From positions 1-55,124 of the forward strand of contig JAJRXK010000033.1 of the NCBI GenBank assembly GCA_024276305.1: 55,124 nt of DNA. The letters are read 5' to 3'. Position numbers and translations under genes: made by a program. Positions within the stretch are counted from its first letter, which is position 1. Each line of letters opens with the position of its first letter. Origin of the DNA: Candidatus Krumholzibacteriota bacterium (lineage in GTDB: Bacteria; Krumholzibacteriota; Krumholzibacteriia; JAJRXK01). Shown here piece after piece: positions 1 to 55,124 of this stretch. The notes beneath the pieces are model-generated. The model was not told where the DNA came from. It searched no databases and was given only the letters and a program-made list of their open reading frames with translations.

Positions 1-580
1 CGATGCTGGCGTTGACATTGACGAGGATGTTCCGATCCACGAACTGACGGGCCGCACCCATCCCGCCGTCGAGATAGAGAGCGCCGATCACCGCCTCGGT
101 GACATCCGCCAGGATGGACTCACGTTTCCTTCCGCCGGTGCCGGCTTCCGCACGAGACAACAGGAGATGCTTTCCCAGCCCCAGCCGGTCTCCCACTTTG
201 GCCAAGGTGCTTCCGCATACCAGCAGCGACTTCACTTTGGTGAGATCGCCCTCGTCCTTGTCCGGGAACTGCCGGTAGAGATGCTCGTTGACGAGCATCC
301 CGAGCACCGAGTCTCCCAAGAATTCCAAACGCTCGTTGGCCTCGATGCGTTCCATTCCGGAGACGTGAACATGGCTCCGATGGGTCATGGCCTGCACCAG
401 AAGCATCGGATTCTCGAAGTGACGCCCGACTTTGCCCTCGAGCTCCTGATAGCAGGGCACCACCCGGGTGGGATCCGATCGGTTCCCCCAAAGGCGCTGA
501 GCCAGACGAATGAAGGGGCTCCACCACCGCCGGAGCCGAGGCGCAGTCGAGACGGATCCGTGGACGTTTGCCGTGGCCAT
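1..580 (-). CDS. rnc: Ribonuclease III (3' end cut by window edge)
   Basis: Double-strand-specific endoribonuclease for rRNA and mRNA processing. About 193 residues are visible. The family signature ERLEFLGDSVLG lies at about residues 83-94, and the second active-site stretch (DVTEAVIGALYLDGG) at about 150-165; together they build the acidic Mg-binding site. The C-terminal dsRNA-binding domain would lie beyond base 1. The ATG at 580 is chosen because GGGGAGG sits just upstream and the signature then falls at a normal depth, after a somewhat long, Arg/Trp-rich N-terminus. It is the last visible gene of the fatty-acid cluster, 75 bases after fabF; acpP-fabF-rnc linkage is common in bacteria. 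Confidence 0.93.
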   Translation of the reverse strand, partial: MATANVHGSVSTAPRLRRWWSPFIRLAQRLWGNRSDPTRVVPCYQELEGKVGRHFENPMLLVQAMTHRSHVHVSGMERIEANERLEFLGDSVLGMLVNEHLYRQFPDKDEGDLTKVKSLLVCGSTLAKVGDRLGLGKHLLLSRAEAGTGGRKRESILADVTEAVIGALYLDGGMGAARQFVDRNILVNVNASI

Positions 581-655
581 GCACCTCCCCAAATGCCCTC
601 GACTGCGCCACCAGTCCGACGGCAGGGGGGACGAGTTGTGGCGCCCGGGGCCGGA

Positions 656-1894
656 CTACTCGCAGGCGCGCAGGATGAGAGAGACGTTGTGGCCGCCGAA
701 ACCGAAGCTGTTGCTCAACACGGCCCCCACTGGTCCCTCGACCGCCCCGTCCGTGACGTGATCGAGGTCACAATCGGGATCCGGATCGCTTCGATTGATG
801 GTCGGAGGAATGACTCCTCGAGAAATCGCGAGGACGGAGAAAACCGTCTCGATCCCCGCTGCGGCGCCCAACAGATGGCCGGTCATCGACTTCGTCGATC
901 CCATTCGCAGATCATAGGCGTGGTCGCCGAAGACCGACTTCACCGCCAGCACCTCTCCGCGATCGTTCAAGGGCGTCGATGTCCCGTGGGCATTGATGTA
1001 GTCGATCTTCTCGGGGGCCATTTCCGCCATTTCGAGCGCGGCCCGCATGGCTCGAACCGCGCCTTCGCCTTCCGGATGAGGCGCGGTCATGTGATGCGCG
1101 TCTCCGGTGAGACCAAAACCTGCCACCTCCGCCAGAATCTCGGCACCCCGGGCCTTCGCGCCCTCGTAGCTCTCGAGCACCATGATTCCGCAGCCTTCGC
1201 CGATCACGAAGCCATCGCGACCGGCGTCGAAGGGACGACTCGCAAGCTCGGGTTCATCGTTCCGAGTCGACATCGCCTTCATGTTGGCGAAGCCCGAAAC
1301 CGCCATCGGGGTGATGGTCGCTTCGGTCCCCCCACACACCATGGCGTCGGCCTGACCGGTGGCGATGAGCGTGGCCGAATCGGCCACTGCGTGCCCGCCC
1401 GAAGCACAGGCGGAAACGGTGCAATAATTGGGCCCGCGCAATCCGTGGCGAATCGACACCAGACCGGCGGCCATGTCTCCGATCATCATCGGGATGAAGA
1501 AGGGACTTACCCGGCGCGCACCCTTGTGCATGAGAACCGTGTGCTGGTCTTCGTAGACGATCATCCCCCCGATGCCGGAGCCGATCACCGCCCCCACCCG
1601 ATCTCCATCACCCACGTCGAGACCACTCATTCGCATGGCCTCGTCCGAGGCCACGAGCGCAAACTGGGTGAAACGATCCATTCGCTTGGCCTCGCGAGGA
1701 TCGAGTCCCACTTCCGCAGGCTCCCAACCGTCGACCTCGCAGGCGATCCGGCAACGGTGGTCCGAAGCATCGAATTGGGTGATCGGGCCCGCACCTGACT
1801 TTCCGGCCAACAACGCTTCCCACGTGGACTCCACGCCGATCCCCAGCGGGGTCACGCAGCCAACACCAGTGATCACGACTCGGCGACCGAACAC
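656..1894 (-). CDS. fabF: Beta-ketoacyl-ACP synthase II
   Basis: Condensing enzyme that elongates acyl-ACP with malonyl-ACP in cytosolic type II fatty acid synthesis. The 412-residue length is normal for KAS II. The catalytic triad is visible: Cys163 in SACASGGHA, His303 in NAHGTSTPLND and His340 in KSMTGHLLGAAAG. The Gly-rich C-terminal NSFGFGGHN is also present. The start is GTG, preceded by GGTGAGGA at good spacing. It follows acpP by 83 bases and precedes rnc. With no fabH in this cluster, FabF is the only condensing enzyme seen in the window; it should not be assumed to perform initiation. Confidence 0.97.
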   Translation of the reverse strand: MFGRRVVITGVGCVTPLGIGVESTWEALLAGKSGAGPITQFDASDHRCRIACEVDGWEPAEVGLDPREAKRMDRFTQFALVASDEAMRMSGLDVGDGDRVGAVIGSGIGGMIVYEDQHTVLMHKGARRVSPFFIPMMIGDMAAGLVSIRHGLRGPNYCTVSACASGGHAVADSATLIATGQADAMVCGGTEATITPMAVSGFANMKAMSTRNDEPELASRPFDAGRDGFVIGEGCGIMVLESYEGAKARGAEILAEVAGFGLTGDAHHMTAPHPEGEGAVRAMRAALEMAEMAPEKIDYINAHGTSTPLNDRGEVLAVKSVFGDHAYDLRMGSTKSMTGHLLGAAAGIETVFSVLAISRGVIPPTINRSDPDPDCDLDHVTDGAVEGPVGAVLSNSFGFGGHNVSLILRACE

Positions 1895-1977
1895 AGCTAG
1901 TCCTCACCCATAGGGGAACGAGCCCGGCGAGTCCCCATGACACCCGGGCGCTCGAAAGGTCGATTACCTCTTCCGGG

Positions 1978-2217
1978 TCAGCCTTCCAAGCGTCCCTTGA
2001 GGTAGTCGATGGCCTCTCCCACCGTACGCATCTTCTCAGCGTCCTCGTCGGGGATATCGACTTCGAATTTGTCTTCGAAGTCCATTACGAGCTCCACCTG
2101 ATCCAGGGAGTCCGCTCCGAGGTCATCGATGAAGGAGGCCTCCATCGTGATCTGATCGGAGTTCACTCCCAGTTTGTCTTCGATGATCTTCTTCACGTCC
2201 TCGACGATGTCCGACAC
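1978..2217 (-). CDS. acpP: Acyl carrier protein
   Basis: 79-residue acidic carrier protein that holds growing acyl chains on a 4'-phosphopantetheine arm. The attachment serine is Ser37 in [11 protein letters not shown]. Start choice: an ATG at 2232 lies in frame, but it overlaps the GGAGGT that forms an ideal Shine-Dalgarno seven bases before a GTG at 2217. Starting there gives [12 protein letters not shown], the usual ACP N-terminus. It sits between fabG and fabF as in the classic fab cluster, with 67 bases after fabG. Confidence 0.96.
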
Positions 2218-2284
2218 GTCGGCTACCTCCATGGAATGGTATACGGCCCGACCCCGGCTCACCCGGGTCCGTCCGTTTCGGGGA

Positions 2285-3034
2285 TCATCCCCGCATGACC
2301 ATGCCACCGTCACAGTTGAGCACTTGACCGGTGACATAGGAAGCGGCGTCGGAGAGGAGGAATGCCACGCATGCGGCCACATCCTCCGGTGTTCCCAGAC
2401 GCTGCAGGGGGATCTGCCCTTTCATCTGCGTCACCGCAGACTCCGGAAGATCCGCCGTCATCTCCGTCTCGATGAACCCCGGCGCAACCGCATTCACGGT
2501 CACGCCTCGGCTCGCGAGTTCACGCGCGGTGGCTTTGGTCAGGCCGATCACGCCTGCCTTGCTCGCGCAGTAGTTCGCCTGCCCCGCGTTGCCCATCTGT
2601 CCCACCACCGAAGCGATGTTGACGATGCGTCCGCTTCGCTGCCGCATCATCCGCGGGGCCACTTCGCGGATACAATAATAGGTTCCGTCCAGATTCACCC
2701 GCAGGACCTTCTCCCACTGCTCGGGTTTCATCCGTACGAGAAGCGCATCCTGGGTGATCCCGGCATTGTTGACCAGAGCATCGATCTGCCCGTGGGCTTC
2801 CACCGCCGCCGCCACCGCCGCGGTGACTTGGTCGGCATCTCCCACATCGCAGGCGTGGCAGGTGACCGATGGGGCCCCCTTCAGCGTCGAGGCCACCTCT
2901 GCGAGCACTTCGGACCGGCGTGCGACGAGGGCCAAGGACCAACCCTCCGCGGCCAACCGCGAGGCGATGGCCCGGCCGATTCCCTGGCTCGCGCCCGTCA
3001 CGAACGCACAGCGACTGTCTTTGGACCCGGTCAC
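2285..3034 (-). CDS. fabG: 3-oxoacyl-ACP reductase
   Basis: NADPH-dependent short-chain dehydrogenase that reduces beta-ketoacyl-ACP in the elongation cycle. From the GTG at 3034 (GAGAGG six bases upstream) it has 249 residues, standard for FabG. The cofactor motif TGASQGIG is at 13-20, NNAG at 89-92, and the catalytic tetrad Asn114, Ser142, Tyr155 and Lys159 is complete. The C-terminal [10 protein letters not shown] is typical of FabG and separates it from unrelated SDRs. An open frame reaches further upstream to 3088, but that extension is not conserved-looking. Neighbours fabD and acpP confirm the role. Confidence 0.96.
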
Positions 3035-3133
3035 GGACGACCTCTCTCGAAATGAGGACCCGACCCCCGATGGGCAGCCTGGGTGCACACGGAATCCTTC
3101 TGCCGCTCCGTCCGGATCCGGCAGGCGGGATGT

Positions 3134-4087
3134 TTACCCTGCCTCCTCGGCGGTGGCAAGCAATTTCTCGACTCCTTCGCCCCCCCCCGTGGCCACGAAT
3201 CGGGCTTCCCGGAAGGCCCTCGCGCCCAGAGTGGTCAGGACATTCCCCGGGCCCACCTCCACGAAGGTCTCGACCCCCTCCGCCACCATCCTCGCGATGG
3301 ACTCGTGCCACCGCACCGGCGAAACGAGCTGCTCCACGAATCCCCTCCGCAAGGCATCTCCATCGGTCACCGGGGCCGCGGTGACATTGGTGACCACCGG
3401 GCACCGAGGCTGGACGAAGGAGAGCGAAGCCAAGAATTCGGTGAGATCGCCCTGCACGCAACCCATGAGCGGCGAATGGAAGGCCCCACTGACCTTGAGC
3501 GGGATCACTCGTCGAGCTCCCGCTTCCTTCAGGGGCTGGGAGATCGCCTCCACCGCGGCGACGTCCCCGGAGACGACCGACTGGGTCTCGCTGTTCAAAT
3601 TGGCCAGAACCACCACCCCTTCGCCCTGGCGGGAATGATCCCGGCACACTCTCTCGATGGTGGCGGGGTCCAACCCCATGACCGCTGCCATGGTCCCCGC
3701 GGTCCGCCTGCCGGCGTCGAACATGAGCTCTCCCCGCCGACGCACCGCACGCAGCGCCTCCGCAGGACCAAGCGCGCCAGCCACCGCTGCGGCGCTGAAT
3801 TCTCCCAGAGAATGGCCCGCCACCCAGTCGGGCGGAACGAATCCCGCGGACTGGAGTACCGAGTTCACCGCCAGAGAGTGCGCCAGAATCGCAGGCTGGG
3901 CGTTGCGAGTCTCGGTGAGTTCCTCCATCGGGCCTTCGAAGCAGAGCTTCGAGAGGGAGAAGCCCAGGGTCTCGTCCGCGGCGTCGAAGACCTCGCGAGC
4001 CTCGGGAAAACGGTCGTAGAGGTCCCGGCCCATCCCCACGCTCTGACTGGCCTGACCTGGAAAGAGAAAAGCGATGCTGCCCGTCAC
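3134..4087 (-). CDS. fabD: Malonyl-CoA:ACP transacylase
   Basis: Moves malonyl from CoA to ACP, supplying the extender for fatty acid synthesis. 317 residues. The N-terminal FPGQASQ and nucleophile motif GHSLGE (Ser93) are present, and His204 in GAFHSP completes the dyad. The GTG start overlaps the plsX stop by four bases (GTGA), implying translational coupling. In most genomes fabH lies between plsX and fabD; here it does not. A run of nine G on the coding strand (3180-3188) lies close to the 3' end and would be a slippage-prone site altering only the last dozen or so residues. Confidence 0.96.
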   Translation of the reverse strand: MTGSIAFLFPGQASQSVGMGRDLYDRFPEAREVFDAADETLGFSLSKLCFEGPMEELTETRNAQPAILAHSLAVNSVLQSAGFVPPDWVAGHSLGEFSAAAVAGALGPAEALRAVRRRGELMFDAGRRTAGTMAAVMGLDPATIERVCRDHSRQGEGVVVLANLNSETQSVVSGDVAAVEAISQPLKEAGARRVIPLKVSGAFHSPLMGCVQGDLTEFLASLSFVQPRCPVVTNVTAAPVTDGDALRRGFVEQLVSPVRWHESIARMVAEGVETFVEVGPGNVLTTLGARAFREARFVATGGGEGVEKLLATAEEAG

Positions 4088-5124
4088 GCGACTTGCTCCT
4101 TTTCGATGGCATCTCGAATGCGTTGGGGAACCTGATCCCGAGTCCCACGCTCGGCCACCGCGATGGCGTTGGTGATCGCGATCTCGGAACTTCCTCCATG
4201 GGCGATGATGATCAGCCCCCTACAGCCCAGCAAGGGCGCGCCCCCGTATTCGGCGTAGTTGAAGCGGCGGGAGAAGTCTCGGATCGAAGGCTTCAAGAGC
4301 AAGCCCCCCAGCATCGCCCGCAAGTCACTTCCCACTTCCTCTCGGAAACTGCGGAGAAGAAAACCCCCGAAGGACTCCAGGAGCTTCAGCACCACATTCC
4401 CCACGAAGCCATCGGCGACGATGACGTCGGCCTTGCCCGCGAAGACATCCCGTCCCTCGAGATTTCCCACGAAGTTCGGCTCGTGACGCAGGAGGAGCTG
4501 ATAGGCCTGCTGAGAGAGTTCGTTCCCCTTCTTGGGCTCTTCGCCGATGTTCAAGAGCCCGACCGTCGCTCCCTTTCGACCCATCACCGTTTCGGCGTAG
4601 ATTCGCCCCATGGTCCCGAATTGCAACAGGTGCACGGGCTTGCAATCGGCATTGGCACCCACGTCGACGATCAGACTCACGCCCCGGTCGGTGGGAAGAA
4701 CGGCCGCGATGCCCGGACGAGCGACCCCCCGCAAGCGCCCAACGATCAGGGTACCGGCCGCAGTGACCGCGCCGGTGGATCCGGCCGATACGAAGGCGTC
4801 GACCTCTCCCTCGCGCATCATCTCCGCACCCACGACGATGGGAGAGTGCTTCTTCCGTCGAATCGCAGAGGCGGGCGCCTCTCCCATGTCGATGTGTTCG
4901 GGAGCATGGACGATCTCGATGCCCGATCGAAGAGTGGCCGCGGCCCGAGACCGCGCGAGTTCGTCTTTCAGGGTGGTTTCGTCCCCCAACAGAAAAACGC
5001 GCGCCCGGTCTCCCAGGCGGCGCATGGCTTGGACTGCGGCCGGGACTACGACGGCGGGACCATGGTCGCCCCCCATCGCATCCACCGCGATTCGAGCCGG
5101 TCCCGACCAAGCGTCCTTGCTCAC
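4084..5124 (-). CDS. plsX: Phosphate acyltransferase PlsX
   Basis: Converts acyl-ACP to acyl-phosphate, the first committed step of phospholipid synthesis in the PlsX/PlsY route; peripheral membrane protein. 346 residues, normal for the family. The N-terminal DAMGGDHGP (about 15-23) and the motifs SAGSTGA and DGFVGNV are the usual PlsX signatures. It starts with GTG and follows rpmF by nine bases, the universal rpmF-plsX pairing. Its stop overlaps the fabD start. Confidence 0.96.
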   Translation of the reverse strand: MSKDAWSGPARIAVDAMGGDHGPAVVVPAAVQAMRRLGDRARVFLLGDETTLKDELARSRAAATLRSGIEIVHAPEHIDMGEAPASAIRRKKHSPIVVGAEMMREGEVDAFVSAGSTGAVTAAGTLIVGRLRGVARPGIAAVLPTDRGVSLIVDVGANADCKPVHLLQFGTMGRIYAETVMGRKGATVGLLNIGEEPKKGNELSQQAYQLLLRHEPNFVGNLEGRDVFAGKADVIVADGFVGNVVLKLLESFGGFLLRSFREEVGSDLRAMLGGLLLKPSIRDFSRRFNYAEYGGAPLLGCRGLIIIAHGGSSEIAITNAIAVAERGTRDQVPQRIRDAIEKEQVA

Positions 5125-5133
5125 TGCCGGGTT

Positions 5134-5313
5134 CTAGTCCTGAACCTCGGTGATCTGCGTCTCACCGTAGTGGCCGCAGGAATCGCACACTCGATGGGAA
5201 CGACGTGGCTCGCCACACTTCGGGCAGCGATCGAGGTTGGGCTGATCGAGCTTCCAGTGGGTGCGCCGCGACCGCTTGCGCGCCTTGGAAGTTCTCCGCT
5301 TGGGAACGGCCAT
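5134..5313 (-). CDS. rpmF: 50S ribosomal protein L32
   Basis: 59-residue basic large-subunit protein beginning [17 protein letters not shown], the standard L32 opening. Two CxxC pairs (CPKC at about 30-33 and CDSC at about 43-46) form a zinc-ribbon-type C+ variant. The ATG at 5313 has GGAGG nine bases upstream. It lies between the YceD-family gene and plsX, the textbook order. Confidence 0.96.
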
Positions 5314-5331
5314 GACTGTTGTCCTCCGATG

Positions 5332-5847
5332 TCACTCGGCCTCGGTGGGGCCTTCGGATTCGCGAAGTTGGCGGAGTGCCTCCCACCGCGGATCGATTTC
5401 GTCTTCCTCATCCTCCGCCTCTACGGCGGGGATTTCTTCGTAACGCGGGCTCACCACATGCTGGGGCTCATCGAGGATGATCGCCTCGAGGAGAGCCTCG
5501 TCGAGGGCCACGATTCCACCGGACTGGTGGATCACCCAACTGTCGTCGTCCGCCATCTCCTCGCCGCCCCTCATGGAACCGCGCAGGATCATCACCTCGA
5601 CCTGCGCCGGATAAGCCATCTGAAAGGCCTCTCCGCTGCGATCGCAGATCATCTCTCGTTCCACGGTGAACGAACCGTGGACGAGAATCTTGTGGTCCAT
5701 CGCATCGACCCACAGGGCACCGCGCACCCGTGCGCGAAGACCCGGGACCACATGGCCCTGGACCACCTGCTCCTCGCGCTCGAGCTCATGGTCGAGTTCG
5801 AGTTCGGTGCGACCAGGCGCCAGCCGATCGAGAAAGAGTTCGACCAC
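5332..5847 (-). CDS. YceD/DUF177 family protein
   Basis: 171-residue acidic protein of the DUF177 (YceD) family, almost always encoded directly before rpmF. In plants and some bacteria the family is linked to 23S rRNA accumulation; the precise role here is not known. Visible support: position 18 bases before rpmF, the central segment GSFTVEREMICDRSGEAF that in relatives carries the CDRCLE-like motif (here only one Cys remains), and the acidic tail ending DPRWEALRQL. The GTG at 5847 is chosen because GGAGGGA lies at ideal spacing; an in-frame extension to 5922 would overlap the promoter described upstream. Confidence 0.85.
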   Translation of the reverse strand: MVELFLDRLAPGRTELELDHELEREEQVVQGHVVPGLRARVRGALWVDAMDHKILVHGSFTVEREMICDRSGEAFQMAYPAQVEVMILRGSMRGGEEMADDDSWVIHQSGGIVALDEALLEAIILDEPQHVVSPRYEEIPAVEAEDEEDEIDPRWEALRQLRESEGPTEAE

Positions 5848-5894
5848 TCGTTCCCTCCCCCGTGGTCCGGTAGGCTTCCCGGCACAGCCGATTG

Positions 5895-5922
5895 AATCTA
5901 GCAGCTTTGGCCGCTCTGTCAA
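5895..5922 (-). promoter_or_regulatory. Sigma-70 promoter for yceD-rpmF-plsX-fab
   Basis: On the minus strand a perfect -35 (TTGACA, 5922-5917) and a -10-like TAGATT (5900-5895) are separated by 16 bases, in the 93-base gap between ndk and yceD. This would let the lipid/ribosomal unit be transcribed apart from the upstream rfaE-suc-ndk genes. Confidence 0.55.
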
Positions 5923-5940
5923 CGCCCTCGCGGGCGGGCC

Positions 5941-6339
5941 TCAACCGAAGATGATCGCCAGCTCCCGCTGGGCATTCTCCGGCGAATCCGAAGCGTGGAC
6001 CGCATTTTCCTGCAGGCTCGTCCCGAATCGGGAGCGAATCGTACCGCAGGTGGCTTCCTCGGGATTGGTGGCTCCGACGAGTTCCCGCATCCTCTTCACC
6101 GCATCCTCCCGGCGCACGTGGACCCCACACACCGGACCGCTCGTCATGTACTTCACCAGGTCCGCAAAGAAGGGCCGATCCTTGTGGACGTCGTAGAATT
6201 CCTCGGCGGTCTCACGACTCATCTCGAAGGAGCGAATTCGAACCACTTCGAAACCGTTGTCCACGACCTGCGACAGAATGGCGGCCAGGTGCCCCGCACC
6301 GAAGGCCTCGGGTTTGACCATGAAATAGGTGTCCTGCAC
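5941..6339 (-). CDS. ndk: Nucleoside diphosphate kinase
   Basis: Equilibrates NTP/NDP pools by a phosphohistidine ping-pong. 132 residues from the GTG at 6339, which has GGAGGT at good spacing; the catalytic His115 is in ENAVHASDS. The sequence diverges from the commonest Ndk: KPEAFGAG replaces the usual KPDAV-type motif and TIRSRFG replaces TIRGDF. The fold-defining positions remain. It follows sucD by 66 bases; Ndk next to succinyl-CoA synthetase is a sensible pairing because the synthetase makes ATP or GTP. Confidence 0.93.
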   Translation of the reverse strand: MQDTYFMVKPEAFGAGHLAAILSQVVDNGFEVVRIRSFEMSRETAEEFYDVHKDRPFFADLVKYMTSGPVCGVHVRREDAVKRMRELVGATNPEEATCGTIRSRFGTSLQENAVHASDSPENAQRELAIIFG

Positions 6340-6405
6340 TGCTACCTCCACCGCCCGGCCTCGGAGACCGGGCGGCAACTGGGAAATCTCGGGATCTTCC
6401 GAAGC

Positions 6406-7298
6406 TCAGGCCGAGCACAATGCCTCTCGGGCGGGATCGTATTTCTCCGCCAGGAGAGGTACGAGATCGCTCGGTTTCACGGCAACCGCAACCCCAGCCT
6501 CGCGGAAGGCCTCTTCCTTGGACTCGACGGTACCCTTGCCCCCGCTCACGATCGCGCCCGCGTGACCCATCCGCTTCCCGGGGGGCGCAGTGCGCCCGGC
6601 GATGAAGCTCACCACGGGAATGCTCATCTGATCCCGAATGTAGGCCGCGGCATGCTCTTCGGCGTCCCCGCCGATCTCGCCGATGAGAAGGACCGCTTCG
6701 GTGGCGGGATCGGCCTCGAAAGCCTCGAGGCAGTCGATGAAATTCGTTCCGATGATCGGATCGCCACCGATGCCGATGCAGGTGCTCTGGCCCAGACCGT
6801 TGCGGGTGAGCTGATCCACCACTTCGTAGGTCAGGGTGCCACTGCGACTCACGACTCCCACATGGCCCTCGCGACAGATCTGCCCCGGCAGGATTCCCAC
6901 CTTCGCTTGGCCGGGGCTGATGAGACCGGGGCAATTGGGTCCGATGAGTCGAGCCCCCCGTTCCTTGACGTAGCGGAACACGACCATCATGTCGTTGACC
7001 GGCACCCCTTCGGTGATGCACACCACCAGATCGATTCCCGCATCCACCGCCTCGAAGATCGCGTCGGTGGCGAAAGCCGGAGGGACGAAAATGCAGCTCG
7101 TGTTCGCGCCGGTCTCCTGCACCGCCTCGGCCACGGTATTGAAGACCGGGACGCCACCGGCTTCTTGCCCCCCCTTCCCCGGAGTGACTCCGGCCACGAG
7201 GTGGGTGCCATAGTCCTTCATGGATGCGGCGTGAAATGCACCGTCCCTTCCGGTGATTCCCTGCACCACGAGCTTGGTGTTGTTGTCGACAAAGATAC

Positions 7299-7302
<4 letters not shown>
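6406..7302 (-). CDS. sucD: Succinyl-CoA synthetase alpha subunit
   Basis: CoA-binding, phosphohistidine-bearing subunit of the TCA-cycle enzyme making succinate and NTP from succinyl-CoA. 298 residues from a GTG that overlaps the sucC stop by four bases; GGGAGGTG precedes it. Seen: N-terminal [10 protein letters not shown] (CoA-binding Rossmann fold), [18 protein letters not shown], and the active histidine (about His247) in RMGHAGAI. Confidence 0.97.
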
Positions 7303-8434
<1,132 letters not shown>

Positions 8435-8438
<4 letters not shown>

Positions 8439-8962
8439 GGGTCTTCCTTTCCCTCACCCACTGCGGGGTCCAGGTTTCGAATGCGATCGAGGAGAAGCGT
8501 CGTGCTGACGCCCTCCACCATGGGCAGGCGGACCACCCGTCCACCCCACTGCTCGACTTCTTCACTCCCGACGATCTCGGATCGGTCGTATTGGCCGCCC
8601 TTGGCCACGACATCGGGCCGCGCGGTCAGGATGGTGGGCAAGACGCTCGAATCGTTGAAAATAGTGACCGCGTCCACCGCGCGCAAACTCCGCAGGAGTC
8701 CGCTCCTGGCGGCCTCGTTCAGAATCGGTCTGCCCGGGCCCTTGTTCGAGCGCACGCTCTGGTCGCTGTTCATCCCCACCAGAAGCAGGTCCCCAAGGCC
8801 GCGGGCCGCCCGCAGCGACGCGACGTGGCCCTCGTGAACAAGATCGTAGCAACCATTGGTGAAGACGATCGTCTTGCCGGCTCGCCTCTGTTCCTCGCAC
8901 CACTCCCTCAATTCCACTGCCGTAATCAGGGGGGCGAGAAAATCCCGCAGCGGTGAATCCAT
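8435..8962 (-). CDS. rfaE2: D-glycero-beta-D-manno-heptose 1-phosphate adenylyltransferase
   Basis: Nucleotidyltransferase that activates heptose-1-phosphate to ADP-heptose for the LPS inner core. 175 residues. The family motif TNGCYDLVHEGH at 35-46 contains the HxGH-type site; KGGQYD at 121-126 and GVSTTLLLDRI near the end are typical of the RfaE C-terminal domain. In E. coli this activity is fused to the kinase (HldE); here the two are separate genes joined by a TGATG junction. The next gene sucC overlaps its stop. Confidence 0.93.
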
Positions 8963-9924
8963 CACGACGGGACCTTCAACTGGGCGCCCAGACGGTCCGC
9001 ACCAACGACCGCGGTCCCCAACTCCCGGATCACCAGACCGGCTGCGACATTCGCCGCCCGCGCAGCCTGGGCCGGAGACCACCCCGCGGCCAGAAAGAGA
9101 GCGAAGGTCGCAATGACCGTATCTCCGGCACCGGTCACGTCGAAGACCTCGGTGCTCTCGGTGGTGAGATGCATCACCTGCTCGGCGTCGACGAGCGTCA
9201 TGCCCTGGTCTCCCCGGGTGAGGAGCAGCATCTCCAATCCCAGGCGCTCGCGAAGGTCTGCGGCCACCTTCTGGGCCGAAGCATCGTCCTCGACCCGGCA
9301 ATGGGAGGCGTCTCCGGCTTCTTTGGCATTCGGAGTGATGCAGGTGCAATCGTGGTAGAGCTCGAAGCTGCCCTGTTTGGGATCCGCCACCACCACCGCA
9401 CCCTTCTGACGGCAGCTCCTCAACCGGTCCATGAGTCCCCGGTCGACCACTCCCTTGGAATAGTCGGAGACGATGATCACGTCGAAGGGCCCGGCGGCCT
9501 CGAATCGGTCGAGTAGCCGGCTCCGATGATGATCGGCCAGCGGCTGCCGGGTCTCTCGATCGATCCGGGCGATCTGCTGTCCGCCCCCGAGGATTCGCGT
9601 CTTGAGGGTGGTGACCCGGCCGGGAACTTCCACCAGTCCGTCTCCCACTCCTTCGAGCTGGCCCCGCAGGGTCTCTCCCGCCTCACCGGGACCGATGACT
9701 CCGAAGAGCTGGACTTGCGCACCCAAGGAGGCCGCGTTGAGGGCCACATTGGCCGCTCCGCCCAGGCGTTCTTCCTGATCTTGGACCTGGACGACGGGGA
9801 CTGGCGCTTCGGGGGAGATCCGATCCACGCGACCGTGAACGAAGCGATCGAGCATTACGTCTCCGACCACCGCAACCCGAAGGTCTGCGATGCGGGCGAA
9901 GGTGCTGGGGAGGGAAGCATTCAT
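8962..9924 (-). CDS. rfaE1: D-glycero-beta-D-manno-heptose-7-phosphate kinase
   Basis: PfkB/ribokinase-family sugar kinase, 320 residues, that makes heptose-1,7-bisphosphate on the way to ADP-heptose. GGAANVALNAASLGA at about 55-69 and the C-terminal DVTGAGDTV at 262-270 (catalytic Asp268) are the two PfkB signatures; SPEAPVPVV is specific to the RfaE kinase group. It directly precedes the adenylyltransferase. A consensus promoter lies just upstream, so this gene probably opens the operon. The Shine-Dalgarno is weak, and a nearby ATG at 9920 is out of frame. Confidence 0.94.
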   Translation of the reverse strand: MNASLPSTFARIADLRVAVVGDVMLDRFVHGRVDRISPEAPVPVVQVQDQEERLGGAANVALNAASLGAQVQLFGVIGPGEAGETLRGQLEGVGDGLVEVPGRVTTLKTRILGGGQQIARIDRETRQPLADHHRSRLLDRFEAAGPFDVIIVSDYSKGVVDRGLMDRLRSCRQKGAVVVADPKQGSFELYHDCTCITPNAKEAGDASHCRVEDDASAQKVAADLRERLGLEMLLLTRGDQGMTLVDAEQVMHLTTESTEVFDVTGAGDTVIATFALFLAAGWSPAQAARAANVAAGLVIRELGTAVVGADRLGAQLKVPS

Positions 9925-9980
9925 GATTCCGTGAGATCGGTCCGAGGAGGCCTGCTACCGCCCTCCGCGGCGGCGGCGGC

Positions 9981-10009
9981 AGCATAGGGTGCCGATGACG
10001 GGCTGTCAA
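9981..10009 (-). promoter_or_regulatory. Sigma-70 promoter for rfaE1 operon
   Basis: Minus-strand TTGACA (10009-10004), a 17-base spacer and TATGCT (9986-9981): the best sigma-70 match in the window. It lies 57 bases before the rfaE1 start, in the divergent gap shared with the plus-strand DUF3467 gene. Confidence 0.65.
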
Positions 10010-10020
10010 TCCACGGCCGG

Positions 10021-10048
10021 TTGACCCCATCCGTGTCCGTGCTACTTT
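10021..10048 (+). promoter_or_regulatory. Sigma-70 promoter for DUF3467 gene
   Basis: Plus-strand TTGACC (10021-10026), a 16-base spacer and TACTTT (10043-10048), ending 39 bases before the ATG. It lies back to back with the rfaE1 promoter, with only 11 bases between the two -35 elements. Confidence 0.42.
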
Positions 10049-10087
10049 GACCGATACTTCCCTCCTTCTCTTGCTTCGAGGTTCGAC

Positions 10088-10423
10088 ATGGCCGATGTGC
10101 CCCCACCCGCGCCCCAGCTCCAAGTGGACATCGATCCGGCGAAGGCCGACGGATCCTACTCCAACTTGGCCTTTCTCCACCTGAGCGCGAGCGAGTTCAT
10201 TCTCGACTTCGCGCGAATGATGCCCGGTGTCCCACGGGCCAAGGTCCATGACCGCATCATCCTCACTCCCCAGGGCGCCAAGGGGCTCCTGCGCCTGCTC
10301 GAGACCAACGTCAAGAACTTCGAAGAGCAGCACGGAGAGATCAAGGATCCCCGTCAGTCCAATGCCAATCCAATCGGCTTTCAGTCGAGTCCCGGAGCCG
10401 GAGACGCGCCGGGCACGGGATGA
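10088..10423 (+). CDS. DUF3467 domain protein
   Basis: 111-residue protein of the DUF3467 family, function unknown. Visible features: a short Pro-rich N-terminus, a central segment with SNLAFLHLSASEFILDF and the family-typical ARVHDRI-like stretch (AKVHDRIILTP), and a closing helix LLRLLETNVKNFEEQHG. The tail after about residue 85 is low-complexity. It is the only plus-strand gene here, with its own candidate promoter and a GAGG ribosome site. Its last 43 bases overlap the 3' end of lpxL tail to tail. In relatives the family is thought to be a small cytosolic protein; no reaction can be assigned. Confidence 0.88.
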   Translation: MADVPPPAPQLQVDIDPAKADGSYSNLAFLHLSASEFILDFARMMPGVPRAKVHDRIILTPQGAKGLLRLLETNVKNFEEQHGEIKDPRQSNANPIGFQSSPGAGDAPGTG

Positions 10424-11352
10424 GCCCTGCGATATTCCTCGATGGCCGTGAGGTCCTCCGGCGGAGGGGTCTTCCAGCGCCGATGCACCCAGAAGTAGTG
10501 TTCGGGATAGCGGCGGATCCAATCGTTCATCCGATCCGTATAGGCCTGGGTCAGCCGAAAGACTTCCTCTTCCTGAGTGCGGGAGAGATCGGGATAGATC
10601 GGTTCCAGAACCGTACCCCGGTGGTTTCCGTTCTCCAACCGACGCACGTAGGCGGGGATGATGGGGACATTGGCGCGGTAGGCGAAGAAGGCGGGCCCCT
10701 TGTAAGTGGAGGCGACCTTCCCGAGAAAGTCCACGAACACCCCGTGGCGCCTCGCGTCCTGGTCGGGCAGGATGCCCACCAGATGTCCCCGCCGGAGCGC
10801 GCGCAGCACCGCCTTGGCCACTCCCGCCCCCTCCGTGGCAATCTCGATCCCCGCGGCCCGGCGCAGCTCGTCCTGCAGGTCCGCAACCAGAGGATTCTTC
10901 TGCCGCTTCACGAAGAAGGTCGTGTCGTAGCCCCGCGCGACGAAGGCCGCGCCGAAGAGTTCCCAACTCCCGAAATGTGCGGTGACCAACATGGCCCCCG
11001 AACCCTCGGCCCGAAGTCGGTCGATGTGCTCGAGGCCCTCGAATTCCACGCACTCCCGCAAGTCTTCGGGTCCGAGCTTGGGCAAGCTGCAGAACTCGAG
11101 CAACGATCCACCGAGTTGTCCGTAACTCTCCCTCGCCAGTTCCGCGATCTCGGTCGCACCCCGCTGGGGAAAGGCCACCGCCAGATTCGTCCTCGCCACC
11201 TCCCGCCGCACCTTCAGCACGTCGTGGACGAAATAGCCAATGGCCCGCCCGATGGCCACGAAGCTTCGCCTCGGCAGAACTCGGCCCAGGAGGAACACCA
11301 AGTAGAGTCCTGCGAATTCCAATCGGTGTTTGAAGGTCGGCGTGGCCGACAT
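10381..11352 (-). CDS. lpxL: Lipid A biosynthesis lauroyl/myristoyl acyltransferase (LpxL/HtrB family)
   Basis: Inner-membrane acyltransferase that adds a secondary acyl chain to the lipid A precursor. 323 residues. An N-terminal hydrophobic segment (about 12-24) anchors it. The catalytic HX4E motif is HFGSWE at 126-131, with GILPDQDAR and the C-terminal HYFWVHRRWKT typical of the family. LpxL cannot be separated from LpxM or phosphatidylinositol-mannoside acyltransferase relatives by motif alone; the rfaE genes nearby favour lipid A. It ends the aroC-to-lpxL run, 44 bases after dprA. Confidence 0.9.
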   Translation of the reverse strand: MSATPTFKHRLEFAGLYLVFLLGRVLPRRSFVAIGRAIGYFVHDVLKVRREVARTNLAVAFPQRGATEIAELARESYGQLGGSLLEFCSLPKLGPEDLRECVEFEGLEHIDRLRAEGSGAMLVTAHFGSWELFGAAFVARGYDTTFFVKRQKNPLVADLQDELRRAAGIEIATEGAGVAKAVLRALRRGHLVGILPDQDARRHGVFVDFLGKVASTYKGPAFFAYRANVPIIPAYVRRLENGNHRGTVLEPIYPDLSRTQEEEVFRLTQAYTDRMNDWIRRYPEHYFWVHRRWKTPPPEDLTAIEEYRRAHPVPGASPAPGLD

Positions 11353-11396
11353 GAGAGATCCTTCCTTGGAGATGGGCCCAAACTAGCGCGAATCTC

Positions 11397-12368
11397 TCAG
11401 GACGTCACGCGCCACCGCCCGCCCGGAGATCGACGCACCCTTCCCTCGCTCTCGAGTTCTGCGAGCTCGGACAAGACCTCTCCCAGAGAACGACCCATCC
11501 GTCGTGCGATCTCCTCGGCCGACTCCTCGCCATTTCCCAGGCCCAGAGGGTCCACCGCCCGACGGCGGGGAGGGGTCCATCCCATGCTTTCCAGGACATC
11601 GGCCCCGTGCCGCACCAGCTGGGCTCCCTGACGCAAGAGACTCAGGCTCCCCTGGCAACTCACACTGTCGACAGGCCCGGGATAGCAGAGCACTTCGCGG
11701 CCCAGCTGCAGGGCGAAGTCGACGGTGGTCAACGCTCCGCTCTTTGCTCCCGCTTCGACCACCACCAGGGCACTGCCCACCGCGGCCAGAATGCGATTGC
11801 GAGCCACGAAAGCCCAGGGCCGGGCCGGAGTCGAGGGCGGATACTCCGAGAGGAGCAGACCCGTGCGCAGCACCTCTTCGTGCAATCGCCGGTGCGAAGA
11901 GGGGTGGCAGAGATCGAGACCGGTGGCCACGACTCCGATGCAGTCTCCCCCCACCGCGAGTGCTCCCCGGTGAGCCTCACCGTCGATGCCCAGAGCCAAC
12001 CCGCTGACCACGACCACCCCCGCCCGAGCCAATTCCATCCCCAGCCTCTCGGCGCAGAGCCGGGCCCGCTCGGTGCCCCGGCGAGACCCCACTACGCTCA
12101 TCCGAGGCGGACCGTCGAGAAGGTCGAGACGACCTCGCGCAAATAGCAACGGCGGAGCATCGGGGAGTTCCCGGAGGGCCTGCGGATAACGGGGATCGTC
12201 GAAGAGCAGAACTTCCTGACCCGCAGCCTGAACCGAGGCCAGGACCCTCTCCGCGGATTGGAGGTCACGGGCCGAGAACTCCACCGGGAACAAGGAGGGA
12301 TTCTTCAGCCAGTGACGCCGCTCGGCCAGGGGAAGTCGGGTCGCGGCCAGGGCCTGAAGGATGTCCAT
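11397..12368 (-). CDS. dprA: DNA-processing protein DprA
   Basis: Single-strand DNA-binding Rossmann-like protein that loads RecA on DNA taken up in transformation. 323 residues. SVVGSRRGT at about 91-99, VVSGLALGIDG at 120-130, FVARNRI at 187-193 and EAGAKSGAL at 205-213 form the DprA core. The region after about 265 looks like the winged-helix C-terminal domain. It is often kept in non-competent bacteria, so it is not proof of transformation, but see comEA and the pilus genes. Lies 54 bases after obgE. Confidence 0.95.
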   Translation of the reverse strand: MDILQALAATRLPLAERRHWLKNPSLFPVEFSARDLQSAERVLASVQAAGQEVLLFDDPRYPQALRELPDAPPLLFARGRLDLLDGPPRMSVVGSRRGTERARLCAERLGMELARAGVVVVSGLALGIDGEAHRGALAVGGDCIGVVATGLDLCHPSSHRRLHEEVLRTGLLLSEYPPSTPARPWAFVARNRILAAVGSALVVVEAGAKSGALTTVDFALQLGREVLCYPGPVDSVSCQGSLSLLRQGAQLVRHGADVLESMGWTPPRRRAVDPLGLGNGEESAEEIARRMGRSLGEVLSELAELESEGRVRRSPGGRWRVTS

Positions 12369-12422
12369 CGGGGTCTGTCCCCCCGGGAGGCGAAGACCGA
12401 AGGGAAGCCGGGCCAGTCTAGC

Positions 12423-13436
12423 TCAGATCTCGGGTCTTGTCCCGCCCCCCCCCTCCTCTTCCCGGCCCAGGGCCTCGAGTTCCCGCCCGAGAGCGTGGCG
12501 GAGTTCATCGAGCCCCCGTCCGGTGGCCGCGCTGATGAGCAGAGGAGTGACGCCCTCGATCGAGGGCAGGGCGTCGTCTTCGAACCACAGATCCATCTTG
12601 GTGAAGCAGACGATGCGGCGTGCCTCCCGAAGGTGCTCGCCGTGCTCCTCGATTTCTCGGCACAGAATCCGGTAGCGTTCCGCGGGGGCATCACAGACAT
12701 CCAGCAGAAAGACCAGGATCCGGGTGCGCTCCACATGACGCAGGAAGGCGTGGCCCAGCCCCTTGCCCTGACTCGCCCCCTCGATGAGGCCCGGGATGTC
12801 GGCAATGACGCAGCTCCGATAGCCTCCCAGATCGAGGATTCCCAGATTCGGAACCAAGGTGGTGAAGGGATAGTCGGCGATGCGCGGGCGGGCCGCGGTG
12901 ATCGTCGCCAGGAGAGTGCTCTTGCCGGCATTGGGGAATCCCACCAATCCCACGTCGGCCAGAAGTTTGAGCTCGAGGCGCAGACGCCGACTCTCCCCCG
13001 GGCGACCGGTGTCCGCACGCCGCGGAGCCTGGTCGGTGGAGGACTTGAAGCGCGCGTTGCCCCGGCCCCCTTGGCCCCCCCGAGCGACGACGAGTTCCTG
13101 ACCCGAGTCCACGAGATCGCCGAGGAGTTCTTGGGTCGTCGCGTCGAAGACCTGGGTTCCCAGAGGAACGGCCAAACGAATGTCCGGAGCTCGAGCCCCG
13201 GTGCGGTCGGATCCCTCTCCGGGGCGACCCCGCTTGGCCCGGTAGACCCGGTGGTATCTGAGGTCGAGCAAGGTCCCCACATTGGGGTCTCCGACCAGGA
13301 TCACCGATCCCCCGTCGCCACCATCTCCGCCATTGGGTCCCCCCTGCGGGACATAGGGCTCGCGGCGGAAACTGATGCACCCCGGCCCTCCCGAGCCGGC
13401 CTGGACCTCGATCTCGACCTGATCGATGAAGCGCAT
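12423..13436 (-). CDS. obgE: GTPase ObgE/CgtA
   Basis: Ribosome-associated GTPase that acts in 50S maturation and stress control. 337 residues. The Gly-rich Obg fold spans about 1-158 (GGPNGGDGGDGG at 32-43), followed by the G domain: G1 GFPNAGKST at 166-174, G3 DIPGLIEGA at 213-221, and G4 as TKMD at 279-282 in place of NKxD, a common variant. It lacks the extra C-terminal OCT domain found in Bacillus-type Obg. It starts nine bases after the aminotransferase stop. The usual partners rplU-rpmA are not next to it. Confidence 0.96.
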   Translation of the reverse strand: MRFIDQVEIEVQAGSGGPGCISFRREPYVPQGGPNGGDGGDGGSVILVGDPNVGTLLDLRYHRVYRAKRGRPGEGSDRTGARAPDIRLAVPLGTQVFDATTQELLGDLVDSGQELVVARGGQGGRGNARFKSSTDQAPRRADTGRPGESRRLRLELKLLADVGLVGFPNAGKSTLLATITAARPRIADYPFTTLVPNLGILDLGGYRSCVIADIPGLIEGASQGKGLGHAFLRHVERTRILVFLLDVCDAPAERYRILCREIEEHGEHLREARRIVCFTKMDLWFEDDALPSIEGVTPLLISAATGRGLDELRHALGRELEALGREEEGGGGTRPEI

Positions 13437-13445
13437 CGTGCGTTC

Positions 13446-14618
13446 CTAACGGAAGATTTCGCGGAGACGATCGACGGCCCGATCGAGGTCTTCGATCGAC
13501 GCCGCGAAGCTCAAGCGCAGACTGGTGTCATCGCCGAAGGCGGAGCCCGGCACCAGGACGACCTTCTGCTCGTCCAGAATCCGCCCGGCCAGAGCGGCCA
13601 CGTCGGAGGCGAGGCCTCCTTCGCCCAGGCAATCCCCAACTCCCATGTACAGGTAGAAGGTCCCTTCGGGAGATTCCACTTCCACTCCCGGAAGCTCCTG
13701 GATCCGAGGCAGGAGATGGTTCCTGCGCTCTTCGAAGGCCGCCCGCATGGGATCGACACGGTCCCAACTCTCCAACGCCACCAGGGCCGCCTGCTGAGTC
13801 ACGGCATTGATGCCGCTCGTGACATGCCCTTGGAGTGCACTCATGCTCCGGCTCCAGCTACGGTCGGCGATGGAGAAGCCGATGCGCCAACCGGTCATGG
13901 CGAAGGCCTTCGAGAATCCCGAGACCAGGCATCCTCGGTCGAGCCACCCGGGACGAGAGGCAAAGGGACTCTCGTGCTTCCTTCGGTCGAACAGGATGTC
14001 TTCGTAGATCTCGTCGCTCAGCAGCAGGGCCTCTCCCTCTTGGAGGATCTCGAGGATCTGACCGAGTTCTTCGGCAGTGAAGGCCGCGCCCGTGGGATTG
14101 GAAGGACTGTTGATCACCAGGATCCTGAGCCCGTTGCGCACCGCGGTGCGAAGCTGATCCAAGTCCGGGCGAAAACGATTCTCACGGGGACAGTCGACCA
14201 AGACCGCCTCGCAACCCAGGGCATGGACCTGCTCGAGATAGGTCACCCAGCCCGGCACCAGGATGCCCACGCGATCCCCGGGATCCGTGGCGGTGGCCAA
14301 GGCATTGAAGAGGGCCTGCTTCGCCCCATGGCTCACCACTACCTGTGCTGCTTCGATCTCCAAACCGAGCTTGGCCCGGTAACGCTTCGCAATCCCCTCT
14401 CGAAGCGCCGCGATCCCCGGGGTCGGAGTGTAGTGAAAGTGCCCTTCGTCGAGGGCTCGGTGCGCGGCCTCGACCACCGGAGCCGGAGTGGGGAAATCCG
14501 GTTCCCCCACACTCAGATTGATCACGTCCTCACCCGCCACCTTCATGGCGCCGGCGCGAGCCGCCAACTCCAGGGTTGCACTCGGTGCGATGGCCAAGGC
14601 TCTGGCGCTCGGCTGCAT
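13446..14618 (-). CDS. Class I aminotransferase (aspartate aminotransferase type)
   Basis: PLP-dependent aminotransferase, 390 residues from the ATG at 14618 (GGTGG upstream). PLP-site motifs: SPSNPTG at 171-177, SDEIY at 201-205, and the Schiff-base Lys237 in SGFSKAFAMTGWR. The sequence pattern (VGEPDFPTP near the N-terminus, TPTPGIAALREGIA) is that of the gamma-subgroup aspartate/prephenate aminotransferases. Substrate cannot be settled from sequence alone; aroC and aroK a few genes upstream make an aromatic-pathway (prephenate) role possible. An in-frame extension to 14774 overlaps pta and is rejected. Confidence 0.9.
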   Translation of the reverse strand: MQPSARALAIAPSATLELAARAGAMKVAGEDVINLSVGEPDFPTPAPVVEAAHRALDEGHFHYTPTPGIAALREGIAKRYRAKLGLEIEAAQVVVSHGAKQALFNALATATDPGDRVGILVPGWVTYLEQVHALGCEAVLVDCPRENRFRPDLDQLRTAVRNGLRILVINSPSNPTGAAFTAEELGQILEILQEGEALLLSDEIYEDILFDRRKHESPFASRPGWLDRGCLVSGFSKAFAMTGWRIGFSIADRSWSRSMSALQGHVTSGINAVTQQAALVALESWDRVDPMRAAFEERRNHLLPRIQELPGVEVESPEGTFYLYMGVGDCLGEGGLASDVAALAGRILDEQKVVLVPGSAFGDDTSLRLSFAASIEDLDRAVDRLREIFR

Positions 14619-14644
14619 GGGGTCCCACCTTCTCGAAGTTCGCG

Positions 14645-15682
14645 TCAGTCCTGGCTCGGCGCGCCCAGGATGGCCAGAGCCGCCGTATTCACCACATCTG
14701 CCGCGGTGCATCCGCGGCTCAAGTCGTAGACCGGATGCGCAAGTCCCTGGACCAGAGGACCGACCGCATCCCATCCCCCGAGGCGCTGCGCAATCTTGTA
14801 GCCGATGTTCGCTGCCTCGAGAGAAGGAAACAAGAACACTTCTGCTCGACCCGCCACTTCGCTCGACGGGGCCTTCTTCTCCGCGACCTTCGGGTCCATC
14901 GCAGCATCGAATTGCAATTCCCCGTCGGCGACCAATCCATGGTCACGCAGCTTCTGCGCGACGGTGGCCATGAGATCGGCCCGAAGGTGGGTCGCACTCC
15001 CCATGGTCGAGAAGGAAAGGCAGGCGATGCGGGGCTCGGTGCCCATGAGACTGCGATAGCTCCGGGCCGAAGCGAGTCCGATCGCGACCAGGGCGTCCAG
15101 ATCCGGTTCGGGAATCACCGCCGCGTCGGCGAAGAGCAACGGGCGCGCGCCCGCCTCGGGGGGCACCATCATGAAGGCCCCACTCACGACGCGAATCCCC
15201 TCGGCCAATCCCACGTGGAAGAGTCCAGCGCGGATCACATCGGCGGTGGGATGATCCGCGCCCGCCACCATCACCTCCGCCTCTCCGCGGGCCACCAGGC
15301 CGGCGCCCAGGTGCAACGGATCGGCGGATAGCACCTTCGCCTCGCCCTGGGTCAGACCCTTGGACCGCCGCCGATCGAAGAGGGCGGCGGCCACTGCCTC
15401 CCGGCGCGGATCCTCGGTCGAGTCGACCACCTCGAAAGCGCCGGGGTCCGCCCCGAGCCCCGAGATCACTCGACGGATCACCGCGGGCTGCCCCACCAGA
15501 ATCGGCCGGGCCAGATTCAGCTCGCGCAGGACGATCGCCGCGGCGACCACTCGCAGGTCCTCCGCTTCGGGCAGGATCACTCGGGCCCGCCGCTCGGCCG
15601 CCTGCCGGCGCCAGACCTCCATCTGCCCTCTTTGGTTCAGGATCTCCTCGAGGCAGGCGGTCGCCAACTCGGACTGCGTCAT
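14645..15682 (-). CDS. pta: Phosphate acetyltransferase (short form)
   Basis: Interconverts acetyl-CoA and acetyl-phosphate. 345 residues, the short single-domain form without the N-terminal DRTGG domain. MVAGADHPTADVIRAGL and the C-terminal QGLAHPVYDLSRGC are characteristic of Pta and distinguish it from phosphate butyryltransferase. No acetate kinase gene is adjacent. It lies seven bases after coaD and is followed 26 bases later by the aminotransferase. Confidence 0.92.
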   Translation of the reverse strand: MTQSELATACLEEILNQRGQMEVWRRQAAERRARVILPEAEDLRVVAAAIVLRELNLARPILVGQPAVIRRVISGLGADPGAFEVVDSTEDPRREAVAAALFDRRRSKGLTQGEAKVLSADPLHLGAGLVARGEAEVMVAGADHPTADVIRAGLFHVGLAEGIRVVSGAFMMVPPEAGARPLLFADAAVIPEPDLDALVAIGLASARSYRSLMGTEPRIACLSFSTMGSATHLRADLMATVAQKLRDHGLVADGELQFDAAMDPKVAEKKAPSSEVAGRAEVFLFPSLEAANIGYKIAQRLGGWDAVGPLVQGLAHPVYDLSRGCTAADVVNTAALAILGAPSQD

Positions 15683-15689
15683 CTGCGTT

Positions 15690-16181
15690 TCACCTTCGGT
15701 CGCGGACTCGGTCGAGGCCCTGCATCCGCTCGGCCACCAGCGGTGGAACCAGTTCGGTCACGTCGCCTCCGTGGCGATGAATGTCCTTGATGAGAGTACT
15801 CGAGAGACTCAGTACATGCTCACTGGGCATGAGGAAGAGGACATCTAACCGCCGGTTCAGTTTTCGATTCATCAACGCCATGGTGTACTCGAATTCGAAG
15901 TCCTGGAAGAGGCGAACTCCGCGGACCACCACGTCGACCCCTTGCCGGTCGAACTCCTGCACCAACATGCCATCGAAGGACACCACCCGCACTCCGTTCA
16001 GCGGCGCCAACACCTCTCGAGCCATCGTGACTCGATCCGTAAGGTCGAAGAGCGCTCCCTTGGCGGAACTGTCTGCGACCGCGACCACCACTTCGTCGAA
16101 GAGACGCGCCGCGCGCTGCACCAAGTCGAGGTGCCCGTTGTGAAACGGATCGAAGGTGCCCGGATACATGGCGATCTTCAT
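15690..16181 (-). CDS. coaD: Phosphopantetheine adenylyltransferase
   Basis: Penultimate step of coenzyme A synthesis, 163 residues. The nucleotidyltransferase motif YPGTFDPFHNGH (residues 6-17, HNGH at 14-17), the VVRGVR motif and the SSTLIKDI stretch near 130-140 match CoaD closely. The ATG at 16181 overlaps the rsmD stop (ATGA); rsmD-coaD is one of the most widely conserved bacterial gene pairs. Confidence 0.96.
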   Translation of the reverse strand: MKIAMYPGTFDPFHNGHLDLVQRAARLFDEVVVAVADSSAKGALFDLTDRVTMAREVLAPLNGVRVVSFDGMLVQEFDRQGVDVVVRGVRLFQDFEFEYTMALMNRKLNRRLDVLFLMPSEHVLSLSSTLIKDIHRHGGDVTELVPPLVAERMQGLDRVRDRR

Positions 16182-16741
16182 GCGGACTTTCCTTCCACCA
16201 AGGTGAAGGCGCTCTGACCGTAGCGGCGCGTCTGCTGACGATATCCGTCCCCGGGGAGAACGTCGACCTCGAAGCGACTCGAATGCTCCAAACAAAAGCA
16301 TCCCACCCGGCCTAACTCCACCAGCGATCGACCTCGGGACAAGAGCTCGCTCACCGACTCGTCTTGGTACGGAGGATCTGCGAAGATGATCTCGAAGGAC
16401 GCGGCTTCCCTTCGGAGTTGCCGTTCCATCCATCGATGCGCATCTCCCCGGAAGATCTGAGCCCTCTCCGGCCCCAGGCCGAACCCACGAGCATTCGCGG
16501 CCAGGGCTCGCAACGCCGCCGGATGGTTCTCGACGAAGAGAGTCGAGGCCGCGCCTCGACTCAGGGCTTCGAATCCCAAACTGCCGGCTCCGGCGAAGAG
16601 GTCCACCACTCGGGCGCTCCCGATTCTGGGATGCAGGACCGAGAACAGAGCCTCCCGCAGCCGCCCGGTACTCGGCCGGGTCTTCGCTGCCGCCACTTCG
16701 AGGCGACGCCCCCGGAATTCACCCCCCAGAATCCGGGTCAC
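16178..16741 (-). CDS. rsmD: 16S rRNA (guanine966-N2)-methyltransferase
   Basis: SAM-dependent methyltransferase for 16S rRNA G966. 187 residues from the GTG at 16741. The opening RILGGEFRGRRL, TRPSTGRLREALFSVL, the SAM-binding DLFAGAGSLGFEAL and the catalytic ADPPYQ are all present. The start overlaps the aroK stop (GTGA). An upstream in-frame extension through aroK is rejected. Confidence 0.95.
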   Translation of the reverse strand: MTRILGGEFRGRRLEVAAAKTRPSTGRLREALFSVLHPRIGSARVVDLFAGAGSLGFEALSRGAASTLFVENHPAALRALAANARGFGLGPERAQIFRGDAHRWMERQLRREAASFEIIFADPPYQDESVSELLSRGRSLVELGRVGCFCLEHSSRFEVDVLPGDGYRQQTRRYGQSAFTLVEGKSA

Positions 16742-17274
16742 GATCCCTGCGCCTCCTGTAGGATTCTGCGAATCGCGACCGCCATCGCGTGGGCCGAGGG
16801 ACGGGTCTCCTGCATCCGAAAGTCCGCGCAGGATGCGTAGAGTGGCCGGCGTCGATCCCTGAGTGCACGCAGGGCCGACCACCCCAGCGACTCCACCAGC
16901 GGACGCTGCTTCCGTGGAGCTCGACCGAGCCGGTCTCGCAATTGGTCGAAGGAAGGGTCGAGCCACACCACCGGATAGTGGCGGCGCAGAGCCTGACGAT
17001 TGATCTCGGTCTCGATGATCCCCCCTCCCGTCGACAAGATTCCCTTCGGAGCGCCGAGCCACTCCGCGAGCGCATCGGTCTCCCAACTTCGAAAAGTCTC
17101 TTCCCCGAAGTCCCCGAAGATCTGGGAGATGGTGATGCCCGCCCGGGCCTCGATGCGCTCATCGAGATCGACGTGGTCGCATTGGGCCAATCCCGCCAGG
17201 GCGCCTCCCACCCGACTCTTGCCCGATCCCATGAATCCCACGAGCACCACGTTGTTGATCGGGCTAGCCTTCAC
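16738..17274 (-). CDS. aroK: Shikimate kinase
   Basis: Phosphorylates shikimate with ATP. 178 residues. Walker A GFMGSGKS at 13-20, the shikimate-binding DLDERIEARAG just after, and STGGGII. The GTG start overlaps the aroC stop, so chorismate synthase and shikimate kinase are translated as a coupled pair; aroB is not adjacent. Confidence 0.95.
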   Translation of the reverse strand: MKASPINNVVLVGFMGSGKSRVGGALAGLAQCDHVDLDERIEARAGITISQIFGDFGEETFRSWETDALAEWLGAPKGILSTGGGIIETEINRQALRRHYPVVWLDPSFDQLRDRLGRAPRKQRPLVESLGWSALRALRDRRRPLYASCADFRMQETRPSAHAMAVAIRRILQEAQGS

Positions 17275-18437
17275 TTCGCGAAGCGCTCCCGTATCCGAGC
17301 ATTCCGAAAGTCCAGACCGACGCGCATGTCTTCCACGGTGTCCCCGCCCAGAACTTCGACCATCGCGTCTGCGAGGGTGAAGAGAACGACCGCCTCGGCG
17401 ATGACTCCCGCCGCCGGCACCGCGCAGACATCACTCCTCTCGAAGCCGGCCTCGCAGGCCTCGCCGCTGCGAAGGTCGATGGAGGCCAGTGGTCGCTTCA
17501 GGGTCGAGATCGGCTTCATCGCCCCGCGCAGTCGGAGGGCTTCGCCGGTGGTCATGCCTCCTTCGAGGCCCCCCGCGCGATTGGTGCGTCGCCGGACCAC
17601 TCCGTCCTCCGCGGGTAGAATCTCGTCGTGGACCTGGCTCCCACGCCGAGTGGCATTCTCGAAGGCCGGCCCGATCTCGCAACCCTTGACCGCGGGAATG
17701 GAGAGAAGGGCGGCCCCCAGACGGCTGTCGAGCTTGCGGTCGGGAGCCATGCTGGTCCCCAGACCCACGGGGAGACCCTGGACCACCACTTCGAAGACCC
17801 CACCCAGGGTGTCTCCGTCCGCTCCCGCCGAACGAATCGCCTCCCGCATCTCCTCGTAGGCGGCGGCGCAACGCAGGTCATTGGCCTCGGCCCGCTCTCG
17901 GATCTCGGCGTATCCGAGGCCTTCCAGCGGGGCCTCGACTCCGCCGATGGAAAGCACGTGGCTGAACGCCAGGATCCCGAACTCCCCGAGCCAAGCCCGG
18001 ACGATCTCTCCTGCCGCCACCCGTGCGACCGTTTCTCGTGCGCTCGCCCGTTCGAGAATGTCCCGGGCGTCCTGCCGATCGTATTTGAGCACTCCCACCA
18101 GGTCTGCATGCCCCGGTCGAGGCCGATGCACTTCGCGATCCACTTCCTCGGGACGAGGGCCGAAGGGCGGGAGGATCGCCGTCCAATTCCGGTGGTCTCG
18201 ATTCTCGATCACCAGGGTGAGCGGGGCTCCGGTGGTCTCTCCGAATCGCAGACCCGAACGGACCTGCACCGCATCGGGCTCGATGCCCATCCGCGCGCCT
18301 CGCCCGAATCCCACCTGACGACGCGCCATCCCGGCCGCCAACGCCTCCTCCGAAACCACGATGCCCGCGGGCAAGCCCTCCACGATGGCCGTGATCTGGG
18401 GCCCATGAGACTCGCCAGCAGTGAGAATGCGCAACAT
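17271..18437 (-). CDS. aroC: Chorismate synthase
   Basis: FMN-dependent enzyme that makes chorismate from EPSP. 388 residues. TAGESHGP at about 6-13, GRGARMGIE, RPGHADLVG and the central RASARETVARVA are the family signatures. It appears to be the first gene of its run, preceded by a sigma-70-like promoter and by the terminator of the pilus operon. Confidence 0.96.
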   Translation of the reverse strand: MLRILTAGESHGPQITAIVEGLPAGIVVSEEALAAGMARRQVGFGRGARMGIEPDAVQVRSGLRFGETTGAPLTLVIENRDHRNWTAILPPFGPRPEEVDREVHRPRPGHADLVGVLKYDRQDARDILERASARETVARVAAGEIVRAWLGEFGILAFSHVLSIGGVEAPLEGLGYAEIRERAEANDLRCAAAYEEMREAIRSAGADGDTLGGVFEVVVQGLPVGLGTSMAPDRKLDSRLGAALLSIPAVKGCEIGPAFENATRRGSQVHDEILPAEDGVVRRRTNRAGGLEGGMTTGEALRLRGAMKPISTLKRPLASIDLRSGEACEAGFERSDVCAVPAAGVIAEAVVLFTLADAMVEVLGGDTVEDMRVGLDFRNARIRERFAK

Positions 18438-18488
18438 GGAATACCTGCTCTTCGAAGAAGGCTCGAGCGACCGGTCGCCACCGCCGAC

Positions 18489-18517
18489 AGCATAGGCCCT
18501 CTGCTCCGGGGAGACAA
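18489..18517 (-). promoter_or_regulatory. Sigma-70 promoter for aroC run
   Basis: Minus-strand TTGTCT (18517-18512), 17 bases, TATGCT (18494-18489). The same -10 hexamer occurs in the rfaE1 promoter. It falls between the pilQ terminator and the aroC ATG. Confidence 0.5.
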
Positions 18518-18529
18518 TTCCCGCCCACG

Positions 18530-18557
18530 AAAAACGCCGGGCCCAAGGGCCCGGCGT
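18530..18557 (-). terminator. Intrinsic terminator after pilQ
   Basis: A perfect 11-base stem (ACGCCGGGCCC and its complement) with a two-base loop, followed on the minus strand by five T. It starts 27 bases after the pilQ stop and separates the pilM-Q operon from aroC. Confidence 0.88.
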
Positions 18558-18583
18558 CGTTCGGCACTCACTGCAATATCGAA

Positions 18584-20422
18584 CTACTCCACGCTGTTCG
18601 TTCCAGTACGTTCGAGCAGATCATCTACGGAGGACTTGATCTCCCACTCCCGCTCGGTCCCCACCGGCTCGTCGCCGACGATGGTCGGAGTCAGGAACAC
18701 GATCAGCTCACGACGATCATCCGTCTTGCTCTCCGTGCGGAAGAGGGCTCCGATCAAGGGGAGATCCTTGAGCACCGGCACACCCGCGGTGAAGTGGGTG
18801 GTGACATTTCGGATCAGACCACCGATGACCGCCGTCTCCCGGTTGTTCACCAGAACCCGAGTGTCGGCTTCACTGGTGTTGATGATCACGCCACCCTGGA
18901 CCGTGGCCTGATTCGAGAGATCGCTCACCTCGGGGTGAATGTCCAGCGTCACTCTCCGGTCAGAGTTGATATGAGGAGTCACGATCAGCCGGATTCCGAT
19001 GGTCTCGAGTTCGGTCACCGAGTTCCCGGCCACATCCTGGGTGATGAGCGGAATCTTCTGACCCACCAGGATCGTCGCTTCGCGATTGTCGGTGGTGGTG
19101 ATCCGGGGATTGCTGATGATATTCGCGATGTTGTCGCGAGCGAGGGCCTGCAGCTCCATCTGCAGCTCGGCCCAGTTCTGGACGCTTCCGGCTCGCAGGG
19201 TTCCGGCCGACTCGGTAATGGTATTGTCCACGACCACGTCGCCCACGGCATTCACTCCCCGCGGCGCCGCATCCAGAATACCCCACTTGATCCCCAGCTC
19301 CTGGCTCTTGCGAGAATCGATGTCGACGAGAAGAGCATCGATGTGGACCTGCGGAGTCCGAGAGTCGAGTTCGCGGGCCAAGCGGGTGGCTTGCTCCACG
19401 CTCGCCTGAATGTCCTTGATGATCACGGAGTTCGTGCGCGCGTCGACTTCGACCGAGCCTCGATCGGTGATCATCACCTCCACCGACTTCTTCACCTCGG
19501 CCGCGTTCGCATAGTCGATCGGAATGATCCGCGTGATCAGGGTCTCGAGCTGCTGCGATTTCTGGGCGGCGGACTTGGTGGCCAGTTCCTCCTGTCGCAG
19601 GTTCTCAGAGCTGTCCACCCGGAGGATCCCGTCTTCCTCGACGAATCCGAAACCGTGGGCGCGCAGGATGGCCGACAGTGCTTCGCGCCAGGGCACGTCC
19701 GCCAGGGCGACGGTCACCGATCCGGTCACGTCCGGAGACGCAATGATGTTGCGGCCGCTGAAGTCCGCGATCGCACGCAGCACAGTGCGAATATCCGCAT
19801 TCTGCATGTTGATGTTCATGGTGCGAGCGTAGGATCCGTCCTCTTCGCGGCGCTGCGGCTCCGCGATCCGAGCGACTCCGGACCCGTCCTGCCAATGATC
19901 GGGAGTGACCGAAGCCAACTCCGTCACCAGGGTCGGATCATAGACTTCGCGAGGGAGACCCGTTGCGCTGTGGGCGAAATCGCTGTCGAGGTCCCATCCT
20001 CCGCGCTGAGGAGCCTTGCCCACTCGAACTGCGATCCCGCCGTGGAAAGGCTCGGCGGAGACCTGCGGATCTCCAATGAGATCCACGACGATTCGAGTGA
20101 TGGGCTGCGGGTCCGTTGCGTATTGGCTGACGCGCACACTCTGGACCAGAGCGCCATCCCCCTCGACCGAAGTCTGCCCGAGTACGTTGATTCCGCCGAT
20201 GATGTCCACGACATAGCGGCGCGGATTCTCCACCCGGAACTCCCGATAGGACCAGTCTCCGGTCGCGGTGATTTCGATACGAGCGCTTGCATCTCCGAGA
20301 AGGAGGTCACAACTGCTCACTTGTGCCGCCGGGGCCGCGACGGCCAATCCCGACGCCAGACACACTCCGAGCAGCCCGATTGCCGCTGCGAAGGTGGTGG
20401 AACCATGTCGTGAGAACATCAT
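18584..20422 (-). CDS. pilQ: Type IV pilus secretin
   Basis: Outer-membrane channel through which the pilus leaves the cell. 612 residues with a signal peptide (hydrophobic stretch about 10-30, then AVAAPAAQ). One AMIN-type domain (about 36-130) is followed by an N0-type domain starting MNINMQNADIRTVLRAIADF, an N1 domain with the typical DARTNSVIIKD, and the secretin core with VGQKIPLITQDVAGN and GIRLIVTPHI. It is shorter than many PilQ proteins, which carry two or three AMIN domains. Start: the tandem ATGATG at 20422 overlaps the pilP stop; an upstream extension through pilP is rejected. Last gene of pilMNOPQ. Confidence 0.95.
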   Translation of the reverse strand: MMFSRHGSTTFAAAIGLLGVCLASGLAVAAPAAQVSSCDLLLGDASARIEITATGDWSYREFRVENPRRYVVDIIGGINVLGQTSVEGDGALVQSVRVSQYATDPQPITRIVVDLIGDPQVSAEPFHGGIAVRVGKAPQRGGWDLDSDFAHSATGLPREVYDPTLVTELASVTPDHWQDGSGVARIAEPQRREEDGSYARTMNINMQNADIRTVLRAIADFSGRNIIASPDVTGSVTVALADVPWREALSAILRAHGFGFVEEDGILRVDSSENLRQEELATKSAAQKSQQLETLITRIIPIDYANAAEVKKSVEVMITDRGSVEVDARTNSVIIKDIQASVEQATRLARELDSRTPQVHIDALLVDIDSRKSQELGIKWGILDAAPRGVNAVGDVVVDNTITESAGTLRAGSVQNWAELQMELQALARDNIANIISNPRITTTDNREATILVGQKIPLITQDVAGNSVTELETIGIRLIVTPHINSDRRVTLDIHPEVSDLSNQATVQGGVIINTSEADTRVLVNNRETAVIGGLIRNVTTHFTAGVPVLKDLPLIGALFRTESKTDDRRELIVFLTPTIVGDEPVGTEREWEIKSSVDDLLERTGTNSVE

Positions 20423-20904
20423 GAATTTCCCTCTCGGTCTTTGAGCCTGAGGATCACGCGTGAGGTGATCCCGTACAGATGAATCGCAGCCACCAGGCTG
20501 TCCTTTTGGATCGCAGTCACGCGACCGTTCGTCACCTTGTCTCCCACTCGAAGAATGTAGCCATTCCCGGATCCGTCTTCGACGAGCGCGAAGCGGTCCG
20601 CGGCTCCCCACATCACTCCCACCAACGAGGCGGAGTTCACATCCACGAACTCCCCACCCTGGGTCGGCTCGAAGTCGCCGGTCACCAGGGCGGCGAAGAG
20701 ATCCTTGCGGCCGTAGGACTGGTAGAAGTACTCGTTGCGACGGATGGACTTCACTTTCGATGCCGCCGCATCGCCCGGAGTGCTGGCCTGAATCTCGGAA
20801 CTCTGATCCGCGACTGCGACCTCCGAACCCACCGTCGTCATTCCCACCAGCCAGACCAGAGAGACGATTGCGAGCATCCAGAAGAGATTCCTTTGGGTGG
20901 TCAT
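20419..20904 (-). CDS. pilP: Type IV pilus inner-membrane/periplasmic protein PilP
   Basis: 161 residues. PilP bridges the PilN-PilO inner-membrane complex to the secretin. An N-terminal hydrophobic segment (about 8-24) is followed by a linker and a small beta domain ending with LVEDGSGNGYILRVGD and ITSRVILRLKD, the recognisable PilP core. There is no lipobox cysteine, unlike the lipoprotein PilP of Pseudomonas and Neisseria, so it is anchored by a transmembrane helix or is secreted. Overlaps pilO (ATGA) and pilQ. Confidence 0.88.
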   Translation of the reverse strand: MTTQRNLFWMLAIVSLVWLVGMTTVGSEVAVADQSSEIQASTPGDAAASKVKSIRRNEYFYQSYGRKDLFAALVTGDFEPTQGGEFVDVNSASLVGVMWGAADRFALVEDGSGNGYILRVGDKVTNGRVTAIQKDSLVAAIHLYGITSRVILRLKDREGNS

Positions 20905-21608
20905 CGGGACTCCTCCCCATCGTGGGCCGAAGCGATCGCGACCGAAGCCAGAAGCTCGGCATCGGAGGGCATGTCCGCCGCGCTCAGCGACTGAGAGCCG
21001 GGCTGGACATCCATGGGAGCGGTCATCGAGGCCTTGTCCATGGTGTAGGCCACGACCTCCATGGTCGCAGTCAGGGTATGGTCGCTTCCGTCGTCACCCT
21101 GCTTGCGCGCGTCCACGCCTTCGATCCGCAGAGCACGAACGTTCATGATACGCCCCAGATTCGCCAGCGAACCGAGGAACGTACCGACCTGATGGAACCC
21201 GCCTTCGAGTTCCACTTCGATGGGTGTCTCCTCGTAGAAACCCTGGGCCAAACTGGGCTTCGGCTCGAATCGCACCCACTCGAGACCGGCCTGCGTTCCC
21301 GCAGCCGAGATCTTGCGCACCAAGCCGCTGATCTCGTGGTCGTCGGGAATGAGTCTCTGGGCCACGAGCCACTGCCGATGCAAGTAGTCGAACTCGCGCT
21401 CGAGCTTGGCCGCGTTGCCGATGGTCAACCTCGCCCGCTCCAGATCGCGCGTCAACTGCTCTTGCTGGGTCTTGAGCTCTTGAATCTTCGCTCCCCGCGA
21501 CGGATAGGTGAATGGCGCGAGACTCGTGCCAAAGTATCCGTAGAGAACACCAGCGCTGATGATCACCGCGAGGAGCAGCCTCTGTACCTTGGGATCTTGA
21601 AGGTCCAT
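20901..21608 (-). CDS. pilO: Type IV pilus alignment protein PilO
   Basis: 235 residues, bitopic inner-membrane protein: short cytoplasmic tail, one transmembrane helix (about 10-27), a coiled-coil (about 38-75) and a ferredoxin-like periplasmic domain containing TPIEVELEGGFHQVGTFL, typical of PilO. Forms a heterodimer with PilN. Tail after about 195 is not conserved-looking. Follows pilN by 16 bases. Confidence 0.92.
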   Translation of the reverse strand: MDLQDPKVQRLLLAVIISAGVLYGYFGTSLAPFTYPSRGAKIQELKTQQEQLTRDLERARLTIGNAAKLEREFDYLHRQWLVAQRLIPDDHEISGLVRKISAAGTQAGLEWVRFEPKPSLAQGFYEETPIEVELEGGFHQVGTFLGSLANLGRIMNVRALRIEGVDARKQGDDGSDHTLTATMEVVAYTMDKASMTAPMDVQPGSQSLSAADMPSDAELLASVAIASAHDGEESR

Positions 21609-21624
21609 CTGTCCTCCCGATTAC

Positions 21625-22212
21625 TCAGCGTCCGGCCGTGGAAGCGGCCATCTGCATTGCCGGCTGACCTACATCGGCGCCGATCGTGAACTTGAGAATG
21701 TCGACTTGATCAATCTTGCCGCGCTCGATGCTCACGAGATCCATCGAGTGGTAGTATTCGCTCTCGTCCAGGTTTCGCAGAAAATCGGCCACGAGGAAGT
21801 TGCTGAAGGTCATGCCTTCCACCTCGTAACGCCCGGGAGACACTTCCTCCACCCGGTTGAGCCAGGTGTTCTCCGGGATCCTGCGAGCCAGTTCGCTCAT
21901 GAGATGCACCCGGAAATAACGCTCGGAATCGAGAGCCGTGATCACGTCCAGCCTCTTGTCGAGCTGCTCCCGCTCACGCTGGAGTTGCTTGATACGAGCG
22001 ATCTGTGGCGCGAGCTGCTGACTCTCGCTCCGCAGCTCCGTGACCTCTCCGTCGAGTTTGGCAAGGCTTCGTCCTTGCACCACGCTCATTCCCACGCAGA
22101 GCAGAACCACCGCCGCGGCGGCGATCACTGGAACGAAGGTGTCGATCTCGGGCATCTTGATCGTGCGAGTACGGGGAATCTCTTCCTTCGGGAGCAGGTT
22201 GATGCGAATCAT
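21625..22212 (-). CDS. pilN: Type IV pilus assembly protein PilN
   Basis: 195 residues. The N-terminal MIRINLLPKEE is the motif that docks in the PilM groove; one transmembrane helix (about 26-46) is followed by a coiled-coil and a periplasmic domain with YEVEGMTFSNFLVADFLRNL. The ATG overlaps the pilM stop, so the two interaction partners are translated together. Confidence 0.94.
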   Translation of the reverse strand: MIRINLLPKEEIPRTRTIKMPEIDTFVPVIAAAAVVLLCVGMSVVQGRSLAKLDGEVTELRSESQQLAPQIARIKQLQREREQLDKRLDVITALDSERYFRVHLMSELARRIPENTWLNRVEEVSPGRYEVEGMTFSNFLVADFLRNLDESEYYHSMDLVSIERGKIDQVDILKFTIGADVGQPAMQMAASTAGR

Positions 22213-23276
22213 TGTTCCCCTCCCGGCTGCCGCAAGGCCAATCCAACGCTCACTGCGAGCAACGGAGCGATCTCATCGGTGTCGTATTCCACGAAGGTCT
22301 CGGGGTCGTAGTCGACCGCGGTCAGGGGATCCGCTTGCTCGACCTCGACCTCGTGCCGGTCCCGGAGGAAGTCGGCCAAACCCGGGAAGCGGCTTCCCCC
22401 ACCGCTCAGCACCACTCGATCGATGGACTCGGCGTCTCCCGACGTGCGCAAGAAGCTGAGACTGCGTTCGATTCCGGTGGAGATGTCCTCCGCGACTTCG
22501 ACCAAGACCGAAGCCAGACGATCCGCGTCGACATCGGCCTTGTCCGGAGCCGCCGTCACTTCACGCGCTTCATCGAGGCCCACCCCGAACTCTTTCTGGA
22601 TCTCTTCGACGAAACGATTGGTTCCCACCGCGAGATCGCGGGTGAAGTAGGGCACGCCGTTCTGCATGATGCACACCGAAGTCACATCCGCCCCGATGTT
22701 GATCAGCCCCACAACCTCCTGGCTGGGTCCACCGTTCGCGGTCTCCCAGGAGTTCTGCACTGCAAAGGCATCGACGTCGACAATCTGGGGTTTGAGTTCG
22801 GCATCCCGCAGCAAGTCCGCGTGGCCTTGAATGGTCTCCTTCTTGGCCGCCACCAGCAGGACTTCCATCTGATTCGCGCCCACGTCTTCGCGAACGATCT
22901 GGAAATCGAGACTGATGTCGTCGATGTCGAAGGGGACGTGCTGTTCGGCTTCCCAGAGGATGGCTTCGCGCGCGTCCTCTTCGGCCATCTGATCCATCAG
23001 AATCTTCTTCACGATGACCGAGCGTCCACCGACCGCGCTGACCACGGTGTCATCGCTGATCTCCGCGCGACCGAGGCATTCCCGAATGGCGTCGATCACC
23101 ATGTCGCGATCCATGATCTCGCCTTCCACGATCGCCTCGGGCAGCAGATCAACCATGGCAAAGTTGGTGATACGGGGCCGCTCCCCCGAATGATCGATAC
23201 GCAGGCACTTGACGATGTTCGACCCGATATCCAGGGCGACCGTCGCACGACTGCGTTTGCGGAACATGGGCAACAT
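22209..23276 (-). CDS. pilM: Type IV pilus assembly ATPase PilM
   Basis: Actin-like cytoplasmic protein that binds the PilN tail and couples the alignment complex to the motor. 355 residues. Phosphate-1 loop ALDIGSNIVK at 14-23, EAEQHVPFDIDDISLDFQI, and the phosphate-2 region LINIGADVT, ending VVLSGGGSRFPGL. The ATG at 23276 is used, with GGAGG 12 bases upstream; an ATG three codons later is an alternative. First gene of pilMNOPQ, behind a near-consensus sigma-54 promoter. Confidence 0.94.
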   Translation of the reverse strand: MLPMFRKRSRATVALDIGSNIVKCLRIDHSGERPRITNFAMVDLLPEAIVEGEIMDRDMVIDAIRECLGRAEISDDTVVSAVGGRSVIVKKILMDQMAEEDAREAILWEAEQHVPFDIDDISLDFQIVREDVGANQMEVLLVAAKKETIQGHADLLRDAELKPQIVDVDAFAVQNSWETANGGPSQEVVGLINIGADVTSVCIMQNGVPYFTRDLAVGTNRFVEEIQKEFGVGLDEAREVTAAPDKADVDADRLASVLVEVAEDISTGIERSLSFLRTSGDAESIDRVVLSGGGSRFPGLADFLRDRHEVEVEQADPLTAVDYDPETFVEYDTDEIAPLLAVSVGLALRQPGGEQ

Positions 23277-23602
23277 AAGCTGACGGGACCTCCGACTTGG
23301 TCGCTCACTGGGAACAATGGGATGTTGGTCCCGCGTCGAAACGCGGGGTCGACCGTCTTGGCACCGCAAAGCATGTGCCAACCCCGGCCTGGGAACGATC
23401 CGCTTAAGTTATTGCCAACTAGCGTGTTACCTTCTGCGCTGCACCTTTGTCGGCTCCGCATACGGCAGAACGGAACTTCCTGCACGGCATCTTGCACCCT
23501 GCCGGTGATCTGGATTGCCCTCTGTAACCACCTGGGGAGCGCCAGGGAATTCTTCTCTCAGCCACTGAGGGAATCTCCGCAGCGCAATCCGCGGAGGCGA
23601 TA
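23277..23602. other. 326-base pilD-pilM intergenic region
   Basis: No coding sequence is seen. Just after the pilD stop lies a 6-base-pair hairpin (CTCCGC/GCGGAG, 23575-23596) without a T run, which could weakly terminate or protect the pilD transcript. The sigma-54 promoter for pilM is in the right-hand third of the region as transcribed. The roughly 200 bases between the two would accommodate activator sites. Confidence 0.6.
23366..23381 (-). promoter_or_regulatory. Sigma-54 promoter of pilMNOPQ
   Basis: Minus strand reads TTGGCACATGCTTTGC: the -24 GG (23379-23378) and -12 GC (23367-23366) are exactly ten bases apart, and the flanks match the TGGCACG-N4-TTGC consensus at all but one position. 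The predicted start is near 23354, giving a leader of about 78 bases. Confidence 0.8.
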
Positions 23603-24391
23603 TCAACCGGTCGGTCGAAGGAGGGACGTGTACCAATCGATGAGAGGTTGGCCCACGAAGACCACCACCAGCGTCGCCGCCGCGAGGAAGGTCCCGAAGG
23701 CGATCTTCGCCTGGCCCGAGCGCCGCATCAGGATTCCGCCCACGATCGCGCCCATGAAGGCGCCGAAGAAAATGACCAGGAGCGCCGGTACGGCTCCCAG
23801 GAACGCACCCACTGCCGCCATGAGCTTGACATCGCCGCCCCCCATGGCCTCGACCCCCCGGAGCTTTTCCCACGCCACTCCCACGACCAAGAGCAGGCCT
23901 CCGGCAACCACCGCCCCCACCACCGACGCCCAGATGCCCACCTGACTCCATGGCGAAACCGCCAGGCCCAGCACCAGGAATCCCAGACTGATCCCATCGG
24001 GAATGATCATCCATTGCCAATCGATCAGCGCGACCGCGAGCATCGCGGCCAATAGCGCGAAGCTCAACAGGGAATGCAACGACAATCCGAACTGCCACAG
24101 ACATCCCACCGCGAGGAGAGTGCCCACCGCCTCCACCAAGGGATAGTGCCAGGAGATGGGCATCTGGCAACCTGCGCAACGACCCCGCAATGCGAACCAT
24201 CCCACCACGGGTATGTTTTCCCAGGGGCGAATCCTGCGTTTGCACTTGGGGCAGGCTGACGGAGGCCGAACGATCGACTCGCCACGCGGTACGCGATGGA
24301 TGACCACGTTGAGGAAGCTTCCCACGCAAGCTCCGAAGATCGCCACGACCGTCCACAGGAGTGCTGGATGAGCAAAGGACAGCTCAGGCAT
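23603..24391 (-). CDS. pilD: Prepilin peptidase/N-methyltransferase
   Basis: Inner-membrane aspartyl protease that cleaves the prepilin leader and methylates the new N-terminus. 262 residues with several transmembrane helices. The cytosolic zinc motif is complete (CPKC at 47-50, CAGC at 72-75). The catalytic aspartates are Asp124 in LIDWQWMIIPD and Asp187 in GGGDVKL. The ATG at 24391 has GGAGG nine bases upstream and overlaps the preceding gene by eight bases. Its likely main substrate is PilA, encoded 3 kb upstream. Confidence 0.95.
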   Translation of the reverse strand: MPELSFAHPALLWTVVAIFGACVGSFLNVVIHRVPRGESIVRPPSACPKCKRRIRPWENIPVVGWFALRGRCAGCQMPISWHYPLVEAVGTLLAVGCLWQFGLSLHSLLSFALLAAMLAVALIDWQWMIIPDGISLGFLVLGLAVSPWSQVGIWASVVGAVVAGGLLLVVGVAWEKLRGVEAMGGGDVKLMAAVGAFLGAVPALLVIFFGAFMGAIVGGILMRRSGQAKIAFGTFLAAATLVVVFVGQPLIDWYTSLLRPTG

Positions 24392-25124
24392 CCTCACCGG
24401 CCTCCTCGCGCATCTGCACTCGAGGTCGTCGTCGGGCCCAGTCGGGGACCGGTCCTTCACCCTTGATCGCCCGCTCGAGCTGTTCCATGTAGTCGAGAGC
24501 CTTGGCCCGCATGGAGGGGCTGGTCGTGGTTTCGGCCACCAATCTCCACAACTCGTAACTCACTTCGAGCTCGCCGGCGCGACTGGCGACGAAGGCCGCA
24601 AAACGGCGCGGCATGTCCGGCGCGCCTTCGAGCTGGCCTGACCGGCGGAACCACTCGTAGGCAGCCTCGTCATCCATTCGCACCATGTACTCGAGGAAAC
24701 CGGCCTCGAAGGGCAGCCACCAATTGTCGGGCATGACTCGCATTCCCCGTCGCAGAAAGTCGATCCCTTCGTCGATCTGACCCATGTCGTCGGCCAGGAC
24801 GATCGATCCGAAGCGGTAAGCCTCGGTGAATTTCGGATCGAGGGTCACCACGCTGTTGAGCAGCGCGCGAAAGAAGTCGATCCCGTGCGTTCCCTGTCTC
24901 CACTCCCCGTAGTAAGTGATGGTTCTCAGCCAATACACATCCGAGAGGAGATCATCGTAACCGGCGCTCAGGACTTTCAAGACGTCGGGCCGCGGGACGT
25001 ACATCACGTCCGTCTCCCTCTCTTCGTTGCGAAGAGACGATGCGCGATCTTCGGCCCGTTGGGCCCCGATGAATCCAGCCACCACGCACAGCAGAGGAAG
25101 AATCGATGTCCAAGTACGCATCAT
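24384..25124 (-). CDS. TPR-like protein of the pilus locus, function unknown
   Basis: 246 residues. The N-terminus has a hydrophobic stretch (about 6-21) that could be a signal peptide or anchor. The rest is helical, with TPR-like spacing: DPKFTEAYRFGSIVLAD, EGIDFLRRGMRVMPDNWWLP and DEAAYEWFRRSGQLEG. The conserved-looking DDLLSDVYWLRTITYYGEW precedes the repeats. It sits between the ABC permease and pilD, overlapping both, so it is part of the same translational unit. By position it could correspond to one of the accessory PilGHI proteins of Myxococcus, but I do not see sequence proof. A periplasmic scaffold role is inference. Confidence 0.8.
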   Translation of the reverse strand: MMRTWTSILPLLCVVAGFIGAQRAEDRASSLRNEERETDVMYVPRPDVLKVLSAGYDDLLSDVYWLRTITYYGEWRQGTHGIDFFRALLNSVVTLDPKFTEAYRFGSIVLADDMGQIDEGIDFLRRGMRVMPDNWWLPFEAGFLEYMVRMDDEAAYEWFRRSGQLEGAPDMPRRFAAFVASRAGELEVSYELWRLVAETTTSPSMRAKALDYMEQLERAIKGEGPVPDWARRRPRVQMREEAGEDA

Positions 25125-25885
25125 TGGAACTCGCGGCGACGAAAGATGAAGTCGCTGAGAATGAGAAGGGCCGCGGAGTAGAGGGCCATGTAGGCGATCG
25201 CCCAGAGTACGTGCCCGCTGGCGATCGGGATGTCATGCACCGCTTCGTTTCGCACGTCGAACAAGCTCAGATTCGGCAGCACGAACTTCAGCCCGGCGAT
25301 GGTCCGCGCGATGGTATCGTTGTGGGCCACCCGCGCGAAGGACTCCAGATCGGAAAGCATTCTTCCCGCGAGGAAGACTCCGAGGGTGAACAGGCTCGTC
25401 AGAACCGGAGTGGTGAAGCTACTGAAGAAGATCACCACTGCGGTCACCACTGCCAATTCGCAGACGCTCATGCCGATGCTGATCCAGTAGGGATCGCGAA
25501 ACTCGTTGCCCGTCAGCCAGAGCGCGGCGGCGAAGAGCGCCACCATCATGGACACCATGGTCAGGATCGTCGCGAGCAGGCCCAGATACTTGCCGAAGAG
25601 ATACTCCATCCGGGATATGGGCTTGGACAAAATGGTCATGATCGTGCGCTTGTCGATCTCCTTGTGGACCATACCCGTGCCCAAGAGCAGAATCACCAGA
25701 ATGGCGAAGAGGGACATGGACGCCAGGCCCAGATCGGCAACCAGCTTCTGCTGTGCGCCGACCGTGAGCGGACTGAGAATCACCGAGCTCGACGCCAGGA
25801 GCAGACCGAAGGCGCCCACCAATGCGAAGACCTTGTCCCGCACTGCCTCTCGATAGGTATTGCGTGCGATGGCCAAGGTCTTCAT
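25121..25885 (-). CDS. ABC-2 type transporter permease (PilI-like position)
   Basis: 254-residue integral membrane protein with about six hydrophobic segments. The N-terminus TLAIARNTYREAVRDKVF and the cytosolic loop KEIDKRTIMTILSKPISRMEYLFGKYLG are typical of ABC-2 permeases of the NosY type. It overlaps the ATPase gene (ATGA) and the downstream TPR gene (ATGATG). In Myxococcus an ABC transporter (PilH/PilI) occupies the same place in the pil cluster and is needed for pili; I infer an equivalent role, substrate unknown. Confidence 0.87.
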   Translation of the reverse strand: MKTLAIARNTYREAVRDKVFALVGAFGLLLASSSVILSPLTVGAQQKLVADLGLASMSLFAILVILLLGTGMVHKEIDKRTIMTILSKPISRMEYLFGKYLGLLATILTMVSMMVALFAAALWLTGNEFRDPYWISIGMSVCELAVVTAVVIFFSSFTTPVLTSLFTLGVFLAGRMLSDLESFARVAHNDTIARTIAGLKFVLPNLSLFDVRNEAVHDIPIASGHVLWAIAYMALYSAALLILSDFIFRRREFQ

Positions 25886-26907
25886 CGCACCACCTCCGTC
25901 GCGCCCGAACTGTCCCGAGTGACGTCGGTCAGGCTGTCCAGGATGCGGCCCACCTGTTTCCTCGTGCGTTGAGGATCATCACCATGGCCGTCGGCCACGG
26001 TGGAAACGAAAATACTCTCGAGGTCCTCTGCCCGTTTCGGCTGGACCCGCAGCAGATGCGCTCCGGCCTCGTCGATGGCTCGCAAGGCGTTCGGAAGCCC
26101 CTCGGAGTCGGCAACCTCGATGCTCGAGCCATCCTGCTGCCCCGAAATCTCGTAGCCAGCGGCCTGCAGAGCCCCTTTTCCTCTGGTCGACAGATTTCTG
26201 AAGAAAATCTGCCAAGTGCGTCCGCCAGAATCCACTGCGGACAAGTCGACTTCCCGAGCCACGCTCCCCTCCTTCAGAATCACCGCCCGATCGGCGATGG
26301 ATTCGACATCCGACAGAATGTGACTGCTGATGAGTACCGTCTTTCCCCGCTGTCGAAGCTCACCCAGAATGCAGCGCATCTGGTGTCGACCCACGGGATC
26401 GAGCCCTCCCAGCGGCTCGTCCAGAATCAGGAATCTGGGGTCGTTCATCAGCGCCTGGGCCAAGCCCATGCGCTGCAGCATACCCTTCGAGAATCCGCGC
26501 ATCCGGCCCTGGGCGCGATCCTTCATGCCCACGAGCTCCAGGACTTCCTCACTTCGCCGGTTGCAGAGGCTGCGCTCGAGGCCGTGGAGTTCTCCGACGA
26601 GGCCCAGGAATTCGCGCCCGGTGAGATGGTCGTAGAAGTAGGGATTCTCGGGAAGGTAGCCGATCTGGTGAAGGGCTTCCTTCGACCCCGGCCGGCAACC
26701 CAGGAAATCGATCCGGCCCGAGTCGATGTGGATCAGTCCGAGCATCGCCTTGATGCTGGTGGTCTTGCCGGCTCCGTTATGACCGAGCAGAGCCAGAGTC
26801 TCGCCTTCTCGCACCTCGAAATCGACCCCCCGCAGCACCATCTTCCTCTGATAGGTCCAGCCGGAGCGATAGGACTTCTGCACTTGCGAGAATTCACAGA
26901 TGCTCAC
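25882..26907 (-). CDS. ABC transporter ATP-binding protein (PilH-like position)
   Basis: 341 residues. Walker A GHNGAGKTT at 42-50, a signature motif in the altered form FSKGM at 139-143, Walker B LILDEP at 160-165, and the H-loop SSHIL. After about residue 215 comes a roughly 100-residue C-terminal extension (DUF4162-like position) ending in an Asp/Arg-rich tail. GTG start with AGGAG at ideal spacing. Pairs with the adjacent permease. It follows pilA after a hairpin, so it is probably transcribed partly by read-through from the pilA promoter. Confidence 0.9.
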   Translation of the reverse strand: MSICEFSQVQKSYRSGWTYQRKMVLRGVDFEVREGETLALLGHNGAGKTTSIKAMLGLIHIDSGRIDFLGCRPGSKEALHQIGYLPENPYFYDHLTGREFLGLVGELHGLERSLCNRRSEEVLELVGMKDRAQGRMRGFSKGMLQRMGLAQALMNDPRFLILDEPLGGLDPVGRHQMRCILGELRQRGKTVLISSHILSDVESIADRAVILKEGSVAREVDLSAVDSGGRTWQIFFRNLSTRGKGALQAAGYEISGQQDGSSIEVADSEGLPNALRAIDEAGAHLLRVQPKRAEDLESIFVSTVADGHGDDPQRTRKQVGRILDSLTDVTRDSSGATEVVR

Positions 26908-27057
26908 GATGGATGCTCCTCCTCGAGATGGACATCACTCGACCACCCTGGACCCAGAAGTGGTCGGCATGGGGCCAATTCCGCCCTGCGCAGGCGTCCC
27001 CCCCCCGGACCTTGCAGGAGGGATGCCACCCGCAGTCCGGTCCGCCGCAGACGACGA

Positions 27058-27084
27058 AGGGCCGCGTGCGATGCACACGGCCCT
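27058..27084 (-). terminator. Hairpin 33 bases after pilA
   Basis: Twelve-base stem (AGGGCCGCGTGC pairing with GCACACGGCCCT; one position is a G-U pair in minus-strand RNA) around a GAT-type three-base loop. There is no long T run, so it may act as a partial terminator or as a 3' stabiliser that keeps pilin mRNA more abundant than the ABC transporter genes downstream. The rest of the 209-base gap holds no gene; a nine-base C run sits at 26998-27006. Confidence 0.55.
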
Positions 27085-27116
27085 CCGCAGAGTCAGGCTT
27101 GGTTCGAGGGGCCGGA

Positions 27117-27554
27117 CTACTGACCGCTGGTCACCGTCAAGACGAGAGCCGTCTTGCCGAATCCAGTGATGGTGTAACCGGTGTTCGCACCGCTCACCGG
27201 GTCGACGAAAACTGCGTATCCAGTCTGACCTGCGCTGGCAGCAGCACCATCCACGGGCTCGGTACGGGCGTTGGTGAAGGGATTCACGAGCAACGCGCCA
27301 CCACCACCGCCACCAGGGACGGCGGGAAGGCTGGGCACGATCGCGGCGGCATTCGCCGGATAGATGCCGTTGTTCTGGACGGAGTTGTCCTCAGCGGCGA
27401 GCTGCGTGGTGTGGCAATTGGATTTGACCGAAGCTTCCTTGGCACGATCTTGCATTCCGATGAAGTTCGGAACCGCGATCGCGGCCAGGATACCAATGAT
27501 CACGACAACGATCATGAGCTCGATCAGAGTAAAACCGGAGTTCTTGTTAAGCAC
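27117..27554 (-). CDS. pilA: Type IV major pilin (PilA)
   Basis: 145-residue prepilin. The class III leader is short (seven residues, MLNKNSG) and the cleavage point is G/FTLIELMIVVVIIGILAAIA, with the conserved Glu5 of the mature protein. The mature protein has about 138 residues, with one Cys (SNCHTT) and therefore no disulfide loop. A run of six Gly (near 77-82) splits the globular part, which ends with repeated TGY/ITGFG motifs. The GTG start has GGAGG nine bases upstream. A sigma-54 promoter lies about 85 bases upstream. Being a minor pilin is possible, but the strong promoter and position beside pilSR favour the major subunit. Confidence 0.92.
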   Translation of the reverse strand: MLNKNSGFTLIELMIVVVIIGILAAIAVPNFIGMQDRAKEASVKSNCHTTQLAAEDNSVQNNGIYPANAAAIVPSLPAVPGGGGGGALLVNPFTNARTEPVDGAAASAGQTGYAVFVDPVSGANTGYTITGFGKTALVLTVTSGQ

Positions 27555-27636
27555 GGCTCAGGGCCTCCCGATATGGAACGATTGCGGTGCCGCCGGAAAG
27601 GCAGCACTCGGTGACTACACGGTTGCCCGGAAACGA

Positions 27637-27652
27637 GCATTGCCTGTGCCAA
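27637..27652 (-). promoter_or_regulatory. Sigma-54 promoter of pilA
   Basis: Minus strand reads TTGGCACAGGCAATGC, with GG (27650-27649) and GC (27638-27637) exactly ten bases apart and the full TTGGCAC -24 block. The predicted start is near 27625, 70 bases before the pilA GTG. A direct repeat of GCAAG lies about 90-110 bases upstream (27738-27762), where an NtrC-type activator would bind. Confidence 0.8.
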
Positions 27653-27775
27653 GGACCCAGAAGACCTCTCTCTTCCCGTCCTTTGCCCATCCTTCCCCGA
27701 ACTGCCCGTTCTGCTTCCCTCCCCGACCGCGCACAACGCAAGAACTCGCGCACTTTGCAAGCGACCCGGAGGACA

Positions 27776-29194
27776 TCAGGAAAGAACTTCCTCTTCGGTT
27801 TCCAGGGATTCCTCGTCGAGGTCTCCGCCCTGGAGTCCGTAGCTCTTGATCTTGCGATAGAGGGTCGAGGGGTTGATCCCCAGAATCTCCGCCGCCTTCT
27901 TCTTGTGCCACGAGGTTTCCTGAAGCACCTGGATCATGTAGCGCTTCTCGAGCTCCTCGAGAGTGATTCCCGAGTCCGAGAGCCGGAACTCGTCACCTCC
28001 GAGGGCTCCTCCACAGATCTTCTCGGGGAGATCGACCACCGCGATGCGGCTTCCGGCCTGCAGAATCACCGCCCGCTCCACCACGTTCTCGAGTTCCCGC
28101 ACATTGCCGGGCCAGGAGTAGCGGCACAGAACCTGGAGCGCTTCATCCTCGATGACTGCGGGCAGATCCCCCCCCGGATAGTGATCCTGGTAGCGGCTCA
28201 GGAAGTGATCCACCAGCAGAGGAACATCGTCCTTGCGATCGCGGAGCGGAGGCAGATCGACCGGAATGACATTCAGGCGATAGAAGAGGTCGGCTCGGAA
28301 GTTCCCCAGGCTGACCTCTTTGTCCAGGTCGCGATTCGTGGCGGCCACGATCCGCACGTCCACGGGAATGGGTTTGGTCCCACCGACCGGAATGATTTCG
28401 CGTTCCTGCAGAACGCGCAGCAGCTTGACCTGGATCGACGGCGTGGTCTCACCGATCTCGTCGAGGAGGAAGGTACCCCCGATCGCGACCTTGAAGAGTC
28501 CGTCCTTGTCCCGAATCGCCCCGGTGAAGGAGCCCTTCACATGCCCGAAGAGCTCGCTCTCGAGGAGATTCTCCGGCAACGCCCCGCAGTTGATGGTGAC
28601 GAAGGGACCCTTCGCTCGGTGGCTCTGCTCGTGCAGCGCACGGGCGATGAGTTCCTTGCCCGTCCCGCTCTCGCCGTGAATGAGAACCGTAGAATCGGTC
28701 GCGGCCACCCTTTCCACCAAGCGGAACACATCTTGGATCGGCTGGCTCTTGCCGATGATGGCCCGAGTGGTGAGGGTGTTGGTGGTACTCAGGGCCCGCC
28801 GCAGATCGGTGTTCTCGACCTTCACCTGCCGAACCTCGAGGGCGTTCCGTACGACCATCTTGATCTCGTCGTTCTTCGCATGCTTGTCGAGGTAGTGGAA
28901 GGCGCCCTTGTTCACCGCCTCGATCGCCGTCTGCTTCGACGCATAGGCGGTCATGATGATCACCGGGATGGTCGGGTCGATCGCCTTGATCCCCGACAGG
29001 ACCTGAATCCCGTCCATCTTCGGCATCTGGATGTCGGTGATCACCACGTCATAACCGCTTCCTCGCAGCTCTTTCAACGCGGCGGCTCCGCTGTTGACGG
29101 CTTTCACCGTATGCCCTTCTTTCCTGAGCATGATGGACAAGAATTGCCCCATACTCTCCTCGTCGTCGACGATCAGAATACGTCCGACAGTCAT
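27776..29194 (-). CDS. pilR: Sigma-54-dependent response regulator PilR
   Basis: NtrC-family activator, 472 residues. Receiver domain about 1-120 with phospho-acceptor Asp54; AAA+ domain about 147-375 with Walker A GESGTGKE (174-181) and Walker B LLDEIGE (243-249); Fis-type helix-turn-helix near 425-460 (KKKAAEILGINPSTLYRKI). Two departures from the norm: the sigma-54 contact loop is GSFTGA (221-226) rather than GAFTGA, and the receiver KP pair is KH (104-105). The ATG overlaps the pilS stop. Expected to activate the sigma-54 promoters of pilA, pilM and its own operon. Confidence 0.95.
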   Translation of the reverse strand: MTVGRILIVDDEESMGQFLSIMLRKEGHTVKAVNSGAAALKELRGSGYDVVITDIQMPKMDGIQVLSGIKAIDPTIPVIIMTAYASKQTAIEAVNKGAFHYLDKHAKNDEIKMVVRNALEVRQVKVENTDLRRALSTTNTLTTRAIIGKSQPIQDVFRLVERVAATDSTVLIHGESGTGKELIARALHEQSHRAKGPFVTINCGALPENLLESELFGHVKGSFTGAIRDKDGLFKVAIGGTFLLDEIGETTPSIQVKLLRVLQEREIIPVGGTKPIPVDVRIVAATNRDLDKEVSLGNFRADLFYRLNVIPVDLPPLRDRKDDVPLLVDHFLSRYQDHYPGGDLPAVIEDEALQVLCRYSWPGNVRELENVVERAVILQAGSRIAVVDLPEKICGGALGGDEFRLSDSGITLEELEKRYMIQVLQETSWHKKKAAEILGINPSTLYRKIKSYGLQGGDLDEESLETEEEVLS

Positions 29195-30966
29195 GGAATC
29201 ATCCTTTCCGCCCCGTCCCCGGGGGGGTTGGAAACACTTGGATCTGCCTTCGGCGAATCCGAGACGATGCGAGATATCTCCTGGAGGGTTTCGCGGCTGC
29301 TGAGCAGCCGACCATCCCGCCATATTCCGACGAGCGGAAGGTGCACGCTGAATTCCGCACCCCCGCCATCGAGGTTCCGGGCCACAATGCGTCCGTCGTG
29401 GCTGGCTACGACTCGATTGGCCAAGGGCAGACCCAGTCCCGTACCGCCCTGCCGAGTCGTGAAAAAGGGTTCGAAGATCCGGGACATGGCCTCTTCGTCG
29501 ATGCCTGGGCCCTCGTCCAGGAATCGGAACACGACCTGGGGCCGATTGCGCTCGACGTTCAGCCCGATCACGATGGTCAGGTCTCCACTCTCTCCCATCG
29601 CCTGAAAGGCATTGAGGGCAAGATTCAAGAACACCTGTCCCAGAAGCTCCTCATCGGCACGGACCACCACGTCCTGAGACGCCGAAAGGACCTTCAGTCT
29701 GCGGGCACCATCGAAGTCATCGCGGCTTGCCAACAACTGCTCCAGAGTCTCCACCAGTTCGACCGCGCGACAATTCCGGAGTCGGGCGTGTTTGAGGCGT
29801 GCGTACTCCAGAAAGTCCTCGATCATTCGGTTCAGACGTGCGCTCTCCTTGCGCACGAGCTCGAAGAGCTTCGAGGACTCCCCACTCAGATCGAGTTCGG
29901 CCTCCAACATCTCCACCGAACCGCGAATCGACGCGAGAGGGTTGCGAATCTCGTGAGCGATCACCGCAGAGAGTTCTCCCATCGCCGCCAGACGGTCCTG
30001 CTGTCGTACTTGTTCCCGCATTCGCTCGACATCCGAGAGATCCTGGAACACCGCAACCGCGCCCACGCGGTGACCATCCGCTCCCCGCATGGGATTGACG
30101 CTCAGCCCGATGGGTACAGTGGTGTCGTCGGGCCGCTCGATATTCACTTCCATGCGGTCCGATGCCTGCCCGTCGATTGCACACTCCATCACCGCACCCA
30201 CGAATACCGGCATGAGATCGGCGAGCCCGTCGGTGATCTTCTTCCCCCGAAGAGCGGCCGCCCCCACCCCCAGGATCCTCTCCGCCGATGGGTTCACCCG
30301 CTGCACCACTGCCGAGGCGTCGACGGTGATGATTCCCGATCCCATGTTGTCGAGGATGGTGGTGGTCTCTCGTTCGTTGTCCGCGAGCGCGGTACGCTTC
30401 TCCCGCAGTTCTCGCTCGTGGCGGCGGATCCTCCCCGCGACTTCACCCGCAAGGTATCCGACCACCAACAGAAGGGTGACCACGAGGTGCGAGGAGATGA
30501 GGTCGCTGTTGTCGACGATTCCTCCGCGAACCACCACCTGCGGAGGCACTACCCGCTCTGCCGCCACCAGCAGGGTGTATCCCAGGTTGACCGCAGCGGC
30601 AAAACCCCCGACGTAGAGTGCGCCTTTCTGATCGAGAGCGTAGGCCCCGAAGAACAGAGGAAAGAAATACATCAGATGAAATCGGCTCTGCAGACCGCCC
30701 GTGAAGTGGACCACGGCCGCGATGATCAGTACATCGGTGACCAGCTGAATGGCCTGCACCCGACGCGCGGGAGCGCCAGTCCGCATCGCCGCCGCCCCAG
30801 CCAGACTGACCCCCACTTCAAGGGCCACACAGGCGGCCAGGGCACCCGTCGGCGCTCCGTCGACCGCCAACACGAACAGAACCACGCTCGCGGCCAACAC
30901 CAGCGCCGAACTGGCCAACCTCAAGAAGAGCCAGTGGTTCTGTCCATGTCTCGTCAGCTCGAACAC
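29191..30966 (-). CDS. pilS: Sensor histidine kinase PilS
   Basis: 591 residues. About six N-terminal membrane segments lie within the first 180 residues, then a PAS domain (about 200-300, ILDNMGSGIITVD), the H box SAVIAHEIRNPLASIRGS, and the ATPase domain with N box NLALNAFQAM, DEGPGID, and the G box GGTGLGLPLAN. This is the PilS layout: in Pseudomonas the membrane part senses pilin level in the inner membrane. A Pro/Asp-rich tail of about 40 residues follows the kinase core. GTG start; 50 bases after pilC. Confidence 0.94.
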   Translation of the reverse strand: MFELTRHGQNHWLFLRLASSALVLAASVVLFVLAVDGAPTGALAACVALEVGVSLAGAAAMRTGAPARRVQAIQLVTDVLIIAAVVHFTGGLQSRFHLMYFFPLFFGAYALDQKGALYVGGFAAAVNLGYTLLVAAERVVPPQVVVRGGIVDNSDLISSHLVVTLLLVVGYLAGEVAGRIRRHERELREKRTALADNERETTTILDNMGSGIITVDASAVVQRVNPSAERILGVGAAALRGKKITDGLADLMPVFVGAVMECAIDGQASDRMEVNIERPDDTTVPIGLSVNPMRGADGHRVGAVAVFQDLSDVERMREQVRQQDRLAAMGELSAVIAHEIRNPLASIRGSVEMLEAELDLSGESSKLFELVRKESARLNRMIEDFLEYARLKHARLRNCRAVELVETLEQLLASRDDFDGARRLKVLSASQDVVVRADEELLGQVFLNLALNAFQAMGESGDLTIVIGLNVERNRPQVVFRFLDEGPGIDEEAMSRIFEPFFTTRQGGTGLGLPLANRVVASHDGRIVARNLDGGGAEFSVHLPLVGIWRDGRLLSSRETLQEISRIVSDSPKADPSVSNPPGDGAERMIP

Positions 30967-31016
30967 GTTCGCCCCCCCGCCTCCTCCTGGAGAAGGCGCC
31001 GAACGCGGTGAGGACG

Positions 31017-32225
31017 TCAGCCGCCCATCACCTGCGCCATTTTGAACATCGGGAGATACATCGCGACGAGCATCCCGCCGACGACGATTCCCATCACCAC
31101 GATCATGATCGGCTCGATCACCGAAGTCAGCTGCTCCACCGCAGTATCGACTTCATCGTCATAGAAATCGGCGATCTTGCTCAGCATTTCGTCCAATGCA
31201 CCGGTCTGCTCTCCCACCGCGATCATCTGCACGACCATCGGGGGAAAGACTCCGCATTCCTTGAGGGGCTCGGAGATTGTGTCTCCCTGGCTGATGGAGT
31301 GCCGGGTCTTGATGATCGCTTCCTCGATCACCTTGTTCCCCGCGGTCCGACCCGTGATGTCCAGACCCTGCAGGATCGGCACTCCAGAGCCCACCAGCGT
31401 TCCCAGAGTGCGCGTGAACCGGGCCACCGAACCCTTTCGAACCACGTTGCCGAGTACGGGTGCGTTGAGCAGCAACCGATCGAGGTGGTAGCGGCCCCGC
31501 GGGTGCTTCTGGACCCGCTTGAAGAGAATGATGAAGGCCGTGATCCCCGCCGCAAGTGCCCACCAGTAGCCACGCAGGAAGACGCTGATGCCCATGACGA
31601 AGCGAGTGGGCGCAGGGAGGGTCCCGCCGAAGTCCGAGAACATCTTGGCGAATACGGTAATCACGAACATCAGCATGAAGATCGTGGCCCCGGTGGCCAC
31701 GAATCCCACGATGGCCGGATAGGTCATCGCCGACTTGATCTTGCGTTGGAGGGCATCTGCCTTCTCCAGGTAGACCGCCAACCGGCTGAGAATGATGTCG
31801 AGAATACCGCCCGACTCTCCCGCGTCGACCATGTTCGAGTAGAGCTCCGAGAAGACGTTCTTGTGTCGGCCCATGGCCGCGGCCAGGGTGTTCCCTCCCT
31901 CGACGTCGAGCATGACCTCGGTCACCACGCGCCGGAGGGTGTCGTTCTCGGTTTGCTTGCTCAGGATGTCCAAGCACTGAACGATGGGAAGACCGGCGTT
32001 GATCATCGTGGAGAACTGTCGGGTGAAGATACTCATGTCCTTCACCTTCACCGTGCTCCCGAAACTCATGCTCCAACGCGACTTCGGCTTGGGCCGAATC
32101 GTCTTCACTTTGATGCGCTGTTTGCGGAGCTGGCCGGCCACCTCCTCTTTGGAGCCGGCCTCCATTTCACCGCTGAGGGCCTTTCCCTGCGGAGTGTTGC
32201 CCTTCCATACGAACGTCGTTGCCAC
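31017..32225 (-). CDS. pilC: Type IV pilus inner-membrane platform protein PilC
   Basis: 402 residues with the two tandem T2SS_F domains of the PilC/GspF family, the first beginning DMSIFTRQFSTMINAGLPI and the second VARFTRTLGTLVGSGVPIL, and about three membrane helices (near 170-195, 220-240 and 375-395). Links the PilB/PilT motors to the pilus base. GTG start with GGAGGT at ideal distance, 22 bases after pilT. Confidence 0.96.
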   Translation of the reverse strand: MATTFVWKGNTPQGKALSGEMEAGSKEEVAGQLRKQRIKVKTIRPKPKSRWSMSFGSTVKVKDMSIFTRQFSTMINAGLPIVQCLDILSKQTENDTLRRVVTEVMLDVEGGNTLAAAMGRHKNVFSELYSNMVDAGESGGILDIILSRLAVYLEKADALQRKIKSAMTYPAIVGFVATGATIFMLMFVITVFAKMFSDFGGTLPAPTRFVMGISVFLRGYWWALAAGITAFIILFKRVQKHPRGRYHLDRLLLNAPVLGNVVRKGSVARFTRTLGTLVGSGVPILQGLDITGRTAGNKVIEEAIIKTRHSISQGDTISEPLKECGVFPPMVVQMIAVGEQTGALDEMLSKIADFYDDEVDTAVEQLTSVIEPIMIVVMGIVVGGMLVAMYLPMFKMAQVMGG

Positions 32226-32247
32226 GAATCTACCTCCGGGCGCGGGA

Positions 32248-33318
32248 TCAGACCTCGATCGTTTCGCCGATCATCTTGAGGAGCTCGTCCTTGTTCGTGC
32301 TCCGACCAATCGCTTCTTCGTAGGAGATCGCACGGCTGTGATAAGCCGCGTAGAGGGCCTGGTTCATCGTCTCCATGCCGTACTTCTGCCCTGCCTGCAT
32401 GATTCCGTAGATCTGATGCACTTTGTCGTCTCGAATCAGCGCCTTGATGGCAGGAGTGCAGACCATGACCTCGCAGACCAGTTCGCGGCCCTTCCCCTTG
32501 AGTCGGGGGATGAGTTGCTGGGTGATCACTCCGTCGAGGACGAAGGCCAGCTGCGCGCGCACCTGCGATTGCTGGGATGCGGGAAATACATCGATCATCC
32601 GGTTGATCGACTCGAAGGTGCTGTTGGTGTGCAGGGTTGCCAGGCAGAGGTGACCGGTCTCTGCGATGGTGATCGCCGCCTGAATGGTCTCCCGATCACG
32701 CATCTCACCCACCAGAATCACGTCAGGATCCTGACGGAGAACATACTTGAGGGCGTTGGTGAAGCTCGAGGTGTCCGCGCGGATCTCGCGCTGATTGATC
32801 ATGCACTTCTTGTGCTGATGCACGTACTCGATCGGATCCTCGATGGTGATGATGTGCCCATGACGGGTGGAATTGATGTGATCGATCATGCTGGCCAGGG
32901 TGGTCGACTTTCCGGAGCCCGTCGGTCCGGTCACCAGAATCAGGCCCTGCGGCTTGTCCGCGAAGGTCTTCACCACTCGGGGCAGACCCAAGCTGTCGAA
33001 GGTCCGAATCTCGTAGGGGATCTTCCGAATTGCCATCGTAGTGACCCCGCGCTGGAGGAAGACGTTCGCGCGAAATCGGCTCATCCCCTTCACTCCGAAA
33101 CTCAGATCGAGCTCCTTTTCGTTCTCGAAGAGCTTCTTCTGCTCATCGCTCAGGACCGAATAGGCCAGGGACCGAGTGTCGTCCGGCGACAGGGCCTCGT
33201 GTTTGGTGGCGATGAGCTTCCCGTCGATGCGCAGCATCGGAGGCAGGCCCGCGGACAGATGCAGGTCGCTGGCGTCATCGCGGTGCATCTCTTCGAGCAA
33301 TTCGCGCAAGCTGATCAT
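32248..33318 (-). CDS. pilT: Pilus retraction ATPase PilT
   Basis: Hexameric ATPase that powers retraction, twitching and DNA uptake. 356 residues. N-terminal SDLHLSAG, Walker A GPTGSGKS (131-138), the Asp box ITIEDPIEYVH, Walker B LVGEMRDRETI and His box TGHLCLATLHTNS. Length and the shortened N-terminal domain separate it from PilB. A C-terminal extension with KALIRDDKVHQIYGIMQAG carries the PilT-specific AIRDK-like element. Confidence 0.97.
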   Translation of the reverse strand: MISLRELLEEMHRDDASDLHLSAGLPPMLRIDGKLIATKHEALSPDDTRSLAYSVLSDEQKKLFENEKELDLSFGVKGMSRFRANVFLQRGVTTMAIRKIPYEIRTFDSLGLPRVVKTFADKPQGLILVTGPTGSGKSTTLASMIDHINSTRHGHIITIEDPIEYVHQHKKCMINQREIRADTSSFTNALKYVLRQDPDVILVGEMRDRETIQAAITIAETGHLCLATLHTNSTFESINRMIDVFPASQQSQVRAQLAFVLDGVITQQLIPRLKGKGRELVCEVMVCTPAIKALIRDDKVHQIYGIMQAGQKYGMETMNQALYAAYHSRAISYEEAIGRSTNKDELLKMIGETIEV

Positions 33319-33342
33319 CGAGATCTCCTCGGAGACGGTGGA

Positions 33343-35031
33343 CTAATGGTCGGCGGTTTCACGTAGCACCTCTTCCATGCTGGTCACGCCTCGTGCCACA
33401 TTTCGCAGGCCGTCCATGCGCAGCGTCAGCATCCCTTCCGATATCGCCGCTTCCCGCAGCTCCGCGGTACTCGCGCGGTCCAGAATCAGCTCCCGCAGGT
33501 TCGCACTGATCGGCATCACCTCGTAGAGCCCCTGTCGACCTTTGTATCCGGTGCCATTGCACTCATCACAACCGACTCCATGGAAACACACGATCGAGGG
33601 ATCGGCGTCCAGGTCGCGAAGGGTCTCTTCGGGAACCTTCTCTTCTTCCTTGCAGTTCTTGCAGATCCGCCGAACCAGACGTTGGGCCAGAATCACGTTG
33701 GTCGAAGTCGCGACCAAGAACGGCTCCACCCCCATGTCGATCATGCGATTGACGGTGGCCGGCGCATCGTTCGTATGGAGAGTGGAGAGAACCAGATGAC
33801 CGGTGAGGGCAGCCTTGACCGCAATCGACCCGGTCTCGAGATCTCGAATCTCTCCCACCATCACGATATTCGGATCCTGGCGGAGAAAGGACTTGAGCGC
33901 GGCGGCAAAGGTGAGCCCCACCCCTTCGTTCACCTGGACCTGATTGATCCCGTCGAGGTTGTACTCGACCGGGTCCTCTGCGGTCATGATGTTGATGTCG
34001 GGCTTGTTGACCCGGCTCAAGCACGAGTAGAGAGTCGTCGTCTTTCCGGAACCGGTGGGGCCCGTCACCAAGCACATCCCATAGGGCATGCTCACCGCGT
34101 CGGTGACGTGTTTGAGGGCGGTCTCTTCCATCCCGAAATCGGCCAAATCCAGTTTCAGATTGCCCTTGTCCAGGATACGCATCACGATCTTCTCGCCGAA
34201 GATGCAGGGCAGTGTCGACACGCGGAGATCCACTTTCTTCTGTCCGACCTTCAACTTGATGCGACCGTCCTGAGGCACCCTCCGCTCGGCAATATCCAGT
34301 TCTGACATGATCTTGAGGCGGGAGACGATGGCACTCTTCATCTTCACCGGAGGATGCATCATCTCCTGCAGAACTCCGTCGATGCGGTAGCGCACTCGCA
34401 TCTTCTTCTCGTAGCATTCGATGTGAATATCGCTCGCCCCTCGACCCACGGCGTCCACGAGCAGTGAGTTCACCAATTTCACCACCGGTGCGTTCTGGCT
34501 CTCTTCGCTCAGAACACTCGCGTCCGGCTCTTCCTCGTCCTCGACCAATTCGACGTCGTCTTCGATACCCTCGAGAACCTGCTTCAGACTGTCTGCAGAA
34601 TCGAAGTACTTGTCGATGGCCGCCCGCACGTCACTCTCGGTGCAGACCACGGGCTTCACTTCCAGCCCAGTGATGAACTTGATGTCATCGATGGCGAAGA
34701 TGTTCGACGGATTCGACATCGCCACTTCGAGCACTCGGCCGTGCCGAGCAATGGGAATGACTTGGAATCTCGTCGCCACGTCTTCGGGGATCAGCGCGGT
34801 GACCTCTTCGTCCACTTCGACTTCGGAGAGCTGCACCGTGGGGAAGTTGTACATCTGGCCGAGGAACTCGGCGTATGCCACCTCGGAGAGCGCACCGGTA
34901 CGAACGAGGTTCTGACCTACGGTCCCGCCTTCGGCGCGCTGGGTTTCGAGGGCTTTCTGGAGCTGTTCCTGGCTGACCAGATTCGCTTCCAGCAGCTTGC
35001 CTGCGATCTTGTCCTTCAAGAGCGACCTCAT
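33343..35031 (-). CDS. pilB: Pilus extension ATPase PilB
   Basis: 562 residues. An N-terminal MshEN-type region (about 1-145) carries two copies of the 24-residue pattern that binds cyclic di-GMP in relatives (the first ending LQKALETQ, the second TVGQNLVRTGALSE). The ATPase core has Walker A GPTGSGKT at 324-331, TAEDPVEYNL and VGEIRDLETG. A zinc tetracysteine (CKNC and CDEC, GTGYKGRQGLYE) is typical of PilB. ATG at 35031 is chosen because the sigma-54 promoter starts transcription only about 40 bases upstream, which rules out a longer frame reaching 35238. No clear ribosome site precedes it. First gene of pilB-T-C-S-R. Confidence 0.95.
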   Translation of the reverse strand: MRSLLKDKIAGKLLEANLVSQEQLQKALETQRAEGGTVGQNLVRTGALSEVAYAEFLGQMYNFPTVQLSEVEVDEEVTALIPEDVATRFQVIPIARHGRVLEVAMSNPSNIFAIDDIKFITGLEVKPVVCTESDVRAAIDKYFDSADSLKQVLEGIEDDVELVEDEEEPDASVLSEESQNAPVVKLVNSLLVDAVGRGASDIHIECYEKKMRVRYRIDGVLQEMMHPPVKMKSAIVSRLKIMSELDIAERRVPQDGRIKLKVGQKKVDLRVSTLPCIFGEKIVMRILDKGNLKLDLADFGMEETALKHVTDAVSMPYGMCLVTGPTGSGKTTTLYSCLSRVNKPDINIMTAEDPVEYNLDGINQVQVNEGVGLTFAAALKSFLRQDPNIVMVGEIRDLETGSIAVKAALTGHLVLSTLHTNDAPATVNRMIDMGVEPFLVATSTNVILAQRLVRRICKNCKEEEKVPEETLRDLDADPSIVCFHGVGCDECNGTGYKGRQGLYEVMPISANLRELILDRASTAELREAAISEGMLTLRMDGLRNVARGVTSMEEVLRETADH

Positions 35032-35083
35032 GGGATGAGCACGGAGACGAGATGCCTTGGCGCAGCTCGACAGCGTGCGTCGT

Positions 35084-35098
35084 GCAAAGGGCATGCCC
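35084..35098 (-). promoter_or_regulatory. Sigma-54 promoter of pilBTCSR
   Basis: Minus strand reads GGGCATGCCCTTTGC: GG (35097-35096) and GC (35085-35084) are ten bases apart, with TTTGCA at the -12. The first T and the sixth C of the -24 block differ from consensus, so it is somewhat weaker than the pilA and pilM promoters. The predicted start is near 35072, about 41 bases before the pilB ATG. Confidence 0.65.
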
Positions 35099-35205
35099 CG
35101 ATCGCCGATTCTTCCAATGGCTGAGTCGGCGTCACAGAGGCCTTCCGATATCCGCTTCACGGCCCTCTCCGGCCTCATTCCCCACGGTCGAGCCGGTGAT
35201 TTCTG

Positions 35206-35225
35206 CCCTTGCGAATCGGCAAGGG
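35206..35225. promoter_or_regulatory. Inverted repeat upstream of pilB promoter
   Basis: Perfect 7-base inverted repeat CCCTTGC-N6-GCAAGGG. Its centre is about 118 bases upstream of the -24 element, a usual place for an NtrC-type enhancer site, and a smaller palindrome TTGCA-N3-TGCAA lies 15 bases further upstream. It could instead be a transcript-end hairpin for comEA (stop at 35261), though no T run follows. Confidence 0.35.
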
Positions 35226-35260
35226 TCGCGCATTGCAATCTGCAACGGGGCGGAAGCTTC

Positions 35261-35692
35261 TCAGTCGGTGGAAAGTTCGTCCCCTCGAGCCACGCTGTCT
35301 TCGAGGCAGAGCAGCGGCCGGAGAACTTCGAGGGTCTTGGGACCGATGCCTCGGACCCTCAGCAGGTCCTCCGGACGACGAAACGGCCCGCCCCGGCGAC
35401 GCTCTTCGACGATCCGTTCGGCGGTCACCGGACCCACTCGTGGGAGACGACAGAGTTCGGCCACCGCCGCCCGATTGACACAGATCGGAGTGGTGGTGAC
35501 TTCTTTTTCGCGGCGGTCAGCGGTCGGGTCCTCCGTCCCCCCGGGGTCGGCCACCGTGCGCAGGAAGTCGATCCCGAAGGGCTGACTCAGGGGGTCCTCG
35601 GCGATCCAGGCCGGGGGATGTCGGTCCCACCATCCCAAGGCCGCGCTCAATCCCAAGAACGCCAGGAGCACCCAGGGCTGTCGTTTGGACAT
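35261..35692 (-). CDS. comEA: ComEA-like helix-hairpin-helix DNA-binding protein
   Basis: 143 residues: an N-terminal hydrophobic anchor (about 7-20), a variable linker, then a ComEA-type helix-hairpin-helix domain (about 70-130) with VNRAAVAELCRLPRVGPV, ERRRGGPFRRPEDLLRVRGIG. ComEA is the periplasmic receptor that pulls DNA in after pilus retraction. The family also includes small proteins of unclear role, so function is inferred from the domain and from the adjoining pil locus. It starts 33 bases after the TonB-dependent receptor. Confidence 0.85.
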   Translation of the reverse strand: MSKRQPWVLLAFLGLSAALGWWDRHPPAWIAEDPLSQPFGIDFLRTVADPGGTEDPTADRREKEVTTTPICVNRAAVAELCRLPRVGPVTAERIVEERRRGGPFRRPEDLLRVRGIGPKTLEVLRPLLCLEDSVARGDELSTD

Positions 35693-35725
35693 GCTTCGAT
35701 CGAAGGAGGCGGGGACCGGGAGGGC

Positions 35726-37711
35726 TCAGTTGAAATAGTCCCACCGCAGCGAGAGGCGCATTTGACGACCACGTCGAAAGGTTCCCAGCACTTCCTCGAG
35801 CCGCGCATCGAGGAGGTTGTCATAGGAGATCCGCAGTTCGGCGTCGCGGATCTTCAACCACACTCGCAGATCCAGAACATAGAGCGGATCGGAGTCGCTG
35901 GCTCCGAGGACCACGTGGCGATCGTCGAAGCGGGGGCCGAGCACCTGTCCAACCAAGTCCATTCCCAAACGATTGTGCTGGGAGAAGAACGGACGCGACA
36001 GGCCGAGGTCGGCTCGCGCGGAGTAGAGCGGCCATCCTCCCCCCCGACTGCCACTCCTCCGCAGACTGCTCACCACGCGGTGGCCCGAGGCGGAGAAGGA
36101 GAATTCCTGACGATTCCAATGACGACGGGTCTGCAAGGTCCCGACGATCTGCTGGCGGTCGAGGCCCAGATCGCCCACGAAGGGTGCAGAGCCATCCGGG
36201 AGAGTCTCCCAGCCGATGCCATCGCGGAGTCTCCAGCTCTCGGCCCCGAGGCTCCACCGCCAATTCCACCAGATCCCCTCGCCTCGTAGAAATGCCAGAT
36301 CCTGGCGTTCCGAGAAGAGGCGCGCCCCACTTTCCCGACGCCAGGCGGTGACCGTGGGAAGATAGCCTCCGGATACGGGGATCACGGTGTCCCAGGTGGA
36401 CCATCCATCGCTTTCGAGAAGGGAAGGGGAGCGAAGAACTCGCCGGAATCCCGCCCGGATCTGCGACCGCTCTCCCACCGGAACTTGCCCTTCCCACCGC
36501 CCCCCCACGTCGACATCCCTCCGGCTGTTCTCGGCGTGGCTGAAGTCGGCGGCGATCAGGAAGGCCGGGCCACGCTGCGATCCAACCCGCCACCCCGGAG
36601 CAATCCGTGCCTTCATCACGCCGTTCACCGCGTGGATGGTGTCTCCCGCGGTCTCGAAGCGAGCCGCCTGCTCTTCCACTCCGAAGTCGAGGAACCATCC
36701 CCGTCCGTCGGCGGGACGACTCTGCCAACGCAGTCCTCTCCGGGACGCATCTCGGAACTCGCCGTGTCCCCGGTCGTCGATGTGCCAGTCCAAGTGGAAG
36801 AGTCGGAGATCACTGATCCGGGAAGGGCTCTCGCGGTGCAGCCCGAGACTGAGACGACCACTCCAACGCTCGACCGGATCCGGGCGACTGACGCTCCCGC
36901 GGAAGAACCGCGTCCCCCGGCCGAAGCGCAGACTCAACCGACCGAGATCGGTCTGCAAGTCGGCTCCCAGCACGAATCGTCGCATCTTGGATCGTCCCGC
37001 ATCCGGCGCTCCGACCACATTGGAGCTGAAGGAAAAGGGAGTCCCCAAATCGGTCTTCCACTCGCCGAAGTCCAGGCGCAACACACGATCGGCGTCGGGA
37101 GTCCGAAGAGTGACCGCGCGATAGAAGGACTCTCGGGCGGTCGAACTGAAGTGAGTCCTCATCCGAGTCCGTCCCTCGATCCCCCCCTCGGTCTGGAAGG
37201 CGAGGGAAGCTTCGCCTCCGGTCTGCCACCAGGCCTGGGCCGAGGATTGCAGACCGACCAACCCCGCGACCGGCAAATCCCAAAGAGCGGATTCGTCGTC
37301 GGAAGGATTCTGGCTGGGCACGCCATCGACGAAGATCTCGACCCACCCGGGATCGACCGGGCTGGTGTCGAGGAAGGCTCGCATTCCCCGGTCGCCATCG
37401 ACCCGAAGGGACAGACCGGGAGTGGCCCGCAGGACATCGTCCAGAGTCTCGGATCTGCGCTCGAGCAGCGCCTCGACGCCGAGGCGGGTCGCCATGCTCC
37501 GGGGCAGAGACCGAATCACCGGCGGAGGCGCCTCGGAGACGCCAAGACTCTCGGCCTCGGCTCGGGCGAGGGTATCCGCGGTGGAACCGGAGAGGGAATC
37601 GGAGGGGGCGAGGCTCGAGGTGTCCGGAGCGGCATCGGACTGCGCCAGCAGCCTGGACGGACCCGCCACCGACAAGAAGCCGACGCACAAGAGCAGGCGA
37701 AGATGCACCAT
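35726..37711 (-). CDS. TonB-dependent receptor-like outer-membrane protein
   Basis: 661 residues from ATG 37711, which begins a signal peptide (VHLRLLLCVGFLSVAGP, then LLAQ). After a low-complexity Ser/Asp-rich stretch comes a plug domain: LDDVLRATPGLSLRVDGDRG and EIFVDGVPSQNP are the usual plug landmarks. The rest alternates as beta strands and the protein ends LSLRWDYFN with an aromatic residue. Plug and barrel are short for a transporter, and no clear TonB box is seen. No TonB, ExbBD or ABC partner is nearby, and no recognisable riboswitch lies in the 102-base leader, so substrate is unknown. Confidence 0.83.
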   Translation of the reverse strand: MVHLRLLLCVGFLSVAGPSRLLAQSDAAPDTSSLAPSDSLSGSTADTLARAEAESLGVSEAPPPVIRSLPRSMATRLGVEALLERRSETLDDVLRATPGLSLRVDGDRGMRAFLDTSPVDPGWVEIFVDGVPSQNPSDDESALWDLPVAGLVGLQSSAQAWWQTGGEASLAFQTEGGIEGRTRMRTHFSSTARESFYRAVTLRTPDADRVLRLDFGEWKTDLGTPFSFSSNVVGAPDAGRSKMRRFVLGADLQTDLGRLSLRFGRGTRFFRGSVSRPDPVERWSGRLSLGLHRESPSRISDLRLFHLDWHIDDRGHGEFRDASRRGLRWQSRPADGRGWFLDFGVEEQAARFETAGDTIHAVNGVMKARIAPGWRVGSQRGPAFLIAADFSHAENSRRDVDVGGRWEGQVPVGERSQIRAGFRRVLRSPSLLESDGWSTWDTVIPVSGGYLPTVTAWRRESGARLFSERQDLAFLRGEGIWWNWRWSLGAESWRLRDGIGWETLPDGSAPFVGDLGLDRQQIVGTLQTRRHWNRQEFSFSASGHRVVSSLRRSGSRGGGWPLYSARADLGLSRPFFSQHNRLGMDLVGQVLGPRFDDRHVVLGASDSDPLYVLDLRVWLKIRDAELRISYDNLLDARLEEVLGTFRRGRQMRLSLRWDYFN

Positions 37712-37813
37712 AGCCAGACCCTGGGGTGGATCGCTGAGAAGCGGGACCCCGCACCCTAACCCATGAAGCTCGGTGGAGGCAAGGCTCACCGCCCAGAAGA
37801 ACCCCGTGGAGAA

Positions 37814-39226
37814 TCAGGGTTCGGTGTGAGCGGCGTGGAGCTGCCGCAAGTGATCTCCCACATCGCGGAAGGAGGCGTCGACGATGGCGACTCTCTCGAA
37901 ACTCTCGATGGCTGCACCCACTTCATCCCGGGCTTCGTAGGCCTGCCCGAGACCGTAGAGCAGGCCCATGTACGCCGACTCGGGGTGGCCGAGAACCTCC
38001 AACCCCCGTTGGAAGAGTTCGATCGCCCCCTCCGCGTCTCCCGTCTCGAGACGACAGTTGGCCGCCATCTCCAAGGCCCGCATCCGGAATTCTTCGGACT
38101 CCGACGCCCGGAGAAATGCCTGGACCGCCTGCTCCGTGAGTCCCATGTCCGCGTAGACCATGCCCAAATCGTATTGCCCGGCGTGGTCGTCGGGATCGAC
38201 ATGATCTGCCATCTGGCCCTCCATCTCCGCTGCGATGGTCTCGAGCTGCTCCTCTTCGGTGGTCCCGAGATCGAGGTCGCCGTCGGAAAGAATGGCATCG
38301 AGCAGGTCCACGGCTTCGGAGGGTTCGGCGGCTTCGACCACACCTTCGGCTTCGGGGGATTCTTGGGATTGGGAGGCTTCCTCGGCTCCGGACCCATCCT
38401 CGATTTCGACCACGACCTCGGTCTCCACCTCCTCGTCTTCCCCGCCGAGATCGAAGCCCAGGTCCATGTCGCTGGCATCGAGCTCCACCCGCCCGGAGAT
38501 CGGAGTCCCCTCCTCTCCATCGGAGTCGGTCGAAGCGGAGTGGAGATCTTCGAAGTCCAAGTCCTGCGGCAGGTCTTCCGGAGGAGCGGCATCCCGATAG
38601 GCGACGTAGGCCGGCAAGGCGTCGAGCTGCTCGAAGACACTGCGGGCGTGGTCGATGTATTTGGCCGCGATGTCGGTCTCTCCCTCCCGACGAGCCAGGG
38701 AGGCTTTGGCCACCAAGACCTGGGCCCGCTCCTGCTGGGCATCCCAGCGTTCGAAAAGGCCGTCCAACTCGGACAATACTTCCGGCTCGTCGCCCCAGCG
38801 CTCGAGGACCTCGGAAGAACGGCGAAGAAAGGCCGATCGGCCCTCTTCGGGGACCACGTCTGCGGTTCGCAAGTAGTCCAGGAAGGATCGCACCGCCTCG
38901 GTCTCGAGCCCTTGCTCGCTGCGGATTTCGGCCAGCTCCCACAGACTGTCGAAGTGGTGAGGATCCTGCCGGAGCACCTTCTTGAGGATGGCCACCGCGT
39001 TGTTGGTCAGGCCCACGGCCCGATAGAGTCCCGCCGCCTCGCGGAAGCATTCGACCGCTCGCGGAAGCTCACCCATTTTGAGATGAATGTCCCCCAACTC
39101 ATTGCGATATCCAGCGTTGCTCTTCTCGCTATCACAGATCTGCTCGTAGAGCGCCACGGCCTTGTCGTAGCGACGCGCTCTCAGTTCCTGTTGTGCCTGC
39201 CGACGCAGGTCGCTGATCTTCGACAC
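37814..39226 (-). CDS. TPR-repeat protein with acidic central region
   Basis: 470 residues, no signal peptide, so likely cytosolic. TPR units fill the first 130 residues (RYDKAVALYEQICDSEKSN, GELPRAVECFREAAGLYRAV, NAVAILKKVLRQDPHHFDSL) and the last 120 (GLTEQAVQAFLRASESEE, GDAEGAIELFQRGLEVLG). Between them, about 215-345, is a highly acidic Glu/Asp/Ser segment of low complexity. The layout resembles TPR scaffolds found in myxobacteria and related groups; partners are unknown. GTG start at 39226 with GAGGAG five bases upstream. Confidence 0.82.
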   Translation of the reverse strand: MSKISDLRRQAQQELRARRYDKAVALYEQICDSEKSNAGYRNELGDIHLKMGELPRAVECFREAAGLYRAVGLTNNAVAILKKVLRQDPHHFDSLWELAEIRSEQGLETEAVRSFLDYLRTADVVPEEGRSAFLRRSSEVLERWGDEPEVLSELDGLFERWDAQQERAQVLVAKASLARREGETDIAAKYIDHARSVFEQLDALPAYVAYRDAAPPEDLPQDLDFEDLHSASTDSDGEEGTPISGRVELDASDMDLGFDLGGEDEEVETEVVVEIEDGSGAEEASQSQESPEAEGVVEAAEPSEAVDLLDAILSDGDLDLGTTEEEQLETIAAEMEGQMADHVDPDDHAGQYDLGMVYADMGLTEQAVQAFLRASESEEFRMRALEMAANCRLETGDAEGAIELFQRGLEVLGHPESAYMGLLYGLGQAYEARDEVGAAIESFERVAIVDASFRDVGDHLRQLHAAHTEP

Positions 39227-39298
39227 GCGCACTCCTCGGGCGGCGGGCGGCTCCACCCCTCGGACGGGGTGGGCGGTGCAAACACCGCGATGCGTTCT

Positions 39299-39326
39299 GC
39301 CATACTGCTGTTGGTTGCCAAAGCAA
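39299..39326 (-). promoter_or_regulatory. Possible sigma-70 promoter of the TPR gene
   Basis: Minus-strand TTGCTT (39326-39321), 16 bases, TATGGC (39304-39299), about 70 bases before the start codon. A modest match, supported mainly by its position after the hut terminator hairpins. Confidence 0.33.
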
Positions 39327-39345
39327 GGTGCCCTGTCGGGCACCT
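39326..39345 (-). terminator. Hairpin in the hutI-TPR gap
   Basis: Perfect 8-base stem AGGTGCCC/GGGCACCT with a four-base loop, followed on the minus strand by TGCTTT. It probably ends or attenuates the hutUI transcript, together with the 5-base G/C stem at 39490-39504. The remainder of this 290-base gap has no gene that I can support. Confidence 0.45.
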
Positions 39346-39489
39346 CCTTCCGCCGGCACGGGAAAGAGCGGCTCCAACCTCCGAAGGCACGGCAATGCGG
39401 GCACTCCGAGGGGCCGATTGGGCGATTCTCCCCCATCCACCCCCGCTCCTAGCAAATCCGTGACCAGAAGGCAGTGCGCGGAAGAAGTC

Positions 39490-39504
39490 GGGGGGTCGGC
39501 CCCC
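39490..39504 (-). terminator. Small GC hairpin 12 bases after hutI
   Basis: Five-base all-G/C stem with a four-base loop directly after the hutI stop. No T run follows, so as a terminator it would be weak; it may just protect the 3' end. Confidence 0.3.
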
Positions 39505-39516
39505 ATTTCTCCTCCC

Positions 39517-40800
39517 TCAACCCTCACGCCGCAGGTAGACGCGGTGTCCTCCGAGGTAGGTGGCCTGCACCGCCTCCAGACCCAGATGATGGAGGGTCCC
39601 GTCGATGGTCGCTTCGCGGAGAATCACCAAGTCGGCTCGCTTGCCCACCTCCAGGCTCCCCACCTCCTCCGAGAGGCGGAGGGCGTGGGCCGCGTTGACG
39701 GTCGCCATGTTGAGGACCTCGTGGGGATGAAGCCCGAGGCGAGTGCAGGCGATGGACATGGTCAGGGGAAGGGACTCGCAGTAATTGCTACCCGGATTGA
39801 AGTCCGTGGCCAAGGCCACCACCGCTCCCGCGTCGATCAGGCGCCGGGCCGGAGCCCAGTGGTCCAGACCCAAGGAGAAGATCGTCCCCGGCAGGAGAAC
39901 CGCGACGGTGGAGGAATTCGAGAGGGCATCGATGCCCCCCTCGTCGATACAGCCGAGGTGGTCGGCGCTGTCAGCTCCGACCTCTGCGGCCAGCGCTGCG
40001 CCTCCGCTGCCCTCCAATTCATCGGCGTGGACCGTGGCTCGCAGCCCGAGTTCTCGACCGCGTACCAGGACTCTCCGAGCTTGGTCGACGGTGAAGACCC
40101 CGGGTTCGCAGAACACGTCGACCCTCTCGGCCAATCCCTCTTCCACGATCCGGGGCAGGATCTCCGAGAGCACGAGATCCACATAGTCCTCCCGGCGATC
40201 CCGGAACTCGTCGGGGAATTCGTGGGCCGCCAAACAGGTCCGCACCACGGTAGGCAATTCGGCCTCTTCGGAGAGGGTCCGAAGAACCCGCAGAGCCTTG
40301 AGCTCCGCCTCGACCGAGAGTCCATAGCCGCTCTTGACCTCGACGGTGGTGGTTCCGTAGCGGAGCATCGCCCTCAGCCGGCGACGAGTGACCTCGACCA
40401 AGGCCCCCTCCCGAGCCTCTCGGAAGTCCCGCACGCTGGCTCGGATCCCTCCTCCGTCGGCCGCGATGCTCTGGTAGCTCTCTCCCACCAGTCGACGTCC
40501 GAACTCCTCGCTGCGCGCGGTGGTGAAGACGGCATGAGTATGGGGATCGACCAATCCGGGGATCACCGCATGGCCCTCGGCGTCTTCCACTTCCGCTCCG
40601 GGCAGGATCTGGACGCGATCGCGGACCGACTCCGTGGTTCCCACCGCCACGATACGCCCGCCCCGAGCCGCAACCGCTCCCGGCTCGAAGATCCCGACCT
40701 GCCGCAACTCCGAACCTCGACGGGGCGAAGTCCCTCCGCCACCCATCGAGTAGAGCCGAGCGGCATTCTCCACCAAGAAGTCGGCCGGAATGCGACTCAC
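39517..40800 (-). CDS. hutI: Imidazolonepropionase
   Basis: Third enzyme of histidine degradation, opening imidazolonepropionate to formiminoglutamate; metal-dependent amidohydrolase. 427 residues. Metal ligands His87 and His89 in VDPHTHAVF; substrate motifs [10 protein letters not shown] and VEVKSGYGL; further metal/catalytic positions in [21 protein letters not shown] and [11 protein letters not shown] start overlaps the hutU stop (GTGA). Confidence 0.96.
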
Positions 40801-42470
40801 GACGCCCCCCCGCCGGCAGGCATGGGAAAGTCGATGCCGGCCCCCTCCGCAAAGTTCATGGCCTCGGGATAGCCCGCGTCGTAATGACGCGCGACGCCCA
40901 TCAGAGGGTCGGAAGTCAGAACTCTTCGGAGCCGAGCTTCTGCTTCCGCACTTCCATCGGCCACGATCACTTGGCCCGCGTGGATGGCCAGACCCATGCC
41001 CACCCCTCCTCCGTGGTGCACCGACACCCAGCTCGCTCCGTTCACCGCGTTGATGAGCGCATTGAGAATGGGCCAGTCGGCCACCGCATCGCTGCCGTCG
41101 CGCATCGCTTCGGTCTCTCGATAGGGGCTGGCCACCGAACCGCTGTCGAGATGGTCCCTTCCGATCACCAGTGGGGCCTTCACCCTTCCACTCCGCACCA
41201 ACTCATTGAAGGCGAGCCCGGCCCGCGCCCGCTGCCCATATCCCAGCCAGCAGATCCTGGCCGGCAGAGCCTGGAAGGCAACCTGTTCTCTCGCCATCTC
41301 GATCCACCGTCGGAGATGAGGCTCTTCCTCCCCGAAGAGTTCGATGATCACTTCATCGGTGGCGGCGATATCCGCTTCGTCCCCACTCAGGGCCACCCAG
41401 CGAAAAGGCCCTTTGCCCTCGCAGAAGAGATCGCGAATATAGGCCGGCACGAATCCGGGATAATCGAAGGCCCGCGTGAATCCCGCGTCTTGGGCCATGC
41501 CCCGCAGGTTGTTGCCGTAGTCGAAGACGATGCTGCCCGCATCGGCGAAGCCCACCATGGCCTCGCAATGCTCCCGCATCGCGCGTCGAGCCTCGGTCTG
41601 ATAGGTGGCGGGATCGCTCTTGCGCAGCTCGAGAGCCTCCTCCAACGATCGTCCGTTGGGGATGTAGCCCTCGAGAGGATCGTGGGCCGAGGTCTGGTCG
41701 GTGACGATGTCCATGGCCTCGCCGCGTCGCAGGAGCTCGGGAAGCAGGTCGGCGCAGTTTCCCACGAGTCCGATGCTGTAGGGTCGGCCTTCGGCCGCGG
41801 CCTCACGGCAGCGGGCGAGGGCGGTATCGAGATCGTCGGAGGAGTCCATGACGTAGCGCGTCTCGAGTCGACGCTCGATGCGATGGGGATCGACATCGAT
41901 GCAGAGCGCCACCCCGTGATTCATGGTGATGGCCAGAGGCTGGGCCCCACCCATGCCCCCAAGACCACCGGTGAGGCAGATCTTTCCCCGCAGATCTTCC
42001 CACCCTTCCTTGCGGGCCAGGGCGGCGAAGGTCTCGTAAGTCCCCTGCAGAATCCCCTGGGTGCCGATGTAGATCCAACTTCCCGCGGTCATCTGACCGT
42101 ACATCATGAGCCCTTTGCGATCGAGCTCATCGAAGTGTTCCCAGGTGGCCCACCGTGGAACGAGGAGGGAGTTCGCAATGAGGACCCGCGGCGCGTCCGG
42201 ATGGCTGGGCATCACCGCCACCGGTTTGCCACTCTGCACGAGAAGGGTCTGGTCGTTCTCGAGTTCGCGCAGACAGCGCAGGATCGCGTCGAAGCTCTCC
42301 CAATTCCGAGCCGCTTTGCCCCGCCCACCGTAGACCACGAGTTCCTCGGGAATCTCCGCATTCTCGGGATCGAGGTTGTTCTGGATCATGCGGTAGGCCG
42401 CTTCCTGCACCCACCCCTTGCAATGGAGTTCGCTCCCTCGCGGAGCGCGTACCTCTCTAGCCGATGACAT
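40797..42470 (-). CDS. hutU: Urocanate hydratase
   Basis: NAD-dependent second enzyme of histidine degradation. 557 residues, usual length. NAD-binding [16 protein letters not shown] and the catalytic-loop region [15 protein letters not shown] with the conserved Cys are clear, as are [17 protein letters not shown] and [12 protein letters not shown]. The ATG at 42470 gives the normal N-terminus ([19 protein letters not shown]); an upstream extension is rejected. hutH and hutG/F are not in the window. It follows the broken dinG by 105 bases. Confidence 0.96.
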
Positions 42471-42575
42471 CTCGCCAGCCCTCATACCAAGAGAAAGAAC
42501 CATGGGAAGACAGGAGAGCAGAATAACCCCACCCTCTCGCCGACAACAGGGGAAAGCCATCGACCTCCGGCAGGC

Positions 42576-43349
42576 TCAGCCTCGATTCGACCGGGCTTGG
42601 GAACTGCCCTCGCGCAGGAATCGAATGCTCCGCTCTCCAACCTCGTCCAGGGTGGGGACCAAGTCGCAGAGCCGAGGCATGGACTTGAGAAAGGTCACCC
42701 CGTAGGGCCTGGTCTGGAGGCGGCGATCGAGGAGGAGAACCACTCCCCGGTCCCCGTGGCTGCGCAGGAGCCGCCCCACTCCCTGCTTGAGCCGAAGAAC
42801 CGCGTCCACCAAGGACACATCCTGAAAAGGATCCCGACCGAGACGCCGCGCTCGCTCGTAGCGCCCTTCGGTCACCGGCTCGGTGGGCACCGCAAAGGGG
42901 AGTCGCGGCACGACCAATACCTCGAGCTCCTGTCCCGGAAAGTCCACGCCCTCCCAAAAGGCCCCCGTAGCCACCAAGACCGCGGCCCGCGACCGCCGGA
43001 AACGATCGACCAGCGTGGACCTGGCGGTTCCCGGATGTTGGGCCAAGATCTCCGGCGTCAGGCCCTCCTGTCCGGTGACGAAGAGTTCGCCCCGCGCGGC
43101 CTCGACCCGAATCCGCAAATCCTCTTGGACCTGCTCGACGAAGCGATAGCTCGTGCAAAGCACCAGAATCTTGGTCGGAAGGGCGAGCGCGATCTGCCCC
43201 ACCACTGCGGCCACCGCGGCCGCGAAGGAGGCGTCATTCGGGTCGGGCAGATCCAGGGCCGTGAGCAGGAGAGTCTGCTCTTCGTGTCGGAAGGGACTCG
43301 GGACCTGCAAGCTGTCCGTGAATCGGCTCACCTTGGAGAAGCCGACCGA
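42576..43349 (-). pseudogene. dinG: DinG-family helicase, 3' part after in-frame stop
   Basis: This is the second RecA-like domain of the helicase encoded at 43350-45284. It continues in the same frame directly after a TAA codon (43352-43350). Motifs: LVLCTSYRFVEQVQEDL, VATGAFWEGVDFPG (motif V), and QGVGRLLRS (motif VI, with the arginine finger). Re-initiation at a GTG at 43331 is conceivable, but half a helicase would not be active alone. Either the gene is broken by a nonsense change, the base call is wrong, or the stop is read through. Confidence 0.82.
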
Positions 43350-47380
<4,031 letters not shown>

Positions 47381-47422
47381 TCAGAGTGCCACATCGAAGC
47401 GGTCTGGCCAACCTTCTGCCGA

Positions 47423-48175
47423 TCAGAACTCCTGGGTGAGGGCCAGATGGAGTTTGCCTCGATCGAGGGAGACCCGTTCGGCGAAACCGATGGAGAGGTC
47501 CAGCGCACCGGCCTTGGTGGGAGAGCGCAGACCCACCCCGAAGCCGAAGAGCCATCGCTCCACGGCCTGCAGACCCGCCTCGCTCTCCTGGGTCTCACGA
47601 ATCCATCCCACGTCCGAAAAGAGATAGGCCTGGCCGGACCTCGCCGGACCCAGGACCCACTCCGCGCTGCCGAAGCCCGTGCGGTCCCCGTGGAATTGCT
47701 CTTCTCGATATCCTCGGACGGACCGAGCTCCTCCCACCGTCCACTGTTCTCCTCGGGGAAGGGGAAGCTCCGCGCCCTCCACGCTCTGCCATCGCAGCCG
47801 CACTTCGAGGGCGACGGTCCGAGACCAGGCCGCTCCCCATGCGGTCTCGGCGTCCACGATGGTCTGGGTCGTGGACCGAGAGATGCTTTCGTCGGCCTGT
47901 CCCACGCGAGATCGCTCGGAGATCTGGGCGGCATCCACCCTCGACACCAACCGGCCGTAGACCCCCCGACCCACCGGCCGCTCGACCACCCATCCGAGCG
48001 TGGCCCCCAATCGCCGGCGCCACCGAATGCGACCGTTCTCACCGGCAAAAGTCGTGCGTTCGAATTGGGCGTGCACTTCCAGCCGCCGTCCTCCCCGGCC
48101 CAGGAACTCGGCACTGAGGCCGAGGTCGACGCGATCGTAGAGATCGTCCTCGTGCAGCGTCCCCAACGCGAAACG
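47423..48175 (-). pseudogene. TamA/BamA-like Omp85 protein, barrel part in shifted frame
   Basis: C-terminal beta-barrel of the Omp85 protein that starts at 49128, in a different frame. From about 48175 this frame reads RFALGTLHEDDLYDRVDLGL and continues for about 250 residues of alternating strands to LHLALTQEF, ending in Phe as outer-membrane barrels do. GGARSVRGYREEQFHG near the middle is the Omp85 motif with the lid-lock VRGY/F/ loop. The barrel is clearly under coding constraint, so the break is recent or an error. Confidence 0.8.
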
Positions 48176-49128
48176 AGATCGAAGGGCAGTCCGAAGGCCG
48201 TCGGTTCGACCATCTCCAGTCGCAGACGGCGTCGCTGGACTCCATCGTCCGTCCACTGCCCCTCGAAGGACCGAGCGGTTCCGAAGAGATCGCGAAGGGA
48301 GACCTGGACGTCCCCCGAGACTCGGCTCTGCCCCTGGGCGTCCCTCACGATCCCCACTGCGGCCGAGGCCCGACCGAAACTCTCTCCCTGCCGCACCCTC
48401 ATCTGAACCAACACCGCGTCGTCGCCCTCGTGGGTCGGAGTGACGGCGGCGTCCTCGACCTCCTCGATCAATCCCCGACGCCGCAGACGCTCCTCCGCCA
48501 GACGCAACGCGGCATCATCGTAGAGAGCGTGAAGGCGAATCCCACTGAGCTCGGCCAGGACTTCCGGACGGGTGTGGGTCGCACCTTCGACCTCGACCTT
48601 ACCCACCGTCCGTCGCCGTTCGAGATAGAGGGAGAGAACCAAATCGACCCCCCCTCGGACCGAATCGGCGGCGAGCGACACCAACCCCACACTGGCGAAG
48701 GGATAGCCCTCTTCCCCCAGGGATTGCAGGCCCTTCCGGAGACGCGAGGGCCACTCCAGCGCGGCAACGGGGCTGCCGCGATCGAGGTGGGCCGCGCTGC
48801 CGAAGAGCGCGGCCAGACCCCGGTCGGCGCAGCGAATCTCCACCGATTCGATCTTGGCCCGAGGCCCGGACTCGAGGTGCAGGGATGGCCCCTCCCACCG
48901 CAGACGAGCCCACCACCAGCCTCGGTCCCGCAGGGCCCGGTAGAACTCCACCATCCAGTCGTGGCGAGTGCGGGGGCCCTCTCCCACCACCGAAGCCACC
49001 CATCCTGCGACCTCGTCGGAAGCCACCACCGAGGGCTTGGCCACGAGCTCCTGCCCACGGACTTCGGAGGAGACGAGAACGGTGCCCATCGCCACGGCCC
49101 AGGAGAGGATCCATGCGAGTCTGCGCAT
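48173..49128 (-). pseudogene. TamA/BamA-like Omp85 protein, N-terminal POTRA part
   Basis: Signal peptide (MRRLAWILSWAVAMGTVLVS, cleavage near VRGQ) followed by POTRA-like repeats (about 60-240), including VGKVEVEGATHTRPEVLAEL and RLAEERLRRRGLIEEVE. Around 48173-48180 the frame must shift by one base to enter the barrel; the unshifted frame runs on with low-quality, Arg/Ser/Pro-rich sequence to 47134. The joined protein would be about 569 residues, like TamA. It may help insert the large neighbouring barrel protein, whose stop overlaps its start (TGATG). Confidence 0.82.
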
Positions 49129-52100
49129 CAGAACCTCGCTCGCGTTTCGAGTCCGAGATCGTGGCGCAGAATTCGTCCCGCCTCATCGCGCAACTGATAG
49201 CGCAGGGCTACGCTGAACCCTCGGGCGGAGGCCCACTGCATTCGAAGACTCCCACTGCGGGTGGTGCCCGGGGCCTCGAAGAAGAAGGGGCGTCTCGGCA
49301 GCGGTCCTGCACGCTCGGTCAATTCCGACCACCGCCCCTCCAGAGTCCAATTCAGACCGAACCAATCGGTCGTGGCCGAAGGCCGGGCTTCGATGAGGGT
49401 CTGTCGGATCGACTCGAGGTCCTCGTCACGCAGAGTGTAGCGGAGTTCGAGAGCGTAGCGCCGTCGCGGCCCGGTCCTCAGCCTCAAGGTCGAAGCCGCC
49501 ACGCGGTCGTGCACGCGATAGGAACGCAGCTGGGGGTTGAGGACCGAGGTGGAGCTTCGGTGCCGCTCCTCATCCTTGAGCTGCGATCCGAGGCTCCACC
49601 CGCCCCCCAACTCCACATCGAGCTGGGCCAAACTCTCCTGTCGCCGGGATTCCTCTGGACCTTGGGTGAAACGCTGGTCCAAGAGGTCGGTCCGGTCGAA
49701 GGCCAGGCGCAGGTCGATCCCTCTTCGCTGCCGCAGCAGGTGCAATTCCTCGCGGATTCTCTGCTGACCGAAGAGAGTACTCTCCGGATTGCGGAGCTTT
49801 GCGGGATCGAGGCGCAGCAGTGCTCCGACATCCGAACTCCGGCTGCTCTCGCGAATCTGCAACAGGGATCGACTTTCCAGGCCCGCCACCCAGCGGAAGT
49901 CGCTCCGCATTTGCAGTTGGATGTTGGCCTCGACTTCGGTGGAAGAGACCAGGCTGTCGGTCGGCGTGAAGACGACATTGTAGTCTCCCTGCTTCGCGCC
50001 CACCGCATTGCCCTCGGCATCGTAGTCTCCCTGTCCGAGACCCACGAAGATCACCCGACGTCCCAGGACTCGGGATTGGTCGGTCCCGGCTCGATAGTCG
50101 ACATCCAATCGAAATCCCCGATCGGGGATCTGGTGCGAGGCCTGGATTCGGGCCAAGCGGGTCTTCCCCCGCTGGTCACCCGCCAACAAGCTCTCCCGCC
50201 AAGTGAGGTCCATCCGAGCCCGAGTGTTGGACCAGTTCTGGCTGCGAATCGCCCGCACCAGCCTCGTATCCCTTTCGAAATTCCAGGCCTGGCCGCTGGG
50301 GTCGAGGGAGTCGGCGACATCCCGGCTGTACTCCAGGCGGGTGTCCGCGCCTCCGTCGAGGCCCACCATCCAGCCCCCACTCCGGTAGCCGGTCCATCCT
50401 GCGGTGCGAAAGTCTCGAAAGATCTCGTCCCGGGCCTCCACGAAGGGCTGCCACACGCCGGCCTTCCATTTGAGCCTCAACCTCCGATCCCGGCGGCTGC
50501 TCCGGGCTCCGCTCTCCCGCTCGGCCGTCGTCTGGGCGAAGAGGTGTTCCCAACCCAGATTCCCCACCACTCGGCCCGATCCCGGCACCTCCCACCGCTG
50601 ACCCTGGTAGGTGGTCCCGCGATCGAGACGGCGGAAACCGACATCCACTCGCCGCTCCTTCCCCCGCCACTCGACTCCCGCCTGGGCGAAGGTCTCGTCT
50701 TCGTTGCGCAACTCGTCCTGCAGATTCCAGACGTCGTAGAAGAAGGGCTCGCGGAGCCTCCCCGAGCTGCGGAAGTTGCGCTCGATGCGCTCGACCACGG
50801 CCCGAAGGCGTAGCCCCTTCGCGGTCTCCGAAGACCCCCACCACCCGCTGGCGGCATTCACCCTCCAGGCCGCGCCCTGGTTGTCCTGGTCATCGAGGTC
50901 GCTGAGACGGTTGGCGTCGTGCCGACTCGCGTTGAGCTCCGCCTCGATTCCCGCCCCCGTCGCGACCCTCCCCGCACCGACGCGCACCACTGCATAGTCG
51001 GTCTTCTCGGGAAGATCCAGCCTTCGACCGACCCGGTAGTCCCCATTCCCAACGCCGCGCCACACGAACTCGAGCGCGCCGGTCTCCGTCACCCCCAGGA
51101 GTTCGTAATCTCCCTTTCCGGCTCCCACGAAGACGAAGTCCAGATCGTAGTTTCCGGTGGTCGTGGAATCGGCAATCTCGTAGTAGACGCTTCCGTCGTC
51201 TGCGGTCCGTTGCACGTAGTCACCCTCGCCCGGCGCGGTGAGTCGTACGCCGGAGGAAAGGGCACCGTTGGGATCGTCACCGGCCGCTGCCAGCGCAGCC
51301 CGTTCTTCAGCGCCCAGGGTTCCCGAGAGCGGACGATTCGGGTCGTCCCCTTCGCGCATCAATGCGACGTCGATGCGCACCGCACCCACTCGGAGCGCGT
51401 CGACCAATGTGCCCAGGACACTGCGACGGTAACCGGCCACACTGCCCTCGTAGTCCACGGCGATCCGATTCTCCGGACCAATGGGCCGACTCTCGTTGAA
51501 GGTGATGGTGCCCCGAACATAATCGATGACATAGTCCCGACTGTCGCCGCGGACCTGCAGATCTCCATCGACCCAGACCCTTTCGCTGCCCGCCACGATC
51601 ACCGTCTGCTGCAATCGCAGCCCATCCAGCAATTCATAGGGTCCCTGAACACCTTCGCGGCCCCGGATCTCCACCTCGACCCGTTGTCCTTGGGGAGCTC
51701 CGCCGAGCACCTGCACCGTGCCCCGCTGGCCACGGCCTTCCAACCACAGGCCCTGGAGCTTCCGGTCGTAGGGCAAGAATCGTCCGAGATCGCGGTCCAC
51801 CCGAAAATCTCCGAGCAGCGCCCGTCCCCGTTCTCCGAAGAGCTCGATGCGGACCTCGTCGAGGTCGGTCAGCTCTTCGGTATTGCCCTCGGGAGTGATG
51901 GGAAGGTTCTCGTCGGAGATCTCGGCCCGAACTCCAATGCCCTCGGTGAGTTGTCCCACAATGGAGAGGTTCAATCCCTGGTCGACGGTGGCGTCGCGAT
52001 TGGTCCCTCCGCGGATGGAGACCGTCTTCGACCCTCGAATCTGCAGGTCTCCCAGGGCCGCGCGTTCCTCTCCGTCCCGCCGGGCCACGCCCAGTCGACT

Positions 52101-52544
52101 GCCGACCGGACCCGCCCGCGAAGTCTGCGGCGCAGCGAGCGGCCGCGTCGCATCCCGAAGCACCAGGTGCGACACCAGAGCCGAGGGTTCGTAGCGATAG
52201 CGCACCACCAACGGCGCCGTTTCCTTCGGCGAACGGCGCAGAACCAGGACCCCGCGATCCAACAGGATCCGGTAGTCCTCCCCCTCGACCAGTGCTTCGG
52301 CTCCGAGGGTCACCGAGAGCAATTCGCGGAGTACCGGTTCGCGCAGATCGATCCGGGACTGACCCGGCGCGAGCTGCAGAGAGTCCACTGCGACCGCAAG
52401 ATCTTCGCCGCTGAACCACCGACTGGTATCGGGCAGCGCTTGACGGAGGGAATCCACAGAAGTCGACTCGGCCCGAGCCACGCCTCCCAGACTCGCGAAC
52501 ACGAGCGACAAGGAGATGAACGCTCTTCGGAGTCGTGGCCTCAC
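49128..52544 (-). CDS. Large predicted outer-membrane beta-barrel protein with GDY repeats
   Basis: 1138 residues, function unknown. Signal peptide (about 1-25, VARA/ES). Two copies of a beta unit that looks like GEDYxI-D-GxLxL...RYxYE occur at about 85-120 and 325-366 (second: RDYVIDYVRGTITFN...VDYE). Five GDY motifs, mostly in the form VGxGxGDY, occur at 441-443, 478-480, 501-503, 839-841 and 853-855. From about 535 on, amphipathic strands rich in Arg, Trp and Tyr continue to a terminal Phe (TRARF), as in barrel proteins. The first repeat type recalls SprA-like and other secretion-channel proteins, but I cannot assign a family. Two bases after the NHL gene; GTG start. Confidence 0.8.
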   Translation of the reverse strand: MRPRLRRAFISLSLVFASLGGVARAESTSVDSLRQALPDTSRWFSGEDLAVAVDSLQLAPGQSRIDLREPVLRELLSVTLGAEALVEGEDYRILLDRGVLVLRRSPKETAPLVVRYRYEPSALVSHLVLRDATRPLAAPQTSRAGPVGSRLGVARRDGEERAALGDLQIRGSKTVSIRGGTNRDATVDQGLNLSIVGQLTEGIGVRAEISDENLPITPEGNTEELTDLDEVRIELFGERGRALLGDFRVDRDLGRFLPYDRKLQGLWLEGRGQRGTVQVLGGAPQGQRVEVEIRGREGVQGPYELLDGLRLQQTVIVAGSERVWVDGDLQVRGDSRDYVIDYVRGTITFNESRPIGPENRIAVDYEGSVAGYRRSVLGTLVDALRVGAVRIDVALMREGDDPNRPLSGTLGAEERAALAAAGDDPNGALSSGVRLTAPGEGDYVQRTADDGSVYYEIADSTTTGNYDLDFVFVGAGKGDYELLGVTETGALEFVWRGVGNGDYRVGRRLDLPEKTDYAVVRVGAGRVATGAGIEAELNASRHDANRLSDLDDQDNQGAAWRVNAASGWWGSSETAKGLRLRAVVERIERNFRSSGRLREPFFYDVWNLQDELRNEDETFAQAGVEWRGKERRVDVGFRRLDRGTTYQGQRWEVPGSGRVVGNLGWEHLFAQTTAERESGARSSRRDRRLRLKWKAGVWQPFVEARDEIFRDFRTAGWTGYRSGGWMVGLDGGADTRLEYSRDVADSLDPSGQAWNFERDTRLVRAIRSQNWSNTRARMDLTWRESLLAGDQRGKTRLARIQASHQIPDRGFRLDVDYRAGTDQSRVLGRRVIFVGLGQGDYDAEGNAVGAKQGDYNVVFTPTDSLVSSTEVEANIQLQMRSDFRWVAGLESRSLLQIRESSRSSDVGALLRLDPAKLRNPESTLFGQQRIREELHLLRQRRGIDLRLAFDRTDLLDQRFTQGPEESRRQESLAQLDVELGGGWSLGSQLKDEERHRSSTSVLNPQLRSYRVHDRVAASTLRLRTGPRRRYALELRYTLRDEDLESIRQTLIEARPSATTDWFGLNWTLEGRWSELTERAGPLPRRPFFFEAPGTTRSGSLRMQWASARGFSVALRYQLRDEAGRILRHDLGLETRARF

Positions 52545-52545
52545 G

Positions 52546-53514
52546 TCAGGGATAGAACACTTCGTACACGATCAATGCGTTGCGGCTCGCATCGGCGACG
52601 AAGAGCTTCTGGTCCGCCCCGAAGGCACAATCCACGGGCCGTCGAAGCTCGGTGTCGAGAGAATCACTTCCACCGACGCGCATCGAGAATTTCAGATCGG
52701 GCGTGAGGACCACGACCGCACCGGCACCAGCATCGCAGACATAGACATTGCCGTAGTCATCGGTGGTGATCCCGGAGGGCGCGATGAAGAGCGGCGCAAC
52801 ACTATCCACTGAATTCGTGGCGCCCACCAGGAATCCGGTGTGATCGAAGACCTGCACTCGACGATTGCCCCGATCGCTCACGTAGAGAAGTCCGTCGCGG
52901 GAAAAGGCCACGCCCCGGGGTTCGTCGAATTGACCGGGGAAACTGCCGTACTCTCCCACCACGGTCTCGATCTGGAGGAAAGGGCTGGTGACGATCACCC
53001 GGTGATTGGCCACGTCGGCGATGGCGATCCGCCCGTCGCGATCGAGATCCATGGCCGACGGATCGATGGTCGACGTGGGATCGAGTTTGGAGAGATCCAG
53101 GAATACGTCTCGAAACACCCCTCTCGCGTTGAATCTCAGAATCCGCCGAGAAGCCGCATCGAGAACGAAGAGTCGCAGCCCCCGGGGCACGATGTCGAGA
53201 GGACGCAGCCCATTCGGAGCATCGAGACCTCCCTGATAGAATCCTTCGGCATCGAATCGATGCATGCGTCCGCTGCCGAGATCCGCCAGAATGAAGCTCG
53301 CATCGCTGAGGGTGGTGACCGACGAGACGCGCAACAGCGGCGCCCACGGCTCGGTCCGGAGATTCTCGTAGATCGCGTAGGGAAGGATCGAGGAGGGACT
53401 CAGCATGTGCGCGGAGTCGAGGTGGCTTTCCGGCGGAGGATTGGGAACCGCGCGACAACTCGAGAGGACCCCCGCGAGGGGGATCAGCAGCAGCCAGAGA
53501 CGAGCGCCACACAC
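52546..53514 (-). CDS. NHL-repeat lipoprotein
   Basis: 322 residues from GTG 53514 with GGAG seven bases upstream. The start gives a lipoprotein signal: hydrophobic LWLLLIPLAGVL, lipobox LSSC. Then six or so NHL/beta-propeller blades: DASFILADLGSGRMHRFDAEG, AIADVANHRVIVT, PRGVAFSRDGLLYVSDRGNR, GNVYVCDAGAGAVVVL, KLFVADASRNALIVYE. A lipid-anchored six-bladed propeller probably works in protein-protein or glycan recognition on the envelope. It is wedged between DUF5683-like genes and the large barrel, all within 15 bases of each other. A longer frame reaching 53742 overlaps the upstream gene and lacks a signal. Confidence 0.84.
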   Translation of the reverse strand: MCGARLWLLLIPLAGVLSSCRAVPNPPPESHLDSAHMLSPSSILPYAIYENLRTEPWAPLLRVSSVTTLSDASFILADLGSGRMHRFDAEGFYQGGLDAPNGLRPLDIVPRGLRLFVLDAASRRILRFNARGVFRDVFLDLSKLDPTSTIDPSAMDLDRDGRIAIADVANHRVIVTSPFLQIETVVGEYGSFPGQFDEPRGVAFSRDGLLYVSDRGNRRVQVFDHTGFLVGATNSVDSVAPLFIAPSGITTDDYGNVYVCDAGAGAVVVLTPDLKFSMRVGGSDSLDTELRRPVDCAFGADQKLFVADASRNALIVYEVFYP

Positions 53515-53527
53515 AGTCCGACTCCGA

Positions 53528-54346
53528 TCAGAAGCGATAGCGATAGGCCAAACGCGCGTTGGGATTGGTCGGATTCGGTCGAACGTCCAGAGTCCAGGAC
53601 CGGGGCTTCGTCTCTCCCGTCGAGAATTCCCCGGACTCCGAAGACGGAGGTCCGGAACGTACTGCGTCGATGAAGGCGATGACCCGATTGACCAGCGCGA
53701 AGACGATGACGAAGTCCGCTCGGTCCTGAGCCCCCAAGGCATCGGCCCGGAGTCTCTGGAACTCTCGGAAGCGACGCTCGCTCTGCCATCGCCAAGCAGC
53801 GTCGTCGGGAATCAACGCCGAATCGGGTTGGAGGCCCGCACGGATCTCGGATCGAAGATCGGCGTTGAAATCGTCACTGTCCCGAAAACTCGCCATCGCC
53901 CGCCAATAGTCGTCGGCGTGGTCTCGCGAACCGACACGGGCGAATTGCTGGGCGAAATCGATGTAATTGTCCTCACGAGAATTGGCCTGGAGTTCGGAGA
54001 AGATCCAAGTCCCCCAGACCGCGACCTCCGCGGTGGCGAAGAAGAGAGCTCGTCTGTCGTGACCGCTCCTCCACTGGCTCCACCCCGGCAGGAGCAGAGA
54101 GTAGGCGCCATGTTTGACTCGGGCGAGAGCCTGCCCGTCGAAGGCCGAAGGGGTCTGCGGACCGCTCCGGATCCTGGGAGCTCCCCACACTTGATCCGCC
54201 TCGGTCCGAATCGCGCTCTCGAGGGCTCCTCGATCCTGAGAACGCGTCGAAAGAGGGCCTCCCGCGCCGGCCGCGGTGGCGACACAGACCGACGCCAATC
54301 CCACCCATCGGCCCATCCATTTCCAACACCGTCGACGATCCACCAT
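53528..54346 (-). CDS. DUF5683-like membrane-associated protein
   Basis: 272 residues. N-terminal signal or anchor (about 12-28). The segment AYSLLLPGWSQWRSGHDRRALFFATAEVAVWG is like the PGxGQ-containing hydrophobic motif of DUF5683 proteins. A predicted helical part follows, and the protein ends in a basic/aromatic YRYRF, hinting at outer-membrane association. The start overlaps the preceding gene in a TGATG junction. Function unknown; family members are typical of FCB-group bacteria. Confidence 0.75.
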   Translation of the reverse strand: MVDRRRCWKWMGRWVGLASVCVATAAGAGGPLSTRSQDRGALESAIRTEADQVWGAPRIRSGPQTPSAFDGQALARVKHGAYSLLLPGWSQWRSGHDRRALFFATAEVAVWGTWIFSELQANSREDNYIDFAQQFARVGSRDHADDYWRAMASFRDSDDFNADLRSEIRAGLQPDSALIPDDAAWRWQSERRFREFQRLRADALGAQDRADFVIVFALVNRVIAFIDAVRSGPPSSESGEFSTGETKPRSWTLDVRPNPTNPNARLAYRYRF

Positions 54347-55124
54347 CAGTAGCTCACCTTCCATCCCAGCTGGGCCCCGCTCAGGCCCCTCGGTTCCAAA
54401 TACCATCCACTGCTCGGTCCCCGGGACTCGGCTTGCGCTCCCCCGTAGCGGCCGCCGATGAAGCCTTCCAAGTAGGCGACCTGCAGTGCGCTCACCACCC
54501 GCAGGAGCAGAGCGGTGGTGAGAAAGCGATCGCGATTGCGGAAAGCCGCGTTGCTCGCTCCGCGCATGTCCAAGTACTGCTGGCGCAGAGGAGTGATGAA
54601 ATTCGGGTCTTCGAGAGATCCGCCATTGGCCGGATCGGCGGGATCCCACCCGTCGCGCCAGTACTCCTCCCAGCCCCAGGCAAAGACGTCCCACTTCCCC
54701 AGATTCTCGTACCACTCCCGTTCGTCCTGTTCGCGGCTGACGTAGAGCGCGACATCATTGGTGGTGCTCCCGGCCGGCAATCCGAAGAAACCCTCGAGAT
54801 CCCCGTTGGCCAGGGCCAGCGTCCACTCGTCTTCGCTCCAATGGGCATCGGCGAAGGCCTCGAACTCGGCTTCCCTCTCGTTGCCCTTGTCGCTCTGATT
54901 CTTGACCCCCGCCCAGAGTCCCGCATCGGCGGCGATCATGAACCAACCTCGTCGATAGCCGGTGACGGTTTCGCCCAGACCCGGCACCGCGGCCGAGAGC
55001 AGAACCGGCCACCACCGCCGGGGCGCCTCCCGGTCGAAGGTGGAGAGATATCCCTCTGCGAGGTCCGGGGCCGCAGCCACCGCGAGTGCGGCTCCCTCCA
55101 ACCTCGAACTCTCGGTCCACGGCG
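54346..55124 (-). CDS. DUF5683-like protein, 5' end beyond window
   Basis: At least 259 residues, open at the window edge; no convincing start is present, only a TTG at 55101. The segment LLSAAVPGLGETVTGYRRGWFMIAADAG is the same PGxGxxxxGxxxRG motif as in the next gene, so the two are probably a duplicated pair. It ends with LSGAQLGWKVSY. The middle (about 90-150) is rich in Trp, Glu and Asp. Confidence 0.72.
   Translation of the reverse strand, partial: PWTESSRLEGAALAVAAAPDLAEGYLSTFDREAPRRWWPVLLSAAVPGLGETVTGYRRGWFMIAADAGLWAGVKNQSDKGNEREAEFEAFADAHWSEDEWTLALANGDLEGFFGLPAGSTTNDVALYVSREQDEREWYENLGKWDVFAWGWEEYWRDGWDPADPANGGSLEDPNFITPLRQQYLDMRGASNAAFRNRDRFLTTALLLRVVSALQVAYLEGFIGGRYGGAQAESRGPSSGWYLEPRGLSGAQLGWKVSY

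Follow-up and report, generated by a model that had tools for sequence, protein, structure and literature searches.

Five genes for envelope proteins stand in a tight row at the right end of a contig from a Candidatus Krumholzibacteriota genome, all on the minus strand. The question raised by this row is whether it encodes an undescribed outer-membrane export or surface-assembly machine, as a sequence-only reading had proposed, or forms part of a system that already has a name. The analysed stretch (here the window, 55,124 nt) is the entire contig C16 of the assembly. The genes of the row and the parts of the largest protein are as follows, with the evidence in parentheses.

54346..55122, minus strand: D1, DUF5683-like protein, C-terminal 258 aa, start outside the contig
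53528..54346, minus strand: D2, DUF5683-like protein related to D1, 272 aa (sequence, paralogy)
52546..53514, minus strand: NHL beta-propeller with lipoprotein signal, lipobox LSSC, GTG start at 53514 (PF01436)
49128..52544, minus strand: BAR, giant beta-barrel, 1138 aa, signal peptide, C-terminal F (sequence, AlphaFold)
52173..52382, minus strand: BAR residues 55-124, small domain 'GSexVxvDGxxLxxGxDYxIdYxxGxI', copy 1 (hhalign to SprA, 92%, 5.7e-7)
49131..52043, minus strand: BAR residues 168-1138, predicted transmembrane barrel part (DSSP on model)
51447..51623, minus strand: BAR residues 308-366, second copy of the small domain shared with SprA (hhalign, 95%, 2.1e-8; TIGR04189, 13.6 bits)
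47423..49128, minus strand: Omp85 protein, signal peptide, POTRAs, BamA/TamA-type barrel, frameshifted (POTRA, ShlB/Omp85 matches)

The five-gene row and its smaller proteins

Tight packing with TGATG junctions or gaps of 1-13 bases had been noted before, and the junctions were confirmed on the window sequence: D1/D2 and barrel/Omp85 are joined by TGATG overlaps, D2 and NHL are spaced by 13 bases, and NHL and the barrel by 1 base. Downstream, ligA adjoins omp85. A scan for promoters and terminators gave nothing better than the chance level. A signal peptide, anchor or barrel feature had been ascribed to each gene; this holds for the NHL protein (lipobox) and for BAR and Omp85 (signal peptides), while any signal peptide of D1 would lie outside the contig together with the start of its gene.

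The NHL protein was correctly taken for a lipid-anchored propeller, its NHL repeats (PF01436) scoring 65.2 bits against a Pfam cut-off of 20 and its lipobox reading LSSC. D1 and D2 are paralogues of each other. The window copies have no Pfam match of their own (DUF5683, PF18935, cut-off 26.7 bits), but the label DUF5683-like stands through their relatives, as 30 of the 43 members of the D1/D2 alignment give a DUF5683 match (E up to 1; best 9e-10). The motif S-x-x-x-PG-x-G is a further likeness to DUF5683 proteins, whereas the tandem arrangement of two paralogues and the almost always aromatic C-termini set the present pair apart. An aromatic C-terminal residue was found in 45 of 46 distinct D1 copies, the window D1 among them, and a C-terminal F in all 50 distinct D2 copies. 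Of the 96 distinct copies of either protein, 95 end in F, Y or W, which resembles outer-membrane barrel signals, yet the proteins are not barrel-like. Nothing bearing on the question was found in the literature on DUF5683.

The porU-porV locus upstream

Beyond base 55124, the row can be followed in relatives, where D1 is preceded by PorU sortase, PorV and, in most cases, an M6 protease that bears a T9SS sorting tail. In the window genome, positions 1-8393 of contig C1 (L277) encode the first half of the M6 protease (truncated), PorV, PorU, AccA and then DnaE, the row reading off the contig end, and the gap between C1 and the window was estimated at ~2 kb. In a genome of the same genus, the row runs unbroken from PorU to ligA. 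Because the row of the relatives starts with PorU-PorV and the same genes open C1, the five-gene row makes up the downstream half of a porU-porV locus of the T9SS. The proposal of a free-standing unnamed system was thus not borne out, the row being headed by PorU and PorV of the T9SS.

PorU was identified with NF033707 at 448-579 bits in five genomes including the window genome (cut-off 420), and PorV of the row with family model NF033709 at 185-201 bits (cut-off 90); the window genome's own PorV copy matches PF19572 at 77.5 bits. Almost all copies of the M6 protease have an intact HEFGH zinc motif; the NCBIfam model of the M6 family is named inactivated, and the copies here stay below its cut-off. 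In Krumholzibacteriia, GldM went unmatched and no GldL score passed its cut-off, although SprA, PorU and PorV are present; in control and Ignavibacteria genomes, too, the two models gave nothing or stayed under the cut-off. The window genome has seven genes of the PorV family that pass the cut-off, which suggests several T9SS cargo carriers.

The row is like the PorU-PorV-PorQ-PorZ complex in that PorU and PorV lead it and a propeller protein is present, as in PorZ, which contains propellers. It differs in that the NHL lipoprotein gives no match to the PorZ model (NF052228) and has no T9SS tail, and in that it also encodes a giant barrel together with a dedicated Omp85. The four-protein complex is the T9SS attachment complex, in which PorZ serves PorU (PMC8545088); for the present row, PorZ is an analogy only.

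The order and strand of D1, D2 and BAR are kept in 37 of 37 Krumholzibacteriia loci, and the Omp85 gene comes next in every one of the 37 loci whose contig continues. The propeller was recognised in 34 of the 37; the remaining three belong to family f4, where the slot holds a divergent frame that by eye resembles a propeller, and absence of the propeller from this family was rejected on that ground. Across a set of 73 loci (some genomes represented twice), the order is never broken, and wherever the sequence reaches far enough upstream, PorU, PorV or both are encoded on the strand of the row. The co-occurrence on which the sequence-only reading depended is therefore found: the genes are not scattered but stand together, in order and on the same strand, in all Krumholzibacteriia loci examined. 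The conserved order in at least 37 genomes excludes a chance association.

The giant barrel and its Omp85 neighbour

No Pfam or NCBIfam family was matched by BAR beyond traces of SprA, with which it has small domains in common, and no known transporter family was matched. For the same lack of a Pfam or NCBIfam match, a TonB-dependent receptor or known porin was rejected. The AlphaFold2 model built with 52 homologues reached a pLDDT of 83 and a pTM of 0.75, and ~39 long strands were assigned on it by DSSP. In profile comparison, the N-terminal part gave a weak collinear match to SprA. BAR scores 13.6 bits against the SprA model TIGR04189 (cut-off 200), and its relatives 24 bits at best. Four SprA entries stood in the top 15 Foldseek matches of the model (E 3e-8 to 2e-7, TM-scores 0.22-0.24), with unrelated barrels such as BtuB ranking alongside and with SlpA and the S-layer deinoxanthin-binding complex also among the matches. 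A sequence search of solved structures with the BAR profile returned nothing significant.

The true SprA of the window genome (2298 aa) is encoded on contig C49. A SprA match was obtained in all 58 related genomes, over the cut-off in 55 including the window genome, so BAR is a second, shorter kind. Assignment of BAR to SprA itself was rejected by the cut-off, the length and the separate true SprA; BAR resembles SprA in size and domains, and membership is not claimed. Both are single giant outer-membrane barrels of the FCB group, both carry the small 'SEeVxvDG...DYxIdY' domain, and PorV is encoded near BAR. BAR differs in its 1138 aa (relatives mostly 1,000-1,250 aa) against about 2,300 (2,000-2,400) residues in SprA. 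SprA/Sov is the T9SS translocon, a 36-strand barrel (PMC10994853) formed by a single chain; the ~39 strands of BAR are those of a predicted barrel. No literature on SprA in Krumholzibacteria or Ignavibacteria that bears on the question was found.

The call of an Omp85 insertase-like protein stood as to family, with POTRA over the Pfam cut-off, ShlB/Omp85 matches on the C-terminal part and a BamA-like fold predicted in a relative, but the window gene is frameshifted, its reading frame being split over two frames near 48166-48183 (~48,175). Both halves align to one intact reading frame in the same-genus genome, where they meet exactly (nt 15528/15529, locus L035), and a single frame of 530-700 aa is present in nearly all relatives. 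The frameshift is private to the window genome and probably an assembly error or a recent mutation.

A profile of 26 Omp85 sequences matched BamA at ~1e-40 and TamA at 1e-23. The model of an intact relative (pLDDT 89) has three POTRAs and 16 strands, features shared with BamA/TamA, and compares to BamA with a TM of 0.67. The row's Omp85 differs from BamA in having fewer POTRAs, and the BamA equivalog TIGR03303 reached 34 bits on its N-terminal part, below the cut-off of 297; the genome's own BamA is encoded on contig C25. It differs from TamA in having no TamB beside it, and identity with TamA of the TAM complex was rejected since TamB stands beside another Omp85 gene, the genome's own TamA (contig C75). 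A TpsB/FhaC two-partner transporter, suggested by the Pfam ShlB match on the barrel part, was likewise rejected, as profile and fold favour BamA/TamA and three POTRAs are predicted. Tree analysis separates the Omp85 proteins linked to BAR in the two phyla, together with two from Bacteroidota encoded near BAR, from the genome's own BamA, TamA and two others; the grouping is weak (76/83), with long branches.

Contig C42 (L252) encodes another two short Omp85 proteins, of 574 and 445 aa, each with one POTRA match and ~2 kb apart on opposite strands, and a protein combining WD40-like propeller repeats with an Omp85-type C-terminal barrel is encoded downstream of TamA-TamB (L251:13883-17344).

Spread of the barrel and the proposed working of the row

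BAR was found in 55 of 58 related genomes, usually once, and in all 40 near-complete ones. Homologues, mostly full length, were also found in 175 of 296 evenly drawn Bacteroidota genomes (~59%) and in 35 of 60 relatives of a Latescibacterota genome. The order propeller-BAR-Omp85 is kept in eight Latescibacterota-type loci, one of them with an intervening gene. In most of the 20 Bacteroidota loci sampled, neither the propeller nor Omp85 accompanies BAR; the propeller adjoins BAR in three, and in two of these an Omp85 gene lies ~5 kb away. ExbB-ExbD-ExbD directly follows BAR, and DsbD precedes it, in seven related Bacteroidota genomes (L297-L301, L303, L305), and a link to energy supply is possible there. 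BAR beside porU-porV was not seen in the sampled Bacteroidota and Latescibacterota-type loci, so the T9SS link comes from one phylum. The ancient core is BAR with the propeller and, often, Omp85. Among the loci sampled, the DUF5683 pair stands beside BAR only in Krumholzibacteriia and, not being adjacent to the barrel elsewhere, is not part of this core.

The analysis establishes which genes are present, their order, conservation and spread, the identity of PorU and PorV, and the predicted folds. The row is most likely a T9SS-associated surface module, and the following function is inferred for it. The dedicated Omp85 would insert BAR into the outer membrane, and BAR would then be a large pore or docking platform for T9SS cargo. 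At BAR, cargo that PorV-type shuttles bring and PorU processes would be exported or surface-attached; the lipid-anchored propeller may bind either BAR or the cargo, and the two DUF5683 proteins may be envelope helpers added in the Krumholzibacteriota phylum. That porU-porV-(M6 protease)-D1-D2-NHL-BAR-omp85 is a T9SS locus in which BAR, inserted by Omp85, provides such a pore or platform is favoured tentatively, at a chance slightly short of even. The outer-membrane export or assembly role proposed from the sequence fits, and the propeller-barrel-Omp85 set recurs in another phylum-level group, but the idea of a stand-alone machine is not supported. A bolder form, which is considered doubtful, is that BAR represents a new giant translocon family of Bacteroidota, Krumholzibacteriota and Latescibacterota, as large as the SprA barrel and equipped with a BamA-type insertase and a propeller lipoprotein of its own, that acts as a second T9SS export gate or docking station.

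The main rival, judged rather unlikely, is that the propeller-barrel-Omp85 core works without the T9SS, as an outer-membrane machine for export or surface assembly in its own right, and in Krumholzibacteriia did no more than enter the porU-porV operon. The triad kept without T9SS neighbours in Latescibacterota-type genomes, the propeller adjoining BAR in the three Bacteroidota loci and the ExbB-ExbD-ExbD genes beside BAR in the seven related genomes all speak for such independence, whereas the link to PorU/PorV is without exception in the Krumholzibacteriota phylum wherever upstream sequence is present. BAR might instead have a structural or anchoring role, as a scaffold at the surface comparable to S-layer binding barrels, and not be an export pore. 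The S-layer proteins among its structure matches would agree with this, and a platform next to PorU, which attaches proteins to the surface, is plausible; those matches are weak and generic to large barrels, however, and the scaffold is considered improbable.

It is more improbable still that the row is no functional unit and that its envelope genes, lying between dnaE-accA and ligA, are held in place by general gene-order conservation. Housekeeping genes (ligA and accA) do flank the row, but the five genes stay together in several families where ligA is not adjacent, the triad recurs in another phylum with different neighbours, and the genes overlap by TGATG in the window.

The 36-strand barrel of SprA has been described as FCB-specific (PMC12611786). 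Another giant barrel, predicted to have about as many strands, without a Pfam or NCBIfam model and present in more than half of the evenly drawn Bacteroidota genomes, would mark a large gap in the knowledge of the outer membrane of these bacteria. The conserved link between BAR, PorU, PorV and a dedicated Omp85 offers a testable hypothesis on the export or attachment of T9SS cargo and on the insertion of large barrels and, since many Bacteroidota carry a BAR homologue, a host amenable to genetics can probably be used to test it.
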